Assembly (NCBI RefSeq): GCF_030019085.1
Contig: NZ_JASEFJ010000002.1
Location: forward strand, 62,001-126,000
DNA length: 64,000 nucleotides
Source of the DNA: Methanoculleus sp.
GTDB taxonomy: Archaea; Halobacteriota; Methanomicrobia; Methanomicrobiales; Methanoculleaceae
Direction of reading: 5' to 3'
A program made the position numbers and the translations under genes. Below are positions 1-64,000 of the stretch, in pieces. Under the pieces are notes generated by a model. That model had not been told where the DNA came from and searched no databases. It saw nothing but the letters and a program-made list of their open reading frames with translations. Position 1 is the stretch's first letter, and each line of letters begins with the position of its first letter.

Positions 1-297
1 AAACTCGTAACTGACCTTCGAGTTCACGATCGCCATATCAGCGCCGATCAGCGCGACAACCGGCCCTTCCAAGACGTCGACAGCGATCACCCCCTCGTGG
101 TGGACAGGACAGTTATGCCTGGTGTTCGGACGGACAGCAGCGATCCGGTACTTCTTTTGTGGCTGAAGGTTGTGGCAGATCTTGCGCACCTTGCAGCCCT
201 CACACTCGGAAGATAAAATGCCTTCGTAGACAAAGTCGAGTCCCGGTTTTGCGAGTGTTACCCCGATCAGGGTTACCTTTGCCTTCTCCTCTGTCAT
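1..297 (-). CDS. UPF0179 family protein (C-terminus cut by window edge)
   Basis: Reverse-strand reading from ATG at 297: MTEEKAKVTLIGVTLAKPGLDFVYEGILSSECEGCKVRKICHNLQPQKKYRIAAVRPNTRHNCPVHHEG...; Cys-rich UPF0179 pattern; open to the window edge; not in ORF track. Confidence 0.8.
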   Translation of the reverse strand, partial: MTEEKAKVTLIGVTLAKPGLDFVYEGILSSECEGCKVRKICHNLQPQKKYRIAAVRPNTRHNCPVHHEGVIAVDVLEGPVVALIGADMAIVNSKVSYEF

Positions 298-304
298 CCC
301 ACTC

Positions 305-1387
305 TCACTCCTGATAGAGCATCTTCACCAGGTCCCGCGCAGCCTCGCGCGTCAACCCCATATCCAGTATCGTAAACCGTTCCGGCCGGATCGTTCGTGC
401 CGCAAGGAGAGCCTCGACGGCAGTCTCATCGTCGACCCCGATCTCCGCAGGGGTTGTCGGAGCGCCGATCTTTCGCAGCGAGTCGCGAATCCCTCTCCAG
501 TCCCCACCGTGGAGGTACATTGTGATGATCGCACCAATACCACATTTCTCGCCATGGAGTCCTTTTCCCGGTGCGAGACGCTCCAGAGCGTGTGAGAACT
601 TGTGCTCTCCGCCGCTTGCCGGTCTGGACGAACCTGCGATGCTCATGGCGACGCCGGAGGATACCAGGGCTTTCGTCACGATCCAGGCGCTCTCCTCGGT
701 GTTCGGCTTGATGAGGTCTGCGTTCTTAAAGAGGATCTCGGCGGTCATCCTGGAGAGTGTCAGGGCATACTCTGATATGGTCTCGCCCCGGAGGCGGTGG
801 GAGAGTTCCCAGTCGAGGATCGCGGTATAGTTTGCTATGATATCCGCACACCCCGATGCGAGCAACCGGTGTGGTGCCGATGCGATGACGGCGGTGTCGG
901 CCACCACAGCGATGGGAGGTTCAGCGGCGAGCGAGACGTTACCCTCCGCGGTAGGAACCGATGCCCTTGACGAGGCTATCCCGTCATGCGACGCAGCGGT
1001 CGGGACGCTGATAAAGTGGCGGTCGGTGTTGTAGGATGCGATCTTTGCGGTGTCGATGATCCTTCCTCCACCGACACCGATTACGAATGCGACCTCTGCC
1101 GCCGCAGCCTCGGCCTTTCTTATCGTCTCGAGAGGTTCACCATCTATAGCGGTGAACGTCCTGACGTCATATGAAGCTGAAAGAAGAGACTCAACCCGCC
1201 TTCCGGCAACATCCCGCGTCCGGCCCCCCGATACGATGAGCACAGAGTCGCCGAGGGCAAGGTCTTCGCATACGGCCGGGATCTGCTCGATGACGCCATG
1301 ACCGATGATGACATCACGCGGGAGCTGCATCCATTTGGACTTGTCGAAGACCTTTGTTCTGAGTAGGTTTATGCGGTCTGCGCTCAT
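305..1387 (-). CDS. egsA: NAD(P)-dependent glycerol-1-phosphate dehydrogenase
   Basis: 360 aa; GVGGGRIIDTAKIASYNTDR, GGEHKFSHALE, LHGEKCGIGA motifs; archaeal lipid biosynthesis enzyme. Confidence 0.93.
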   Translation of the reverse strand: MSADRINLLRTKVFDKSKWMQLPRDVIIGHGVIEQIPAVCEDLALGDSVLIVSGGRTRDVAGRRVESLLSASYDVRTFTAIDGEPLETIRKAEAAAAEVAFVIGVGGGRIIDTAKIASYNTDRHFISVPTAASHDGIASSRASVPTAEGNVSLAAEPPIAVVADTAVIASAPHRLLASGCADIIANYTAILDWELSHRLRGETISEYALTLSRMTAEILFKNADLIKPNTEESAWIVTKALVSSGVAMSIAGSSRPASGGEHKFSHALERLAPGKGLHGEKCGIGAIITMYLHGGDWRGIRDSLRKIGAPTTPAEIGVDDETAVEALLAARTIRPERFTILDMGLTREAARDLVKMLYQE

Positions 1388-1398
1388 TTAGATCAACA

Positions 1399-2244
1399 AT
1401 GATTAGGGAGTTCCTCTACAAATATTACATTGATCCAATCCGTTATGGTGAAGCGTATACACTTGTCGATACGCTGACCTACGCCCTGATACTCGTTTTA
1501 GCGGTCTATCTTCTCTATCGGGGGCTCCGCCGCTACGGGATTGCTGTTGATGAAGAACTGGTGCTTGCGACCCTGCCCTACGTTGTCTTTGGGGGTCTCC
1601 TGAGGGTTGTTGAGGATACCGGGATGATCACTTCCGATCTCCGGTTTCTCCTGATCACGCCATTGATCTTCTTTGTAGTCGCTCTGATCGCAGGTATTTC
1701 TCTCTTTGGAGGGAAGATCGCGGAGAATGCCGGTCTTACCAGACGTTACAGCCGCGTCTATGCTGGTGTCGGGATCGTCGGGTGCCTCCTATCAGGCGCA
1801 ACGCTTCTCTGGTTTGGTCTCACCGAGACCACGATCGCGCTCGGCGTCCTCGCCGCCATCCTGGCCGTTGCAGCGGTCACCTCGGTTGCCCTCTGGGCGT
1901 TCCTGGCATACGTGCTGAAGTGGAGTTATGTCTCAAACATCCTCTACAAACTCCTGATCTTCGGGCATATGCTGGATGCGAGCGCAACAAGTTACGGGAT
2001 AGACCTCCATCCAATCCATTACGTCGAGCAGCACATTGTTGGTGGGGCGCTTATCGATGCGACCGGCACCGCGTTTTCGATGTTCCTCCTGAAGATCGCG
2101 GTGATCATACCTGCCGTGTATGTCCTGGAACTCTACCGGCGTGAGGGAGATCCCGGCCTATGGCACCTCATACTGCTTGCAATGATCGTCGTCGGGATGG
2201 CGCCGGGGATACGTGATCTCACACGGATGGTGCTTTATGTCTGA
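1399..2244 (+). CDS. DUF63 family integral membrane protein
   Basis: 281 aa, polytopic; MIREFLYKYYIDPIRYGEAYTLVDTLTYALIL typical DUF63 N-terminus. Confidence 0.8.
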   Translation: MIREFLYKYYIDPIRYGEAYTLVDTLTYALILVLAVYLLYRGLRRYGIAVDEELVLATLPYVVFGGLLRVVEDTGMITSDLRFLLITPLIFFVVALIAGISLFGGKIAENAGLTRRYSRVYAGVGIVGCLLSGATLLWFGLTETTIALGVLAAILAVAAVTSVALWAFLAYVLKWSYVSNILYKLLIFGHMLDASATSYGIDLHPIHYVEQHIVGGALIDATGTAFSMFLLKIAVIIPAVYVLELYRREGDPGLWHLILLAMIVVGMAPGIRDLTRMVLYV

Positions 2245-2803
2245 GAACAGTCTTACACGTGGAACAATCTTTGCTACAGTCTTCTTTGTTGTATCGATTC
2301 TCATCGGCGTGGGTATCGTCATCCTTAACCCGGGGTTCGGGGAGGAGGTCATGTCACTATTCAATGACCAGGTGGTAGGCCAGATCCTCTCTGATTCCCA
2401 GGCAATCCTGGCGTTCAAGATCTTCTTGAACAACCTGACTACCTGCGTCCTCCTATTCCTGGGGGGCGCATCCCTTGGCCTGGTCACGATGCTGATCCTC
2501 TCGGTCAACGGACTGTTGATAGGTGTGGTGACCGAGCTTGTGCGAGCTCAGCAGGGGGCACTCTACATAGTGGCAGCTTTAGTCCCCCATGGCGTCTTCG
2601 AGATCCCTGCTGTCCTGATATCGGGGGGACTCGGCTTTCTTCTTGCACGTGCGATCATCTCAGAGTGGCACGGTCTTGGGGATGCCGCTGCAGAAGCCCG
2701 CTCGCTTGCCCGCATCTTTCTCCGGGTTGTCTTCCCGCTCCTTTTAGTCGCTGCGGTTGTAGAGGCATTTATTACGCCAGCAATCCTAATTATGATAGCT
2801 TAA
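2237..2803 (+). CDS. Stage II sporulation protein M (SpoIIM)-related membrane protein
   Basis: NLTTCVLLFLGGASLGLVTMLILSVNGLLIG...PHGVFEIPAVLISGGLGF; start refined to MSENSLTRG, overlapping the upstream gene. Confidence 0.75.
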   Translation: MSENSLTRGTIFATVFFVVSILIGVGIVILNPGFGEEVMSLFNDQVVGQILSDSQAILAFKIFLNNLTTCVLLFLGGASLGLVTMLILSVNGLLIGVVTELVRAQQGALYIVAALVPHGVFEIPAVLISGGLGFLLARAIISEWHGLGDAAAEARSLARIFLRVVFPLLLVAAVVEAFITPAILIMIA

Positions 2804-2840
2804 TACTGGCAGATCAAGAGTTCTTTGAGGTAGGAGACGG

Positions 2841-4274
2841 ATGGACGAAGAGACAGGTGCACTTCCCAGGAAGGATGATTTTTCCCGCTGGTACAACGAG
2901 ATACTCTGGCGAGCCGAGATCATGGATGTCCGTTACCCGGTCAAGGGGCTGTATGTCTGGTACCCCTATGGGTTCGGCATAAGACAGCGTGCTTACACGA
3001 TTCTCCGGGAGATCATGGACCGTGACCATGCTGAGACGATGTTCCCCCTCCTCATCCCGAAGACCGAGTTCATGAAAGAGGCCGAGCATATAAAGGGGTT
3101 TGAGGACGAGGTCTACTGGGTCACCCATGGCGGCAGGACCGAACTCGACGTTCCGCTCGCCCTCCGACCCACGAGTGAGACTGCCATCTACCCGATGTAC
3201 TCACTCTGGATCCGGTCACACACCGATCTGCCCTTAAAACTTTACCAGATCGTCAATACGTTCCGCTACGAGACAAAACACACCCGTCCGCTCATCCGTC
3301 TCCGGGAGATCACATCGTTCAAGGAGGCACACACCGTCCACGCGACAAGGGAAGAGGCAGCTGAGCAGGTCGAAACCGCGCTTCGCCTCTACTGCGAGTT
3401 CTACGAACGGTTGCGGGTGCCTGTGATAGTCTCCCGCCGTCCGGCATGGGACAAGTTCCCGGGCGCCGACTACACCATCGCCCTCGATACCATCATGCCC
3501 GATGGCAAGACGCTCCAGATCGGGACGGTTCATATGCTCGGCGACCACTTCTCCCGCACCTACGAGATCACCTACGAGGACGTTAACGGGGAACAGCAGT
3601 ATGCCTATCAGACCTGCTATGGCATCTCAGAACGGTCTATTGCAGCCGTAATCAGCGTCCACGGCGACGACAAAGGGCTGGTGCTGCCGCCGGAGGTGGC
3701 TCCGATTGGGATAGTAATTGTACCGATCATCGTCGGAAAGAGGGGCGATGAGGTTATATCGGCGGCCAGGGCGCTTGAAGCGGAACTCAGGGGTGCCGGT
3801 TACACCGCGAAGGTGGATGACCGGGATATGCGGCCCGGGGCGAAGTACTATCACTGGGAGATGCGCGGAGTCCCGTTGCGGATTGAGGTCGGGCCCAGGG
3901 ACATCGATGCAAACACCGTTGTTGCCGTCACCCGCACCGGCAGGAGGACCACACTCGATCGGAGGGGTGTTGTTGAAGGGATCCATTCGATCCTCGCACA
4001 GTTTGGTGAGGAGATCTCAGACGCTGTGCGGCAGGCAATGGCCGATCGGATCACCGTTGCAGCGAATCTTGAGGAGACCGCTGAAGCGGTGAAGACCGGG
4101 GTTGCGGTGGTTCACTGGTGCGGCTCGCAGGAGTGTGCAGAAAAGATTGAGGCGGTGGTGGATGCAAGCATCATCGGGTCAGAGATCCGCTCAGACCTGA
4201 TCCCCGTCTCGAATGGGCCATGTATCGCCTGTGGTGGCAACGGCACGTCAACTCTGGTTGCCCGGACCTACTGA
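2841..4274 (+). CDS. proS: Prolyl-tRNA synthetase (archaeal type)
   Basis: 477 aa; [47 protein letters not shown]-terminal Cys domain. Confidence 0.95.
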
Positions 4275-4730
4275 TCAGCAGGAGGGGCAGATATGGTACC
4301 TTTTATAGTCGGGAGATGCAAGGTCTCCCGCGATAACCGCTTTTCCTCCCCGGAGGAATATTCTCCCGCACTTTTCACATCTCTTCGGGAGGAGTCGTTC
4401 CAGGCGTCGCATTGGTACTTCCAGACTGAACTGCATCTTCTCCGCTTCCAGGGGGTTGCACTGGCAGACCTCCTCGTAGCGGGCGAGGATCCGCATGACA
4501 TGTAGGGGGGTTGCCCCCTCGCCGCAGAACCGCTTGAAGACATAATATTGGAAGATCATCCAGCCGAGATCGGAGCGCTCTATAGTCTCCTCGTATTCAC
4601 CGCATGTTCCATCTTCATCATCGAGGGAATACCCACAGAGGGGACAGCGCCCACCCACAAGTTCGTCCAGGAATACCTCTTCATGGCAGCTTGGACAGGT
4701 GGTGTGGGGGGTATGCATTCTGGAAGTCAT
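4275..4730 (-). CDS. Zinc-ribbon protein of unknown function
   Basis: 151 aa; three CxxC pairs (CPSCHEEV, CPLCGYSL, CEKCGRIF) plus C-terminal CPSC; convergent with proS. Confidence 0.65.
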   Translation of the reverse strand: MTSRMHTPHTTCPSCHEEVFLDELVGGRCPLCGYSLDDEDGTCGEYEETIERSDLGWMIFQYYVFKRFCGEGATPLHVMRILARYEEVCQCNPLEAEKMQFSLEVPMRRLERLLPKRCEKCGRIFLRGGKAVIAGDLASPDYKRYHICPSC

Positions 4731-4920
4731 GATTGAACTGGCCTCATTTCTTTTGCTCTTCCAAATACGGCTTTCGGAAGCGTTCCACGCAGTATGCGCG
4801 GTCTATACATTTTTTTGAGGTTCACTACGTATTGCGTTTGGTGGGTTCTTATACGTGTCGAATGGGATACACGGACTTAACCTGCCAGGAAGGGTGGCGG
4901 TATCGCGGTTTGTCTCCGTC

Positions 4921-5481
4921 TCAGAATAGAAGATGGTCGAGCAGGATCCGCAGACCGATACCGATAAGGATCACACCGCCGAAGATCCCGGCGTTTCGCC
5001 CGCCAATCCGGCCAATCGACCTCCCGAGAACCACTCCGACAGCAGAGAATGCGAATGTCACGATCCCGATTATGACCGCAGGCCAGAGGATAGGGATACC
5101 CAGTACGGCGAACGAGACACCGACAGCAAGAGCATCGATGCTTGTCGCGACGGCAAGCAGGAGAAGGGTGGTTGCATTTCCGTTTGCAAACCGCACGCTC
5201 TTGCCTCCATCCAGCACTGCCTCAAGGATCATCTTTCCACCGATCAGCACAAGCAGCAGGAACGCAATCCAGGGGCCGTAGAATCCGACTAACTCTGCGA
5301 CAGCCGTTCCGCCAAGCCAGCCGAGCACCGGCATCCCGGCCTGGAACCCGCCGAAGAGAGTGCCGGCGATGATGGGCCATCGGTTTCCTCTTTCCTGCAT
5401 ACCGGTCCCACCGCTGATCGAGACGGCAAACGCGTCCATAGCAAGCCCAATGGCGATGAGGATGGTTGTGGCCGCGTCCAT
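4921..5481 (-). CDS. mntP: Manganese efflux pump MntP-like (DUF204)
   Basis: 186 aa; [25 protein letters not shown] and [14 protein letters not shown] repeated motifs. Confidence 0.88.
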
Positions 5482-5492
5482 TATCTATAGAG

Positions 5493-5511
5493 ATCCGGTG
5501 GGATACCGGAT
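5493..5511. promoter_or_regulatory. Inverted repeat ATCCGGT-N5-ACCGGAT, candidate operator for mntP
   Basis: Perfect 7-bp arms with 5-nt spacer, 12 nt upstream of mntP ATG (5481, minus); right arm overlaps minus-strand TATA-like TTTTATCC. Confidence 0.5.
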
Positions 5512-5578
5512 AAAACGCTCTGCTACGGCGATTGTTATAATACGCTGGAGCGTCCTACGGTATGAGGAGATGATAGCG

Positions 5579-7516
5579 ATGAGCAAGCAAACGATCGGCC
5601 TCATCCAGACCGCGGTAAGCGACGACCCCGATCACAACCTCAAGCACGCCCTGGACATGGCAGGGTTGGCAATCTCGAAAGGGGCGCGGATCATCAGTCT
5701 GCCTGAGCTCTACCGGGCCCCTTACTTCCTTCAGTATGAGGATACGGATGCCTCGGCCTACGCTGAGACGATCCCCGGACAATCGACAGAGGCGTTCTCG
5801 GCGCTGGCCAGGGAGCATGGTGCGGTGATAATTCTGCCGATCTACGAGCGGGCCGCGTCCGGTGAATATTATAACTCCGCAGTGGTGATCGATGCTGATG
5901 GTCGGGTGCTCTTCCCTGCATACAGGAAGGTACACCTCCATAATGACCCCCCCATCTACGATAAAAGATACGTCCGCGCGGGCGACCGCTACCGGCTATA
6001 TGACACCCGCTGTGGTCGGATTGCCGTGCTTATCTCCAATGATCAGTGGTTCCCCGAGGCTGCAAGGGCGGTTGCGCTGCGGGGCGCGGAGTTGATCTTC
6101 TATCCGTCCGCAATCGGCCGGGCTGTCGCTGATGAGCCGTTTAAGGGCGATTGGCGTGAGGCGTGGGAGATCGTCCAGCGCAGCCATGCGATTGCAAACG
6201 GCATTCACATCGCTACCGTAAACCGGGTGGGCGAGGAAGGGGGTATCCGTTTCTTCGGGAGTTCGTTCATCGCTGATGCGTTCGGAAATATCATTGCCCG
6301 TGCGAGCGATGCTGATGAAGAGGTTCTCGTCGCAGAGGTTGACCTCTCTATGAATGAGGTTGCCCGGGAAAGGTGGAACTTCTTCCGAGACCGGAGGCCG
6401 GAGACCTACAGGGCGCTCATCCGGAGATTCCCGCCGGATAAGACACCCCACGCATTGGGTTACCGGATGCCTGCAGAGTGGGAACCGCACGACGCAGTGT
6501 GGCTCGCCTGGCCTTACGATCGGGAGATGTTCCCCGACCTTGCCGCCGTGGAATGGAGTTATGTTGAGATCATAGCGGCTCTACGCAGGTCGGAGACCGT
6601 CAACCTCCTTGTCACCGGCGAGCAGATGCGTACCCGTGTTGAGGCAATGCTCCATGAGGATGGCGTCGATGCGTCCGGGGTTCGGTTCCAAATACTCGAT
6701 TATGCCGATGTCTGGTTCCGGGATTATGGGCCGACCTTTGTGGTCAACCGCAGGACAGAGAGCCTTGCGATGGTGCACTGGAACTTTAACGCCTGGGGAG
6801 AGAAGTACCCGGCGCTCGTGAAGGATTCGCAGATCCCGCTCATCATGAACCGTGATCTGAACCTCCCTGTGTTCACCCCCGGTATCGTGCTCGAAGGCGG
6901 TTCGGTCGAGGTTAACGGTGCCGGGACGGCGATCGTGACGGAGTCGTGCCTCCTGAATCCCAACAGGAACCCACGGGGCACACGGGAGGATATCGAGGCT
7001 TATCTGGAGGCATACCTCGGTGTCGGTCATGTCATCTGGCTGAAACAGGGGATCGCCGGCGACGAAACAGATGGTCATGTCGATAACATTGCGCGGTTCG
7101 TGAACCCGACAACCGTTCTCTGCGTCATTGAAGAAGATAGGGATGACGAGAATTACGCGCCGCTGAAGGAGAACTACGAGATCCTCCGATCCTCAACCGA
7201 TCAGGACGGCAAACCTTTAACGGTCATCCCCCTCCCGACACCGGGGAGGGTCGGCGGTGAAGTGCGATTGGCTGCAAGTTACGCGAACTTCTACATAGGA
7301 AACACCGTTGTGCTGGTGCCGACCTTCAAGCACCCCAATGACGTGACGGCCCTTACACGGATCCGACAGGCTTTCCCTGGCAGGAAGGTTATCGGGATCG
7401 ACTGCACCGCACTGGTCGAGGGGTTAGGGGGGATCCACTGTATCACCCTGCAGCAACCGTCGGTTTCGGCTGGAGTCACAGGTCATAGGGTAGAAAAATC
7501 CGCCAGAAAGAATTAA
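5579..7516 (+). CDS. Fusion: nitrilase-superfamily (N-carbamoylputrescine amidase-like) domain + agmatine deiminase
   Basis: Single open frame, start refined to MSKQTIGLIQTAV. N-half LPELYRAPYF / YRKVHLHN / ISNDQWFPEAARAVALRGAELIFYPSAIG; C-half MPAEWEPHDAVWLAWPYD, WFRDYGPTF, EGGSVEVNGAGT, ETDGHVDNIARFV, GGIHCITLQQP. Confidence 0.9.
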   Translation: MSKQTIGLIQTAVSDDPDHNLKHALDMAGLAISKGARIISLPELYRAPYFLQYEDTDASAYAETIPGQSTEAFSALAREHGAVIILPIYERAASGEYYNSAVVIDADGRVLFPAYRKVHLHNDPPIYDKRYVRAGDRYRLYDTRCGRIAVLISNDQWFPEAARAVALRGAELIFYPSAIGRAVADEPFKGDWREAWEIVQRSHAIANGIHIATVNRVGEEGGIRFFGSSFIADAFGNIIARASDADEEVLVAEVDLSMNEVARERWNFFRDRRPETYRALIRRFPPDKTPHALGYRMPAEWEPHDAVWLAWPYDREMFPDLAAVEWSYVEIIAALRRSETVNLLVTGEQMRTRVEAMLHEDGVDASGVRFQILDYADVWFRDYGPTFVVNRRTESLAMVHWNFNAWGEKYPALVKDSQIPLIMNRDLNLPVFTPGIVLEGGSVEVNGAGTAIVTESCLLNPNRNPRGTREDIEAYLEAYLGVGHVIWLKQGIAGDETDGHVDNIARFVNPTTVLCVIEEDRDDENYAPLKENYEILRSSTDQDGKPLTVIPLPTPGRVGGEVRLAASYANFYIGNTVVLVPTFKHPNDVTALTRIRQAFPGRKVIGIDCTALVEGLGGIHCITLQQPSVSAGVTGHRVEKSARKN

Positions 7517-7586
7517 GTGTCCCGGAAAATTTGTTTTGAGGGCTGTTTGCCAAAAAACCGTGCGGGGGTGTAAAAATTATTTCATC

Positions 7587-8459
7587 TCACCTCCAGTCCT
7601 CGACCAACCTCCGGACGCGGTTGCGCCGCTCTTCGAGCCCTGCCCGTGGCACTCCGAAACTCTCTTCATAGACGGGGCGTTCAACCGAGTAGAAAGTCCC
7701 GAGCGCGATAGGTGCATCCCGGTCGTAATCCCATTCCCTGATCTTTTGAATAGCGCTCTCAAACCGGGCTGTATTGAGATCACCGTCCTGGATCTCGTAG
7801 ACCCGGGCGTCGTAGTAGTCGGTCAGGTTGGAGTATGTTGCACATATCTGGAGGACTTCGACAAAGGAAAATCCGCGGTGCATTATTGCCTCTTTGAAGA
7901 TCTCTTTGAGGTGCCGGGTCTTCCGGGTGTAACCCCGTGCGATGTAGGTGGCCCCCGCGGCGAGCATCACCTCGAGCGGGTTAATGGGGTGTTCCACCAC
8001 CCCTCTTGGGGTCGAACGCCCCCGGAACCCGGTGGGCGACGTCGGGGTGTACTGTCCGGTCGTCAGGCCGTAGACCCGGTTGTCGTGAACGATCACTGTG
8101 ATATCAGTGTTCCGCTTCGCCGCAAAGATTAGATGGTCCAGTCCCTCGGCGTAGATGTCACCGTCGCCTACGTGACAGATTACCCGGAGATCAGGGTTTG
8201 CCAGGCGTATCCCGGTGGCCGCCGGAACAGAACGGCCATGTATAGTGTAGAGGCTGTTGACGTTCAGGTAATCCATTAGTTTCCCGTGGCACCCGATGCC
8301 GCCAAGGAGGACGAACCTCTCGATGGGTACCCCCTCCTCCTCCGAGATCTCTGCTATGGCCGATCTCATCATGTGCTGGATCGAGAAGTTACCGCAGCCA
8401 GGACACCAGGTGTTCTGCGCCGGCGTTATAAGTCCAGCGGCAGATCGATCGGGGGTCAT
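7587..8459 (-). CDS. korB: 2-oxoacid:ferredoxin oxidoreductase, beta subunit (TPP-binding)
   Basis: 290 aa; TWCPGCGNFSIQH, GGIGCHGKLMDYL, HVGDGDIYAEGLDHLI. Confidence 0.88.
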   Translation of the reverse strand: MTPDRSAAGLITPAQNTWCPGCGNFSIQHMMRSAIAEISEEEGVPIERFVLLGGIGCHGKLMDYLNVNSLYTIHGRSVPAATGIRLANPDLRVICHVGDGDIYAEGLDHLIFAAKRNTDITVIVHDNRVYGLTTGQYTPTSPTGFRGRSTPRGVVEHPINPLEVMLAAGATYIARGYTRKTRHLKEIFKEAIMHRGFSFVEVLQICATYSNLTDYYDARVYEIQDGDLNTARFESAIQKIREWDYDRDAPIALGTFYSVERPVYEESFGVPRAGLEERRNRVRRLVEDWR

Positions 8460-10114
8460 ACAAACACCCCCTCAAGCCTTGCAGTGAGTTCGTCAACCGC
8501 AAAAGGTCGACCATCATACTTCAGGATGGATGTGCCTGGATCGAATCCATACTCTCTGAGAAGACGGGCAAACTGACCCGTGGCGTTGTTCTCGACGCAG
8601 ACCACCTCGCTTGCGCCGGCAATAGCTTCGCTCCAGGCCTCAACAGGGAACGGCGCAAGCACAACGGGCTGGACGACTCTTGCCCCTACTTCCGCGGCGG
8701 CTTCTATACACACCCATTTCTGCGAACCCCAGCATATGATTGTCTTACTGGACTCAGGTGCACCGTAGGTCTTCACGGTCTTATACCCTCCAAGTTCTGT
8801 CTTCAGGCCCCTCGCTTTCCTGAGCAGTTTCTCCTGGAGTGCTCCGACATCCTCTGCTTTCTCGGTTGTGAACCCGGTCTCGTCATGGGCGTAGCTGTTT
8901 GCCTTGACCGTCACCCCCTCCGTTCCCGGGAAGGCAAGGGGAGATACTCCATCCTCACTTCGGCGGTAGCGCCGGTATTCTTCCCCGCCATCCCGGAGCA
9001 CCGGTTCATGGTCCCGCGGTGGAGTTGATGCATCGAGATCGAAGGAATAGGCACCTTCAGCAAGCGTCTTGTCAATCAGGATGATCGCCGGGACCTGGTA
9101 GCGCCAGGAGAGCATCAGCGCGGTCGCTGACCAGGCGCAGGCCTCATGCGGGTCGCCAGGGGCGACAACAAGCCTTGGAAACTCACCCTGGCCGGCGTTA
9201 AGGGCGAAGTGGAGGTCGCTCTGTGCAGTGTGGGTCGGCACACCGGTGCTCGGCCCCGGTCGCTGCGCCAGCACTATCGTCACCGGTATCTCCGACATCC
9301 CCGCAAACGAGAGCCCCTCGGTCATCAGGCAGAATCCTCCACCAGAGGTTCCGACCGCTGCTCTTTCCCCGGCGTAAGCAAGCCCGAGGGCCATCAGGAT
9401 GACGCTTATCTCGTTTTCGGGGTGGACCACCCTGACTCTAAGATCATCGGCTCGGCCGGCCAGAAAATGGAGAACCCCGGAAGAGGGAGTCATGGGGTAG
9501 GCGACGTAGGTATCAAGCCCGCCGTAGACCAGTCCAAGCCCCGTGGCCTCGTTGCCCGTCAGGACAGGTAGTTTCGGGGCATCCAGCGGCCTGACGGAAA
9601 AGACGCCCTCCACCCCATTGTAGCCCCGTGCAGCAACCCGGAGGTTTGAATCCAGGTGCTTTTCCGGGACGGTTGCGCGGATGACGTCCTCGAGTATCGC
9701 CCTGTCGATCCCCGCCACACGGGAAAGCGCTCCGAGCATCGCGGTGTTTCTGGTTATGGGTGGTGCTTTCTCCTCCCTGATGATTTCATCAAGAGGGAGG
9801 CCGTAACCCCTCTCCTCCCCCACCTGCGAGGAGTCGTAGATGACCGTCGTCTTCCCGCCGATCCGCTCCTTATGGGTCTCAATGGTTTTTCGATCAAGTG
9901 CCAGCAGAACGTCGACCCCTGTGCGGTGTGCCCCTATCGGTTCATCTGCGGCGCGGATTATCGCAAAGTTGTGCCCCCCCCGGATGAGCGATGGGTAATC
10001 GAAGTACATGTAGACGTGGTAACCGAGGCGGGAAAAGAGACCGGCGATAGAGAGGCCGGCCGTGTTGATCCCCTCGCCGGCCTTTCCACCGACGAGTAAC
10101 GAGTATTCTTGCAT
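8456..10114 (-). CDS. korA: 2-oxoacid:acceptor oxidoreductase, fused gamma-alpha subunit
   Basis: 552 aa; N-terminal VGGKAGEGINTAGLSIAG (gamma) and AYPMTPSSGVLHFLA...VHPENEISVILMALGLAYAG (alpha); overlaps korB by 4 nt. Confidence 0.88.
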   Translation of the reverse strand: MQEYSLLVGGKAGEGINTAGLSIAGLFSRLGYHVYMYFDYPSLIRGGHNFAIIRAADEPIGAHRTGVDVLLALDRKTIETHKERIGGKTTVIYDSSQVGEERGYGLPLDEIIREEKAPPITRNTAMLGALSRVAGIDRAILEDVIRATVPEKHLDSNLRVAARGYNGVEGVFSVRPLDAPKLPVLTGNEATGLGLVYGGLDTYVAYPMTPSSGVLHFLAGRADDLRVRVVHPENEISVILMALGLAYAGERAAVGTSGGGFCLMTEGLSFAGMSEIPVTIVLAQRPGPSTGVPTHTAQSDLHFALNAGQGEFPRLVVAPGDPHEACAWSATALMLSWRYQVPAIILIDKTLAEGAYSFDLDASTPPRDHEPVLRDGGEEYRRYRRSEDGVSPLAFPGTEGVTVKANSYAHDETGFTTEKAEDVGALQEKLLRKARGLKTELGGYKTVKTYGAPESSKTIICWGSQKWVCIEAAAEVGARVVQPVVLAPFPVEAWSEAIAGASEVVCVENNATGQFARLLREYGFDPGTSILKYDGRPFAVDELTARLEGVFV

Positions 10115-10274
10115 GGTGATCAGACCTCCTGTCGTCCACCCATGGATAAATATGTTCCCCCTGACTCGTGAGATTGCATCTGATCAGGGATGGCAAAAAT
10201 ACTGTTGGCCCATCGGTAATGCAAAAAGAGGGAGAGAACCCCCTGCTGTTTGCGCCCCTCAACATCCCCGGTCT

Positions 10275-11024
10275 TTAACTCACGATTGGTGACGCCGTCT
10301 CATCGAAGGGGTTGCTCCGCATCGAAAGCGAGAATAGGTATGGGTAGTTGCGCTGGAGGTACTCCATGTAGGCGAGCCATTCTCCGATCAGACGATCGTA
10401 TACTCTATCAACATCCCCGGCAAGGTGGCCGACGTCGCTTGCCGGGAGACCGGTAAACTCTCCCCGTCGCTCAAGTTCCTCGGCAAGGTGAAATACCGCC
10501 CGGAGGAGTTCTGTGAACGATTCGTGCTCAAGCAGCACGGGGTTCTCGAGGAGTCGGAGGAGGAAATCCCGTCTCTCCTTCAGGTAGTGGCAGAGTTCCT
10601 GCAGGTCTGCGGCATCGATCTTGAGCCTGGAGTGACGTTTCTTGAGACGTTCGCGCACGCTGGAGAACCTCTCCGGTGTCCAGGCGTCTGTTACAATGAG
10701 GTCATGCCGAATCTCGGGAAGGGTCGGATCGCGGTCGGAGAGGAACCTCAGAAGGCCGGTACCAACCTCCGAAAAGAAGGTGCCGATGACCATGTTCAGT
10801 TTTTCCAGTCGCTTGCGTTTCTCCCTGACGCTCAGGAGCTGGTTCAGGATCAGGGTGACCAGGAGAACGTTTATTGGCAGAAACCCCAGGGCGTTGAAAA
10901 TGTACTGGTAGGTGTTCTCAGGGTCGCCAAGCAGGAGGTACTTCACGGTATAGACGATGATTGACGAAAGAACAAGGACAATTCCGAGTCGCACCTCCCA
11001 CGTCCGGATGCTTATGCCGCGCAT
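10275..11024 (-). CDS. Hypothetical membrane protein with two N-terminal TM segments and a helical soluble domain
   Basis: Start refined to MRGISIRTWEVRLGIVLVLSSIIVYTVKYLL; second TM FLPINVLLVTLILNQLL. Confidence 0.6.
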   Translation of the reverse strand: MRGISIRTWEVRLGIVLVLSSIIVYTVKYLLLGDPENTYQYIFNALGFLPINVLLVTLILNQLLSVREKRKRLEKLNMVIGTFFSEVGTGLLRFLSDRDPTLPEIRHDLIVTDAWTPERFSSVRERLKKRHSRLKIDAADLQELCHYLKERRDFLLRLLENPVLLEHESFTELLRAVFHLAEELERRGEFTGLPASDVGHLAGDVDRVYDRLIGEWLAYMEYLQRNYPYLFSLSMRSNPFDETASPIVS

Positions 11025-11139
11025 ATTATGCCATCGATCTTTTACGCAGAAAAAAATGTTGGCCGCCGGGTCTGGATAGGACCCCAATGCCTCAGCGGAT
11101 GTGGCAGGTCTCATCCCCGGTAGGGGTGGAGATCTCAGA

Positions 11140-12738
11140 TCACGAATCCAGAATGGCCTCGGCAGCCTCGCGGTAGGCGTTCATCACGTAAGGGATACCG
11201 GAGACCGCTTCTGCCTCCTCGGTCAGAGCCATCAGATCGTTGCGGGAGACCGTCTTAAGGCTGAAGTTTCTGGACCCGGCCATGATCTGTTGGAGCCCGG
11301 TCCTGAACTTCTGGGTGTAAGTGTAGATGCCGAGCGCTCCAAGCGGGATCTCGTCGATCCGGTCGGGATACTTCTCTTTGAGTTCCTCGTAACAGATGAA
11401 GATCTCATCTACGCTGCTACCGTACTTCGAGACAGATTTCGGTAGTTCACCGGCTGCGAGCCACTTCTGGATGTTCTTCCCGACCATGCCCGGGATCATG
11501 AGGGCACGGCCCATGCAGACAGCCCTGACGTAGGGACTGCCCATGGCTATAGCTTTGAAGACGTTTGCTTCATCCGAGAAACCTCCTGCGATGGCGATGT
11601 CAGGAACACGGATACCACGTGCTCTCATCCGCTCGGCGAACTGATAGGCAAGTGACTCGATATAGAATGTTGGGATCCCCCACTCGTTCATCATCGGCCA
11701 GGGGCTCATTCCCGTGCCGCCGGGTGCACCGTCTATGGTGAGGAGGTCGATCTTTGCTTCAGCACCGTAGCGCAGTGCCATCGCAAGTTCGACAGCCGAA
11801 TAGGCACCGGTCTTCAGGGTTACCCGCTTGAATCCAATATCACGGAGACGATCGACTTCCTCCAGGAAATTTTCCTTGCTTATAAAACCAAGACGTGAAT
11901 GGCGCTCGAACTCCTTTATGGCGCCGTCCCTGAAGGCCGCCTGGACCTCTGGCAGGGTTGGGTCAGGGAGGACTATGTAGCCGCGACTTTTGAGTTGGAT
12001 GGCCCTTTCGAGACTTTTGACCTTGATCTCGCCACCTATACACTTTGCACCCTGGCCCCATTTCAGTTCGATCGTCTCCAGGTTGTGCTTCGATGAGACG
12101 TATTCTGCGGTTCCAAGCCTTGTATCTTCAACGTTTAACTGAACAAGGAGTTCGCCGTATCTGTCGTGGAACTTCCGGTAGATCTCGATACGCCGGTCTA
12201 TCTCGGGCGACCTGCTGATCTTGCCGTTGTGGTCGAGTTCCAGGTCGGGGTCAACACCGCACACGTTCTCACCACAGACGAGGGTTATGCCCGCGATGGC
12301 AGCCCCGATGGCAAAGTGCTCCCAGTTCGCCCGGGCGATCTCGGTTGAACCGAGTGCTCCGGTAAAGATCGGAACCCGCATCGGGACCTTTATGTCCCAG
12401 CCGTACTCCGTTAGGGTATTGACCTCCTGAAAGACTGCGGTGTCCGGGTTGGCCTCGACGCCTTCCGGCAACCCTTTAGCACCCCGGGCATAGCCCTGGA
12501 TGTTCAGGTGTGAGTAGTCGACCGGATAATTCTTATCTGCACCTGCAGTGATCTCGCCGAATGGACCCGGATAGAGAACTTCTCTACCCCGGAATGAGGA
12601 GAGCCAGACCTCGCAGGCCCCCTTGCACCCGTCCACACACCTGCTGCAGATGCCCGACATCGGTACAACGTCCCGCGAGCGGTTGGTTGTTCCTGTCGCC
12701 TCGTTGGCGTTTGGTCTTCGTAGATTCATCGGTTGCAC
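11140..12738 (-). CDS. FMN-binding glutamate synthase family protein (archaeal GltB-like)
   Basis: 532 aa; N-terminal Cys cluster CSRCVDGCKGAC; LTIDGAPGGTGMSPWPMMNEWG; AIAGGFSDEANVFKAIAMGSPYV. Confidence 0.85.
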   Translation of the reverse strand: MQPMNLRRPNANEATGTTNRSRDVVPMSGICSRCVDGCKGACEVWLSSFRGREVLYPGPFGEITAGADKNYPVDYSHLNIQGYARGAKGLPEGVEANPDTAVFQEVNTLTEYGWDIKVPMRVPIFTGALGSTEIARANWEHFAIGAAIAGITLVCGENVCGVDPDLELDHNGKISRSPEIDRRIEIYRKFHDRYGELLVQLNVEDTRLGTAEYVSSKHNLETIELKWGQGAKCIGGEIKVKSLERAIQLKSRGYIVLPDPTLPEVQAAFRDGAIKEFERHSRLGFISKENFLEEVDRLRDIGFKRVTLKTGAYSAVELAMALRYGAEAKIDLLTIDGAPGGTGMSPWPMMNEWGIPTFYIESLAYQFAERMRARGIRVPDIAIAGGFSDEANVFKAIAMGSPYVRAVCMGRALMIPGMVGKNIQKWLAAGELPKSVSKYGSSVDEIFICYEELKEKYPDRIDEIPLGALGIYTYTQKFRTGLQQIMAGSRNFSLKTVSRNDLMALTEEAEAVSGIPYVMNAYREAAEAILDS

Positions 12739-12752
12739 CTTTATTGGTATGG

Positions 12753-12771
12753 ATAGGAATTTCCTTCCTAT
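12753..12771. promoter_or_regulatory. Inverted repeat ATAGGAA-N5-TTCCTAT, candidate operator of the glutamate-synthase-like gene
   Basis: Perfect 7-bp arms with 5-nt spacer, 15 bp upstream of the start at 12738 and just downstream of a minus-strand T-rich TATA-like stretch (CTTTTTAAGC, about 12773-12782). Confidence 0.5.
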
Positions 12772-12895
12772 GCTTAAAAAGTTATCTATTGCTCTGGTCG
12801 AACGGTGGCATACAACTGCATGATGGTATAAGGCCTTAGCCTTAGAGGTGAGAAGCGGCGAAAAGGTAAAATATATTGATATCTATTCATGGCAT

Positions 12896-13357
12896 ATGAA
12901 TGTCCGGTTGCTACCCATACTGGTTGCGCTCCTGCTCATCTTCTCATTCAGCGCTGCATGCACGGGAACGGAAGAACCCTCCGGCCCGTCTCCGACGGAG
13001 ACTGCCCAGGAAACACCTGCGCCCACGGGAACACCACCATCATTAATCCCCGAACCGACACAGACCCTGCCGCCAGGAAAAGAGGTTACGTTCGAGGTCT
13101 CGGAAGGCCTGACCCCAACGATAACAGACGACCTGCGGATCGTCTTCAGCGGCGGTAAAGGTCAGGACTTTGTGAAGGGTATCGACGTTGTTGTGATCAA
13201 GTCGACCGGTGAGGTTGTCACCGGCACGATGGAGCCGATCAAGGGCAAAGAACTCATCATCAGTGATGCTAAAGGTGAAAACCGCGTCCAGATAACTGTG
13301 TCCCTTGTCACAGGAGGCTCCTACAAGGTCGTGGACAGGATCGTAGAAGTCAAATAA
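12896..13357 (+). CDS. Predicted lipoprotein, unknown function
   Basis: MNVRLLPILVALLLIFSFSAACTGTEEPSG signal peptide/lipobox, Pro/Thr-rich linker, C-terminal beta-rich domain; start refined. Confidence 0.65.
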   Translation: MNVRLLPILVALLLIFSFSAACTGTEEPSGPSPTETAQETPAPTGTPPSLIPEPTQTLPPGKEVTFEVSEGLTPTITDDLRIVFSGGKGQDFVKGIDVVVIKSTGEVVTGTMEPIKGKELIISDAKGENRVQITVSLVTGGSYKVVDRIVEVK

Positions 13358-13366
13358 ACCAGCCTC

Positions 13367-13373
13367 TTTTTTT
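13367..13373 (+). terminator. Oligo-T tract between convergent genes
   Basis: cctcTTTTTTTgtcg 9 nt after the stop of the lipoprotein gene; archaeal-type T-rich terminator. Confidence 0.4.
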
Positions 13374-13388
13374 GTCGCTCGAGCCCTA

Positions 13389-14072
13389 TCACCGCTCTCT
13401 CTCAACCCTCCACCTTAAAAGGAGACCGTCATCAAGCCGACTGGCTTCAATGAGCGTGAGCCGCGGGAAATCCTCTTCCCTTAAAAAACCGGTGCCGTCA
13501 ACGGGGGTGGGAGCATCTTTTCCGCCTATGACGATGTTGCCGACAAAGGTCTGGAGTTCGTCGACCAGACCCAGCTCCATAAGCGCCCAGATTAAAGTTC
13601 CCCCACCTTCGACCATCAGGCGTCGGACGCCGAGGTGGTAGAGTTCTTCGAGCAGGGCCAAAAGATCGACGGTCTCATCGCCGGTGACGACGACGGTGGC
13701 GTAGCCCCTGAGGACGTTCACCGCTTCTGGCGATGCCGTCCGTGAGACTGCGATGATCCGCTTTCCCGTCCCCTTGTGCAGGATATCTGCGTCGGGAGGG
13801 GTCCTACCTCTGCTGTCCACCACGACACGGATTGGGTCCTCATCCTTTCCGGCCTCCCTCCGCCATGCTCTGAGATGTGGTGATTTGACCGTGAGCGAGG
13901 GGTTGTCGGAGAGCACCGTACCGATCCCGACCATGATGGCGTCGCTCTCTGCCTTTACCCGGTCGACCCGCGAGTAATCATCATCGCCTGAGATCCTTAC
14001 CTGCCGCCGCTCAGCGGTCGAGATCTTCCCATCAGCGCTCATAGCGACGTTGACAAAGACGAAAGGACGCAT
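13389..14072 (-). CDS. 2,5-diamino-6-(ribosylamino)-4(3H)-pyrimidinone 5'-phosphate reductase (RibD C-terminal domain family)
   Basis: 227 aa; RPFVFVNVAMSADGKISTAERRQVRIS, DAIMVGIGTVLSDNPSLTV, LMVEGGGTLIWALMELGLVDEL. Confidence 0.88.
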   Translation of the reverse strand: MRPFVFVNVAMSADGKISTAERRQVRISGDDDYSRVDRVKAESDAIMVGIGTVLSDNPSLTVKSPHLRAWRREAGKDEDPIRVVVDSRGRTPPDADILHKGTGKRIIAVSRTASPEAVNVLRGYATVVVTGDETVDLLALLEELYHLGVRRLMVEGGGTLIWALMELGLVDELQTFVGNIVIGGKDAPTPVDGTGFLREEDFPRLTLIEASRLDDGLLLRWRVERER

Positions 14073-14264
14073 GTTTCATGGTTGAACGACTAACTTCATA
14101 TATGCTCTTCTATGTTTTCGTATGGATCATCAGAGGGGTTGTACCACCTCTCCTGAAGTTCTCGATGAATTTGCGAAATCAAGAATAAGTCGCCTCTTAT
14201 CCACTTAAATCGTATAATGTGTATTATTAAGTTGTAAAAGATTTAAAAACCTATAAATAATGAG

Positions 14265-16085
14265 ATGTTGAGATACTCCCTATTGCGCATGCCGGGGAAC
14301 TGGCGCCTCTTGAGTCGCCTGCATCAGGATCGCTTCACCGCGACAGATCTCGTCAAAATGGTCGTTTTATCATCATTCTCAGTGGTATCTCTTATGCTCA
14401 CTGTGGTTGCGCCTGTGAATCTCTCCACTCCCTGCACTCTGATCTACTGCATCCCGATACTTCTTGCTGCTCTCTGGTTCCCCCTACAGGCGTTCCGTGT
14501 GACCGTGATCCTCGTCACCGGTTTCGTGCTCGGCCAGACCTACCTCTCTATTCTTGGATCCCCGGTCGCCCCTCTTCTTGTGGGGTTACACGCACTCCTA
14601 TTTTTCTGGGTCTTTGGTGCTGTAACCCTATTTTCACAGGATTCCTATCTGACTGCATCCCACTGCAGGAAGATCCTCGAGAACAACCGCGATGCCAGGT
14701 TCCTCTGTGAACCAGAGGGACTCCGTGTGATCTGTGCCAGCAAGAAGTTTGTCGATATGCTGGGCTACACACCCGCGGAACTTGTTGGCATCTCCCTGGA
14801 GAAATTGTGGTCGAATGAGACCGATAGAGCCCGGTTCGTCCAGGAGATGAAGAGTGAAGGCTACATCGGGAACACAGAGACGATTTTTTACACGAAAGAC
14901 GGAGATACTCTGCGGGTCCTCCTCTCCTGCCGGGCACTGGCCGGCGAGGGGCTATTCGAGTGCAATGTTGTGGACTGCGGGAGGTTCAGGGATGAGAGCG
15001 ATGATCTTCTCATGTCAGACAGTCGCCTGAACGAGTTCGTCCGGCAGACAAATGATGTATTCTTCATGCAGGATACCTCAGGCCGCATCCTGCACTTCTT
15101 CTGGGCCCGTGCCCCGGAGTATGGTCTTGATCCGGACGAACTGACCGGACGGGATCTGGGAGCCATCGTGCCAGAGGACATTGCCCGGCAACACATGGCG
15201 CAGGTTTGGAAGGTGATCAATGAGCGAAAAGACGTCCGTTACAGCCTTGATCTGACTATAGGGGGCCTCCAGCACACATTCTCCGTCAACCTCTGCCCCT
15301 ATATCGGGGCTGGCGGCTCTCTCATGGGTGTCATTGGATCGGCACGCGACGTCACCGAGTCGCGGCGACAGAGGCTTGCCTGCAGGCAACTCTCCTGGGA
15401 GGTTGACCGCTGGAAGCGGCTTACAACCACCCTCTCTCACGAGTTGCGAACACCGTTGCAACCGCTCATCGGGTATCTCCAGTTGATCCTGGATGATCCT
15501 GGGTATTACGGCATCACCCCAAAGACCGAATCCATCCTCAAGGTCTGCCTGGACTGCGCAATCCAGGAGCAGGCGGTTGTGGAGAGGGCTGTCGAGTTGA
15601 GCGTCTTTGCGACCGATCATATCGACCTGAACATTCAGAATATAGCGCTTCGCGATCTGGTCAATTCCGTCATAGCCAGGGGCGGTTATGAGCGTGAGGC
15701 ACTGATTCGAAACGAGATACCCGATGACGTTCACATACCGGGCGATGCCGGGAGGCTTGCCGTTGCGTTGGAGTGCCTGATCTCAAACGCGGTCAGGTAT
15801 AACGACCCTCCAAAGGAGGTATGGATCAGGTACAGGGAGTCACCTGAAAACCATTACATCATGGTCTGCGATAACGGCAGAGGCATCCCGAAAGAGAAGA
15901 TCAGATCGATCTTCGATCCATTCTACATTGGAGATGCATGCGATCAGGATCAACAGGTTGATGGGGCCGACCCGCCCCTCTCGATCGCAAATAAGTACGT
16001 CCGGTTGCATGGAGGGGAGATAACGGTGACAAGCCAGGTTGGCAAGGGGAGTACCTTCATGATCAGGATACCAAAGGAGGTCTGA
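14265..16085 (+). CDS. Membrane-associated PAS-domain sensor histidine kinase (orphan)
   Basis: 606 aa; N-terminal TM segments, two PAS-like regions, H-box LSHELRTPLQPLIGY, N-box LISNAVRYND, G-box CDNGRGIPKEKIRSIFDPFY. Confidence 0.88.
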   Translation: MLRYSLLRMPGNWRLLSRLHQDRFTATDLVKMVVLSSFSVVSLMLTVVAPVNLSTPCTLIYCIPILLAALWFPLQAFRVTVILVTGFVLGQTYLSILGSPVAPLLVGLHALLFFWVFGAVTLFSQDSYLTASHCRKILENNRDARFLCEPEGLRVICASKKFVDMLGYTPAELVGISLEKLWSNETDRARFVQEMKSEGYIGNTETIFYTKDGDTLRVLLSCRALAGEGLFECNVVDCGRFRDESDDLLMSDSRLNEFVRQTNDVFFMQDTSGRILHFFWARAPEYGLDPDELTGRDLGAIVPEDIARQHMAQVWKVINERKDVRYSLDLTIGGLQHTFSVNLCPYIGAGGSLMGVIGSARDVTESRRQRLACRQLSWEVDRWKRLTTTLSHELRTPLQPLIGYLQLILDDPGYYGITPKTESILKVCLDCAIQEQAVVERAVELSVFATDHIDLNIQNIALRDLVNSVIARGGYEREALIRNEIPDDVHIPGDAGRLAVALECLISNAVRYNDPPKEVWIRYRESPENHYIMVCDNGRGIPKEKIRSIFDPFYIGDACDQDQQVDGADPPLSIANKYVRLHGGEITVTSQVGKGSTFMIRIPKEV

Positions 16086-16149
16086 GAATCTTGATGGGGC
16101 CATATCATTCAGAGCCTGGTCAGGCCTGATTTTCGCGGCCCCTTAAAGA

Positions 16150-16806
16150 CTATAAGGTGGTCTTACTCAGGGCATTTCTTGCTTCGCGGGCAAAGGCAAG
16201 CGTTTTTTCCAGGTTGCGGACACCGTTCCGCTTGATACCGGTATGCACGTCGACAGCGTAGGGGCGAACCTTCTGTATTGCCTCTCTGACATTTTCTGGA
16301 GTGAGGCCGCCCGCAAGGATGACAGGAACAGTCGCATTCGCCACTATCTCTGCACTTATGTCCCAGTCATGAGGGATCCCCGTCCCCCCGATCCTCTCCT
16401 CCGTCCGTGTGTCGAGTATGATGGCATCGGCATAGGGCTCGTAGAGTCTTGCTGTTACAATAGATGACCTGTCCATCACATGGACTGCCTTCAATATCTT
16501 TACGTAGGGGAGAGCCTGGCGGATGACCTCCAGGTCGGATGGTTCAACGGTGTTCTGGACCTGCAGTGTCGTACAGTGTGAGTCTCTCACCAGGTCGATC
16601 AGGGCCTGTCTCTCCTGGAGATGGGTGACCGCGACCGGTTCGATAAACGGCGGGAGGTGTCGTATCATCCTCGCTGCCTCTTCGGGTGTCACAACATCGC
16701 TGCTCCTGTGGGTCACACCCATGATGAACCCCACAGCATCACATTTTGCAGCGATTGCACATTGCATATCAGCAAGGCTGGCGGTTCCGCAGAATTTAAT
16801 GCGCAT
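16150..16806 (-). CDS. trpF: Phosphoribosylanthranilate isomerase (TrpF family, divergent)
   Basis: Start refined to MRIKFCGTASLADMQ (ORF-track start runs into the tRNA); IILDTRTEERIGGTGIPHDW, VILAGGLTPENVREAI. Confidence 0.75.
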   Translation of the reverse strand: MRIKFCGTASLADMQCAIAAKCDAVGFIMGVTHRSSDVVTPEEAARMIRHLPPFIEPVAVTHLQERQALIDLVRDSHCTTLQVQNTVEPSDLEVIRQALPYVKILKAVHVMDRSSIVTARLYEPYADAIILDTRTEERIGGTGIPHDWDISAEIVANATVPVILAGGLTPENVREAIQKVRPYAVDVHTGIKRNGVRNLEKTLAFAREARNALSKTTL

Positions 16807-16848
16807 CAGAAGATCTGATGTAGCAGGATCAGAAAAAGTGATCGGGAG

Positions 16849-16922
16849 TGCCCCCGCCCGGATTTGAACCGGGGACAACCAGATCTTCAGTCTGGCGCTC
16901 TCCCAGTCTGAGCTACAGGGGC
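16849..16922 (-). tRNA. tRNA-Phe (GAA)
   Basis: Reverse complement GCCCCTGTAGCTCAGACTGGGAGAGCGCCAGACTGAAGATCTGGTTGTCCCCGGTTCAAATCCGGGCGGGGGCA; cloverleaf pairs; anticodon GAA; no encoded CCA. Confidence 0.95.
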
Positions 16923-16972
16923 TCCTGTCTAAGAGTGTTGTCGGTTGTTCTTAATAAACTCTGTGTTATCCT

Positions 16973-18010
16973 GTGATAATGGATGGGGATCAAACCGCCT
17001 GTTTATCATTTCCTGGACCCACATACTTGGTGATGGACGGAATCGATCGAAAACCTGATGCCTATCCAGAGAACCTGATGCAGGCCCTCTCCTCAAGGAC
17101 GGAGAGTGTCGTGCACCTGACGCACAACGACCTCGACGCCGTCGGGAGCGACGCCATTCATCGTAGAGCCCTGGAAAACGACGTCTTCACCATCTGGTCT
17201 TCGGTCGGGAGGTTCCTCCCCCTCCTCGATGCTGTCGCCGCTTCCCCCGGGCGGGGCGACCTGCTCAGCATATCGGATATCGGTTACCAGGGCGGAGTTG
17301 AGCAGCGACTGGCCAGAGCGCGGTCAAACGGCTGGCGGATCGAGTGGCGCGATCATCACCGCTGGACGGGGGACGAGATCCGTCTCGTCGAGAAGAGGAC
17401 AGACATCCTCCACATCGACGTTGCCACCTGCGCGACCGGGATAGTCGCCCGCGACCTTGCTCCAGGCGACGCGGTGGCAGAAGAGATTGCGCGCGTTGTC
17501 TGCGACTACGACCTCTGGACACACCTGGATCCGAGATCGAAGGTGCTCGGCCAGGTGGTGATGCGGAAGGGTTTCAGGGACTACGTCCGCGACAACCTTG
17601 TCCGGGGCATCATCTTGGATGGACGTATCGAGAAAGAATATAATGAGATCCTCCAGGAGATGGAACGCGACATCAAAAGGAGCATCCGCCACGCCACCGT
17701 CATGCAGGATGGGCGCTACAGGATCGCTTTTGCACCACTCTATGGCTACCCGAGCGAGACTGCCCACGCCATCCGCCAGGAACTGGGGAGCGATATCGAG
17801 GTGATCGTATCTCCAAACGGTCGAATCTCCATCCGTTCCGTGCCGCCGATAAGCCACCTTGTCGCGAGGGAGTTCTCCGGCGGAGGTCATCCTCACGCGG
17901 CAGGAGGGTCGTTCACATTCAGCCTGCTTGACCGCTTCTTATTCTGGCTGATCAAGCGGAACCGGCATTACCGCGACCTTGTGGCGGTTGCGGAGTCTAT
18001 CGATAAATGA
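16973..18010 (+). CDS. DHH superfamily phosphoesterase-like protein
   Basis: 345 aa; LTHNDLDAVGSDAI, SISDIGYQG, WRDHHRW and C-terminal DHHA1-like FSGGGHPHAAGGSF. Confidence 0.82.
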   Translation: MIMDGDQTACLSFPGPTYLVMDGIDRKPDAYPENLMQALSSRTESVVHLTHNDLDAVGSDAIHRRALENDVFTIWSSVGRFLPLLDAVAASPGRGDLLSISDIGYQGGVEQRLARARSNGWRIEWRDHHRWTGDEIRLVEKRTDILHIDVATCATGIVARDLAPGDAVAEEIARVVCDYDLWTHLDPRSKVLGQVVMRKGFRDYVRDNLVRGIILDGRIEKEYNEILQEMERDIKRSIRHATVMQDGRYRIAFAPLYGYPSETAHAIRQELGSDIEVIVSPNGRISIRSVPPISHLVAREFSGGGHPHAAGGSFTFSLLDRFLFWLIKRNRHYRDLVAVAESIDK

Positions 18011-18785
18011 ACGCCCGACCCAGAAGTCTCTTCCAGTAGTCCCCCGGGGCGGTGTCTGCACAGTAGCCACCCACCTCGAGGCTGTCAGCGTCTACGATCT
18101 CGGATGCTGCCACAACCTCCCCCTCCTCGGGGTCGAGCATGACTAACTTCCGAACATGGAACCTTTCCATAAGGTCGGCAAGGCGGTCGAGATCGGTCGT
18201 CGGGAGGATGAGAACGTCCTGGTACTCGAGCAGGAGTTCAAGGTCAAACCTCGCCGGGTCCCGAGGGAAGAAGAGGACTTTTCTGCCCGCCAGACGCTCG
18301 AATTCGATCAGGTCCGCCGTGTCTGCTATCAGAACGTGTCCCTGGACACCCTGATCGCGCATCTCCCGTATGAGTCTGGAGTAGAGGTCTGCAATCGTCT
18401 CGGAGAAATCTTCCCTGTCTCCGATGTAGTCGTCACGCAGCCCCAGGATGTGCGGTGCGGGAAGAGCGATCCTGGCGTCTTTACACCTTTCCCGCACAAA
18501 CAGGGCATCCGCCGTCGCTGCAGCCGATTCGACACCGGGTTCATCGACCAGCACACCATCTTTCATGCCGGTAAACACCTCCATCAACCGCTCGGAGTAA
18601 AATAGACCGCCCGCGGCCGGAATTGTAACGCCCTCCTGGGCATCGAGCGAGCGTTCAAGCTGGTAGGTGGTGAGATCCACCTCCGTCCCCCTTTTTCTAT
18701 TCAACCATTCCGCAAGTTCAGGGACGTCAGGCCTCCCGACCTCTGAGCCGAATGACCTGACCGGTATCGTTATTCGTCTTGGCAT
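17997..18785 (-). CDS. Conserved-looking hypothetical protein
   Basis: 262 aa ORF with coherent composition; 3' end overlaps the DHH gene by 14 nt; no recognised domain. Confidence 0.6.
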   Translation of the reverse strand: MPRRITIPVRSFGSEVGRPDVPELAEWLNRKRGTEVDLTTYQLERSLDAQEGVTIPAAGGLFYSERLMEVFTGMKDGVLVDEPGVESAAATADALFVRERCKDARIALPAPHILGLRDDYIGDREDFSETIADLYSRLIREMRDQGVQGHVLIADTADLIEFERLAGRKVLFFPRDPARFDLELLLEYQDVLILPTTDLDRLADLMERFHVRKLVMLDPEEGEVVAASEIVDADSLEVGGYCADTAPGDYWKRLLGRAFIYR

Positions 18786-18827
18786 ACGCTGGTATCTTTA
18801 TTAGCATCGCAATGAGAGTAGATAAGG

Positions 18828-20822
18828 ATGAGTGCTAAGCCGTTGCTGGTAACGTGCGGGCTCCCATACACGAACGGTCCCTGTCATATAGGGCACCTGA
18901 GGACATACGTGCCGGCGGACTTTTACGTCCGCTATATGCGCCGATCGGGCGAGGAGGTCGCTTTCATATGTGGTTCGGACAACCACGGAACACCGATCGT
19001 GATCAGCGCCGAGCAGGAGGGTTCGACACCCAGAGCCCTCTCCGAGCGCTATCATGAGCATTTCTATGAGACGTTCCGGCGGATGGATGTTGTCTTCGAT
19101 CACTTTGGTATGACCGACGACTCCACGAACCACGATACAACCCGCTCGATTGTGCAACGGCTGATAGATAACGGCTATGTCTACAAAAAGGCCGTCAGCC
19201 AGAGTTACTGCCCCCGCTGCGAGCGGTTTCTCCCCGACCGCTATGTGGAGGGTGTCTGCCCCCACTGCGGGGCGATTGCGAGGGGAGATGAGTGTGACCA
19301 GGGCTGCGGGCAGCACCTGGAGCCTGGTGAGCTCAGGGATGCGGTCTGCAAGATCTGTGGAAGCAAGGCTGAATATCGCGAGCAGGAACACTTTTTCTTC
19401 AAACTTTCGGCGTTCAGGGACTTCCTCCTGGACTACCTCCCCGGCCTTCAGGGCACGGCCACTGCCAGGAACTACGCTCTCGGCTGGGTGAAGGAAGGGC
19501 TGCGCGACTGGTGCATCACGCGGACGCTAGACTGGGGCGTTAAATTTCCGGGGCGAGACGACCTTGTCGTATATGTCTGGGTGGACGCGCCCATAGGCTA
19601 CATCTCGTTTACGAAGGAGTGGGCAAAAACCGCCGGGGTCGACTGGAAAGACTACTGGTGCAGCGAGGCGACGGGGGTCACTCACTTCATCGGCGGGGAT
19701 ATCATCTACCACCATTGCATCTTCTGGCCGGCGCTCCTCAAAGGGGCGGGGTACGGTCTCCCGCAAGCGGTGGTCGCAAGCGGGATGGTCACGATCGAGG
19801 GCAAGAAGTTCTCGAAGTCCCGCGGCTATGTCGTCTGGACGAACGATGACTACCTGGACCAGGGGCTCCCGGTGGACTACCTCCGCTACTATCTCCTCTC
19901 CTACACCAGCCACACGAAGGAACTGGACTTCTCCTGGAAGGTCTATGCTGAGCGGGTGAACAACGAGATCGTCGGGACGCTCGGGAACTTTGTCTACCGG
20001 ACGATGTACTTCGCCGAGAAGGAGTTCTCCGGCGTGCCAGACGTTGCCCCGCAACAGCTTGTAATCGAGGAGATCGAGCGCTCGCTTGCCTTGATCGATG
20101 CCCGCATGCGCGATTATGACTTTAAGAGCGCCGTCGACGGTATGATGACCCTGGCCTCGTTCGGGAACGCCTACATCCAGAAGAACGCCCCCTGGAAACT
20201 GATCAAAGAGGATCGGGCCGCTGCAAAGCAGGTTATCTCTGACTGCCTCCAGATCGTCAAGGCCCTTACACTGGTCTTCCAGCCCCTGATGCCCGGCTCC
20301 ATGCAGCGGGCCTGGACGATGCTGGGCTACGATGACAATATCGCGGATCATCCGATCGCCGAGGCCACAAAACCGATCGGGGCGAGAGCGCTTGGAAAAC
20401 CAGTTCCGCTTTTTACAAAGATCGAGAAGGAGCAGGTCAGTGCCCTTGAAAAAACTCTCAATGCCAGGGTTGAGAAGGCAAAAGGAGCCGCAGGGGCAAA
20501 AGCACCCACCGTTTCCATCGATGAGTTTTCAAAACTCGACATCCGCATAGCAAGGGTTGTTGCGGCCGAACCGATCAAGGGATCAAAAAAACTCTACAAA
20601 CTCACCCTCGACCTCGGGGGTGAGAAGCGTGTGGTGGTCAGCGGGATCGCGCAGTTCTACACCCCCGAGGACCTGGTTGGCAGAGAGGTTGCTGTGGTCG
20701 CAAACCTTGCCCCGGCAAAGATCTTCGGGATCGAGAGCAGGGGGATGATACTTGCCGCCGGGGACGAGGCCTCGCTTCTGGTTCCGCTCCGCCCGGTTCA
20801 GGCGGGAACGAAGGTGAGGTAG
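18828..20822 (+). CDS. metG: Methionyl-tRNA synthetase with C-terminal EMAPII/Trbp111-type tRNA-binding domain
   Basis: 664 aa; TCGLPYTNGPCHIGHLRTYVPADFYVRY, zinc knuckles, KKFSKSRG, C-terminal FSKLDIRIARVVAAEPIKGSKKLYKLTLDLG. Confidence 0.95.
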   Translation: MSAKPLLVTCGLPYTNGPCHIGHLRTYVPADFYVRYMRRSGEEVAFICGSDNHGTPIVISAEQEGSTPRALSERYHEHFYETFRRMDVVFDHFGMTDDSTNHDTTRSIVQRLIDNGYVYKKAVSQSYCPRCERFLPDRYVEGVCPHCGAIARGDECDQGCGQHLEPGELRDAVCKICGSKAEYREQEHFFFKLSAFRDFLLDYLPGLQGTATARNYALGWVKEGLRDWCITRTLDWGVKFPGRDDLVVYVWVDAPIGYISFTKEWAKTAGVDWKDYWCSEATGVTHFIGGDIIYHHCIFWPALLKGAGYGLPQAVVASGMVTIEGKKFSKSRGYVVWTNDDYLDQGLPVDYLRYYLLSYTSHTKELDFSWKVYAERVNNEIVGTLGNFVYRTMYFAEKEFSGVPDVAPQQLVIEEIERSLALIDARMRDYDFKSAVDGMMTLASFGNAYIQKNAPWKLIKEDRAAAKQVISDCLQIVKALTLVFQPLMPGSMQRAWTMLGYDDNIADHPIAEATKPIGARALGKPVPLFTKIEKEQVSALEKTLNARVEKAKGAAGAKAPTVSIDEFSKLDIRIARVVAAEPIKGSKKLYKLTLDLGGEKRVVVSGIAQFYTPEDLVGREVAVVANLAPAKIFGIESRGMILAAGDEASLLVPLRPVQAGTKVR

Positions 20823-20922
20823 GACTGATGCATCTTTTCAAACTCGATGAATAATAGGTAACCGCTATACCGCGGCCAAGGAGCTTTCTGGAACTGTAAT
20901 TTTATAAGAAGCGGCGGTCAGA

Positions 20923-20997
20923 CGGGCCTGGAGGGATTCGAACCCCCGACATCCGGGTTAGAAGCCCGGCGCTCTATCCTGGCTAAGCCACAGACCC
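20923..20997 (-). tRNA. tRNA-Arg (UCU)
   Basis: Reverse complement GGGTCTGTGGCTTAGCCAGGATAGAGCGCCGGGCTTCTAACCCGGATGTCGGGGGTTCGAATCCCTCCAGGCCCG; anticodon TCT. Confidence 0.94.
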
Positions 20998-21075
20998 ACG
21001 TGGTGGTTCTATATGTTGGTTGGCCGGTGATATTAACCCTTTGAGGGTGTCAGGTGTGTTAGGAAAAGATGGTGA

Positions 21076-21474
21076 TCATCCCGCCCGGTAACACGCTGAG
21101 GGGACGATATCTACCCTGGTTGGCTCACCCCATTTCCGTCCCTCCACGTTGCGGGCGATGGTTACACCCCGGAAGCGGACCTTGATCCTTGCAGACATCC
21201 GCTCCCTCTCCTCGTAAAATACCGGGTTGGCAACCTCAATTCGCCTCATGCTGATGTTGAGTGCAAGTAGATCGACCATAATCCCCGGGTCTCCTGGAGA
21301 GAGGTCTTCCTCTGTGATCGAGGTCATGAAGACACAGTCTCCTGGTGCGCTCCCTGTCAGGGTTATTATGTTATGAGCGCTGGTCAGTTCAAGTGTTCGG
21401 GGCTTACCGCTCTTGAGTTCAGCAATTACTGATGGTGAGATTCCTGTTAACGCTGCATATTTCATGCAGATCAC
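21076..21474 (-). CDS. DUF473 family protein
   Basis: MKYAALTGISPSVIAELKSGKPRTLEL..., archaeal DUF473 pattern; true start may be 21465. Confidence 0.78.
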   Translation of the reverse strand: MICMKYAALTGISPSVIAELKSGKPRTLELTSAHNIITLTGSAPGDCVFMTSITEEDLSPGDPGIMVDLLALNISMRRIEVANPVFYEERERMSARIKVRFRGVTIARNVEGRKWGEPTRVDIVPSACYRAG

Positions 21475-22196
21475 CCGTACATCGGCAGCTGCTCTCTTCG
21501 AGGCTGCCCCTCTGTCTTCTGCACCTGCTCGGCGATCTGGGCCATTGCCGCCTCGATCTCAACCGCCTGTTCGAGTAACGGCTGGACGTCCAGGTTAAGG
21601 TCGTAGATCTGGTTCAGAACCTCAATCGTTGCCGCAGCTGCCCGCGGGTCTGGCGTGTTCACTGTCTCCCCGAGCAGCCCTACCCCTGGAACACCACGCG
21701 TCTTGCATTCCGTGAGGATGCTTGCAGCCACACCAGATATGCTCCCCATTGGGAGGATGATCGCCTTATCCTCGATGTGCTGAAGTGCTTCGGGGGTGGT
21801 TGCAACCCCGAAAACTCTCTTTTCCGGTTCGTTTGTGATGATCCCTGCGATCGTGACAACCTCTTTTATATCAAACAGGGTGATCCAGTCCATGATGCCG
21901 TTTGCCACCTCGTAACAGATCGCTGGATGAATGGGAACATCGGAGATGAGTGCCGCAAGGTTTTCTTTCTCATACAGACGTACCGGGGCGCTGATGACAC
22001 CTTTCGCCATCAGGGCTACAGGCGGGAAATATTTACTTGTGATTGCCCCGATCTGCTCAAACTCCATCTGCTCAACGAGGTACTGCAGGGCGATACTCCC
22101 TACAAGCCCGCTGCCGGGGAAACCGATCAGCACAGTCTCGTCGGTGCCACCAAGCTCTCTGGCTGTAACCTTTATGTCATCCATGGGATCAATCAC
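21471..22196 (-). CDS. PAC2 family / proteasome assembly chaperone family protein
   Basis: 241 aa; ETVLIGFPGSGLVGSIALQYLVEQM, VVTIAGIITNEPEKRVFGVATTPE; overlaps DUF473 gene by 4 nt. Confidence 0.85.
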   Translation of the reverse strand: MIDPMDDIKVTARELGGTDETVLIGFPGSGLVGSIALQYLVEQMEFEQIGAITSKYFPPVALMAKGVISAPVRLYEKENLAALISDVPIHPAICYEVANGIMDWITLFDIKEVVTIAGIITNEPEKRVFGVATTPEALQHIEDKAIILPMGSISGVAASILTECKTRGVPGVGLLGETVNTPDPRAAAATIEVLNQIYDLNLDVQPLLEQAVEIEAAMAQIAEQVQKTEGQPRREQLPMYG

Positions 22197-22243
22197 TCGC
22201 TCTTCGGTTAGGTTAAGATAGATGAATATCCCTTAAAAATATT

Positions 22244-22570
22244 ATGCAAGAATACCAGATCAAACGCGGATACACGAAAAAGCTTGCAGAATCAATGGTA
22301 CAGGGTCTCCGCGACCAGTTCGGTGTCGAACCCCGTCTTACGGAGGACGGGCATTGCGTCATATCATACGGAGCGCTCCAGCGCCTTGAAGTCTGGGCCG
22401 GTGCCGGAGGGAAGACGCTGTTTGTCCATACCGAATCGGACGCATCCGTCGATGATGAGACGATCCTGGACACGAACCGCAGATTTCGCAACTATCTCCA
22501 GCAGGTAACCGGTTACACGGCAAAGGAGCGGGCGAAGAAAGCCCAGCAAGCCGTGAAGGGAGAGGATTAG
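22244..22570 (+). CDS. DUF5611-like small protein
   Basis: 108 aa; MQEYQIKRGYTKKLAESMVQGLRDQFG...TNRRFRNYLQQVTGYTAKERAKKAQ. Confidence 0.6.
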   Translation: MQEYQIKRGYTKKLAESMVQGLRDQFGVEPRLTEDGHCVISYGALQRLEVWAGAGGKTLFVHTESDASVDDETILDTNRRFRNYLQQVTGYTAKERAKKAQQAVKGED

Positions 22571-23042
22571 GCGTGGCCAGGGTCAGCCACAGAGTACCAT
22601 AATCTATTTTGCGGCCAGAACAGGCATTAAAGACACTCCTGCGGGGATGACCCGAGGATCTTGAAATCCAAGACATCCGGCCCACTTCAAAACTACCTGG
22701 ATCTTCAGCCTTATTTTACCGTTAGATCCGCACTTCAGACTCAAAGATCGCTCCCCTTGCAAAAGTACACTCACTCTAAGGCATGATATTAGATCGTGGT
22801 AGTTTAAAGGGCTTATTTACGAGAATTGTGCTATAGTTTCTGCATAATTGTACATACCGCTGTTGCGAGTGTACTTCTGGTAGGGGCGACCATTGCAGAT
22901 GGCGCTAAAAAGAAGACGAAGACTCAGATGGTGGCTGAATGGTGAAATCTGGAGGAGGCTAAAGATATCTGGCCCGGTTTTTTTTCCATGGACCATGACC
23001 CTGAATATAACCACAAAAAACAGGCAGGAGAAAAAAGGGATC

Positions 23043-25820
23043 CTACTCTATCACTATCGCCGGCTTAAACGGCAACGCACCCGAGGCCTTGGGGTGGATA
23101 CTCTCTCCGGAGGCCTGGACACTCACCGGGACGCCGAACTCCTTCTCCAGGAACTTCCGTGCGCCCTCAAGAACCGCCTGTTCATCGAGTTTTAACTCTG
23201 CGATTTGCTGCACGAGAAGTGGTGGCAGTTTCAGCACGAGTTTCGTTATCTGCCTGGTTGCATCCGTCGCCTCACGACCGCGCCTGCGGATCTCCTCGTT
23301 CTGCATCACCTCGCGCATAACTTTCGTTTTGTCGGCCGAAGCTGCAACGATCCGGAAGATCTCGTGCTTCCATGCCGGTGCGGCATAGAGACTGATCGAT
23401 CTCGGTTCCATCGGGATGAGTTTCATGATAGACTCGATATCCTCGACCGTACGGGCGAGGAGTTCCTCCGCGAGTTCGACTGCCGGGTTGATCCGGGTCA
23501 TGTCGACCTCCGGCCATTGAGCGAAAGAGACCATTCCCTCCTTGCCGAGATCCCTCCATAATGCCTCGCAGGTGAACGGTATGAATGGGGCAAGCAACCT
23601 GACCCAGGTGCTGGCGAGGTCGCGTAGCACCGCCCCGCCGGTCACGCCCTCAGGCAGGCGGCGGCGGTACCACTTGAGGTCGGCCTCAACGCCAAAAAAC
23701 GCTTCCTGCAGTGCCTGTCTGGTCTGGAACGACTCAAGCGCTGCCGTTGTGCTCTCTATGCGCCGCTGGAGCCTGCTTCCCAGCCATGCATCGATCTCGC
23801 AGTAGCCTTCACCTCCTCTGATCTCCTGGACAGTATTCCAGAACCGTTCGATCTGCTTTTTCGTCGACGATACAAGATCGTTACGCCAGTCAAAGTCCTG
23901 CCAGGGCTCAGCGCTTCCCACCAGGAACATCCTGACGGTATCGGCGCCGAACTCCGACAGGGCGTCCTCCAGGAGAAACACATTGCCCTTGCTGGAGGAC
24001 ATCTTCGCTCCGTTGAGGAGCCCCATGCCAAAGACCACCATACCCCGGGGCTGCAGTTCCGGTGGGAAGATCGCGGAGTGATGGAAGATCTGGAAGGTGA
24101 GATGGTTTGAGATGAGGTCCTTTGCTGAGAACCGATAGTCGTAGGGGTACCAGTAGAGGAACTCGCTCCTGAGTCGCTCAAGTGTGCTGCGATCGAGGGT
24201 TGTTGGCTCTCCCTCACCGAGGAAGATGTAATCGAAGACCTCTGGTGTAAGGTTCTCTGGTGGTATTCCTTTCAGGTGGTGGGCGATCGTGTAGTAGGCC
24301 ATGTAGATTGTCGAGTCAGAGAGCGGTTCGATGATCCAGGTCGGGTCCCAGGGCAGTTTCGTCCCGAGTCCAACCTTCCGGGTGCATGCCCAGTCTTTCA
24401 GCCAGTCGACTGTACGCTCAAATTCTGCCCTGACCTCGGGCGGAACGAGCGTCATCCCCTCCAGCACGGTCTTCACCTCCTCCTTCCAGGAGGGGTCGCT
24501 GTAGGCCAGGAACCACTGATCGTGAAGGATCTTCACATAGACCCTGCTGCCGCAACGACAGATCACCTGACGGGTATCAAACTCGTACATCGGGATGGAA
24601 CCGTAACGCTCCATCATCAGTGCAGCCACATCGTCCCTGGCCTCCTTCACCGTTTTACCGCCGTATTTCTCAAAGACTTTTCCGCGGGAGAACTCGGCGT
24701 TGTAGACCTCCTGGGTGAGCTTCTCCATCTCCGGGTCGTTCTGGTCATGGATGCCTGCGCGTTCGACCGCGTCTTTTGCCGGGATGTCGCCATATCCTTC
24801 GACTGAGATGAGCGGGATCGGACGTATGGACGTGTACTTCCCATGCCGCTGCAGGTCGCGGATCGCGATGTAGTCAAAGGGTGCGTGTGCTGGAACGCTC
24901 ATCACGATCCCGGTACCCGTGTCCGGGTCAACAAACGTCGCCGGCAGGATGGGAACATCACCACATAGCGGGTGGGAGACCGTCCGGTCGATTAGCGACG
25001 CACCGGCCACCTCCCCCTTTATCTGGACATCGTGATCCTGCAACGCCAGTTTTGCTGCCGCCTCTCTGCTCAGGATCCACTCATCGCCATCGAGCGTCGC
25101 CCGGACATATGTGACATCGGGTCTCACCCAGAGGTTCGTCACGCCGTAGATTGTCTCGGGGCGGAGTGTCGCGCAGGGGATTTTTGTGTCGCCCAGCCGG
25201 AAGATCACAAGGGTGAACCTGAGGATCTCGGCCTTATCCCCCTCGAGGAGGTCGTGGTCTCCGACGGGGTTCTCGCACTGGGGGCAGTACTTAACCGGGT
25301 GGGCACCCTTTACAACGTGCCCCCTCTCATGCAGGTGCTTGTACTGCCACTCGATAAACTTGCTGTACTGCGGATCGACGGTGATGAACCGGCGCCGCCA
25401 GTCGATCGAGAGACCGCATTCCTGCATCACCCGCCGATACTCATCCGAAAAGTAGCGGACAATCTCCATCGGGTCGATGAACCGGTCGAGAATATCCTGG
25501 GGCACCCGGTAGACGTCACGGTAAAGCCCAATAGTCCGTTCGTCGCCTTTTGCAATCCTCTTTGAGATCCCTATAACCGGCGTACCGGTGACGTGGAACG
25601 CCATCGGGAAGAGGACCTGTTTTCCACTCATCCGCTGGTAGCGGGCGATGACGTCCGGAACGATGTAGGTCCGTCCGTGCCCTACGTGCATCGCCCCGCT
25701 GGGGTATGGGTAGGCCACCGTCAGGTAATACTTATCCTTATTTGCAGGATCAGCCTCGAACGCATGCTCCCACAGGTCGACACACTCTTTTTCGTTGTTC
25801 TGCATATCAAGTCCACTCAC
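23043..25820 (-). CDS. leuS: Leucyl-tRNA synthetase (archaeal type)
   Basis: 925 aa; [39 protein letters not shown]. Confidence 0.95.
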
Positions 25821-25860
25821 ACTACTCCTCCAGATATCTCCTCTTCACACTCCCCACATC

Positions 25861-27750
25861 TCACACCGGCCGCAGCCGGATCGTCTCAGCATCGTTGTAA
25901 CGCCTCATCAGTTCCTGGGCAATCGTGCTGTTTCTGGCCAGGATAACCTCTCCATCCTCGTTAACCGTTGCCGTGAAGAGGTACTCCTTTCCGGCAAAAA
26001 CGTCCACGATCTTTCCCCTGTGCTCCGGGGAGATTATGGTCAGCTGCTTTTTGTCAAGGCGGATCGTGATGCCACCTGCAAGGTGCATCTCCTCTTCCGC
26101 TGGTTTTTCTGCCTCGAGTTCACTCCTCGGCCTTATATCAATACCTATACCCAGTTTGTTCACGATCGCCGATACGTTCTTACCGCCTTTCCCGATCGCC
26201 GCTGGAACGTCTCTGTCCTCGATGTAGACTACAGCCTTGTTGTCGTTGATGATCCTCACGTCCACCGGACCGTTTGTGTAGCGCCCCATCTCCCGCTGGA
26301 CGTCTTTCTCTGCAACCTTCCTTGGGGCATTCTCCCTGGATTCTGCTACTGGTGCCACGAGGGTCGGCGGTTCAGCAACACCCGCTGGCTCTGGAACTTC
26401 CCTATTTGCAAGTGGCATCACCAGGGTTTCGCCTTCGTAGCGGAATATCTCGATCTCTGGTTCACCCGCAGCATGGTTGCGAACGACGATCACCGGACGG
26501 ACGTGCGTGTCAGCTGGCATGCCTTCAGGGGCTTTGATAGTTAATTCAAGGTCGTAGATCTTTTTGATTGTGCCATGAACCACAAATATGATGGTGTTGA
26601 TGATCTGAGGAAGGATGCTGTAATCAACCCTGTCGCAGAACCTCCGGATGCAGTCGTGCACCTCCATGGCATGCACCACGCCGACCATGCCCATACCGGC
26701 AAGCCGCATATCGGCGTAGACGGCAAAGTCCTCGTTCTTCCGGATCTCGTCAAATATGACGTAATCAGGCCGGACAAGCAGGAGGGCCTCGGCGGTATTC
26801 ATCATGCTGCCCTCAAGCGCCGTGTACTGGGTGATGTTATCTGGCACCTGAAGATCCCGGGGTGCTTCCATGGTCTTGACAATAAAGTTATGGTCGGCGA
26901 GAAATGTGGCGAGGCTCTGAGCAAGGGTTGTCTTCCCCGCACCCGGAGGTCCTGCGATCAGGACGCCGCGGCGGTTCCCCAGGATCCGTTGCTTGATCTC
27001 AGGTGCCATATTATAATCGTCGAGCGAGAGGTCGACAAGCGGCCTGACCACCGTGATCTCCATCCCGTCTGAGAAAGGTCTCCTTGCGATCGAGATCCTG
27101 AGCGACCCGATCTGGACGACTGTGATCCCCCGCTTTTCAAGTTCGATGAAACCGTCCGGGTCGCGTTTTGCCCGTTCCAGCAGTTCCTGTGCCATCACTT
27201 TCAGTTCGTGCTCGGTCATAGGAGTGTCCCTGAGTGTGACAAGCCTGGTTGCCTGGAGTTTGCCGATCTTTGCCACTGGCAGAGCCCGCTCTTTGAGGGT
27301 GATAGCGATAGTCTCTTCATCAAAGAACTGGTCGATCGAGAGCGGTGAGAAATCGCCTATCTGCGGCCGCAGGTAGACAACATCCAGCCCTTTTGCCTTC
27401 GCAACCTCCGCCTGCACCAGATCGCTCGTGATAAACCGGGCTTTATGGTCGATCGCCACGTTCCGGATAAGTGCATCGATCTCTCCACCGCTTGAGAGTT
27501 TCACCTGGTCAAGGCTGGGGCGCTCTCCAGCAAACTGGAGCTCGATAAGCCCCTCTTCAGACATCCTGAATAGTTCCTGAAGTTCGGTCAGGCCGGAAAA
27601 ACCTATCTCACGCCCTTGATTTGCCTGAGCCTCAAGTTCAGCGACGACCGCCTCGGGTATGATTATTGTTGCTCCTTTATATTCCCCGGTTTTTATCAGC
27701 GAGGTTATACGTCCATCTATTACGACGCTTGTATCGGGTACAATTTTCAT
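25861..27750 (-). CDS. PINc/VapC-type ATPase with KH domain (archaeal PIN-ATPase)
   Basis: 629 aa; PIN domain [18 protein letters not shown], Walker [16 protein letters not shown]-terminal [21 protein letters not shown]. Confidence 0.9.
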
Positions 27751-27773
27751 AAAAAATCACCATAGTTATGAAG

Positions 27774-28139
27774 TCATTCATCCTTATTAGCGTATACCTT
27801 CTCCGGATCGAAGACCCGTCCGGCGATCTCTTCCCCATCGATCGTCCGGAAGAAGCAGGATGCGTGGCCGGTATGGCAGGCGGCACCTGTCTGCTCCACC
27901 TCGTAGAGGAGGGCATCTGCATCGCAGTCGACGAGTACCCGGTAGACCCGTTGTACGTGGCCACTCTCCTCTCCTTTCTTCCAGATCTTCTGCCTGCTTC
28001 TGCTGTAGTAGTGCGCATATCCGGTGGTTCTGGTGAGTTCCAGCGCCTCAGCGTTTGCGTATGCGAGCATCAGGACATCACGCGTCCGTCTATCCTGTAC
28101 TATGACAGGGATCAAACCGTTCTTGAAATCTATCTTCAT
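27774..28139 (-). CDS. hisI: Phosphoribosyl-AMP cyclohydrolase
   Basis: 121 aa; [66 protein letters not shown]. Confidence 0.94.
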
Positions 28140-28145
28140 ATCTAT

Positions 28146-28952
28146 TCACATTCCCGCGATTGCTTTCATGATCACAAAGAGGATGTCCCCCACGAACAAT
28201 GCTGTCAGGAATCCCACTGTAATCGGGACGATAAATGGAATGCCGTAAGATATCCAGACCCTGCCGGCCTTCCTGTAGAGTGTGAGTTCCTTCTGGTATT
28301 CGTCGGGGTGTTGCCTGAGTTCTTTCGTGTATATCCGTCTATCTCCGCGCATGATGCGACGAAGCGACTCGGTAAAACCGATGAAACGTCGAATCAGTCT
28401 ACCATCCTCTCCTTCTTCGATATCTTCCATGACAAAACCAAACTCGTTCTGGATCTTCTCTCCATCAACAGGAAAACCAAGGAATAGACAGGAGAGTGGA
28501 GCCCGGTTCCCTTCAATAAGATTCTTCAGAAGTATGGCAACAGGTGCCACGAGGTTGATGAGCACGGCATTTATCAGCACGGTAAACGGGAAGAACCCGA
28601 GAGGTGAGGTGCCAGAGAGGGGTTCAAACGGGTGGAACGGGATGCATGCCGTGATGACGATGAGGGCATACGCGTCTGCCCCCCCAAAGAGGTTCATCGC
28701 TTGGAAAAGGTAAAAAAAGCCGCAAAATACCGCGACCAGGATGAGATAACCTGTTGCCATCTGCCAGTCCGCGACAAATGTCAGCCCATAGACCCAGATG
28801 GCCATAGGAACCGAGATCACGAGAGCGGGGCGCCATGTTTTATGTGGCACCCGCCGCTCTTTCAGGTCCAGGATCGAGGCATATATGAGCGTGATCCCGA
28901 TCGCAGATGCTGCAATCATAAGTGGAATGGCTACCATGGGTTGAAGAATCAT
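28146..28952 (-). CDS. A24-family prepilin/preflagellin peptidase
   Basis: 268 aa polytopic; IYASILDLKERRVPHKTW and MNLFGGADAYALI (aspartate motifs). Confidence 0.85.
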   Translation of the reverse strand: MILQPMVAIPLMIAASAIGITLIYASILDLKERRVPHKTWRPALVISVPMAIWVYGLTFVADWQMATGYLILVAVFCGFFYLFQAMNLFGGADAYALIVITACIPFHPFEPLSGTSPLGFFPFTVLINAVLINLVAPVAILLKNLIEGNRAPLSCLFLGFPVDGEKIQNEFGFVMEDIEEGEDGRLIRRFIGFTESLRRIMRGDRRIYTKELRQHPDEYQKELTLYRKAGRVWISYGIPFIVPITVGFLTALFVGDILFVIMKAIAGM

Positions 28953-29274
28953 GGATAGGTAGTTTTTTTTACGTCTTATCTCTTATTTCTGGCGGTTTAG
29001 CCTTGCAGAGTCTTTCAATGTACTTTCGGGATGACTGGAGATTCGTATGCTCTACTTTCATTCTCTCCGGCAAGGAGGGCAGGAGGCATGTTCCTTGCCA
29101 GCAAACTTGTTTCTTTCGCTCTTATATCCGATATATTCCCGGGAAATCTTTTGTTTTAGCCTGATGTTTGATAATCATAAGATATTAATAATTGCATACA
29201 GATGTGGTATATTGTGATAGGTGCACAAATCTCCTTACCTACATGAAAACACAGGTTTTTGCCTGAAGATCTCC

Positions 29275-29907
29275 ATGGATATAAACGACCTTATGGCAGA
29301 GGTCCTCGGTCAGTCGGTGTGCAAGGGGCGTTTTACTTATGAGGAGTTGTTGCACTACAGCGCTGCTCATTCTCCAAGCGGGATAGCTGTATCGAGAGGT
29401 GAGACGAGTAACTTTTTCCTCATTATATCAAAGGGCGAACCGGACGGTGCCATCCTTGTCGACGGAAAGGGGACACTCTTCGGAGACCAGGCAGCACTGC
29501 ACCTGACAGTAGACCAAACGTTCGAGTTCTATCTGGTTGCACAGACTATCGTCGATGCTCTTACCTCGCGGTGCAGGGTGTTTGATAAGAGTCACCTGAA
29601 GAAGAACGGTCGCCTCGATATTCCGACAGTAGGGGCTACTGATGGACAGCGGGTTGGTGTGCTCTGTCTTATTGTGCATGACGGCCGGACACCTCTTGTG
29701 GGGGCCCGCGTCACGATCAGGAAGGGTAAGGTTATGCTGGCAAGCGATGTGACAGACACGCGGGGACGGGTCTGTTTCCGGTTGCTCAACGGGCGGTATA
29801 TGTGTATCGTATCTGACCGGATAGGGGAGCGTACACGTTGCATCGTAGAGTTTCATGAACCGAGGGTAGAGGCAGGTATTGATGTTGGGAGGGCACCGGA
29901 TGAGTAA
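29275..29907 (+). CDS. Soluble accessory protein of the pilus operon; C-terminal carboxypeptidase-regulatory/transthyretin-like beta-sandwich
   Basis: Start refined to MDINDLMAEVL; C-terminal GVLCLIVHDGRTPLVGARVTIRKGKVMLASDVTDTRGRVCFRLLNGRYMCIVSD; 3' end overlaps start of the ATPase gene. Confidence 0.65.
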   Translation: MDINDLMAEVLGQSVCKGRFTYEELLHYSAAHSPSGIAVSRGETSNFFLIISKGEPDGAILVDGKGTLFGDQAALHLTVDQTFEFYLVAQTIVDALTSRCRVFDKSHLKKNGRLDIPTVGATDGQRVGVLCLIVHDGRTPLVGARVTIRKGKVMLASDVTDTRGRVCFRLLNGRYMCIVSDRIGERTRCIVEFHEPRVEAGIDVGRAPDE

Positions 29908-32266
29908 AAAAGATGACGAAGAGCGCGAATTAATAGCGACGGTCAGAAGCCTCCTCTCCCAGCCCCAGAAACTGGGTTTTGGGGAGGGGGATGCTATATC
30001 AAAGGATGGAGAGGGTAAGCCTTTCATCGACATGTGGTGGAACGAGCGCCCTGAGCCCGTAAAGGTAGAGATCCAGAAGGATGATGAGATCCGGGTAATA
30101 ATCGACAGCGTGGCAAGATCTGGAAGAGCGGCAGAACGGCGCAAAACCCCTGATGAAGACCCGATCCAGTCACTTCTCAAACGTATCGAGGGGCAGAAAA
30201 AGGTTACAATCGAGGAAAAGGTTCTCCCTTATGATGTGGATGAGGTGCCTGATGAGGTCGACAGAGATCTGGAATCGCCAGGTCTATCCCCGGTGGAGGA
30301 GGAGACGTTCCAGCCTGAACCGGAGTTCACGCCCACCGCTTCAAGCCGCCCCGTTCGCGGTGGTATACGTGATCGCATAAGGGGTTGGCGAGAGACCGAT
30401 GAATCCAGTTCATCCGAAGAGACGTTTGAGGGTGTGAAGTCGGTCGATGAACTCGGGAACCTTGCAGACCTGATCCTCCCCCGGAGTGCTACCTTCTCCA
30501 TCGATGAACTGAGCATAAACCGCAACGAGCACTCCTATGACTTTGTCGATAACGCCCGGGTAGTATCGGAGTTTGACGAATTATTCTTCCAGTCATATGC
30601 TCCATCATCTTTTGCCGCTGCCGCTGCACAGGTGGCAATCCCCAGGGAAGAGGTCCCAAAACCAAGGTTTGGACTCCTCAGGAAGCTCCCGGTACCCGGC
30701 CTCGAACAGAGGGTTGAAGACTACAATCCCCTTCTGCACGGCCCCCTCGTCGACCTCACCTTGCGCCCCTCGCCGGGGGTGGAGGAGATCGAGGTCTACC
30801 CCGTGAACGAGCCCTACGCCTACATCCGCGTGACATATGACAGTTCGACACATGAGTACACCTACAACGTCATAGAACCTGTCCTCACTCCAGGAGAGCG
30901 TGACCTCCTGGAGGAGATCAGAGAGCGCCTATTTGAGACCCTCAACATCACCTCCAGGAACCTCAGTCGCGAAGAGGCGCGCAGGGTGCTACGTGATGCG
31001 GCTAATGCCATCATCGCCGATTATGGGATTCATCTCGATCCTGTCGGCCGGGAGAAAGTCCTCTACCAGGTGGAGAAGGAGTTCCTTGGCGATGGCCTGA
31101 TCGATCCCATTATGCATGACAAGTATGTCGAGGATATCTCCTGTGATGGTGTTGGTAGCGCTATATTCGTCTACCACACGACCTATGAGTCCATGAAGAC
31201 CAATCTTGCGTACACCGATGCAGTGGACCTCGACTCCTTCGTCACGAAACTTGCACAGAGAGCGGGGAAGTATATCTCGATCGCCGAACCAATGCTTGAT
31301 GCCACGATGAACGATGGATCGCGTATCCAGATGACTCTCGGCTCGGAGGTTACCGCTCACGGTTCTACTTTCACCATCCGGAAGTTCCGGGAGGAACCGA
31401 TCACTCCAACAGACCTCATCGAGTGGCACACCTTCTCTCCCCTCGGGATCGCCTTCCTCTGGTTGGCAGTTGAGAACGGCAAGTCGTGTATCTTTGCTGG
31501 CGGGACGGCCTCCGGGAAGACCACGACTTTGAACGCCATATCGCTATTTATCCCGCCACTTGCAAAGATAGTCACCCTCGAGGACACCCGGGAATTGAAA
31601 CTACCTCACCCGAACTGGATTCCGAGTGTCACCCGTGACTCGTTCTCGCAGGACGGGCGGGGCGAGATCGATATGTATGAACTGCTTCGCGCCGCCCTCC
31701 GGCAGCGTCCGGAGTATATCCTGGTTGGCGAGGTCCGGGGTCGCGAGGCGCTGACCCTCTTTCAGGCTATGAGCACCGGTCACGTGACCTACGCGACGAT
31801 GCACGCAGACTCGGTGGCAAGTGCGGTCCACCGTCTTGAGAACCCGCCGATCAGCGTGCCCAGGAACATGCTCTCTGCGCTTGACCTGATGTCCATCCAG
31901 GTGCAGGCCCGGGTGGGCGGCCAGCGGATCCGGCGCAACAAACAACTCATCGAGATCCTGGACGTCGATCCCCGCACAAACGAACTTATCACAAACGAGG
32001 TCTTCCGGTGGCACCAGGCGACCGACGAGATCCGGTATTCTGGTAAATCTTACATCCTGGAGCAGATCATGGAAGACCGTGGCTGGAGCGAGGAGCGTAT
32101 GCGCGAGGAGCTGAAACGGCGGCAGGAAGTGCTTGAGTGGATGCGCATCAAGAAGATCAGGTACTATCAGGATGTTAGCAAGATACTGATCTCCTACTTC
32201 AGGGACCCGGAGGCGGTCATACAGCGGGTACGCGCTGACTTATATGGGGAGGGGGGTCCTGCATGA
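29900..32266 (+). CDS. Type II/IV secretion system ATPase (archaeal pilus/archaellum FlaI/TadA family)
   Basis: 788 aa from MSKKDDEE; Walker A IFAGGTASGKTTTLNAI, LVGEVRGREALTLFQAMSTGHVTYATMHAD; long charged N-terminal extension. Confidence 0.93.
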   Translation: MSKKDDEERELIATVRSLLSQPQKLGFGEGDAISKDGEGKPFIDMWWNERPEPVKVEIQKDDEIRVIIDSVARSGRAAERRKTPDEDPIQSLLKRIEGQKKVTIEEKVLPYDVDEVPDEVDRDLESPGLSPVEEETFQPEPEFTPTASSRPVRGGIRDRIRGWRETDESSSSEETFEGVKSVDELGNLADLILPRSATFSIDELSINRNEHSYDFVDNARVVSEFDELFFQSYAPSSFAAAAAQVAIPREEVPKPRFGLLRKLPVPGLEQRVEDYNPLLHGPLVDLTLRPSPGVEEIEVYPVNEPYAYIRVTYDSSTHEYTYNVIEPVLTPGERDLLEEIRERLFETLNITSRNLSREEARRVLRDAANAIIADYGIHLDPVGREKVLYQVEKEFLGDGLIDPIMHDKYVEDISCDGVGSAIFVYHTTYESMKTNLAYTDAVDLDSFVTKLAQRAGKYISIAEPMLDATMNDGSRIQMTLGSEVTAHGSTFTIRKFREEPITPTDLIEWHTFSPLGIAFLWLAVENGKSCIFAGGTASGKTTTLNAISLFIPPLAKIVTLEDTRELKLPHPNWIPSVTRDSFSQDGRGEIDMYELLRAALRQRPEYILVGEVRGREALTLFQAMSTGHVTYATMHADSVASAVHRLENPPISVPRNMLSALDLMSIQVQARVGGQRIRRNKQLIEILDVDPRTNELITNEVFRWHQATDEIRYSGKSYILEQIMEDRGWSEERMREELKRRQEVLEWMRIKKIRYYQDVSKILISYFRDPEAVIQRVRADLYGEGGPA

Positions 32267-33186
32267 ACAGTTACGAGCGTTTCTGCTTCAACCTGCTCGG
32301 CCGCAGATTAAAGGATAAACGGGCGGATTATGTAAAACTCCGCAACGATATGGTTGGGGCGCGAATGACAACGCCATTCGAGGCCTACCTTGCGACCGCA
32401 TACTTTACCTCGTTCATCGTCGGGTTGGTTGCGGCTGTTCTGATAGGGCTTCTGACATATCTCCTGCGCATCCCTGATATGATCGTATATCGTGGGGCCG
32501 TCCCGGAGTTTCTCTATGCTTTGAACGATTACAAGATGGTGCTTGGTACCATCGTCATTACGCTCATCGCTCTCATGGTATTCGGAGGGCTCACATACCT
32601 GATCTTCATCATCTACCCGGGTATACAGGCTGGCGAGCGCCGTCGGAATATCGATGCCACCCTCCCTTACGCTATAAATTATGTCACAGCCATGTCTTCG
32701 GCGGGGATCACACCCGACGAGGTCTTCCGGTCGCTTGGTCAGAGCCAGATATATGGGGAGAGCGCCGTAGAAGCACGCTACATCACCCGCGAGACCGACT
32801 TCTTCGGGAAAGACCTCCTTGGGGCCCTGCGGACGGTTGCGCAGGCGACGCCGAGTGATCGGATGCGGGAGTTCCTCCAGGGGGCGGTTGCAAGCATCTC
32901 GAGCGGGAGTAACCTGACGGAGTACTTCCGCGCCAAGGCCCATCAGTATACACTTGAGAACAACCAGCAGCAGAAGGCATTCCTGGAGACGCTCGGGTTG
33001 ATCGCGGAGTCTTACGTCACCGCGATTGTTGCTGGTATGCTCTTTTTGATCATCCTGCAATCGGTCATGACGATCCTGTCGGGCGACTCAAACCCACTCT
33101 TTCTGTACATCATCATCTACCTGCTTGTGCCCTTCGGGAGCCTGATGTTTGTCATCCTGATCAGTTCAATGACGCCGGAGGTGTGA
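32263..33186 (+). CDS. Type II secretion system F (T2SSF) family membrane protein 1
   Basis: 307 aa; polytopic; INYVTAMSSAGITPDEVFRSLGQSQIYGESAVEARYI; overlaps ATPase gene by 4 nt. Confidence 0.88.
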   Translation: MNSYERFCFNLLGRRLKDKRADYVKLRNDMVGARMTTPFEAYLATAYFTSFIVGLVAAVLIGLLTYLLRIPDMIVYRGAVPEFLYALNDYKMVLGTIVITLIALMVFGGLTYLIFIIYPGIQAGERRRNIDATLPYAINYVTAMSSAGITPDEVFRSLGQSQIYGESAVEARYITRETDFFGKDLLGALRTVAQATPSDRMREFLQGAVASISSGSNLTEYFRAKAHQYTLENNQQQKAFLETLGLIAESYVTAIVAGMLFLIILQSVMTILSGDSNPLFLYIIIYLLVPFGSLMFVILISSMTPEV

Positions 33187-33187
33187 T

Positions 33188-34237
33188 ATGGGATTTAAAG
33201 ACCTTTTTGACGATCTTTTGAATCGAAACCGGCCGCAGCCGTTTGATATGCCTGAGGAGATACCTCAGTCCGATCCGCTCGTTGTGCGGGACGAGGAGAT
33301 CTTTAGGGGGATCCGGCGACGACGGAAGTACCAGGAAGGGTTCTACCACTTCCTCAAACATCCGCTCCGGGTGATGATGGATGACCCCTACACAGTCCTC
33401 TTCATATCCGTTCCTGCGGCTCTCCTCCTCTTCATCGGTGGATTTTTAAGCATAGTGACGTCTTACGGTATGTCGGCAATCTTCGGGACGACCATGCTTG
33501 ATGATGTCGCTGTATTCGCGATACTGATTGCTATCGTGCCTCTTGCCATACTCGATCTCAAGGAATCGATGCGCGTATCGAGCGTCGAGGCCTCCCTCCC
33601 GAACTTCTTTCGGGATGTGGCCGGGATGAACGATTCAGGGATGACGCTCCCGCATGCCATCCATATAGTCTCGGAAGGCGATTATGGGGCACTCACACCC
33701 CATATCCACAAACTCGATACTGAGATGTCCTGGGGTGTCCCGTTTGTGGAGGCCATTCGCAGGTTTGGGAAGGCCGTGAACACCCCGCTTGCGGAGCGGA
33801 GTGCCGAACTGATCGCTCAAGCGAGTTCAGCGGGCGGCGATGTCAGTGGGGTGCTGCGGGCGGCTGCGCACGACGCCTATGAGTTCTTCAACCTGAAATC
33901 GGAGCGAAAGACAGGAATGATGATCTACATGATCATCGTCCTTATGTCGTTCTTTGTCTTCCTCTTTGTCATCGCGGTGCTCTCAGGCACTTTCCTCGCT
34001 ACGATGGCAGAGGCGGGAAAGACTGTTGCGGCCTCAGGATCAACGTCCGCCCAGTCGTTCATGGGTAGTGTGGATATCTTCCTCTACAACCGCGTCTTCT
34101 GCCATGCGGCGCTTATCCAGGGGTTCTTCTCGGGGCTTGCGGCAGGTGTAATGGGCGAAGGCCGGGTGGTCTCAGGGCTGAAGTATTCGGCGCTGATGGT
34201 GCTGATTGCCTGGGTTGCGTTCCGCTTCTTCCTCTGA
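33188..34237 (+). CDS. Type II secretion system F (T2SSF) family membrane protein 2
   Basis: 349 aa; LPNFFRDVAGMNDSGMTLPHAIHIVSEGDYGALTPHIHKLDTEMSWGVPFVEAIRRFG; TM segments. Confidence 0.88.
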   Translation: MGFKDLFDDLLNRNRPQPFDMPEEIPQSDPLVVRDEEIFRGIRRRRKYQEGFYHFLKHPLRVMMDDPYTVLFISVPAALLLFIGGFLSIVTSYGMSAIFGTTMLDDVAVFAILIAIVPLAILDLKESMRVSSVEASLPNFFRDVAGMNDSGMTLPHAIHIVSEGDYGALTPHIHKLDTEMSWGVPFVEAIRRFGKAVNTPLAERSAELIAQASSAGGDVSGVLRAAAHDAYEFFNLKSERKTGMMIYMIIVLMSFFVFLFVIAVLSGTFLATMAEAGKTVAASGSTSAQSFMGSVDIFLYNRVFCHAALIQGFFSGLAAGVMGEGRVVSGLKYSALMVLIAWVAFRFFL

Positions 34238-34422
34238 AGTGGCAGGGACGCGCTGTTCTTCTTTTTGATCTGGCTCGACCCCTTAAAATGCGGAGATCTG
34301 TTTCAGAACGCAATCGATGGCCTCTTCAGATATCGGTTTTTCCCATCTTCAGAGGTAGGCGCTCTTCCTGAATCTCCGGGAATAATGTCAATCATTTGCT
34401 GGAAATGCAGAAAAAAATAGTC

Positions 34423-35895
34423 TCATCTGGTGAAATAGGTCAGGATTGCATTCATATCAATATGCGCCTCAAAGTGACGGGCCAGGTCATCGTATGCTGT
34501 GGATGCGCCCAGTGTGCCCCCGTCTCCCTCCGCCAGAGGCTCAAACGGCAGCCCCCGACGTTCCGAGAGATAGGCGAGGAGGGCGTTTACAGCACCGGGG
34601 TTCTGGAAGAGCCCGTGCATGTATGTTCCGAAGACCAGGCCGTCGGGTGTCGCAGCACCCTCACCGGCAAACGCCTCGGGCAGTCCCCGCCGTTCGGTCT
34701 CGCCCATGTGGATCTCGTAGCCTTCAACCTCTCCCATGGCCTGGAGTATGGGGCCAGGACCTGTCGCCTGCCTTCTTACCTGCACCGTCGTCTTGCGGTA
34801 CCCGGCAAAGGCCGTGACAACGTCGAGGAGCCCAAAACCTGGATACTCGGCGGCGTCGCCGCCAGCCTCGATGCCGGTATCGATGATCCGACTCCCGAGC
34901 ATCTGGTATCCTCCACAGATCCCTATAATCGGGACACCCCGTTCCCTGGAAAGCCTGAGTTCATTCTCCACTCCCTCCTTGCGAAGGACGTTGAGATCCT
35001 CAACGGTGTTCTTCGTCCCTGGGAGGATGATGCAGTCATAGCCGGCAAGCGATCTCCCGGGCGTGATATACTCCACCAAAGCGTGCCTCTCTAAAAGCTC
35101 GAAGTCGGTGAAGTTTGAGATCCGTGGGAGTCGGATGACTGCGATCCTGATCGCTTTTTGTGCCACGCCGGATCGCCGCTCGCCGATCGAGAGGGAGTCC
35201 TCGCTCGGAATACGGATATCTGTATAGGGCACCACACCGAGGACCGGCACACCGGTGAGTTCTTCGAGTATGGTAACACCCGATTCAAATAGTGTGGGAT
35301 CGCCCCGGAACTTGTTGATGATAACACCCTTTACAAGCGATCGGATCTCTTCAGGCAGGAGGGCAAGCGTGCCATAGACCTGGGCGAAGACACCGCCCCG
35401 CTCTATATCTGCAACCAGGACAATAGGGATACGAAGCGCCGTGGCGAGCCTTATGTTTGCAATGTCGCGGTCATACAGGTTCACCTCAGCCGCCCCTCCG
35501 GCACCCTCCACCACCACGTTCCCGAACCGTCTCTGCAACCGATCGAAAGCGGCAACGGCCTCTGCAAGAAGTTTGTCGGTCTCCATATAGTAGTCCCGGA
35601 TCCGCACGTCCTTGTAAGGTCGGCCGAGCAGCACCACCTGTGAGACCGCCTCCCCCTTCGGTTTAAGGAGGATCGGGTTCATATCGACCTCTGGCTCGAC
35701 CCCGGCAGCGAAGGCCTGGGCGGCCTGAGCAATCCCGATCTCACTCCCGTCGGCGGTGACGTAGGAGTTGAGGCTCATGTTCTGGGATTTGAAAGGTGCA
35801 ACCGGGATCCCGCGTCGATAGAGCGCACGGCAGAGTGCTGCAACAGTCGCACTCTTGCCGACGTGGGAGGCGGTTCCGAGCACGATAAGAGACAT
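34423..35895 (-). CDS. cobQ: Cobyric acid synthase
   Basis: [59 protein letters not shown] glutaminase domain; longer start at 35916 also possible. Confidence 0.93.
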
Positions 35896-35920
35896 CGCAA
35901 CAAAAGAGTTGGACACGACG

Positions 35921-35930
35921 GATTATTAAG
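35921..35930. promoter_or_regulatory. AT-rich TATA-like element shared by cobQ (-) and nrdJ (+)
   Basis: GATTATTAAG, about 30 nt from cobQ ATG at 35895 and about 29 nt from nrdJ ATG at 35954. Confidence 0.4.
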
Positions 35931-35941
35931 GGCGGGGTTGT

Positions 35942-37600
35942 ATGAAGGATAATATGGAACTCACTCCAGCAGCCCGTCTCCTCCTGGAACGACGCTACCT
36001 CCTCCCCGGCGAGACGCCTGAGGGTCTTTTCTGGCGTGTCGCCTCCGCTGTTGGCGGGACGGAACGGTCGCGAGAGTTCTTCTCCCTCCTCTCAGATCTT
36101 CTCTTCCTCCCGAACTCGCCAACCCTTATGAACGCCGGGACGCCTGGAGGGCAGCTCTCTGCCTGCTTTGTCCTCCCTGTGGAGGACTCGATCGAGGGGA
36201 TCTTTGCGACCCTCGCTAACATGGCTCTCATCCACCAGTCCGGTGGTGGCACGGGCTTCTCGTTCTCACGCCTCAGGCCACGTGGTGACGTCGTAAACGG
36301 TGTGAGGGGCGCCGCAACCGGCCCGGTCTCGTTCATGCGGGTCTTCGATGCAGCTACGGGGGCAGTCCGCCAGGGCGGGCGGAGGAGAGGGGCAAACATG
36401 GGCGTTCTCGCCGCCTCTCATCCGGACATTGAGGAGTTTGTCACCTGCAAACGTGAGGGCGGGCTTACAAACTTCAACATCTCGGTCGGTGTCGATGAGC
36501 GGTTCTTCAAGTGCCTTGAGGAGGGCCGCGACTATGACCTGGTCAACCCGCGCGACGGCAGCATATGGAAGAGTATCGACGCCAGGTTGCTCTGGCTTCT
36601 CATTGCGGAGTCAGCGTGGATATCAGGTGAACCGGGGGTGCTCTTCCTCGATGAGATCAACCGGCGGAACACCACGCCGCATCTGGGCCTCATCGAGGCG
36701 ACCAACCCATGCGGTGAGCAGCCGCTCTACCCTTACGAGAGTTGCAACCTGGGGAGCATTAACCTGGCCAGGTGTATCAGGAAGAACGAGATCGATGAGG
36801 ACCTGCTGGTCAGGGTGGTCAGGTGCGGTGTCGACTTCCTCGATGCGGTCATAGACGTTAACCATTTTCCCATCTCCCTGATCCGCGAGAAGACTCTGGC
36901 TACCCGGAAGATCGGTCTTGGTCTGATGGGGTTTGCAGAAGCACTCATACGTCTCGGTATCCCCTACGAGTCGGAGGAAGCGCTCAGGTTCGCCGAGAAC
37001 CTGATGGAGAAGATTCAGACCACGGCGCGGGAGCGCTCCGAGGAACTTGGCAGGGAGAAAGGCTCGTTTCCGCTGATCGATGGATCGGTATTCCGGGGGG
37101 ATATGCGGAACGCAACAGTCACGACCATCGCCCCAACGGGGTCGATCCATCTGATAGCCGGGACGACGAGCGGTATAGAACCGGTCTTCTCTTTTGCCTA
37201 CGAGCGGACGATCGACGGCCAGGCAGTCAGTATAGTAAGTGATCTCGTCACCAAGTCCCTGCCCAGGACTTCCGGTGGAAAGGACGTGGTCGAACACGTC
37301 CGCCGCCATGGCACGGTCAGCGGTCTTCCTCTGGACGACCATACCCTTGAACTCTTCAAGACGGCCCTTGAGATCACCCCCGAGCACCACGTCAGGATGC
37401 AGGCCGCATTCCAGAAGCACGTGGACAACGCCGTCTCGAAGACTGTGAACCTCCCTGAGCGCGCAACTGTGGCGGAGATCGGCCACATCTATTCCCTTGC
37501 TCATGACCTCCACTGTAAAGGCATTACAGTCTATCGTTATCGTAGCAGACCTGACCAGGTGCTATCACTCGGGTGTGACGTATGCCAGATCGACGGATGA
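35942..37600 (+). CDS. nrdJ: Adenosylcobalamin-dependent (class II) ribonucleotide reductase
   Basis: 552 aa; NSPTLMNAG, NPCGEQPLYPYESCNLGSINL, ATVTTIAPTGSIHLIAGTTSGIEPVF, C-terminal CDVC; ATG at 35954 also possible. Confidence 0.92.
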   Translation: MKDNMELTPAARLLLERRYLLPGETPEGLFWRVASAVGGTERSREFFSLLSDLLFLPNSPTLMNAGTPGGQLSACFVLPVEDSIEGIFATLANMALIHQSGGGTGFSFSRLRPRGDVVNGVRGAATGPVSFMRVFDAATGAVRQGGRRRGANMGVLAASHPDIEEFVTCKREGGLTNFNISVGVDERFFKCLEEGRDYDLVNPRDGSIWKSIDARLLWLLIAESAWISGEPGVLFLDEINRRNTTPHLGLIEATNPCGEQPLYPYESCNLGSINLARCIRKNEIDEDLLVRVVRCGVDFLDAVIDVNHFPISLIREKTLATRKIGLGLMGFAEALIRLGIPYESEEALRFAENLMEKIQTTARERSEELGREKGSFPLIDGSVFRGDMRNATVTTIAPTGSIHLIAGTTSGIEPVFSFAYERTIDGQAVSIVSDLVTKSLPRTSGGKDVVEHVRRHGTVSGLPLDDHTLELFKTALEITPEHHVRMQAAFQKHVDNAVSKTVNLPERATVAEIGHIYSLAHDLHCKGITVYRYRSRPDQVLSLGCDVCQIDG

Positions 37601-37608
37601 CCATGCCA

Positions 37609-37620
37609 AATAATATATAA
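37609..37620 (+). promoter_or_regulatory. TATA-like element upstream of the aIF1/SUI1 gene
   Basis: aAATAATATATAA about 23-34 nt upstream of ATG at 37643. Confidence 0.45.
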
Positions 37621-37642
37621 CGAGAGCTGAAAGGTACATGCA

Positions 37643-37948
37643 ATGAACGGTGGGATCTGTCCGACATGCGGACTGCCAAAAGAACTGTGCATCTGTGAGG
37701 AAGTAGCAAAGGAACAACAGAGAATTACTGTAAAGATCAATAAACGTCGGTATGGAAAAGAGGTCACAGTCATCGAGGGCCTCGACCCGTATGATATCGA
37801 TCTCGAAGACCTCTCAAAGTTCCTGAAGGCAAAACTGGCCTGTGGTGGTACGGTCAAGGACTCCTCGATCGAACTGCAGGGCAACCATCGCGAACGGGTG
37901 AAGGCCCTGCTCGCGCAGAAAGGGTATAACCTGGAAAATATCAGTTGA
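37643..37948 (+). CDS. SUI1 family translation initiation factor (aIF1)
   Basis: 101 aa; [43 protein letters not shown]...[22 protein letters not shown]. Confidence 0.93.
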
Positions 37949-37978
37949 TCGGGTGTTCTCAATAGAGGACATTACTAC

Positions 37979-37986
37979 TTTTTTTT
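37979..37986 (+). terminator. T8 tract downstream of aIF1
   Basis: actacTTTTTTTTgtgag about 30 nt after the stop codon. Confidence 0.4.
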
Positions 37987-38060
37987 GTGAGAGTTGCTAT
38001 ACGGGTAGCAGACAGTATAATCAGCAAAGAGGTTGAATAGTCCGGGGTGTTGACGGAACC

Positions 38061-38396
38061 ATGGTGATGAGATGTTCGTTTGCACTCGATCCCGATCTGA
38101 TGGAGCGGATCGATCAGTTCGCAAGGGAGCATTCGCTTGACAGAAACGAGGCTATTCTGGAGTTGATCGAGGCCGGCCTCTCCTGCAAGGATGCTGGAGA
38201 GACTCCAGTGCGGCAGCCACGCTCTTTTGAAGAGTTTAATCGGCTCCAGCAGGAACTTGAGGAGGTCAAGAACGCTCTTGCTGAACTCAAGAAGGAGGTC
38301 CGACTGGTTCATCACACGATCGAGACCGACTGGAACCGTGAGACGAAAGGTGTTCCTTTCCAGACGAAACACCCCTGGGAGTTCTGGCGTAAATGA
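38061..38396 (+). CDS. Ribbon-helix-helix (CopG-like) DNA-binding protein with coiled-coil tail
   Basis: 111 aa; MVMRCSFALDPDLMERIDQFAREHSLDRNEAILELIEAGL then heptad-like helix. Confidence 0.7.
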   Translation: MVMRCSFALDPDLMERIDQFAREHSLDRNEAILELIEAGLSCKDAGETPVRQPRSFEEFNRLQQELEEVKNALAELKKEVRLVHHTIETDWNRETKGVPFQTKHPWEFWRK

Positions 38397-38400
38397 TCCG

Positions 38401-38664
38401 CTAGCTTATGATGTTTGCTATGCTGCGGAAGCCTTCGCCCGTGTGGTCATCGCAGAGGATCGCCTCGACCTTTGACATATCGATATCGGGTGCGTCCCGG
38501 CAGAGACTGCAGTAAGCCCGCGCCGGTGATGGCAGTTCTCTTCCTCCGATCACGACCCGTGAGGAGTGAACGCAGAGGCCGCATCTCTCAACGGGAACCG
38601 CCTTATTTTGCGTACACGTGACGCGCCCTCTGATGACGGGAAGGCGACGCTCATGCTCACTCAT
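38401..38664 (-). CDS. Hypothetical cysteine-rich small protein
   Basis: 87 aa; CGLC and CSLC pairs; overlaps the next gene by 8 nt. Confidence 0.5.
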   Translation of the reverse strand: MSEHERRLPVIRGRVTCTQNKAVPVERCGLCVHSSRVVIGGRELPSPARAYCSLCRDAPDIDMSKVEAILCDDHTGEGFRSIANIIS

Positions 38665-39154
38665 AGACCTCTACCTGATAGCCTGCACGGCCGAGGATCG
38701 CGGCAACCTCCTTTTTCCAGAGGTCATCGTCGTCGATCGCAAGCGGTGCTACTGCCTCCTCCCAGCACCGGCGCAGGGCAAAATCCTCCGTGACAAGGCT
38801 TCTCCTGCCCTTCACTTTTCCTGCCTCCTCTCCGGAGGAGTCGTAGATTCGCATGGTGCAGCAGATGTAAGACCTGCAGATCTCTGGACGGGTGTTGTGG
38901 ATGGTGCAGATATACTTCCCTGCACTACCGGGCATGGGCCGCAGGAATGGGCACCAGGAAGGGTGTGCGTCTTTCTCCGAGGTGTCCCTGAAAGCATCGA
39001 GAAACCGCTCCTCGACGCGGGCGCGGAACGTCCCGCCAACGATCTTCTGCCGACAGAGATACTCACGGCTGTTCAGTCTCCTCTCGATCTCGATGAGAGC
39101 GTCTCCGGCGTTCATACAGCACTTGCCGCAGAGCCTGCACTCAAACTCTGTCAT
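38657..39154 (-). CDS. YkgJ family cysteine cluster protein
   Basis: 165 aa; FECRLCGKCCMNAGDALIEI, CPFLRPMPGSAGKYICTIHNTRPEICRSYIC. Confidence 0.85.
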   Translation of the reverse strand: MTEFECRLCGKCCMNAGDALIEIERRLNSREYLCRQKIVGGTFRARVEERFLDAFRDTSEKDAHPSWCPFLRPMPGSAGKYICTIHNTRPEICRSYICCTMRIYDSSGEEAGKVKGRRSLVTEDFALRRCWEEAVAPLAIDDDDLWKKEVAAILGRAGYQVEVYE

Positions 39155-39484
39155 TCAAGATGAGTCTCTTGCGCAGGATGGGATAAAGATTCGGAAACCG
39201 CCGGGCATTTGGCGGGAGGTCATAAGACAAATACCTTCAAACCTGGACAGAATAAGAGAGCGGTTGTTTATAGTAATCTCTATCTTGCATTTTCTGCGGC
39301 ATTCTGGCGGTTGTGCCGCAACCTGAGTTTTACTGGTTTGATAGTCTTTGCGCATACTGCCCGGGAGAGATGATCAGTATTACAGACCCTTGACTCAATG
39401 GCTTCTAACGTGGGAGAGGCGGTGATAAACTCCTGCCGATTCGATCTCAATAGGGTTAAATCAATACGCACACAATGGAGTGGC

Positions 39485-40663
39485 ATGAAGGTGTGCATAA
39501 TGTGCGGAGGGGAGGGCACACGGCTCCGCCCCCTCACATTCGGGCGTCCAAAACCATGCATCCCGATAGTCAACAAACCCTCGATCCAGCACCTGGTCTC
39601 ACACCTCGCAGGCCTGGGGTTTAACGATGTGGTGATCACCCTCGGTTACATGAGTGAGGCCATTGAGGGGGCACTCGGGGATGGATCGCTCTTTGGTGTC
39701 AATATAACCTACGTCCACGAGAAGACAAAACTCGGGACGGCGGGAAGCGTCAAGAATGCCCGGAAATACCTTGATGGTCAGCCGTTTCTGGTAGTCGGCG
39801 GCGATCATGTGGTTGACCTGAACCTGCTTGAACTATATCACGAACACCTTGCCAATGATTCTATCACCACCATAGGGCTGATAAGCATTGACGATCCGAC
39901 CGGTTATGGGATAGCCGAGATCGATGCAGACTGCCGGATAAAGCGGTTCAGAGAGAAACCTGGTCCCGGGGAGATCTTCTCGAACCTGGCAAGCACCGGG
40001 ATATACGCCTGCGACCCGGCGATATTCGACCATATCCCGACGGGGGAGAAGTTTGACTTTGCCAGAAACCTCTTTCCTGCCCTGATGGAGCAGGGCTACG
40101 TCATTAAGGGTTGGCCCGTCCGCGGTAACTGGTCTGACGTGGGGAACCCGCGGTCGCTGCGCGAGGCTGAGCGCTGGAAACTGCAGGAGATCGTGTCCAC
40201 GAGCATCTCCGGAGACGTCGTCATCAGGGGCGGTCGAATCCTTGGTCCGGTTCATATTGGGGGCTCTGTCTCGATCGGTTCAAACTCCAGGGTGATCGGA
40301 CCGGTTTCTATCGGTGCAGGGACGATAATAGAGGAGAACGTCATCATCGGCCCTTACACCAGTGTCGGGGATGATTGCGTCATCAAGGACGGTGCAAAGA
40401 TCTTCTCATCATCAATCTACAATCGGGTGGAGATAGGGAGAGGCACCACGGTCAGCGGGAGTATCATCGATAATGATACGCTCACTGGTAGCGGCTGCAA
40501 CCTTGAACACGATACGGTTATAGGCCCCCGCGTTGTGCTGGAAAACGGTGTTGTCGTTCACGCCGGGGCAAGAATCTGGCCCGAGGTGACAATCCATGAA
40601 GGTAAGGTGGTAAAAGTGCACGCCCTGAATGAGAAGTATGATGCCCGGATTGAGGGATCCTAG
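39485..40663 (+). CDS. Sugar-phosphate nucleotidylyltransferase with left-handed beta-helix domain
   Basis: Start refined to MKVCIMCGGEGTRLRPLTFGRPKPCIPI; C-terminal hexapeptide repeats. Confidence 0.9.
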   Translation: MKVCIMCGGEGTRLRPLTFGRPKPCIPIVNKPSIQHLVSHLAGLGFNDVVITLGYMSEAIEGALGDGSLFGVNITYVHEKTKLGTAGSVKNARKYLDGQPFLVVGGDHVVDLNLLELYHEHLANDSITTIGLISIDDPTGYGIAEIDADCRIKRFREKPGPGEIFSNLASTGIYACDPAIFDHIPTGEKFDFARNLFPALMEQGYVIKGWPVRGNWSDVGNPRSLREAERWKLQEIVSTSISGDVVIRGGRILGPVHIGGSVSIGSNSRVIGPVSIGAGTIIEENVIIGPYTSVGDDCVIKDGAKIFSSSIYNRVEIGRGTTVSGSIIDNDTLTGSGCNLEHDTVIGPRVVLENGVVVHAGARIWPEVTIHEGKVVKVHALNEKYDARIEGS

Positions 40664-41454
40664 CCGTGCCCCACCTGACGGTGGGTCAGCGCGACAAGGG
40701 GATGGCGGGCGTAATCGAGCACCTTGATGTCGTCGAGCGATTTGAGGTTGAGTGCCCTTGCCGTCCGCTCCATCCCCAGTTCAATATTTTCCCGGATCTC
40801 TATTATGTAGGCATCCAGGTTCTTGATACCGAGTTTTTTCGCCGCGATCGCCCTGTGGTGCCCGTCGACAAGGATCCAGCGACCTGGTCGTCGGACGACG
40901 ATCAACGGTTCGGCGAGCCCCTTCTTGATCTCGTAGATCCTCCCTTCGAGTTCGTCCTCGTAGATCTTTGACTGCGTTGGCAGGAGTTCGTCTATCGGGA
41001 CTGAACCTCGCCTCAGTGTCGGCTCGATTCCGTAGAGTTTCTTGAGGGTCTCCATGAACTTGAAGACCTTCTCTGGCGATACGTGCTCGATCTGGGATCG
41101 GATAACGTCGGCGTTTGATATGATCCCGATGAGTTCGTTCTTTTCGTTTACAACCGGGAGTTTCTGGATGCCTGAGCGAAATATGACACGCGCGGCATCG
41201 TTCACGCTCATCTCCGGGTCGGCGACTATGAGGTGGCGGGACATCACCTGCTCGACCGGTGTTGAAGGGTGTGCAAATAGGATGTCCCGCGCCGAGACGT
41301 AGCCCACCACCCGGTTGGAGTTCTTCTCCACAACCGGAAAACCATCATGATGCGTCTTTTTTATTGTATCAATGACGTCTTTGACTGTCCCGTGAGCGTC
41401 GATGGTGACGACATCGTATGTCATGTAATCCTTGACTTTCTTTTTTTCCATCAT
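40660..41454 (-). CDS. Tandem CBS domains fused to ParB/sulfiredoxin-fold domain
   Basis: Start refined to MMEKKKVKDYMTYDVVTID; CBS repeats; C-terminal LAEPLIVVRRPGRWILVDGHHRAIAAKKLG. Confidence 0.85.
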   Translation of the reverse strand: MMEKKKVKDYMTYDVVTIDAHGTVKDVIDTIKKTHHDGFPVVEKNSNRVVGYVSARDILFAHPSTPVEQVMSRHLIVADPEMSVNDAARVIFRSGIQKLPVVNEKNELIGIISNADVIRSQIEHVSPEKVFKFMETLKKLYGIEPTLRRGSVPIDELLPTQSKIYEDELEGRIYEIKKGLAEPLIVVRRPGRWILVDGHHRAIAAKKLGIKNLDAYIIEIRENIELGMERTARALNLKSLDDIKVLDYARHPLVALTHRQVGHG

Positions 41455-41542
41455 GATAATTTCACGCCGAGCGATCATGAACCATTCGGTTATAACAGTT
41501 AATAATAGTATCTGGGCAAAAAGTGGGGTTATTTTAGTGGGT

Positions 41543-42022
41543 TTACTCAACGGGGATCGACGTCCCCCTTTCCTTTGCCACTTTCTTTAGCCGGACCTCA
41601 AGAACGCCGTTCTTGAACGACGCTCTTGCTCCATCCTCGGTCACTTCGGTGGGAAGCGGCACCGTCCGGCTAATCTGGCCGTAGACGCGTTCCCGGACAA
41701 AGAAGTCCTGGCTCTCTTCTTCTGTCTCATCTGTCCGCTGGCTGGTGATCTCCATGTGCCGTGGATCGATCAGCCGGACACTTACATTCTCCTTCTCGAC
41801 ACCAGGCAGGTCAGCGACGACGATCACCTCGTTTTCGTGGTCCCTGACGTCTACGCGGAGATCACGTACTGCCGGCAGGGCACGTCCTCTGACATCCTCA
41901 CCGCCAATGCCTATCCCACCGAGCAGCGACTGGAACCTGCTCTCCATCTCGGCCATGAGGTCGTCAAACTCCTGCCAGATTGTCCTGTAAGGTGCACGCT
42001 CGATTCTTGCCATCCTAATCAC
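41543..42022 (-). CDS. Hsp20/alpha-crystallin family small heat shock protein
   Basis: 159 aa; VRDHENEVIVVADLPGVEKENVSVRLID, ASFKNGVLEVRLKK. Confidence 0.93.
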   Translation of the reverse strand: MIRMARIERAPYRTIWQEFDDLMAEMESRFQSLLGGIGIGGEDVRGRALPAVRDLRVDVRDHENEVIVVADLPGVEKENVSVRLIDPRHMEITSQRTDETEEESQDFFVRERVYGQISRTVPLPTEVTEDGARASFKNGVLEVRLKKVAKERGTSIPVE

Positions 42023-42087
42023 CCCCTATTTGTTCTGTTCGCCCCGGAAGGTCGGTTCACCCGAGGCTAACTTTAAGGTAGTATTAT

Positions 42088-42099
42088 AAGTATATAAAA
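42088..42099. promoter_or_regulatory. TATA-like element in the hsp20/FKBP-like divergent intergenic region
   Basis: AAGTATATAAAA, readable as a TATA box on either strand, about 70 nt from each start. Confidence 0.4.
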
Positions 42100-42164
42100 C
42101 TTTCCATAATCATGATCCAGTCTCCAGAACACTATTATCTCACGCGAGGATGACTGTACTCCTA

Positions 42165-42863
42165 ATGAAAAAGAAGCAGCAGAAAACTTCAAAGGACGCT
42201 GGCCCCGGACAGATGAAATGGGCTTATGCGCTGATAGCGGTCATCTTTGCAGTGGCCATGGTGGGGACATACCTGGCGCCGATCTTCGAGCAGAAACCTG
42301 CCGCGCAGGTTGGTGATATAGCGGTGATCGACTACACCATCTTCACCGAGGATGGACGCGCGATCATCACGACCGATCAGACTCTCCTTGAGAGCGAATA
42401 CAGGAAAGGGAACACTCCTCTCCTGACACAGCGCCTGCAGATGCAGGTCGGCGCACAGGTCTCGGGTGAGAACATTGCCGTCCTCCCCGTCATATACCCT
42501 CCGATCACCGGCTTCTCCGGTTTTGGCCTGCTCGGGTTTGAGACCAACGCCATCTCCGCCGGGCTTATTGGAATGCGACAGGGTGAGACAAAGACCATCA
42601 GTTTCTCCTACGGTGGTAACGACCTTGAGATGAACCTCAGCCAGGAAGACGCAGATGGGATTGGCCTCAACTTCACGGAGGCTGCTGTGGGTGATATGGT
42701 TACGCTCGGTCTAACTACATCGCCGGAGATCCCGCTGAGTGGCGAGACCAACTCGACCCCGGCGCTGCGTTTCGGCCAGGTCGTCGATAAGACCAGCGAT
42801 TCCCTGGTCATTATCTATCGCTATGGTAACGCCCGCGTCACGCTCAGCGGCATAACGGGGTAG
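42165..42863 (+). CDS. Membrane-anchored FKBP/SlyD-like peptidyl-prolyl isomerase domain protein
   Basis: N-terminal TM MKWAYALIAVIFAVAMVGTYL; VGDIAVIDYTIFTEDGRAIITTDQ; GLIGMRQGETKTISF. Confidence 0.65.
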   Translation: MKKKQQKTSKDAGPGQMKWAYALIAVIFAVAMVGTYLAPIFEQKPAAQVGDIAVIDYTIFTEDGRAIITTDQTLLESEYRKGNTPLLTQRLQMQVGAQVSGENIAVLPVIYPPITGFSGFGLLGFETNAISAGLIGMRQGETKTISFSYGGNDLEMNLSQEDADGIGLNFTEAAVGDMVTLGLTTSPEIPLSGETNSTPALRFGQVVDKTSDSLVIIYRYGNARVTLSGITG

Positions 42864-42908
42864 AGGTAACCCCACAGTTTTTTATAATCGCTGCGCGTTC
42901 TGCCATAT

Positions 42909-43187
42909 ATGGTGATAAGAGTGATATGCTTCTACCAGGAAGGGTGCATGGGTTGCGAGGAGCAGACCCCAATCCTTCGTGAGGTGGAAAAGGATCTCGG
43001 TATAGAGATAGAGGAGATAGATGCTGTCAAAAACCCGGAGTACATCAGGACGTACAACCTACGGGTAACCCCCACGATCCTTGTGGTCGCGGATGGCGGG
43101 GTTAAAGAGCGTATGGAGGGGCTCGTCCACCGTGAGGATCTTGAGGCTGCGATCCGGCGCCACATGCCGGAACCTGCACCGGATTGA
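42909..43187 (+). CDS. Thioredoxin-fold small protein
   Basis: 92 aa; MVIRVICFYQEGCMGCEEQTPILREVEKDLGIEIEEIDAVKNPEYIRTYNLRVTPTILVV. Confidence 0.8.
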   Translation: MVIRVICFYQEGCMGCEEQTPILREVEKDLGIEIEEIDAVKNPEYIRTYNLRVTPTILVVADGGVKERMEGLVHREDLEAAIRRHMPEPAPD

Positions 43188-43275
43188 GTCGAGCAGGTCA
43201 CAATATCAGGAGATCATGGTTTGCGGCGGAAACTCGGTTGTTTGAAGTTGATACTGCCGCCCCCTCATCACGGGC

Positions 43276-43902
43276 TTACCTGCTTTCGGCCCTCTTTCCG
43301 GGCGCTGAGGTATCATTGATCCTGGAACGCCCATCCAGGTAACCATAGACCCTTTTTACACGCCGGGCCACGGTTTTCCAGCCCTCTTTTCGCATCAAGG
43401 GGCCGTCACGGAGTTTGATATGAGATATACGGATATGTCTGCCCGCAAAAGAGCGGGTCTCTCCGACGACCAGTTCCTCCTCGCCGTCCATCGTCTGGTA
43501 TAGCGGGATGGTCGTGCGCCCGGTGTGTATCGACGCCCTCACAACGACCTGGTCGATCTTCCTTGTCCATAGGGTGGTCACATCCCTGGCAACTGCAGAC
43601 CGAACACGCTTTGCCCCAACCTCTATACCGGTGACCTCGACCCCGAAGACCTCGTCACCGCACTCCGCCGCGAGTCGGTCGCCGATGGAGACTGTCTCGT
43701 CCTCGAAGGCCTCCACACTGCAGACCTTCGACTCGGTCTCATAGCTCACGATCGTCCTGATGGTGATGGTCGCAGGTTCGACAGGTCTCTCCATCCGGTG
43801 CACATGGCCGCACTCGCAGCACTGCACAACCAGATCTCCGGTCTCCCGGAGAACCGTGTGTTCGCACTCTTCCTTGCAGACGGGGCAGACGATGCTGATC
43901 AT
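43276..43902 (-). CDS. HVO_0476 family zinc finger protein
   Basis: 208 aa; MISIVCPVCKEECEHTVLRETGDLVVQCCECGHVHRME. Confidence 0.8.
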   Translation of the reverse strand: MISIVCPVCKEECEHTVLRETGDLVVQCCECGHVHRMERPVEPATITIRTIVSYETESKVCSVEAFEDETVSIGDRLAAECGDEVFGVEVTGIEVGAKRVRSAVARDVTTLWTRKIDQVVVRASIHTGRTTIPLYQTMDGEEELVVGETRSFAGRHIRISHIKLRDGPLMRKEGWKTVARRVKRVYGYLDGRSRINDTSAPGKRAESR

Positions 43903-43934
43903 TCATTATCAATGGCACCCCTCTCCTAATAAGC

Positions 43935-44372
43935 ATGAAGGCAAGGGATACGGTGCGGGCCCGTGGAGATCCTCTGGTCAGGGCAACCCACCCGACAACT
44001 TTTGAGGTGACGAAGGATATGACACTGACAGAGGCTGGTGACTGTATCATCGGCGTGGCCGCCGACAAAGGTGCCGCCGACCTCGATCCCGACCTGAGGG
44101 CGCTACTCCGGGACGACCGGGCGGTATTGATGACCCGACTTACTGCAGGGGGCGAGACGGTCGTCGTCCGTTCAAGAGGCAGCGCAGCGCTCAGCCTCGA
44201 TCACCCGACCGATCTCGTATGGCGGCGGAGCGACTTCATCTCCGACCGGACTGTTGGCATCCGCTCCGACAGGGTTGCGGTGACCCTTCCCGGGGGTTTC
44301 GTGGCGGCGCTCCAGCGAGGAGAGGAACTGGTTGTAGAACTGGAGGTGGAGATCCCCGACGATGAGAACTGA
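43935..44372 (+). CDS. DUF371 family protein
   Basis: 145 aa; RARGDPLVRATHPTTFEVTKDMTLTEAGDCIIGVAADKGAADL. Confidence 0.85.
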   Translation: MKARDTVRARGDPLVRATHPTTFEVTKDMTLTEAGDCIIGVAADKGAADLDPDLRALLRDDRAVLMTRLTAGGETVVVRSRGSAALSLDHPTDLVWRRSDFISDRTVGIRSDRVAVTLPGGFVAALQRGEELVVELEVEIPDDEN

Positions 44373-44443
44373 TCGTGGGTGAAGGTCTCCTGATCCCACT
44401 GCTCCAGCATGCCTCGTTGCGCATCCGCCGCAGTCCTGATCTC

Positions 44444-44629
44444 TCAGCGGTCGCGCCCGAGCTCAGTGAGTTTCATCTCGGCCGTGGTAAGGAGATCCTC
44501 GCACCGCTTCACAAGGAGCGCGCCGCGTTCGTAGATGGCGATGCTCTCCTCAAGGCTCGTATCACCGTCTTCGAGTTTACGGATGATCTCCCGGAGTTCT
44601 TCAAGCATCTCTTCAAAGGTCTCTGTCAT
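44444..44629 (-). CDS. xseB: Exodeoxyribonuclease VII small subunit
   Basis: 61 aa; TFEEMLEELREIIRKLEDGDTSLEESIAIYERGALLVKRCEDLLTTAEMKL. Confidence 0.92.
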   Translation of the reverse strand: MTETFEEMLEELREIIRKLEDGDTSLEESIAIYERGALLVKRCEDLLTTAEMKLTELGRDR

Positions 44630-45863
44630 ACGTTATATCCTCCACAACGGCGTTCGCCCGGCCGTCTTTCATGCGGAGCGCCACGTGCTCACCTGCCTGG
44701 AGATCACGCGCACTCCGCGCGATCCTCCCGTCTGACTCGATGATACAGTAGCCTCGATCGAGTACGGCAAGCGGGTTCTGCGCTTCAAGCCTCGTGCTGA
44801 GTTCCGTGAGGACGGAGCGCTCACGCTGTAGCCGGGCAAGTGCAGCCCTCTCAAGGCGCTCCTGGTGTTCGGCAAGCCGCTGCATACGCTCGTGAACCCG
44901 GCGCGCGAGTCGGCGGGGGTGCATCCGCTCCCGCAGGTCATCAACATCGCTCTGTGCTCTCTCCAGGCGTTGCTGGACAAGGGAGCGAATCCGCTCCTCG
45001 TATCCTCGAAGTTCACGGAGTACTTCCTGCCGCTCGGGCACCGCCCGCTCCGCCGCTGCTGAGGGTGTTGGCGCCCGGAGGTCTGCCGCAAAATCGCAGA
45101 GGGTGGTGTCCACCTCGTGTCCGACGGCGCTGATAACCGGCGTCCTGCACGCGGCAACGGCCCGCACAACCTCCGGGTGGTTGAAGGGAAAAAGGTCCTC
45201 GAAACTCCCACCCCCACGTCCGACGATTATTACGTCTACAAGCCCGTCGATCCGCCGGATCGCCTCCGCGATCTCGGTGTGCGCCCCATCACCCTGGACG
45301 GCCGTCGGCGAGACGATCACCTCGACAGGATAACGCCTGGAGATTACAGAGAGAATGTCCTTCAACGCTGCGCCGCTACTCGATGTGACAACGCCGATAC
45401 GTCGGGGAAAGACCGGAAGGGGGCGTTTCCGCCCGGGCTCAAATAACCCTTCAGCTTCGAGATCACGTTTCCATCGCTCGACCATGAGAAATCGCTCGCC
45501 AGGGCCTGCCGGGATCATCTCCCGGACGATAAACTGGTACCTGCCGTGCGGTTCGTAGACCTCCACAGACCCCCAGGCAAGGACGTCCATACCGTCTTTC
45601 GGGGTGAAGGTTAGTGCTGATGCGGTGGTGCGCCACATGACGCAGTTGATCACTGCAATCCTCCCGCCACTCTGTTCGGAGAGTGAGAAGTAGCGGTGGC
45701 CGGAGTTATGGTTCCGGTAATTGGTCACCTCTCCTCGCAACCAGATCTGGTGCAGGCGTGCGTCATCAAGGAGGTCGCATATAAGCCCGGAAACCTCCGA
45801 AACCCGGAGTATCGGGCTACCGAACCGTTCCGGACTGGTGGCATGACTGCCAGGCATCATCAA
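44613..45863 (-). CDS. xseA: Exodeoxyribonuclease VII large subunit
   Basis: 416 aa; OB domain then RIGVVTSSSGAALKDILSVISRRYP, VGRGGGSFEDLFPFNHPEVVRAVAACRTPVISAVGHEVDTTLCDFAADLRAPTPSAAAE. Confidence 0.94.
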   Translation of the reverse strand: MMMPGSHATSPERFGSPILRVSEVSGLICDLLDDARLHQIWLRGEVTNYRNHNSGHRYFSLSEQSGGRIAVINCVMWRTTASALTFTPKDGMDVLAWGSVEVYEPHGRYQFIVREMIPAGPGERFLMVERWKRDLEAEGLFEPGRKRPLPVFPRRIGVVTSSSGAALKDILSVISRRYPVEVIVSPTAVQGDGAHTEIAEAIRRIDGLVDVIIVGRGGGSFEDLFPFNHPEVVRAVAACRTPVISAVGHEVDTTLCDFAADLRAPTPSAAAERAVPERQEVLRELRGYEERIRSLVQQRLERAQSDVDDLRERMHPRRLARRVHERMQRLAEHQERLERAALARLQRERSVLTELSTRLEAQNPLAVLDRGYCIIESDGRIARSARDLQAGEHVALRMKDGRANAVVEDITYDRDL

Positions 45864-45899
45864 AACCTATTATGCCAATGTTTTATATCAAGTAGTATT

Positions 45900-46724
45900 A
45901 TGGGTTGTTTCGCTGTCTCAACCATGTTCTTTCACGAGTACACATGCGATCAGATCTTTGACTACATCAGTGAATCAGGTCTTGATTCCCTTGAGTTCTG
46001 GGTTGAGACGCCGCACTTCTGGGTTCGCGGTTGCCCTGAAGATGAAATTTCGGGTTGTATCGCCGGCCACCCGGAACTCTCGCCCATCACAGTCCATGCC
46101 CCCTCGCTTGACCTGAACCCCTGCTCTATAAACCCCAGGGTTGCCGAGATCTCGGTCGAATACACGATCGAGGCGATACGGATGGCGGAGAGGATCGGCG
46201 CCGCCGTTGTCACTGTCCATCCAGGGAGACGAACGGCGAAACGAGAGCCAAGCGCCCCAGACTACAAGAGGTTTGAGACTTACGTCGCGAGGCTCGAGGA
46301 GGTAGCGGAGGAGACAGGGGTGAAGGTGGCGATCGAGAATATGGAACCGCGCATAAACACCCTGCTCGCAACGGCAGAGGATGTGGCTGAGGTGCTCGAA
46401 CGTGAGCCATGGCTCTGGCTTACGTTTGATATGGGACATGCCATGATGAATTCCCAGGCGGAGGTGGGGCGTTTTCTCGATCTCTGCATCGAGCGAATTG
46501 TAAACGTCCATGTCAGTGCACTTGGAGGGAACGGCCGGCCGCATCACCCCATCCATGACGACCCGGATGCGCTGGGGGTGCTTGCAGACCTTGCCGACCG
46601 GGGGTATCCGGGTTTGCTCACCCTTGAGATAGATGATATGATCTTTCCGGCAGCGCTTTCAGCCGAAGAGAAGATCGTGCTTCTTTCGCGGGAATTGGTG
46701 GCTTTGAAGGAGGCCTTCTTCTGA
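45900..46724 (+). CDS. Sugar phosphate isomerase/epimerase (xylose isomerase-like TIM barrel)
   Basis: Start refined to MGCFAVSTMFFHEYTCDQIFDYI; VTVHPGRRT, VKVAIENMEPR, WLTFDMGHAMMN. Confidence 0.8.
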   Translation: MGCFAVSTMFFHEYTCDQIFDYISESGLDSLEFWVETPHFWVRGCPEDEISGCIAGHPELSPITVHAPSLDLNPCSINPRVAEISVEYTIEAIRMAERIGAAVVTVHPGRRTAKREPSAPDYKRFETYVARLEEVAEETGVKVAIENMEPRINTLLATAEDVAEVLEREPWLWLTFDMGHAMMNSQAEVGRFLDLCIERIVNVHVSALGGNGRPHHPIHDDPDALGVLADLADRGYPGLLTLEIDDMIFPAALSAEEKIVLLSRELVALKEAFF

Positions 46725-46818
46725 AGCGCTGGTTTTATTACATCTGAATGAGACCTTATCCATTAATCCCGGCAATATGCGATTGCTGGATGCTGCCGTT
46801 CTATGCGGCGTGGAGTAA

Positions 46819-48114
46819 ATGGTAGTCATAGACCTTCTGGCTGTAGAGATCGCTTTATTTATAATCTGTCTGCTTCTTTCGGGCTTCTTCTCGAGTTCAG
46901 AAGTCGCCCTCATATCGATAACACGGGCAAAGGTCCGTGCCCTCTTAAATCAGGGTCGAAAGGGAGCGGAAGCGCTCGATACCCTGAAACGCTCGACAGA
47001 CTCTCTTCTTATCACCATCCTGATAGGGAATAATGTGGTCAACGTGGCCGCTGCATCGCTGGCGACCGCGATCGCCATAGGGATCTACGGCGATCTCGGT
47101 GTCGGGATCGCAACCGGTGTTACCGTCATCCTGATGCTGATCTTCGGCGAGATCGGACCGAAGATGTATGCTTCCCGGCACACCGAGTCTCTGGCACTCG
47201 CTGTTGCCAGGCCGATCCTCTTCCTCTCGCGGGTGATCTCACCCATCCTCTGGGTTTCGGAACGCATACGGCGGCATTTTATCTCCAGCGCTGAGACTGC
47301 CGAACCGGTCGTCACGGAGGAGGAACTCAAGGAGTGGATCGACGTTGGGGAAGAGGAGGGGACGATCGAGGAGGAGGAACGGGACATGCTCTACTCTGTT
47401 CTTCGGTTTGGCGACACGACGGTTCGCGAGGTTATGACACCCCGTGTGGATGTTGTCATGATCGAGGACACGGCCACGCTCGAGAATGCTCTTACCATAT
47501 TCAACGAGACCGGTTTCTCCAGGCTCCCTGTCTACCACGGGCATATCGACAACGTCGTTGGGCTCCTGAATGTGAAAGACGTCTTTTCTGCGGTATTTCG
47601 GCAGCAGACGGGAGCGACGATCAGGGACCTGATGTACGAGCCTTACTTTGTCCCCGAGAGCAAGAAGATCGATGACCTGTTAAAAGATCTCCAGATGAAG
47701 AAACAGCACATGGCCGTTGTTCTCGACGAGTACGGGTCGTTTGCCGGGATAGTGACGGTTGAGGACATGCTCGAGGAACTCGTCGGTGAGATCATGGACG
47801 AGTTCGATGAGGAGGAGCCCGAGATCCAGCAGATCGAGGAAGGGGTATACCTGGTCGACGCGCGGACATGGGTGGAGCACATAAACGAGGATCTGAAACT
47901 CAATCTCCCGTTGATGGACACCTACGAGAGTATCGGGGGGCTGGTCATCGAAAGGCTGGGGCACATTCCGCGCCGCGGTGAGGTGGTCAGGATCGAGGAG
48001 AGCAACGTCACCCTGGTGGTTATGCAGATGCGTGGCCGTCGGATCGTCAAGGTGAAATTGATCGTCGAACCTCGAGTGATCAGGGAAGGCGGCGGTGTAG
48101 AGCCCGGAGGATGA
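46819..48114 (+). CDS. HlyC/CorC family transporter (CNNM domain + CBS pair)
   Basis: 431 aa; FFSSSEVALISITRAKVRAL, REVMTPRVDVVMI, DEYGSFAGIVTVEDMLEELVGEI. Confidence 0.9.
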   Translation: MVVIDLLAVEIALFIICLLLSGFFSSSEVALISITRAKVRALLNQGRKGAEALDTLKRSTDSLLITILIGNNVVNVAAASLATAIAIGIYGDLGVGIATGVTVILMLIFGEIGPKMYASRHTESLALAVARPILFLSRVISPILWVSERIRRHFISSAETAEPVVTEEELKEWIDVGEEEGTIEEEERDMLYSVLRFGDTTVREVMTPRVDVVMIEDTATLENALTIFNETGFSRLPVYHGHIDNVVGLLNVKDVFSAVFRQQTGATIRDLMYEPYFVPESKKIDDLLKDLQMKKQHMAVVLDEYGSFAGIVTVEDMLEELVGEIMDEFDEEEPEIQQIEEGVYLVDARTWVEHINEDLKLNLPLMDTYESIGGLVIERLGHIPRRGEVVRIEESNVTLVVMQMRGRRIVKVKLIVEPRVIREGGGVEPGG

Positions 48115-48121
48115 TTACCAC

Positions 48122-48751
48122 ATGGAGCAAGTGATACCTCTTCGAAAGAAGCGCATTGCCTTCCTTGCCTCCGGCAGGGGATCGAATTTCCAGGCGGTGA
48201 TCGACGCCATCGCGTCCGGCGAGATCCCGGGGATTGGTGTCGGGCTGATCACCGATAACCCCCGTGCCTATGCGATCGAGCGAGCGGAACACGGCGGTAT
48301 ACCTGTTAGGGTCATAGACTACGCAGACTTCGCCTCAAAAGCCGCATACGAAGAGGCTCTTCTTGCTGCGATGCGGGATTTCCAGGCTGACCTCTTCGTA
48401 CTTGCTGGATATATGCGAATACTGGGGTCAGATATAGTTCGCGAGTTCTCTGGCAGGATGATTAACATCCACCCCGCCCTGCTGCCGGCGTTCCCCGGGC
48501 TGCACGCGCAGAGGCAGGCGATCGAGTACGGGGTGAAGGTTGCGGGCTGCACCGTTCACCTGGTGGACGATGGAACGGATACCGGTCCCATCGTCATCCA
48601 GCGATGCGTCCCTGTTCTTGAGGATGATGACGAGACAGCACTGGCCGAACGGATACTTGCTGAAGAGCACAGGGCACTCCCCCTTGCTGTCAAACTTTTC
48701 TGCGAGGATCGCCTGATCGTTGAGGGGCGACGCGTCCGGATCCGGCCATAG
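48122..48751 (+). CDS. purN: Phosphoribosylglycinamide formyltransferase
   Basis: 209 aa; IAFLASGRGSNFQAVIDAI, LAGYMRILGSDIVREFSGRMINIHPALLPAFPG. Confidence 0.94.
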   Translation: MEQVIPLRKKRIAFLASGRGSNFQAVIDAIASGEIPGIGVGLITDNPRAYAIERAEHGGIPVRVIDYADFASKAAYEEALLAAMRDFQADLFVLAGYMRILGSDIVREFSGRMINIHPALLPAFPGLHAQRQAIEYGVKVAGCTVHLVDDGTDTGPIVIQRCVPVLEDDDETALAERILAEEHRALPLAVKLFCEDRLIVEGRRVRIRP

Positions 48752-48818
48752 GCCGGCATCAATTTATATATGGCCTCACACCTCTAATTCAAGATCCACC
48801 GCCGGAACTGATCGCACC

Positions 48819-49136
48819 ATGGTAGACACGACACGAAAATCGGGTTCCCGCAGGCTTGCCCGGGAGAGGATTGACATTCTCTTTGAGCGGGCCGCCGAGT
48901 TCTACCCTGAGAACCCGGAGTGGAGCAACCGGTGCGTGGAACTGGCCCGCAAGATAGGTATGCGTCACCGGGTGCGGATCGAACCGTTGCTGAAACGCCG
49001 GTTCTGTCGCAGGTGCAACTCATACCTGGTACCTGGTTCAAACGCGAGGGTCCGGATTCACCGGGGTCGGGTGGTCGTCACCTGCCTTAACTGTGGGCAT
49101 CGCTCGCGATACCCGACAGGGAGGCTGCGGCTATGA
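48819..49136 (+). CDS. rnp4: Ribonuclease P protein component 4 (Rpr2/Rnp4)
   Basis: Start refined to MVDTTRKSGSRRLARERIDILFERA; KRRFCRRCNSYLVPGSNARVR, CLNCGHRSRYP. Confidence 0.9.
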   Translation: MVDTTRKSGSRRLARERIDILFERAAEFYPENPEWSNRCVELARKIGMRHRVRIEPLLKRRFCRRCNSYLVPGSNARVRIHRGRVVVTCLNCGHRSRYPTGRLRL

Positions 49137-49393
49137 GCATGGAGTCTTTTCAGGGTCTAAGACCCACCGTCTGGATCGGGAAACAGGGTGTCACGAGCGT
49201 CATGATCGATGAGATCCGGAGGCAGCTCAAGAGCCGGAAGGTCGTCAAGGTGCGATGGCTACGCAATACCGAGGTCGATCCTGTAAAGGTGGCGGACGTT
49301 GCCGGTGCGGTTCTGGTCGAGGTTCGAGGTCGGACACTTGTTCTCAAGGAACGACGGGACGGATCTTCAGGGTCGAGTCCTCGAAATATATAA
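49133..49393 (+). CDS. YhbY/CRM-family RNA-binding protein
   Basis: 86 aa; PTVWIGKQGVTSVMIDEIRRQLKSRKVVKVRWLRNTEV. Confidence 0.85.
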   Translation: MSMESFQGLRPTVWIGKQGVTSVMIDEIRRQLKSRKVVKVRWLRNTEVDPVKVADVAGAVLVEVRGRTLVLKERRDGSSGSSPRNI

Positions 49394-49396
49394 AAC
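49384..49396 (+). promoter_or_regulatory. TATA-like element upstream of rps19e, overlapping the yhbY stop codon
   Basis: AAATATATAAAAC; about 50-60 nt upstream of ATG at 49445. Confidence 0.4.
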
Positions 49397-49444
49397 ATTA
49401 CCGGACGAATATGTAAAGACTGTTAGCGAGAGTGAGGTTCATCC

Positions 49445-49894
49445 ATGACAACTGTATATGATATCCCTGCCGATATGTTCATCCGGCAGGTGGCAGAAGA
49501 ACTCAAGAAAAATCAGCAGATCCAGCCCCCAGATTGGGCCGCATTTGCAAAGACGGGGGTACACAAGCAGATGCCGCCAGAGAATGAAGATTGGTGGTAT
49601 GTACGGGCGGCGTCGGTTCTCCGTCGCGTCTACACCGACGGTCCGGTCGGGACACAGAGGATGCGCTCAGCCTACGGTGGCAAACGTGACCGTGGGTCGT
49701 CCCCATATCAGTTCCGGAGGGGAAGCGGTTCGATTGTGCGAAAGATCTTTCAGCAGCTCGAGGCAGCCGGTTACGTCACCCGGTCAAGTGAGGGGCGTAC
49801 GATCACCCCGGCGGGCAGATCGTTCCTCGATAATGTCGCTCATAGCCTGAAGAGAGAGGCTGCTGAGGTTGCACCGCAACTTGCAAACTACTGA
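49445..49894 (+). CDS. rps19e: 30S ribosomal protein S19e
   Basis: 149 aa; TTVYDIPADMFIRQVAEELKKN, PPENEDWWYVRAASVLRRVYTDGPVG. Confidence 0.95.
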   Translation: MTTVYDIPADMFIRQVAEELKKNQQIQPPDWAAFAKTGVHKQMPPENEDWWYVRAASVLRRVYTDGPVGTQRMRSAYGGKRDRGSSPYQFRRGSGSIVRKIFQQLEAAGYVTRSSEGRTITPAGRSFLDNVAHSLKREAAEVAPQLANY

Positions 49895-49912
49895 TCGAAG
49901 GAGGCTTGGTTG

Positions 49913-50251
49913 ATGGTTGATGACGAACTCGCGGAACTCCGTCGCCGGAGACTGGAGCAGATGCAGCGGCAGGCGATGGAGCAACAGGCTGTGGAGGAGG
50001 AGCTGGCACGACAACAGCAGATGGCTGCACAGATCCGAACTGTTTTGATGGAGATCCTCGAGCCTGAAGCGAGGGAGAGGCTAAATACCATCAAGTTGAC
50101 ACGGCCGGATTTTGCAAAAGCTGTTGAACAGCAGCTGGTTATGCTGGCCCAGAGCGGGCGGATCCGGCAACGGATCACCGATGAACAGCTAAAAACCATA
50201 CTGGTCCAGCTGACGCCATCAAAGAAAGATTTCAGGATAATGCGGAAATAA
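49913..50251 (+). CDS. PDCD5-family DNA-binding protein
   Basis: 112 aa; MVDDELAELRRRRLEQMQRQAMEQQ...EILEPEARERLNTIKLTRPDFAKAVEQQLVMLAQSGRI. Confidence 0.92.
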   Translation: MVDDELAELRRRRLEQMQRQAMEQQAVEEELARQQQMAAQIRTVLMEILEPEARERLNTIKLTRPDFAKAVEQQLVMLAQSGRIRQRITDEQLKTILVQLTPSKKDFRIMRK

Positions 50252-50253
50252 AA

Positions 50254-50844
50254 ATGGAAGTGGGGTTGCTCTTTTCGGGAGGAAAAGATAGCGCGCTGGC
50301 GGCAATCATGCTTTCACGCGACTATGAGGTAGAACTGAATACCTGTGTCTTCGATGCTGACCGGGAGGTCCCGGAGGTGCGTGCCGCTGCGGCCGCGCTT
50401 GGCCTTCCTTTCCGTAAAAGGGTGCTCGGACTCGATCTGCTTGATAAGGCTGTAGACCTTCTACTGGCCTGTGGTTACCCTAATGATGCGATCGATATGG
50501 TTCACCGGACGGCGGTAGAGATGCTGGCCGGAGACTACGCGGTGGTCGCTGACGGTATCCGGAGGGAAGACCGTGTTCCAGGTCTCGACCGCTCTGAGGT
50601 CCAGCGTCTGGAGATGACCACCGGTTGTTCTTACGTAAGACCGCTCCTTGGGTACGGTAAGTTCGAGGTGGAACGTCTTGCAGAAAAGTTTCTTCTGGTC
50701 CGCTACGGAGAGACGGGCAGCATCGGGAACGGCGACTATGAGCAGGAGATCCGGGGCGCAATCCGTGCACGCGGTATCGACCCGGCACCTTTCTTCCCTC
50801 CTCATCACCTCCAGTCTCTGGTTGTTGGCACGAGAGAGGCTTGA
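50254..50844 (+). CDS. PP-loop ATP pyrophosphatase-fold protein (archaeal)
   Basis: 196 aa; LLFSGGKDSALAAIML; diphthamide-synthetase/asparagine-synthase-like PP-loop fold. Confidence 0.75.
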   Translation: MEVGLLFSGGKDSALAAIMLSRDYEVELNTCVFDADREVPEVRAAAAALGLPFRKRVLGLDLLDKAVDLLLACGYPNDAIDMVHRTAVEMLAGDYAVVADGIRREDRVPGLDRSEVQRLEMTTGCSYVRPLLGYGKFEVERLAEKFLLVRYGETGSIGNGDYEQEIRGAIRARGIDPAPFFPPHHLQSLVVGTREA

Positions 50845-50865
50845 ATATCATCGAGAGTGAGAATC

Positions 50866-51018
50866 ATGAGTAAGTTGACAAAGGGCCGGAAGATCCGGCT
50901 GGCAAAGGCATGCGAGCAGAACCGCCGTGTGCCCGCATGGGTTATGATCAGAACCAACCGTAAGGTTACGTCGCACCCGAAGCGGCGGAACTGGAGACGG
51001 AGCAGTCTGAAGGTGTAG
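50866..51018 (+). CDS. rpl39e: 50S ribosomal protein L39e (absent from the ORF track)
   Basis: Translated by hand: [50 protein letters not shown]; 50 aa, immediately before L31e. Confidence 0.95.
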
Positions 51019-51023
51019 GAACT

Positions 51024-51287
51024 ATGGTAGAGACACTGAAGGAGCATATCTATGTCATCCCTCTCCGGGACGTTAAGCGTGCACCCCGGCGGAAGCGGTG
51101 CAACACCGCTATCAGGGATATCAGAGCTTTCCTGGTGCGGAACATGAAGAGCGAGGATGTCAAACTCGATCGTAGCATTAACGAGAAGGTCTGGGAGAGG
51201 GGGAGCGAGAAGCCTCCGCGAAAGATCCGCGTCCGCGCGATGAAGTTCGAGGACGGGCAGGTCCAGGCCGAGCTCGCCGAGGAGTGA
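51024..51287 (+). CDS. rpl31e: 50S ribosomal protein L31e
   Basis: 87 aa; [51 protein letters not shown]. Confidence 0.95.
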
Positions 51288-51288
51288 G

Positions 51289-51951
51289 ATGACCGGAACG
51301 ATCGATCTCGCCGGGGATCCGAATATAGGCGTCTTCGCCCGCGTATTTGAGGATATAGCGATCGTCCACCCAGTTGCACCAGCGGCGTTCACAACGGCGC
51401 TCGAGCGTGAGCTGGATGTTGAGATCGTGAAGACCTCAATCCAGGAGAGTAGCATCATCGGTTCACTCGTTTCGGGGAACAGTCGTGGACTGGTCGTCAG
51501 TGGCCTTGCCGCCGACGAGGAACTCGCTGTCCTGAGCGACTACCGGGATATCTTCCTGCTCGAAGGCTCGATGAATGCGGCGGGCAACGTAATTCTCGCG
51601 AATGATTACGTTGCCGCAGTTCATCCCGGGATGCCGGTCGATCTTGCCGAAGAGATCGGGTCGTTCCTCTCCGTGCCGGTGATCCGGCTCTCACTTGGAA
51701 GCATCAAGACCGTTGGTATGGCCGGCTTTGCTACTAACAGGGGTATCCTTGTTCACCCGAGGGCCAACGAGATGGAGATCGAAAGTCTTGAACGGGTGGT
51801 CGATCTCCCGATCGGTCTCGGGTCGGTAAACATGGGAAGCGGTCTTGTTGGCACAGGGTTGCTTGCAAACAGCAAGGGTTATCTCGCTGGATCCGCCACT
51901 ACCGGTTTTGAGCTGGGTAGAATAGAGGAAGTTCTTGGGTTTTTGGAGTGA
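51289..51951 (+). CDS. eif6: Translation initiation factor aIF6
   Basis: 220 aa; [33 protein letters not shown]. Confidence 0.95.
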
Positions 51952-51957
51952 TATTTC

Positions 51958-52149
51958 ATGGAGAACCAGTATTTTGAGATTGTAGGTGCGTGCAGGATCG
52001 ATAAAGAGTGGAAACCGTTTCGCAAAGTGGTCACAGCAGCGAACGAGAACCTGGCTAAAGAGAGGGTTTTCACTGATATTGGGAGCAAACATCGCCTGAA
52101 GAGAAATTATATCACGATCGAATCGGTTAAAGTAGTAGATGGTGAGTGA
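51958..52149 (+). CDS. rpl18a: 50S ribosomal protein L18a/LX
   Basis: 63 aa; YFEIVGACRIDKEWKPFRKVVTAANENLAKERVFTDIGSKHRLKRNYITI. Confidence 0.92.
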   Translation: MENQYFEIVGACRIDKEWKPFRKVVTAANENLAKERVFTDIGSKHRLKRNYITIESVKVVDGE

Positions 52150-52597
52150 TGTGGACCAGGTAGACCCTCGCGAGATACAGACCCTTCAGGTGTACTTAAA
52201 CGAGTACGCCCAGCAGATCGAGATCCTTACGCAGCAACTCTCGATGATCGAGCAACAGCGGATTGAGGCTGCTGCCGCCATCGAGACCCTTCTTGCGGTC
52301 CGGGAGAATGCAGAGGCCACAGTCCTTCTCCCTATTGGCGGCGGCGCTCTTCTGCGGGTGAAAGTTCTTGACACCGGGCATGCAATCGTGAACCTCGGGG
52401 CAGATGTATCCGTTGAGTGGTCTACAGAGGACGCAGTGAAGTATCTCGAAGGCCGGATAACCGAACTTGAGGCGCTGGAGAAGAAGGTCGCAGGTTCGCT
52501 TGAGCAGTTGCAGGCACGGGCCACGGAGGTATCCCGGCGACTTGAGGCGGCGTACGGGGCGGCCCGGCAGGCTCAGGCAGGCCGTGGCGGAAGTTGA
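52139..52597 (+). CDS. pfdA: Prefoldin subunit alpha
   Basis: 152 aa; coiled coils flanking LLPIGGGALLRVKVLDTGHAIVNLGADVSVEWS. Confidence 0.92.
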   Translation: MVSDVDQVDPREIQTLQVYLNEYAQQIEILTQQLSMIEQQRIEAAAAIETLLAVRENAEATVLLPIGGGALLRVKVLDTGHAIVNLGADVSVEWSTEDAVKYLEGRITELEALEKKVAGSLEQLQARATEVSRRLEAAYGAARQAQAGRGGS

Positions 52598-52599
52598 TA

Positions 52600-53661
52600 A
52601 TGTTTGACTCTTTAAAGAAGAAACTTCAGAATATCCGGACTAAATTTGCCTCGAATATCGAGGAGGCTGCGGAGGTGGAGGTTGAGCCCCAGCAAACCTC
52701 CGGGACGGCGGAGGCTGCACCCCCTCTTGCCAGGCCAGAACCGCCTGCAGCGCTAGAAGAACGGGAGAGACCTACTCTCATAAACAGGGTAAAGGTCTTC
52801 GTCAGGGAGCGGGAGATCCTTATCCGGGAGAAGGATATTGAGGAACCGCTTGCCGAACTCGAGATGGTTCTCCTGGAGAACGATGTTGCCCTCCCGGTCA
52901 CGGACGAGATCATCTCCCGGATGCGGGCAGATCTGGTTGGCCGGCACCGGGGGCTCGGCGCCTCTGTGGACGATCTGGTTGTATCTACCCTGCGCTCGGC
53001 CCTCTGTGGTGTGCTTGGCGAGGGTCTCGATCTCCTGCGTTACGTTCAGGAGCACGAACGCCCGGTGAAGATCCTCTTTACCGGTGTGAACGGTACAGGA
53101 AAGACCACAACAGTCGCGAAGGTCGGCCACTACCTGCAGAAGAACGGGTTCTCGGTTGTGATCGGTGCCGGGGATACCTTCCGGGCGGGTGCGATCGAGC
53201 AGATCGTTACCCATGCTGACCGTCTCGGCATCCGGGTTGTCCACCATCAGCCCGGTGCCGATCCATCCGCTGTTCTCTTTGACGCCGTTCAGTACGCGAA
53301 GGCACATAACATCGATGTTGTCCTGGCTGATACAGCCGGCCGGTTCCACAACCGGGCAAACCTGATGAACCAGCTGGAGAAGATCCGGCGGGTGATGAAA
53401 CCGGATCTCGTCGTCTACGTCGATGAGGCGGTGGCCGGGAACGATGCGGTAATCCGGGCCGATGAGTTCAACAGGACCGTCGGCACCGATGCGGTCGTTC
53501 TGACCAAGGCGGATATGGACCCGCGTGGGGGCGCGGCGATATCGATCGCACACACCGTTGGAAAACCGATCCTCTTCCTCGGGACGGGGCAGGGTTATGA
53601 CGACATCATGCCGTTTGAGCCCCGGGCGATGGTTGATGAACTGCTGGGTGGTGGGGACTGA
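52600..53661 (+). CDS. ftsY: Signal recognition particle receptor FtsY
   Basis: [12 protein letters not shown]..., [42 protein letters not shown]. Confidence 0.95.
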
Positions 53662-54992
53662 TGCTGGATACCCTGGGTAACTCATTGAAGGACGCCGTCA
53701 AGAAACTCTCCGGAAAGACCGTGATCGACCGGGCGGCTGTCGATGAACTGGTACGCGATCTCCAGCGGGCCCTCCTCTCTGCCGATGTCAACGTCAGGCT
53801 GGTGATGCAACTTTCCCAGTCGATCAAGAAACGTGCGCTTGAGGAAGAACCCCCGAAAGGAATGGGTGTCCGCGTGCACGTTCTCCGGATCGTCTACCAG
53901 GAACTTGTCCGGCTTATGGGCAGAACGGGTGAGGTCTCGCTTGAGCCCCAGACGATCCTGATGGCAGGGCTGCAGGGGAGCGGGAAGACAACAACGACGG
54001 CGAAACTTGCCAGATACTTCCAGCGCAAAGGGTTGCGGGTTGCGGTGATCTGCGCCGATACGTTCCGGCCCGGCGCCTACGATCAGCTAAAGACTCTCTG
54101 TGATCGGATCAGCGTTCCCTGCTTTGGTGACCCTGCAGAGTCGGACGCTCTTGCGATAGTCCGTGAAGGTCTCCCAAGGTTCCGCAAACAGTATGAGGTG
54201 ATCATCATCGATACCCAGGGCCGGCACGCCCTGGAGGAGAACCTGATCCAGGAGATCATCCAGATTAATGAGATCGCGCATCCTGACCATCGGTGGCTCG
54301 TGATCGATGCGGCGCTAGGGCAGCAGGCAAGCGAGCAGGCCCGCAGGTTTCACGATGCGATCGGGATAGATGGCGTCATCGTCACCAAGATGGACGGTAC
54401 CGCCAAGGGTGGCGGTGCCCTCTCGGCGGTCGCCGAGACCCGGAGCGGGATCGTCTTTATCGGGAGTGGCGAGACTATCGAGGATCTCGAGAGGTTCGAC
54501 CCGGATGGTTTTATCTCGCGGTTGCTCGGGATGGGCGACCTCAAGGCGCTTGTTGAACGCGCCGAAGAGGCGGTCTCGACCGATGAGATCGATGTAAACG
54601 CTATGCTCAAGGGGAAGTTCACGCTCCGGGATATGTACAAGCAGCTCGAGGCGTTGAACAGGATGGGGCCCCTGAGGCAGATCATGAGCATGCTCCCGCT
54701 GGGAGGCATGCAGATCCCGGACGAAGCCTACGATATCACCAGCACCAAGATGCAGCGTTATCGGGTGATCATGGACTCGATGACCCCCTCAGAGCTCGAT
54801 GACCCCTCGATAATCGGGAGTGCACGCGTCCAGCGGATCGCCCGTGGCGCCGGGGTGACACCAGAGGATGTCCGGGAGCTCATAAAATACTACAAGATAA
54901 TGCAACGCGCTTTAAAGGGTATGCGTGGCATGGATGGCGGCAAGTTCAACATGCAGCGCATGATGAAGAAGTTCGGCGGACCCGGTAGATGA
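53661..54992 (+). CDS. srp54: Signal recognition particle 54 kDa protein
   Basis: 443 aa; [22 protein letters not shown], Met-rich M domain; overlaps ftsY by 1 nt. Confidence 0.96.
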
Positions 54993-55567
54993 AACGGTTC
55001 GCTATCGTGGGCCACGTTGCCGAAACGAGCGGTAACTTCAGCCTGAACGATCTACCTGGAAGCGGGGGGAGGATGGATCTCCTCTGCCGTTGCGTCAGTT
55101 CCTCGTTATTCCTCTCCCATGACCTGCGGCGGGATGTGGAGTGTTACCTCATCCTCTGCGGCGGAGCTGGTCCGGAGAAGACCATCCTCTTTCGTGGGAG
55201 CGAGGTACGCCGACTCTCTCCAGACGAACGGAGCAGTGCCGCTCTTATCAAGAAGGCTCTCTCGATCCCCTGCGGAGATGAGTTCCGGGAGTCGACCCCG
55301 GGGGTCTATATCCGCCGCGGTGGACTTGCACGTTTGCTTGCAGAGATCCCGTTTGCGGTGCTCGACGAGGCCGGGGAGGATGTAAGGAAGGTTCCTGAAC
55401 TCCCGGAGAACTACCTGCTCTCAGACCACCAGAACTTTACGCTGGAGGAGGAAGAGGCCGTTGCCGGGGCCGACCGCTACTCTGTCGGACCGCGCTCGCT
55501 GCATGCCGATCATGCCATTACTGTCCTTTTAAATGAGATTGACCGGAGGGAGTCAGGTTGGGTATAA
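54989..55567 (+). CDS. trmY: tRNA (pseudouridine54-N1)-methyltransferase
   Basis: 192 aa; [45 protein letters not shown]. Confidence 0.93.
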
Positions 55568-56796
55568 TCGAAGAGGTAGAATCAATCCTTGAATATGGCG
55601 AGATCTGCGACCACTGTCTCGGACGGTTTTACGGGAAGAGGTCGTTTGGGTTGACCAACGATGAGCGAGGGAGAGCGCTCCGGATCACCTGCGAGGTTTC
55701 AGCAAACAGGCCACACCAGGAACCTGATCCGGTCGCCTGCTGGGTCTGTGGCGGTGAACTCTCAAGGATTGATGATTGGGCAGAGAAGGTTGTCGGGGCT
55801 TTGTCGGGTATAGAGTTTGAGACCTTCCTTATCGGGACGAGGGTGCCGCCGCTTGTTGCGGAGAGCGAAGAGATGGTCTGGAGCGATCTTGGTCTTCACG
55901 ACCCCGAACCGCTTAAAGCCGAGATGAACAGGGAGGTTGGAAAGGCTGTATCGGCGCTCATAGGGAAGGACGCTGACCTTAAGAACCCCGACGTGGTTGC
56001 AATTCTCGATCTCGGCGAAGGTGCGGTTGAGGTGCAGGTCAACCCGGTCTTTTTCGCCGGGCGGTACCTGAAATACGAGCGCGGGATCCCGCAGACCCAC
56101 TGGGATTGCCGGGCTTGCCGTGGAGCTGGGTGCGAACGGTGCAACTACACCGGGAAACAGTATCCTGACTCCGTTGAGGAACTGATAGGCCGACCGGCGA
56201 TCGAGGTATTTGAGGCTAAGAACGCGATCCTGCACGGTGCCGGTCGCGAGGATATCGATGCCAGGATGCTTGGGTCGGGCCGGCCATTTGTGATGGAGAT
56301 AGAGGCGCCCCGGAAGCGGTCGATGGATCTCGCGGTGCTTGAGGAGAAGATAAACAGGGATGCTGCCGGTCGTGTGGCGGTCCAGATCGAGGGATGGGCA
56401 GATCGGAAGATGGTGCAAAGCATTAAATCCGACAAAGGGCATAAAAAATACAGGATCCTGGTCGAGATCGACGGTTCTGTAACACCAGACGAGTTCAGGG
56501 CAGCCCTCGATCAGTTAAAAGGTGCAACGATTCGGCAGCGCACCCCGACAAGGGTGTCACACCGGCGGGCGGATAAAGTTCGGGAGCGGCGGGTCATCGA
56601 TATCGGGTGTACGGGTAGTGTTGATGGCAGATACTGGGTAGAAGTCGTCGGCGAAGCGGGACTCTACATCAAAGAACTGGTATCGGGTGACAGCGGCAGA
56701 ACCAGGCCCAGCCTTGCCCAGATCCTGGGGCGCACCGCACGTGTAGTCAGCCTCGATGTGGTGCAGGTCGAAACAGCAAATGAGTTTGGTGAGTAA
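55558..56796 (+). CDS. pus10: tRNA pseudouridine synthase Pus10
   Basis: 412 aa; CDHCLGRFYGKRSFGLTNDERGRAL, GAGREDIDARMLGSGRPFVMEIEAPRKR; overlaps trmY by 10 nt. Confidence 0.95.
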   Translation: MGIIEEVESILEYGEICDHCLGRFYGKRSFGLTNDERGRALRITCEVSANRPHQEPDPVACWVCGGELSRIDDWAEKVVGALSGIEFETFLIGTRVPPLVAESEEMVWSDLGLHDPEPLKAEMNREVGKAVSALIGKDADLKNPDVVAILDLGEGAVEVQVNPVFFAGRYLKYERGIPQTHWDCRACRGAGCERCNYTGKQYPDSVEELIGRPAIEVFEAKNAILHGAGREDIDARMLGSGRPFVMEIEAPRKRSMDLAVLEEKINRDAAGRVAVQIEGWADRKMVQSIKSDKGHKKYRILVEIDGSVTPDEFRAALDQLKGATIRQRTPTRVSHRRADKVRERRVIDIGCTGSVDGRYWVEVVGEAGLYIKELVSGDSGRTRPSLAQILGRTARVVSLDVVQVETANEFGE

Positions 56797-56798
56797 TC

Positions 56799-57092
56799 AT
56801 GGCACATCACAATGGACCACGCAAGAAGACGCGGTATAAGTTCAAGAAAGACCTGAGAAGACGTGGCATCCCTCCTGTAACCTCTGTGATTCAGAACTTT
56901 GAGATAGGGCAGAGGGTGCATGTAGTGGTCGAACCGAGCGTCCAGAAGGGGATGCCCCACCGTCGGTTCCACGGGAAGACCGGTACGGTTATCGGGCGGC
57001 GTGGGCGTGCATGGGTGCTCGAGGTTAGGGACGGCGATACGATAAAACAGGTTATTGCGAGACCGCAACACCTAAAAGCGCAGAAACTATAA
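56799..57092 (+). CDS. rpl21e: 50S ribosomal protein L21e
   Basis: 97 aa; MAHHNGPRKKTRYKFKKDLRRRGIPPVTSVIQNFEIGQRVHVVVEPSVQKGMPHRRFHGKTG. Confidence 0.96.
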   Translation: MAHHNGPRKKTRYKFKKDLRRRGIPPVTSVIQNFEIGQRVHVVVEPSVQKGMPHRRFHGKTGTVIGRRGRAWVLEVRDGDTIKQVIARPQHLKAQKL

Positions 57093-57118
57093 CCATCCAG
57101 GATAGTGGAGTGATTGGC

Positions 57119-57469
57119 ATGAAGGTAAAACGAGTTGTAAGCGAAGAGCGGATACTGCTCCCCGAGGTGCGGGATATTCTCCTTGCCGTGGAGACAACCC
57201 GGTTTGAGTCGGGGGACGAGATGTCCTACGAGCTCCGTAAGAGCATTGAGCATGCCAATCGCTTCTCAAAGACATCTTCCGAGAAAGCCCGTGCCCTTGT
57301 TGGCGACCTGATGAAACTCGAGAAGATGAAAGAGGATATTGCCTACCGGATTGCGAACCTGATGCCCCGAACCAGGGATGAACTGCGGGCCATCTACGCC
57401 AAAGAACGGTTCAATCTGACGACGGAAGAGCTGGACGAGATTCTCGAAGTGGTAATGACCCACTTCTGA
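57119..57469 (+). CDS. rpoF: RNA polymerase subunit Rpo4/Rpb4 family protein
   Basis: MKVKRVVSEERILLPEVRDILLAVE...ELRAIYAKERFNLTTEELDEILEVV. Confidence 0.9.
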   Translation: MKVKRVVSEERILLPEVRDILLAVETTRFESGDEMSYELRKSIEHANRFSKTSSEKARALVGDLMKLEKMKEDIAYRIANLMPRTRDELRAIYAKERFNLTTEELDEILEVVMTHF

Positions 57470-57493
57470 CCCCCCTTTCCCGGGGTGAAGCCA

Positions 57494-58060
57494 ATGAGAG
57501 CCGAAAAGAAAGAGGTGAACGCAGTAGTTCTGGATGTCCTTCCTTTGGGCCATGTTAGTGGCGACCAGCGTCCGGGCTACAGGCGCGAACCGGTCGTTCA
57601 GGCGGTAGGGGTGGACCAGTTCAAACTGCTTGAGCTTGTTCCGAAACCTGGTGCGGACATCCAGATCCACGACCGCGTCTACATCGGGGATGAGGAGCGT
57701 GATAAGATCGAGCGTGTCAAGCGGCGGATCGGGTATGAGGACCTGACAGCGACAGCGAAGCTCGAGTTGCCGTTTGTGGTCGAGCAGATTGTCCACGAGA
57801 ACGAGCAGCGGTTCGTTGACTTCTTCAATAAGTCCGTTCCGATCACACCTAAGTTTCACATGCTGCACCTGCTCCCCGGCATCGGGAAGAAACTTCTGTG
57901 GGAGATCCTTGAAGAGCGGGAGAAGAAACCGTTTGAGAGTTTTGATGAGATCTCCAGGCGGATCAGGTCACTTCCTCACCCGGAGAGGATGATAATCAAT
58001 CGGATCCTGCACGAGATCGAGGATCCTGACGAGAAGTATCACATATTCACATCGAGATGA
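57494..58060 (+). CDS. DUF655 family RNA-binding-like protein
   Basis: MRAEKKEVNAVVLDVLPLGHVSGDQRPGYRREPVVQAVG; helix-hairpin-helix LLPGIGKKLLWEILEERE. Confidence 0.88.
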   Translation: MRAEKKEVNAVVLDVLPLGHVSGDQRPGYRREPVVQAVGVDQFKLLELVPKPGADIQIHDRVYIGDEERDKIERVKRRIGYEDLTATAKLELPFVVEQIVHENEQRFVDFFNKSVPITPKFHMLHLLPGIGKKLLWEILEEREKKPFESFDEISRRIRSLPHPERMIINRILHEIEDPDEKYHIFTSR

Positions 58061-58830
58061 GCGCTCCCAGGGATCAGCACTTTCTCATCGACCGCAGGGC
58101 TGTCGAGAAGATTGCCGGTTTTGCCGATGTCTCCGGTCGGCGGGTGCTAGAGATAGGTCCCGGTGAGGGGATCCTGACTCGAGCACTCATTGAACGGGGT
58201 GCGGAGGTTATCGCGGTAGAGATTGATCCTGCTCTGGTGGAAGAACTCGAGGTCACGTTTGCCGACGAGATCGGGGAGGGGCGTCTGGAGATAATCAAGG
58301 GTGATGCCAGGAAGGTGGACATCCCGCCGTTTGATATCGTCGTCGCAAACCTCCCATACTCTGTTTCTGCAAAGATTACGTTCCGACTGCTTGAGATCGG
58401 GTTTGAGGCGGCTATCCTGATGTATCAGAAAGAGTTCGTCCAGCGTATGATCGCGTCGCCTGGAACCGCTAACGTGGGTCGGTTATCGGTGATGGTGCAG
58501 ACCTACGCCTCCGTAAAACCACTGCTCGAGCTCTCACCGTCTTCTTTCCGCCCGAAACCGCAGGTTCGCTCGTTGGTTGTCCAGATCATACCGCACGAAC
58601 CACCGTACCCGATCGCGGATCGGGAAGTATACGCTGACGTTGTGCGGGTGCTGTTCTCTCACCGGCGAAAGACTGTGCGTAAAGGGCTCCAGAGCGGGAG
58701 GACGGTGTTTCCTCCGGGCTTGATCGAGGGTGCGATCCAGGATCTCCCCGATGAACTCCTTCAACGGCGGCCACAGGACCTCTCGCTGGAGGAGTTTGCA
58801 TTGATCGCAAACAGACTTGCGGGGCGCTGA
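58057..58830 (+). CDS. ksgA: 16S rRNA dimethyladenosine transferase (KsgA/Dim1)
   Basis: 257 aa; DQHFLIDRRAVEKI, LEIGPGEGILTRALIERGAEVIAVEID, NLPYSVSAKITF. Confidence 0.95.
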   Translation: MSAPRDQHFLIDRRAVEKIAGFADVSGRRVLEIGPGEGILTRALIERGAEVIAVEIDPALVEELEVTFADEIGEGRLEIIKGDARKVDIPPFDIVVANLPYSVSAKITFRLLEIGFEAAILMYQKEFVQRMIASPGTANVGRLSVMVQTYASVKPLLELSPSSFRPKPQVRSLVVQIIPHEPPYPIADREVYADVVRVLFSHRRKTVRKGLQSGRTVFPPGLIEGAIQDLPDELLQRRPQDLSLEEFALIANRLAGR

Positions 58831-58832
58831 GT

Positions 58833-59402
58833 ATGAACACGGGCGACCAGGTCTACCCACCGGCCGAGGACTCGTTTTTACTCCTTCGGGCGGCGCTCCG
58901 GGAGGTCAAGCCGGACGACCGTGTGCTGGAGGTGGGGACGGGTAGTGGCTATATTGCGGCCACCCTCATGAGCAGGGCGGCGATTCTGGTCGGCACCGAT
59001 ATCAACCCGCACGCGGTTGTATCCGCCCGCGCCCGCGGGGTGGAGGTTGTACGGACAGACCTCCTCGCCGGGATTTCAGGGCCGGTTGACCTCATCCTTT
59101 TCAACCCACCATACCTCCCGACAACGCCCGGGGAGCGGATGGACGACTGGCTGGAGTACGCCCTCGACGGCGGCCCGACAGGGAGGGCGACGATCGAGCG
59201 GTTCGTCGCGGATGCCGGCCGGGTGCTCTCGCCCTTCGGGCGGGTTCTGCTCCTCGTCTCGTCGCTGACCGGGCCTGACGAAGTCCGGGAACTCTTCGCA
59301 CGCGAGGGGTTCGTCTCGTTCGTCGTCGACGAAGAGGCCCTCGATGACGAGAGGCTCTACGTCTTCCGGGCGACACGTGACCTCTGCCGGATGTGGCTTT
59401 GA
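58833..59402 (+). CDS. HemK2/MTQ2-family methyltransferase
   Basis: 189 aa; VYPPAEDSFLLLRAAL, LEVGTGSGYIAATL, LFNPPYLPT. Confidence 0.9.
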   Translation: MNTGDQVYPPAEDSFLLLRAALREVKPDDRVLEVGTGSGYIAATLMSRAAILVGTDINPHAVVSARARGVEVVRTDLLAGISGPVDLILFNPPYLPTTPGERMDDWLEYALDGGPTGRATIERFVADAGRVLSPFGRVLLLVSSLTGPDEVRELFAREGFVSFVVDEEALDDERLYVFRATRDLCRMWL

Positions 59403-59638
59403 GCGGTCAGGGTGTTATAGTTTCCGGGCGATTGGAGACCCTCAAATCGGTTCCTTCAGGTTATACCCGGTCAGATGAATCCGCCGGATATGGATCCGGG
59501 GGTGGTCGGGTGGTGGAGGACTATACCGTTCTCCTTCCATTCTGCCCCACCTCTTGCGGGTTTGAGGCATGATGGGTTCAATTTATATCGTCTCCGACCG
59601 CGCAAGTTACATCTTCTCCAAAGTAATAGAGTAGATCA

Positions 59639-60514
59639 ATGGGTAACAATACGCGCCTGCTGGAAAAGACCCTGGCGGTTTTGCTCGTATTATCGGTTGC
59701 TGTAAATATATTACTCCTGGGTGTCATCCTCGCCCCTGGTGGTGACCTCCCTCTCGAAGGGCCGCTGGAGGTCGTTACCCCGTCTGCCACAACTCTCGCA
59801 CCAGCCTCAACGACGGCCGGGGCCGCAACCATGCAGGTGCCGGTGGTAATCCAGCGCGTTGAGGTCAAACAGGGTGGCCCGTTCCCTTACGAGGTGTTTA
59901 CAACCGAAGGCGGGATGGTTAACATCTCGGTTGAAGTGGCGCCCGGAAAGGGGCGCGTCCTTGTCCAGACCACACCGTTGATGGGGACGGTCTTTCAGGA
60001 CGCTGCAAACCATGCGGTCGCTGCTGCTGCCAATCACTCTGGCGTGGATCTATCAGGGACGGATGTCATCTTCAGCATCAGGAGCCCGGAAGAGGTCTCT
60101 GAGATCGATGGCCCGAGTGCAGGAGCGGCCATGGCCGCACTTCTCACCTCGGTGCTGGAGGGTTTCCCCCTCAACGAGAGCGTTACGGTGACAGGAACCA
60201 TTGATGAGAACGGGAGGATCGGCCCGATCGGCGGTGTTCTGGAGAAGGCAGAGGCCGCTTACCGCAGCGGAAAGACACTCTTCCTCCTGCCGGCGGAGAA
60301 CAATCAGGTGATAGGTTACCGGGAGGAGGTCCGGTTACTTGGCAACCTGAGGATCGTGCGCCAGCTGCCGGTTGTCATGGATGCAAAGACCTACCTCCAG
60401 GAGAACCTGGGGATCCAGGTGAGGTATGTGGATACTCTCGATGACCTGCTAACCTACCTCCGTGCACCCGGTGTGGCAGGTGAGGCTTCAAGACCGGTTG
60501 TCAGCCCGGTCTGA
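59639..60514 (+). CDS. Membrane-anchored S16 (Lon-type) protease domain protein lacking AAA+ domain
   Basis: 291 aa; N-terminal TM; catalytic-type EIDGPSAGAAMAALLTSVLEGFPLNESVTVTGTIDENGRIGPIGGVLEKAEAAYRSG. Confidence 0.85.
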   Translation: MGNNTRLLEKTLAVLLVLSVAVNILLLGVILAPGGDLPLEGPLEVVTPSATTLAPASTTAGAATMQVPVVIQRVEVKQGGPFPYEVFTTEGGMVNISVEVAPGKGRVLVQTTPLMGTVFQDAANHAVAAAANHSGVDLSGTDVIFSIRSPEEVSEIDGPSAGAAMAALLTSVLEGFPLNESVTVTGTIDENGRIGPIGGVLEKAEAAYRSGKTLFLLPAENNQVIGYREEVRLLGNLRIVRQLPVVMDAKTYLQENLGIQVRYVDTLDDLLTYLRAPGVAGEASRPVVSPV

Positions 60515-60524
60515 ACTGGCGGAC

Positions 60525-62276
60525 TCATGTCCGCCCGAACATCTTCTCGAGTCTCTTTCTATCGAGCGCCACAACCGTCGGTCTTCCGTGAGGACACGTC
60601 CAGGGGGTCTTCGTCCGGGCGAGTTGCGAAATCAGCAGTCGCTGCTGCTCGGGCGTGAGGGGGGTGCCGGCCCTGATCGCGCCCTTGCAGGCGATGATGC
60701 AGGTGACCGCCTCCCGGCGGTCGGTGTGGGGGCGTACATCCCCGCTTAGGAGGTCGGCGATCGTTTCCCTGACAGTCCCGGCGGCGTCCTCGACCGCACC
60801 GAGGGCGGTGGGAACAGCCCGGATGGCGAAGGTGTCCCGGCCAAACTCATCCACCACAAACCCCTCCCCCCTCAGGAGGGGGATCGCCTCCCGTAGCGCG
60901 GCGGACTCTTTCGGGGGTAGGGTTAGGATGACCGGGACGAGCAGTTCCTGCGCGGCGGATTCGGCATCACGCTGCTCAACGACCTGGTCGTAGAGGATCC
61001 GTTCGTGGGCGGCGTGCTGATCGATGAGGTAGAGGCTACCGTCGACCCCCTCTGCCACGATGTAGGTTGCAGCCACCTGTCCGATCGGCTCCATTTCAGG
61101 GAGGAGGTTCTTCTCACCCTCCCTCTCCGTTCGGCGGAGGCGTTTATCGGCCAGGCCCGGTCTCCGGTGCCCGGCAGAGTAGATCGCGTCGGCCTCCCGC
61201 GCCACCTGCATCGGTTGCTTGTTATCCACCACGATCTGCTGCTGTGCCGACTCTTCTGGCGAATCACGGGAGAGATCGTGCCCTGCGAGCGCCCCCCTCA
61301 CCGCTGCGGTTACCGCTTCCAGGATCTCGTGTTCCCTGGAGAGACGGACCTCTCTTTTGGTCGGGTGGACGTTGACGTCCACAAGCCCTGTATCGATCGC
61401 AAGATCCATGAACGCTACCGGGTATCTGTCCTTTGGCAGGAGGTTTCCGTAGCCCTCCCTGACGGCGGCGGCGATCTTGCGGGAGACGATGCATCGTCCG
61501 TTGATGGTGACAGAGATCTGAGATGGGTTCCCGCGGTTCTCAGAGGGGCGGGATATGTAACCGCGGATGGTAAGAAACGGGAGTCTCCCTTCAACGGGCA
61601 GGAGCGACCTGGCCAGATCGGCACCATAGAGCCCTGCGATGGTTGCAAGCAGTCCGGCGGATCGCTGGGTTGCCATCCGCTCTTTTCCGTTGTGCACCAC
61701 CCGGAAGGCGATCTCGTCATGCGCCAGCGCCAGACTCTCCACAACGCCGTAGACGTGAGCAAGCTCCGTGTTCCTGCTCTTGAGGAACTTCCGGCGGGCA
61801 GGTGTGTTGTAGAAGAGGCGTTCGACGCTGACCGTCGTCCCCTCCGGCGCCCCGACCTCGCCCACCTCCACGACCTCGCCGCCCCTGACCAACACACGGG
61901 TGCCACTGAGCGCCCCGCCTCTCCGAGGCCGGGTGATCATGGTCACCTCTGCGACCGCGGCGATACTCGCGAGCGCCTCGCCACGGAACCCCAGTGTCTG
62001 GATCCTGGAGAGATCGGTGATATCCCGGATCTTGCTCGTTGCGTGAGGCTGGAACGCAAGGACGGCCTCTTCCGGTGTCATACCCTCCCCGTTGTCAGTC
62101 ACCTGGATCTTTGTTATCCCGGTCGTATCCGAGGTTATCTCAAGGAGGATAGCCGTCGCGCCGGCGTCGATCGCGTTCTCCAGGAGTTCCTTTGCTACCG
62201 ATGCCGGCCGCTCCACGACCTCGCCGGCGGCGATCTGGTTCACGGTCTCGGGGTCGAGGAGATGGATCTCTGTCAT
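60525..62276 (-). CDS. mutL: DNA mismatch repair protein MutL
   Basis: 583 aa; IHLLDPETVNQIAAGEVVERPASVAKELLENAIDAGA, FRGEALASIAAVAEV; C-terminal DQHAAHERILYDQ and CPHGRP. Confidence 0.96.
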   Translation of the reverse strand: MTEIHLLDPETVNQIAAGEVVERPASVAKELLENAIDAGATAILLEITSDTTGITKIQVTDNGEGMTPEEAVLAFQPHATSKIRDITDLSRIQTLGFRGEALASIAAVAEVTMITRPRRGGALSGTRVLVRGGEVVEVGEVGAPEGTTVSVERLFYNTPARRKFLKSRNTELAHVYGVVESLALAHDEIAFRVVHNGKERMATQRSAGLLATIAGLYGADLARSLLPVEGRLPFLTIRGYISRPSENRGNPSQISVTINGRCIVSRKIAAAVREGYGNLLPKDRYPVAFMDLAIDTGLVDVNVHPTKREVRLSREHEILEAVTAAVRGALAGHDLSRDSPEESAQQQIVVDNKQPMQVAREADAIYSAGHRRPGLADKRLRRTEREGEKNLLPEMEPIGQVAATYIVAEGVDGSLYLIDQHAAHERILYDQVVEQRDAESAAQELLVPVILTLPPKESAALREAIPLLRGEGFVVDEFGRDTFAIRAVPTALGAVEDAAGTVRETIADLLSGDVRPHTDRREAVTCIIACKGAIRAGTPLTPEQQRLLISQLARTKTPWTCPHGRPTVVALDRKRLEKMFGRT

Positions 62277-64000
62277 CGGTCTTCATCCTCGCCGTTTGCA
62301 AGCTTCTGGAGACGACATAGGGTGTTCAACGCCTCTATCGGCGTCATCTCGTTCAGGTTCAAATCTCTGAGTTCTTTGACCGCTGGATTCTCCTCCACAA
62401 CACCTTCGCCTGGATCGATCAGGAGCATCTGGGTGTAGAGGGGGGCCCGCGGACCGTCGGTTAGTTGCCGTGTCGATGCCTCTTTCATGAGTTGTCTTGC
62501 CCGGTCGGTAACCTTCTTCGGGACACCTGCGAGCTGGGCGACGTGGACACCATAACTCCTGTCTGTCGCTCCCGGGATGATCTTACGGAGGAAGACAACA
62601 TCTGTCCCGGTATCCTTCACCGCGAAATGGAAGTTCTTCACCCGCGCAAGCGACCCCTCAAGGTCGATCAGATCGTGGAAATGAGTTGCAAAGAGCGTTC
62701 GCGGGCCCACAACTGCTCTCCCGTGCAGGAATTCCACCACCGCCCTTGCGATGGCAGAACCGTCCAGCGTGCTTGTTCCCCGCCCGATCTCGTCCAGAAT
62801 GACGAGGCTCTGCGGCGTTATGTTGTTGAGGATGTTTGCGAGTTCCAGCATCTCGACCATGAACGTGGACTGCCCGGATGCCAGGTCGTCAAACGCCCCC
62901 ACCCTTGTGAAAACCCGGTCGACAACCCCGATGGTTGCATGCCGCGCCGGGACGAAACTCCCCATCTGGGCCATGATGCAGCAGAGCGCCACCGCCCGCA
63001 TGTAGGTGGACTTGCCTGACATGTTTGCTCCTGTGATGATCATGATCTGGGTACCGGCGCTGTCAAGTTCGGTGTCGTTAGGGACAAACGGAGCCTGGAG
63101 GTTCCGCTCTACCACAGGATGCCGGCCGTCGCGGATGATGATCCGTCCGCTCTCCTCGATCCTGGGCCTGGTGTAGTTGTAGCGTGCGGCAACCTCGGCG
63201 AGCGCCGAATAAACGTCGAGCAACCCTAAAGCCCGGGCGGTCGCCTGCAGCCCTGGAACCTCTGCTGCAAGTGTTCTGATGAGTTCGGCGTAGACCTCCG
63301 CTTCAAGTGCCGAGAGTCGGTCCTCCGCGGTCGCGATCATCGCCTCCTTCTCCCGGAGTTCGGGGGTGGTGTAGCGCTCGCCGTTCGCCGTTGTCTGCCG
63401 GCGTTCATACTCCGGTGGAACCAGGTGCAGGTTGGGTTTTGTCACCTCGATGTAGTAGCCGAAGACGCGGTTGTAGCCGACTTTGAGCGACCTGATACCT
63501 GTCCTCTCCCGTTCCTGCTGCTGGAACTCAGCGATCCAGTCCTTCCCGGTCGTTGCCAGGTGCCGGAGGTCGTCGAGTTTCGCGTTAAAACCCTCGCGGA
63601 TCATGCTGCCCGATCTGGCGAGTGCCGGGGGGTCGTCGACTATCGCCCGGCCAATCAGGTCTACAAGAGATGCGTGGTCGCCCATCATCCCCAGAGCATC
63701 GCGAATAAGGGGCGGCGCGTCGGCGTCAAAGAGTGCCTTTATGTCCGGGATCGTTTCGAGCGACTCCCTGAGCGTTGCGAGATCCCTGGGACCGACATTT
63801 CCATAGGCGATCCTCCCGGCGATCCGCTCTATATCGGCAACATCGTTGAGAGCTGCACGAAGTGCCTGCCGCTCAATGGTGTGGTCAAAGAACCATTCCA
63901 CCGCATCGAGTCGTGCCTCGATGGCGTCCTTCCGTAGCAGCGGTGCGATCAGAAATGACCTCATCGTCCGGCTTCCCATCGGCGTCTCGGTGAGATCGAG
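62273..64000 (-). CDS. mutS: DNA mismatch repair protein MutS (N-terminus beyond window)
   Basis: Walker A TGANMSGKSTYMRAVAL, DEIGRGTSTLDGSAIARAVVEFLH, ATHFHDLIDLE; no N-terminal mismatch-binding domain within the window, so the gene continues past 64000. Confidence 0.95.
   Translation of the reverse strand, partial: LDLTETPMGSRTMRSFLIAPLLRKDAIEARLDAVEWFFDHTIERQALRAALNDVADIERIAGRIAYGNVGPRDLATLRESLETIPDIKALFDADAPPLIRDALGMMGDHASLVDLIGRAIVDDPPALARSGSMIREGFNAKLDDLRHLATTGKDWIAEFQQQERERTGIRSLKVGYNRVFGYYIEVTKPNLHLVPPEYERRQTTANGERYTTPELREKEAMIATAEDRLSALEAEVYAELIRTLAAEVPGLQATARALGLLDVYSALAEVAARYNYTRPRIEESGRIIIRDGRHPVVERNLQAPFVPNDTELDSAGTQIMIITGANMSGKSTYMRAVALCCIMAQMGSFVPARHATIGVVDRVFTRVGAFDDLASGQSTFMVEMLELANILNNITPQSLVILDEIGRGTSTLDGSAIARAVVEFLHGRAVVGPRTLFATHFHDLIDLEGSLARVKNFHFAVKDTGTDVVFLRKIIPGATDRSYGVHVAQLAGVPKKVTDRARQLMKEASTRQLTDGPRAPLYTQMLLIDPGEGVVEENPAVKELRDLNLNEMTPIEALNTLCRLQKLANGEDEDR

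Follow-up and report, generated by a model that had tools for sequence, protein, structure and literature searches.

A retained amidase half with a natural Cys-to-Ser substitution, predicted to be a pseudo-amidase, in an AguB-AguA fusion of Methanoculleus

Described amidases, deiminases and their fusions

Enzymes of the nitrilase superfamily use a cysteine as nucleophile, and two glutamates activate this cysteine and position the substrate (PMC4812014, PMC10741476). The wild-type N-carbamoylputrescine amidase of Medicago (MtCPA; PDB 5h8i) is active, and in its laboratory mutant C158S (PDB 5h8k, 5h8l) reactivity is strongly diminished while putrescine is still bound (PMC4812014). Human beta-ureidopropionase C233S is inactive, yet oligomerises on substrate, and a Glu-to-Gln change at the second glutamate of the same enzyme, E207Q, is also inactivating (PMC10741476). 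Fusion of the amidase with agmatine deiminase has been described as well: a fused aguA-aguB gene is known in Ca. Diapherotrites (PMC10407285).

The fused gene analysed here lies in a stretch of 64,000 nucleotides (the window) from Methanoculleus sp. It resembles the AguB-AguA fusions of other Methanoculleus and of Methanothrix in domain order and length, and those of Methanoculleus also in locus, synteny and sequence (71-76% identity), but whereas known fusions keep the Glu-Lys-Cys triad, the second glutamate and a pocket proline, the window protein and its orthologue in one congener (genome G011) do not. The nitrilase half is like MtCPA in fold (TM 0.89), in sequence (~38% identity) and in its triad Glu and Lys, and its natural serine is the same change as C158S; unlike MtCPA, it has Asp for the second Glu, His, Ile and Asn for the pocket Pro, Tyr and Trp, and a fused deiminase. 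Beta-ureidopropionase C233S is likewise a Cys-to-Ser protein of the superfamily, but an engineered one without a fused partner enzyme. The agmatine deiminases 1xkn, 2jer and 6nib share the C-terminal fold and the catalytic Asp, Glu, His, Asp and Cys with the window protein, which differs from them in its N-terminal nitrilase-fold domain and in scoring below the TIGR03380 equivalog cut-off. A search of the open-access literature returned no description of a naturally inactivated but retained nitrilase or amidase half, and the variant seen here is apparently new.

A fusion that is ordinary for the genus

The open reading frame runs uninterrupted through 645 codons and a stop, and homologues align with the protein from residue 1 (Table 1). 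As the preliminary description held, this one frame joins an amidase-like to a deiminase-like domain: Pfam places CN_hydrolase (PF00795) at residues 6-260 (E 1e-50) and PAD_porph (PF04371) at residues 296-627 (E 2e-118), and the NCBIfam models for AguB and AguA match residues 6-280 and 289-627, respectively. Both NCBIfam matches fall below their equivalog cut-offs, with 246.9 bits against 410 for TIGR03381 (AguB), for which the window protein was the one fusion scored, and 284.1 bits against 381.8 for TIGR03380 (AguA). A single fused copy is present in the window genome, which has a size of 1.91 Mb and a completeness of 99.6%.

Table 1 Features of the fused gene, with positions counted from the first nucleotide of the window.
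Feature	Position	Strand	Remarks
aguB-aguA fusion gene	5579..7516	+	645 aa, nitrilase half Cys-to-Ser; same-locus orthologue in Methanoculleus congeners
GAGGAG, probable ribosome binding site	5564..5569	+	9 bases 5' of ATG 5579; read from sequence
N-carbamoylputrescine-amidase-like nitrilase domain, predicted pseudo-amidase	5579..6430	+	Residues 1-284; PF00795, TIGR03381 (sub-cut-off), AF2, fold match
Glu43, triad Glu (MtCPA Glu48), retained	5705..5707	+	
Lys117, triad Lys (MtCPA Lys121), retained	5927..5929	+	
His121 for invariant Pro (MtCPA Pro125, pocket wall)	5939..5941	+	94/94 others Pro; shared with G011
Ile126 for aromatic Phe/Tyr (MtCPA Tyr130, pocket wall)	5954..5956	+	
Asp128 for invariant second catalytic Glu (MtCPA Glu132)	5960..5962	+	94/94 others Glu; Asp in G011 too
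Ser153 (TCC) at nucleophile Cys position (MtCPA Cys158)	6035..6037	+	94/94 others Cys; shared with G011
Asn154 for Tyr/Phe/Trp (MtCPA Trp159, oxyanion backbone position)	6038..6040	+	Window species only; Tyr in G011
Ser177 for invariant Thr, adjoining pocket wall	6107..6109	+	
Arg265 for Gly/His/Ser/Asn beside swapped pocket Trp266 (MtCPA Cys276/Trp277)	6371..6373	+	Shared with G011
Agmatine deiminase domain, predicted active	6464..7459	+	Residues 296-627; PF04371, TIGR03380 (sub-cut-off), fold match
Asp382, deiminase active-site Asp (WFRDYGP)	6722..6724	+	Invariant, retained
His500, deiminase active-site His (DGHVDN)	7076..7078	+	Invariant, retained
Cys621, deiminase nucleophile (GGIHC)	7439..7441	+	Invariant, retained

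The fused gene stands beside the same mntP/proS block in four further genomes (G011, G003, G034 and G026) as in the window, and because the locus is shared, the window gene is an orthologue of theirs and not a paralogue. The AguB-AguA fusion is therefore ordinary for the genus, being a same-locus orthologue across Methanoculleus, and it is present in Methanothrix too. The assignment to Methanoculleus agrees with the protein matches, which are the same for the same-genus genomes as for records that bear this name. The domain order, opposite to the order of the pathway, had been taken as meaningful; this does not hold, because Woesearchaeota, Algoriphagus and Chthoniobacter encode the two enzymes as split genes side by side with the amidase first, so that the fusion merely retains the operon order. 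More broadly, in DPANN, Bacteroidota and Verrucomicrobiota relatives (loci L048-L081) the amidase gene mostly precedes a neighbouring, separate deiminase gene, and stops divide the two; this arrangement suggests an amidase-first operon as the origin of the archaeal fusion. In a further genome (L117, G001:C1:229318-233073), fragments matching residues 189-249 and 597-632 lie 3' of the fused gene and are apparently the remains of a decayed duplicate second copy.

Serine at the nucleophile position and further changes in the amidase pocket

Alignment of the nitrilase half to Medicago CPA (PDB 5h8i/5h8k) pairs Ser153 with Cys158, Glu43 with Glu48, Lys117 with Lys121 and Asp128 with Glu132. The serine reported for the nucleophile position was re-read from the sequence and from the homologue alignment, and the Glu and Lys regions are present as described, so the Glu-Lys-Cys triad of AguB is left with Glu43 and Lys117 and has Ser153 for its cysteine. 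All 94 other distinct homologues, fused or side by side, have the cysteine; they come from Methanoculleus, Methanothrix, Methanoregulaceae, Woesearchaeota, Algoriphagus, Verrucomicrobiota and others. The exception is the congener G011, a complete genome of 1.98 Mb, where the serine is specified by the same TCC codon in a protein 86.5% identical to that of the window.

A codon-pattern scan of 394 Halobacteriota genomes, which required the rest of the DQW[FY]PE motif, recovered a TCN serine codon in two of them, the window genome and G011, and codons starting with A, C or G at the nucleophile site in none. Conservation of Ser153 across Methanomicrobiales, which the preliminary description had posed as a question, is thereby ruled out, as the serine is confined to two species while all other Methanoculleus, Methanothrix and Methanoregulaceae homologues keep the cysteine. 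A Cys-bearing paralogue elsewhere in the window genome was also considered and rejected: the other CN_hydrolases of the genome are a 267-aa Nit-like protein and NadE, and no second AguB was found among them. The Nit-like protein (contig C11) has an intact triad, is ~31% identical, and has deaminated-glutathione amidase as its best NCBIfam match, below cut-off.

The nitrilase (glutaminase) domain of NadE in the window genome (L147:79-1716 (-), G000 contig C1) has itself lost its nucleophile, with Gly in place of Cys (VVIGERI, compared with VVICEDV in PDB 4f4h). This Gly recurs in each of the six genomes of the genus that were checked, among them the window genome, and about 18 residues directly after it are missing in five of the six; G036, the one genome checked from another genus of the family, has Cys. 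The NadE of the window genome is, on these sequence features, probably ammonia-only.

The substitution at residue 153 is accompanied by others, and the preliminary description had overlooked Asp128 and the remaining altered pocket residues. Exactly four substitutions at nitrilase-half positions invariant in the 94 other homologues are common to the window protein and G011, namely Pro121His, Glu128Asp, Cys153Ser and Thr177Ser, and F126I and G265R are likewise common to the two species. The equivalents of positions 121, 128 and 153 have been named catalytic or pocket-forming (PMC4812014), residue 177 adjoins two pocket-wall residues, and the Trp beside Arg265 is a pocket Trp inserted by the dimer partner. 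The second conserved glutamate of AguB is consequently Asp128 in both species, from different codons (GAT/GAC), and the codons for Arg265 differ as well (AGG/AGA). When 15 pocket positions were defined from the literature on the plant enzyme, and hence independently of the sequences compared, seven of them differed when the window protein was compared with that of a congener 75% identical to it, and none differed between a Methanoculleus and a Methanothrix fusion (L003 and L030) at 63% identity; the pocket holds a significant excess of the shared changes (Fisher p ~0.001-0.03, depending on the reference set). The pocket also differs between the window species and G011, at positions 154 and 182, which is more than usual for similarly diverged Cys-bearing pairs. 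Asp155, Gln156, Trp157 and Trp266 are kept alongside Glu43 and Lys117. With the nucleophile, the second glutamate and the pocket all changed, the amidase half is very probably without amidase activity.

Retention of the amidase half and competing explanations

The nitrilase half has nevertheless been maintained. Its dN/dS between the window species and G011 is 0.176 (bootstrap 0.11-0.27) at a dS of ~0.47, compared with a median of 0.18 for Cys-bearing congener pairs, 0.05-0.36 for neighbouring genes and 0.115 for the deiminase half, and the frame is open, with no frameshift, in both species; pseudogene decay is opposed by the dN/dS. Asp128 and Arg265 have been preserved in both species across synonymous differences in their codons. 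An AF2 model of the half is confident (pLDDT 91.3, pTM 0.91), and the PDB structures that it matches best are MtCPA (5h8i) and the C158S mutant of that enzyme. Loss of the triad cysteine and of the second glutamate, together with purifying selection on the domain, is the pattern of a pseudoenzyme. Faster evolution of the nitrilase half alone is unsupported, since the stem branch to the two-species clade is long in both halves, which were then constrained; the whole protein, deiminase included, may have shifted.

In the deiminase half, the catalytic set of the PAD_porph domain is complete (Asp382, Glu439, His500, Asp502 and Cys621), in agreement with the earlier observation that its motifs, including the GGIHC cysteine, are kept, and the fold matches 1xkn (TM 0.90) and 2jer (TM 0.85). 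The window protein and G011 have three departures in common, D496E, D503N and M554T, of which the first two match residues found in other agmatine deiminases in the alignments. The deiminase half is accordingly most likely competent, and is predicted to be active from its catalytic residues and fold. Two further substitutions occur in G011 only (L083 / L112:7746-9680), D498G (DETGGHVDN) and G441S (LEGSS); 93-94 of 94 homologues have the conserved residue at these two positions, and the deiminase tip branch of G011 is longer (0.124 vs 0.021 for the window); the G011 deiminase may also be changing.

We consider it likely that a pseudo-amidase domain has been retained on a live deiminase in a clade so far sampled by two species, where it may serve as scaffold or sensor. 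A normal Methanoculleus fusion would have had its amidase active site dismantled in the common ancestor of the two species, through Cys153Ser, Glu128Asp, Pro121His, Phe126Ile, Thr177Ser and Gly265Arg, without loss of the nitrilase fold. The deiminase half, with catalytic residues and fold intact, would most likely still deiminate agmatine to N-carbamoylputrescine, and the N-terminal half, having lost its nucleophile and second glutamate, would no longer hydrolyse that product but would persist folded, as an oligomer scaffold for the deiminase and/or as a pocket that, without hydrolysing it, would detect a polyamine-like ligand and modulate the deiminase in response; putrescine, if needed, would come from a separate agmatinase. 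The earlier proposal of a dead nitrilase half on an active deiminase thus stands as regards the altered nucleophile, second glutamate and pocket and the intact deiminase residues, but not as a Methanomicrobiales-wide property. More specifically, the Ser/Asp/His/Arg pocket could be a dedicated sensor for an amine, such as N-carbamoylputrescine or putrescine, through which the activity or oligomer state of the deiminase is set allosterically, a tentative proposal that we regard as unlikely.

An alternative interpretation is that the N-terminal half is a re-specialised hydrolase, in which the Ser153/Asp128 pocket acts on another substrate, either by a reaction of a different kind or as a slow amidase or esterase. 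The serine could conceivably support weak or altered chemistry because Glu43 and Lys117 are kept, as are Asp155, Gln156, Trp157 and Trp266, and concentration of the changes in the pocket under purifying selection on the domain, with acceleration of the whole gene on the stem branch and later constraint, is compatible with neofunctionalisation. We consider this quite unlikely, however, because Cys-to-Ser changes inactivate or strongly weaken the nitrilase-superfamily enzymes tested (PMC4812014, PMC10741476), a Glu-to-Gln change at the second glutamate inactivates beta-ureidopropionase, and pocket positions 154 and 182 still differ between the window species and G011.

The polyamine pathway supplies a further alternative. 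Each of the 18 genomes examined encodes a pyruvoyl arginine decarboxylase, a single agmatinase-family protein and two members of the deoxyhypusine synthase family, and a PF01564 spermidine synthase is absent from all 18; the agmatinase of the window genome scores above the TIGR01230 cut-off. Since agmatinase could make putrescine without AguB, loss of the amidase would be tolerable, and the amidase half might be in the course of recent loss, made redundant by agmatinase and carried as dead weight needed for folding. The presence of the agmatinase-family gene in every genome examined, its position adjoining aIF5A in the window genome and the loss of the nitrilase nucleophile from NadE in the same genus are in keeping with such a loss, but a dN/dS of 0.18 over a dS of ~0.47, with no frameshift in either species, makes it decidedly unlikely. 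Moreover, agmatinase leaves unexplained why just the clade of the window species and G011 lost the amidase, as congeners with the same agmatinase keep the cysteine. Putrescine carbamoyltransferase, considered as an alternative consumer of N-carbamoylputrescine, gave no match above the TIGR04384 cut-off. Finally, a sequencing or assembly error or a single-strain mutation, for which it could be said that no other homologue has the serine, can be set aside with near certainty, because the independent, complete G011 genome has the identical TCC codon in an 86.5% identical protein with five more shared changes in or beside the pocket.

The agmatinase gene directly adjoins aIF5A in the window genome (L140:1942-3191, G000 contig C4). 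The agmatinase-like gene of Haloferax, which has the same aIF5A-adjacent arrangement, is essential there. This adjacency in Haloferax led to a proposed role in aIF5A modification (PMC5178350). The window genome has two deoxyhypusine-synthase-family proteins and no PF01564 match, which bears on the identity of the amine donor for aIF5A.

In the window protein, the Cys-to-Ser change that crystallographers introduce to study the enzyme has arisen naturally, and the same-locus relatives of this protein within the genus, 71-76% identical, keep every catalytic residue. Such matched pairs bear on how a domain with a catalytic function turns into a partner without one and on whether a retired nitrilase half still binds its ligand. 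If the sensor reading is true, a two-step putrescine synthase would have become a feedback-regulated one-step enzyme. The finding also bears on how methanogens divide agmatine among aIF5A modification, putrescine and other uses.
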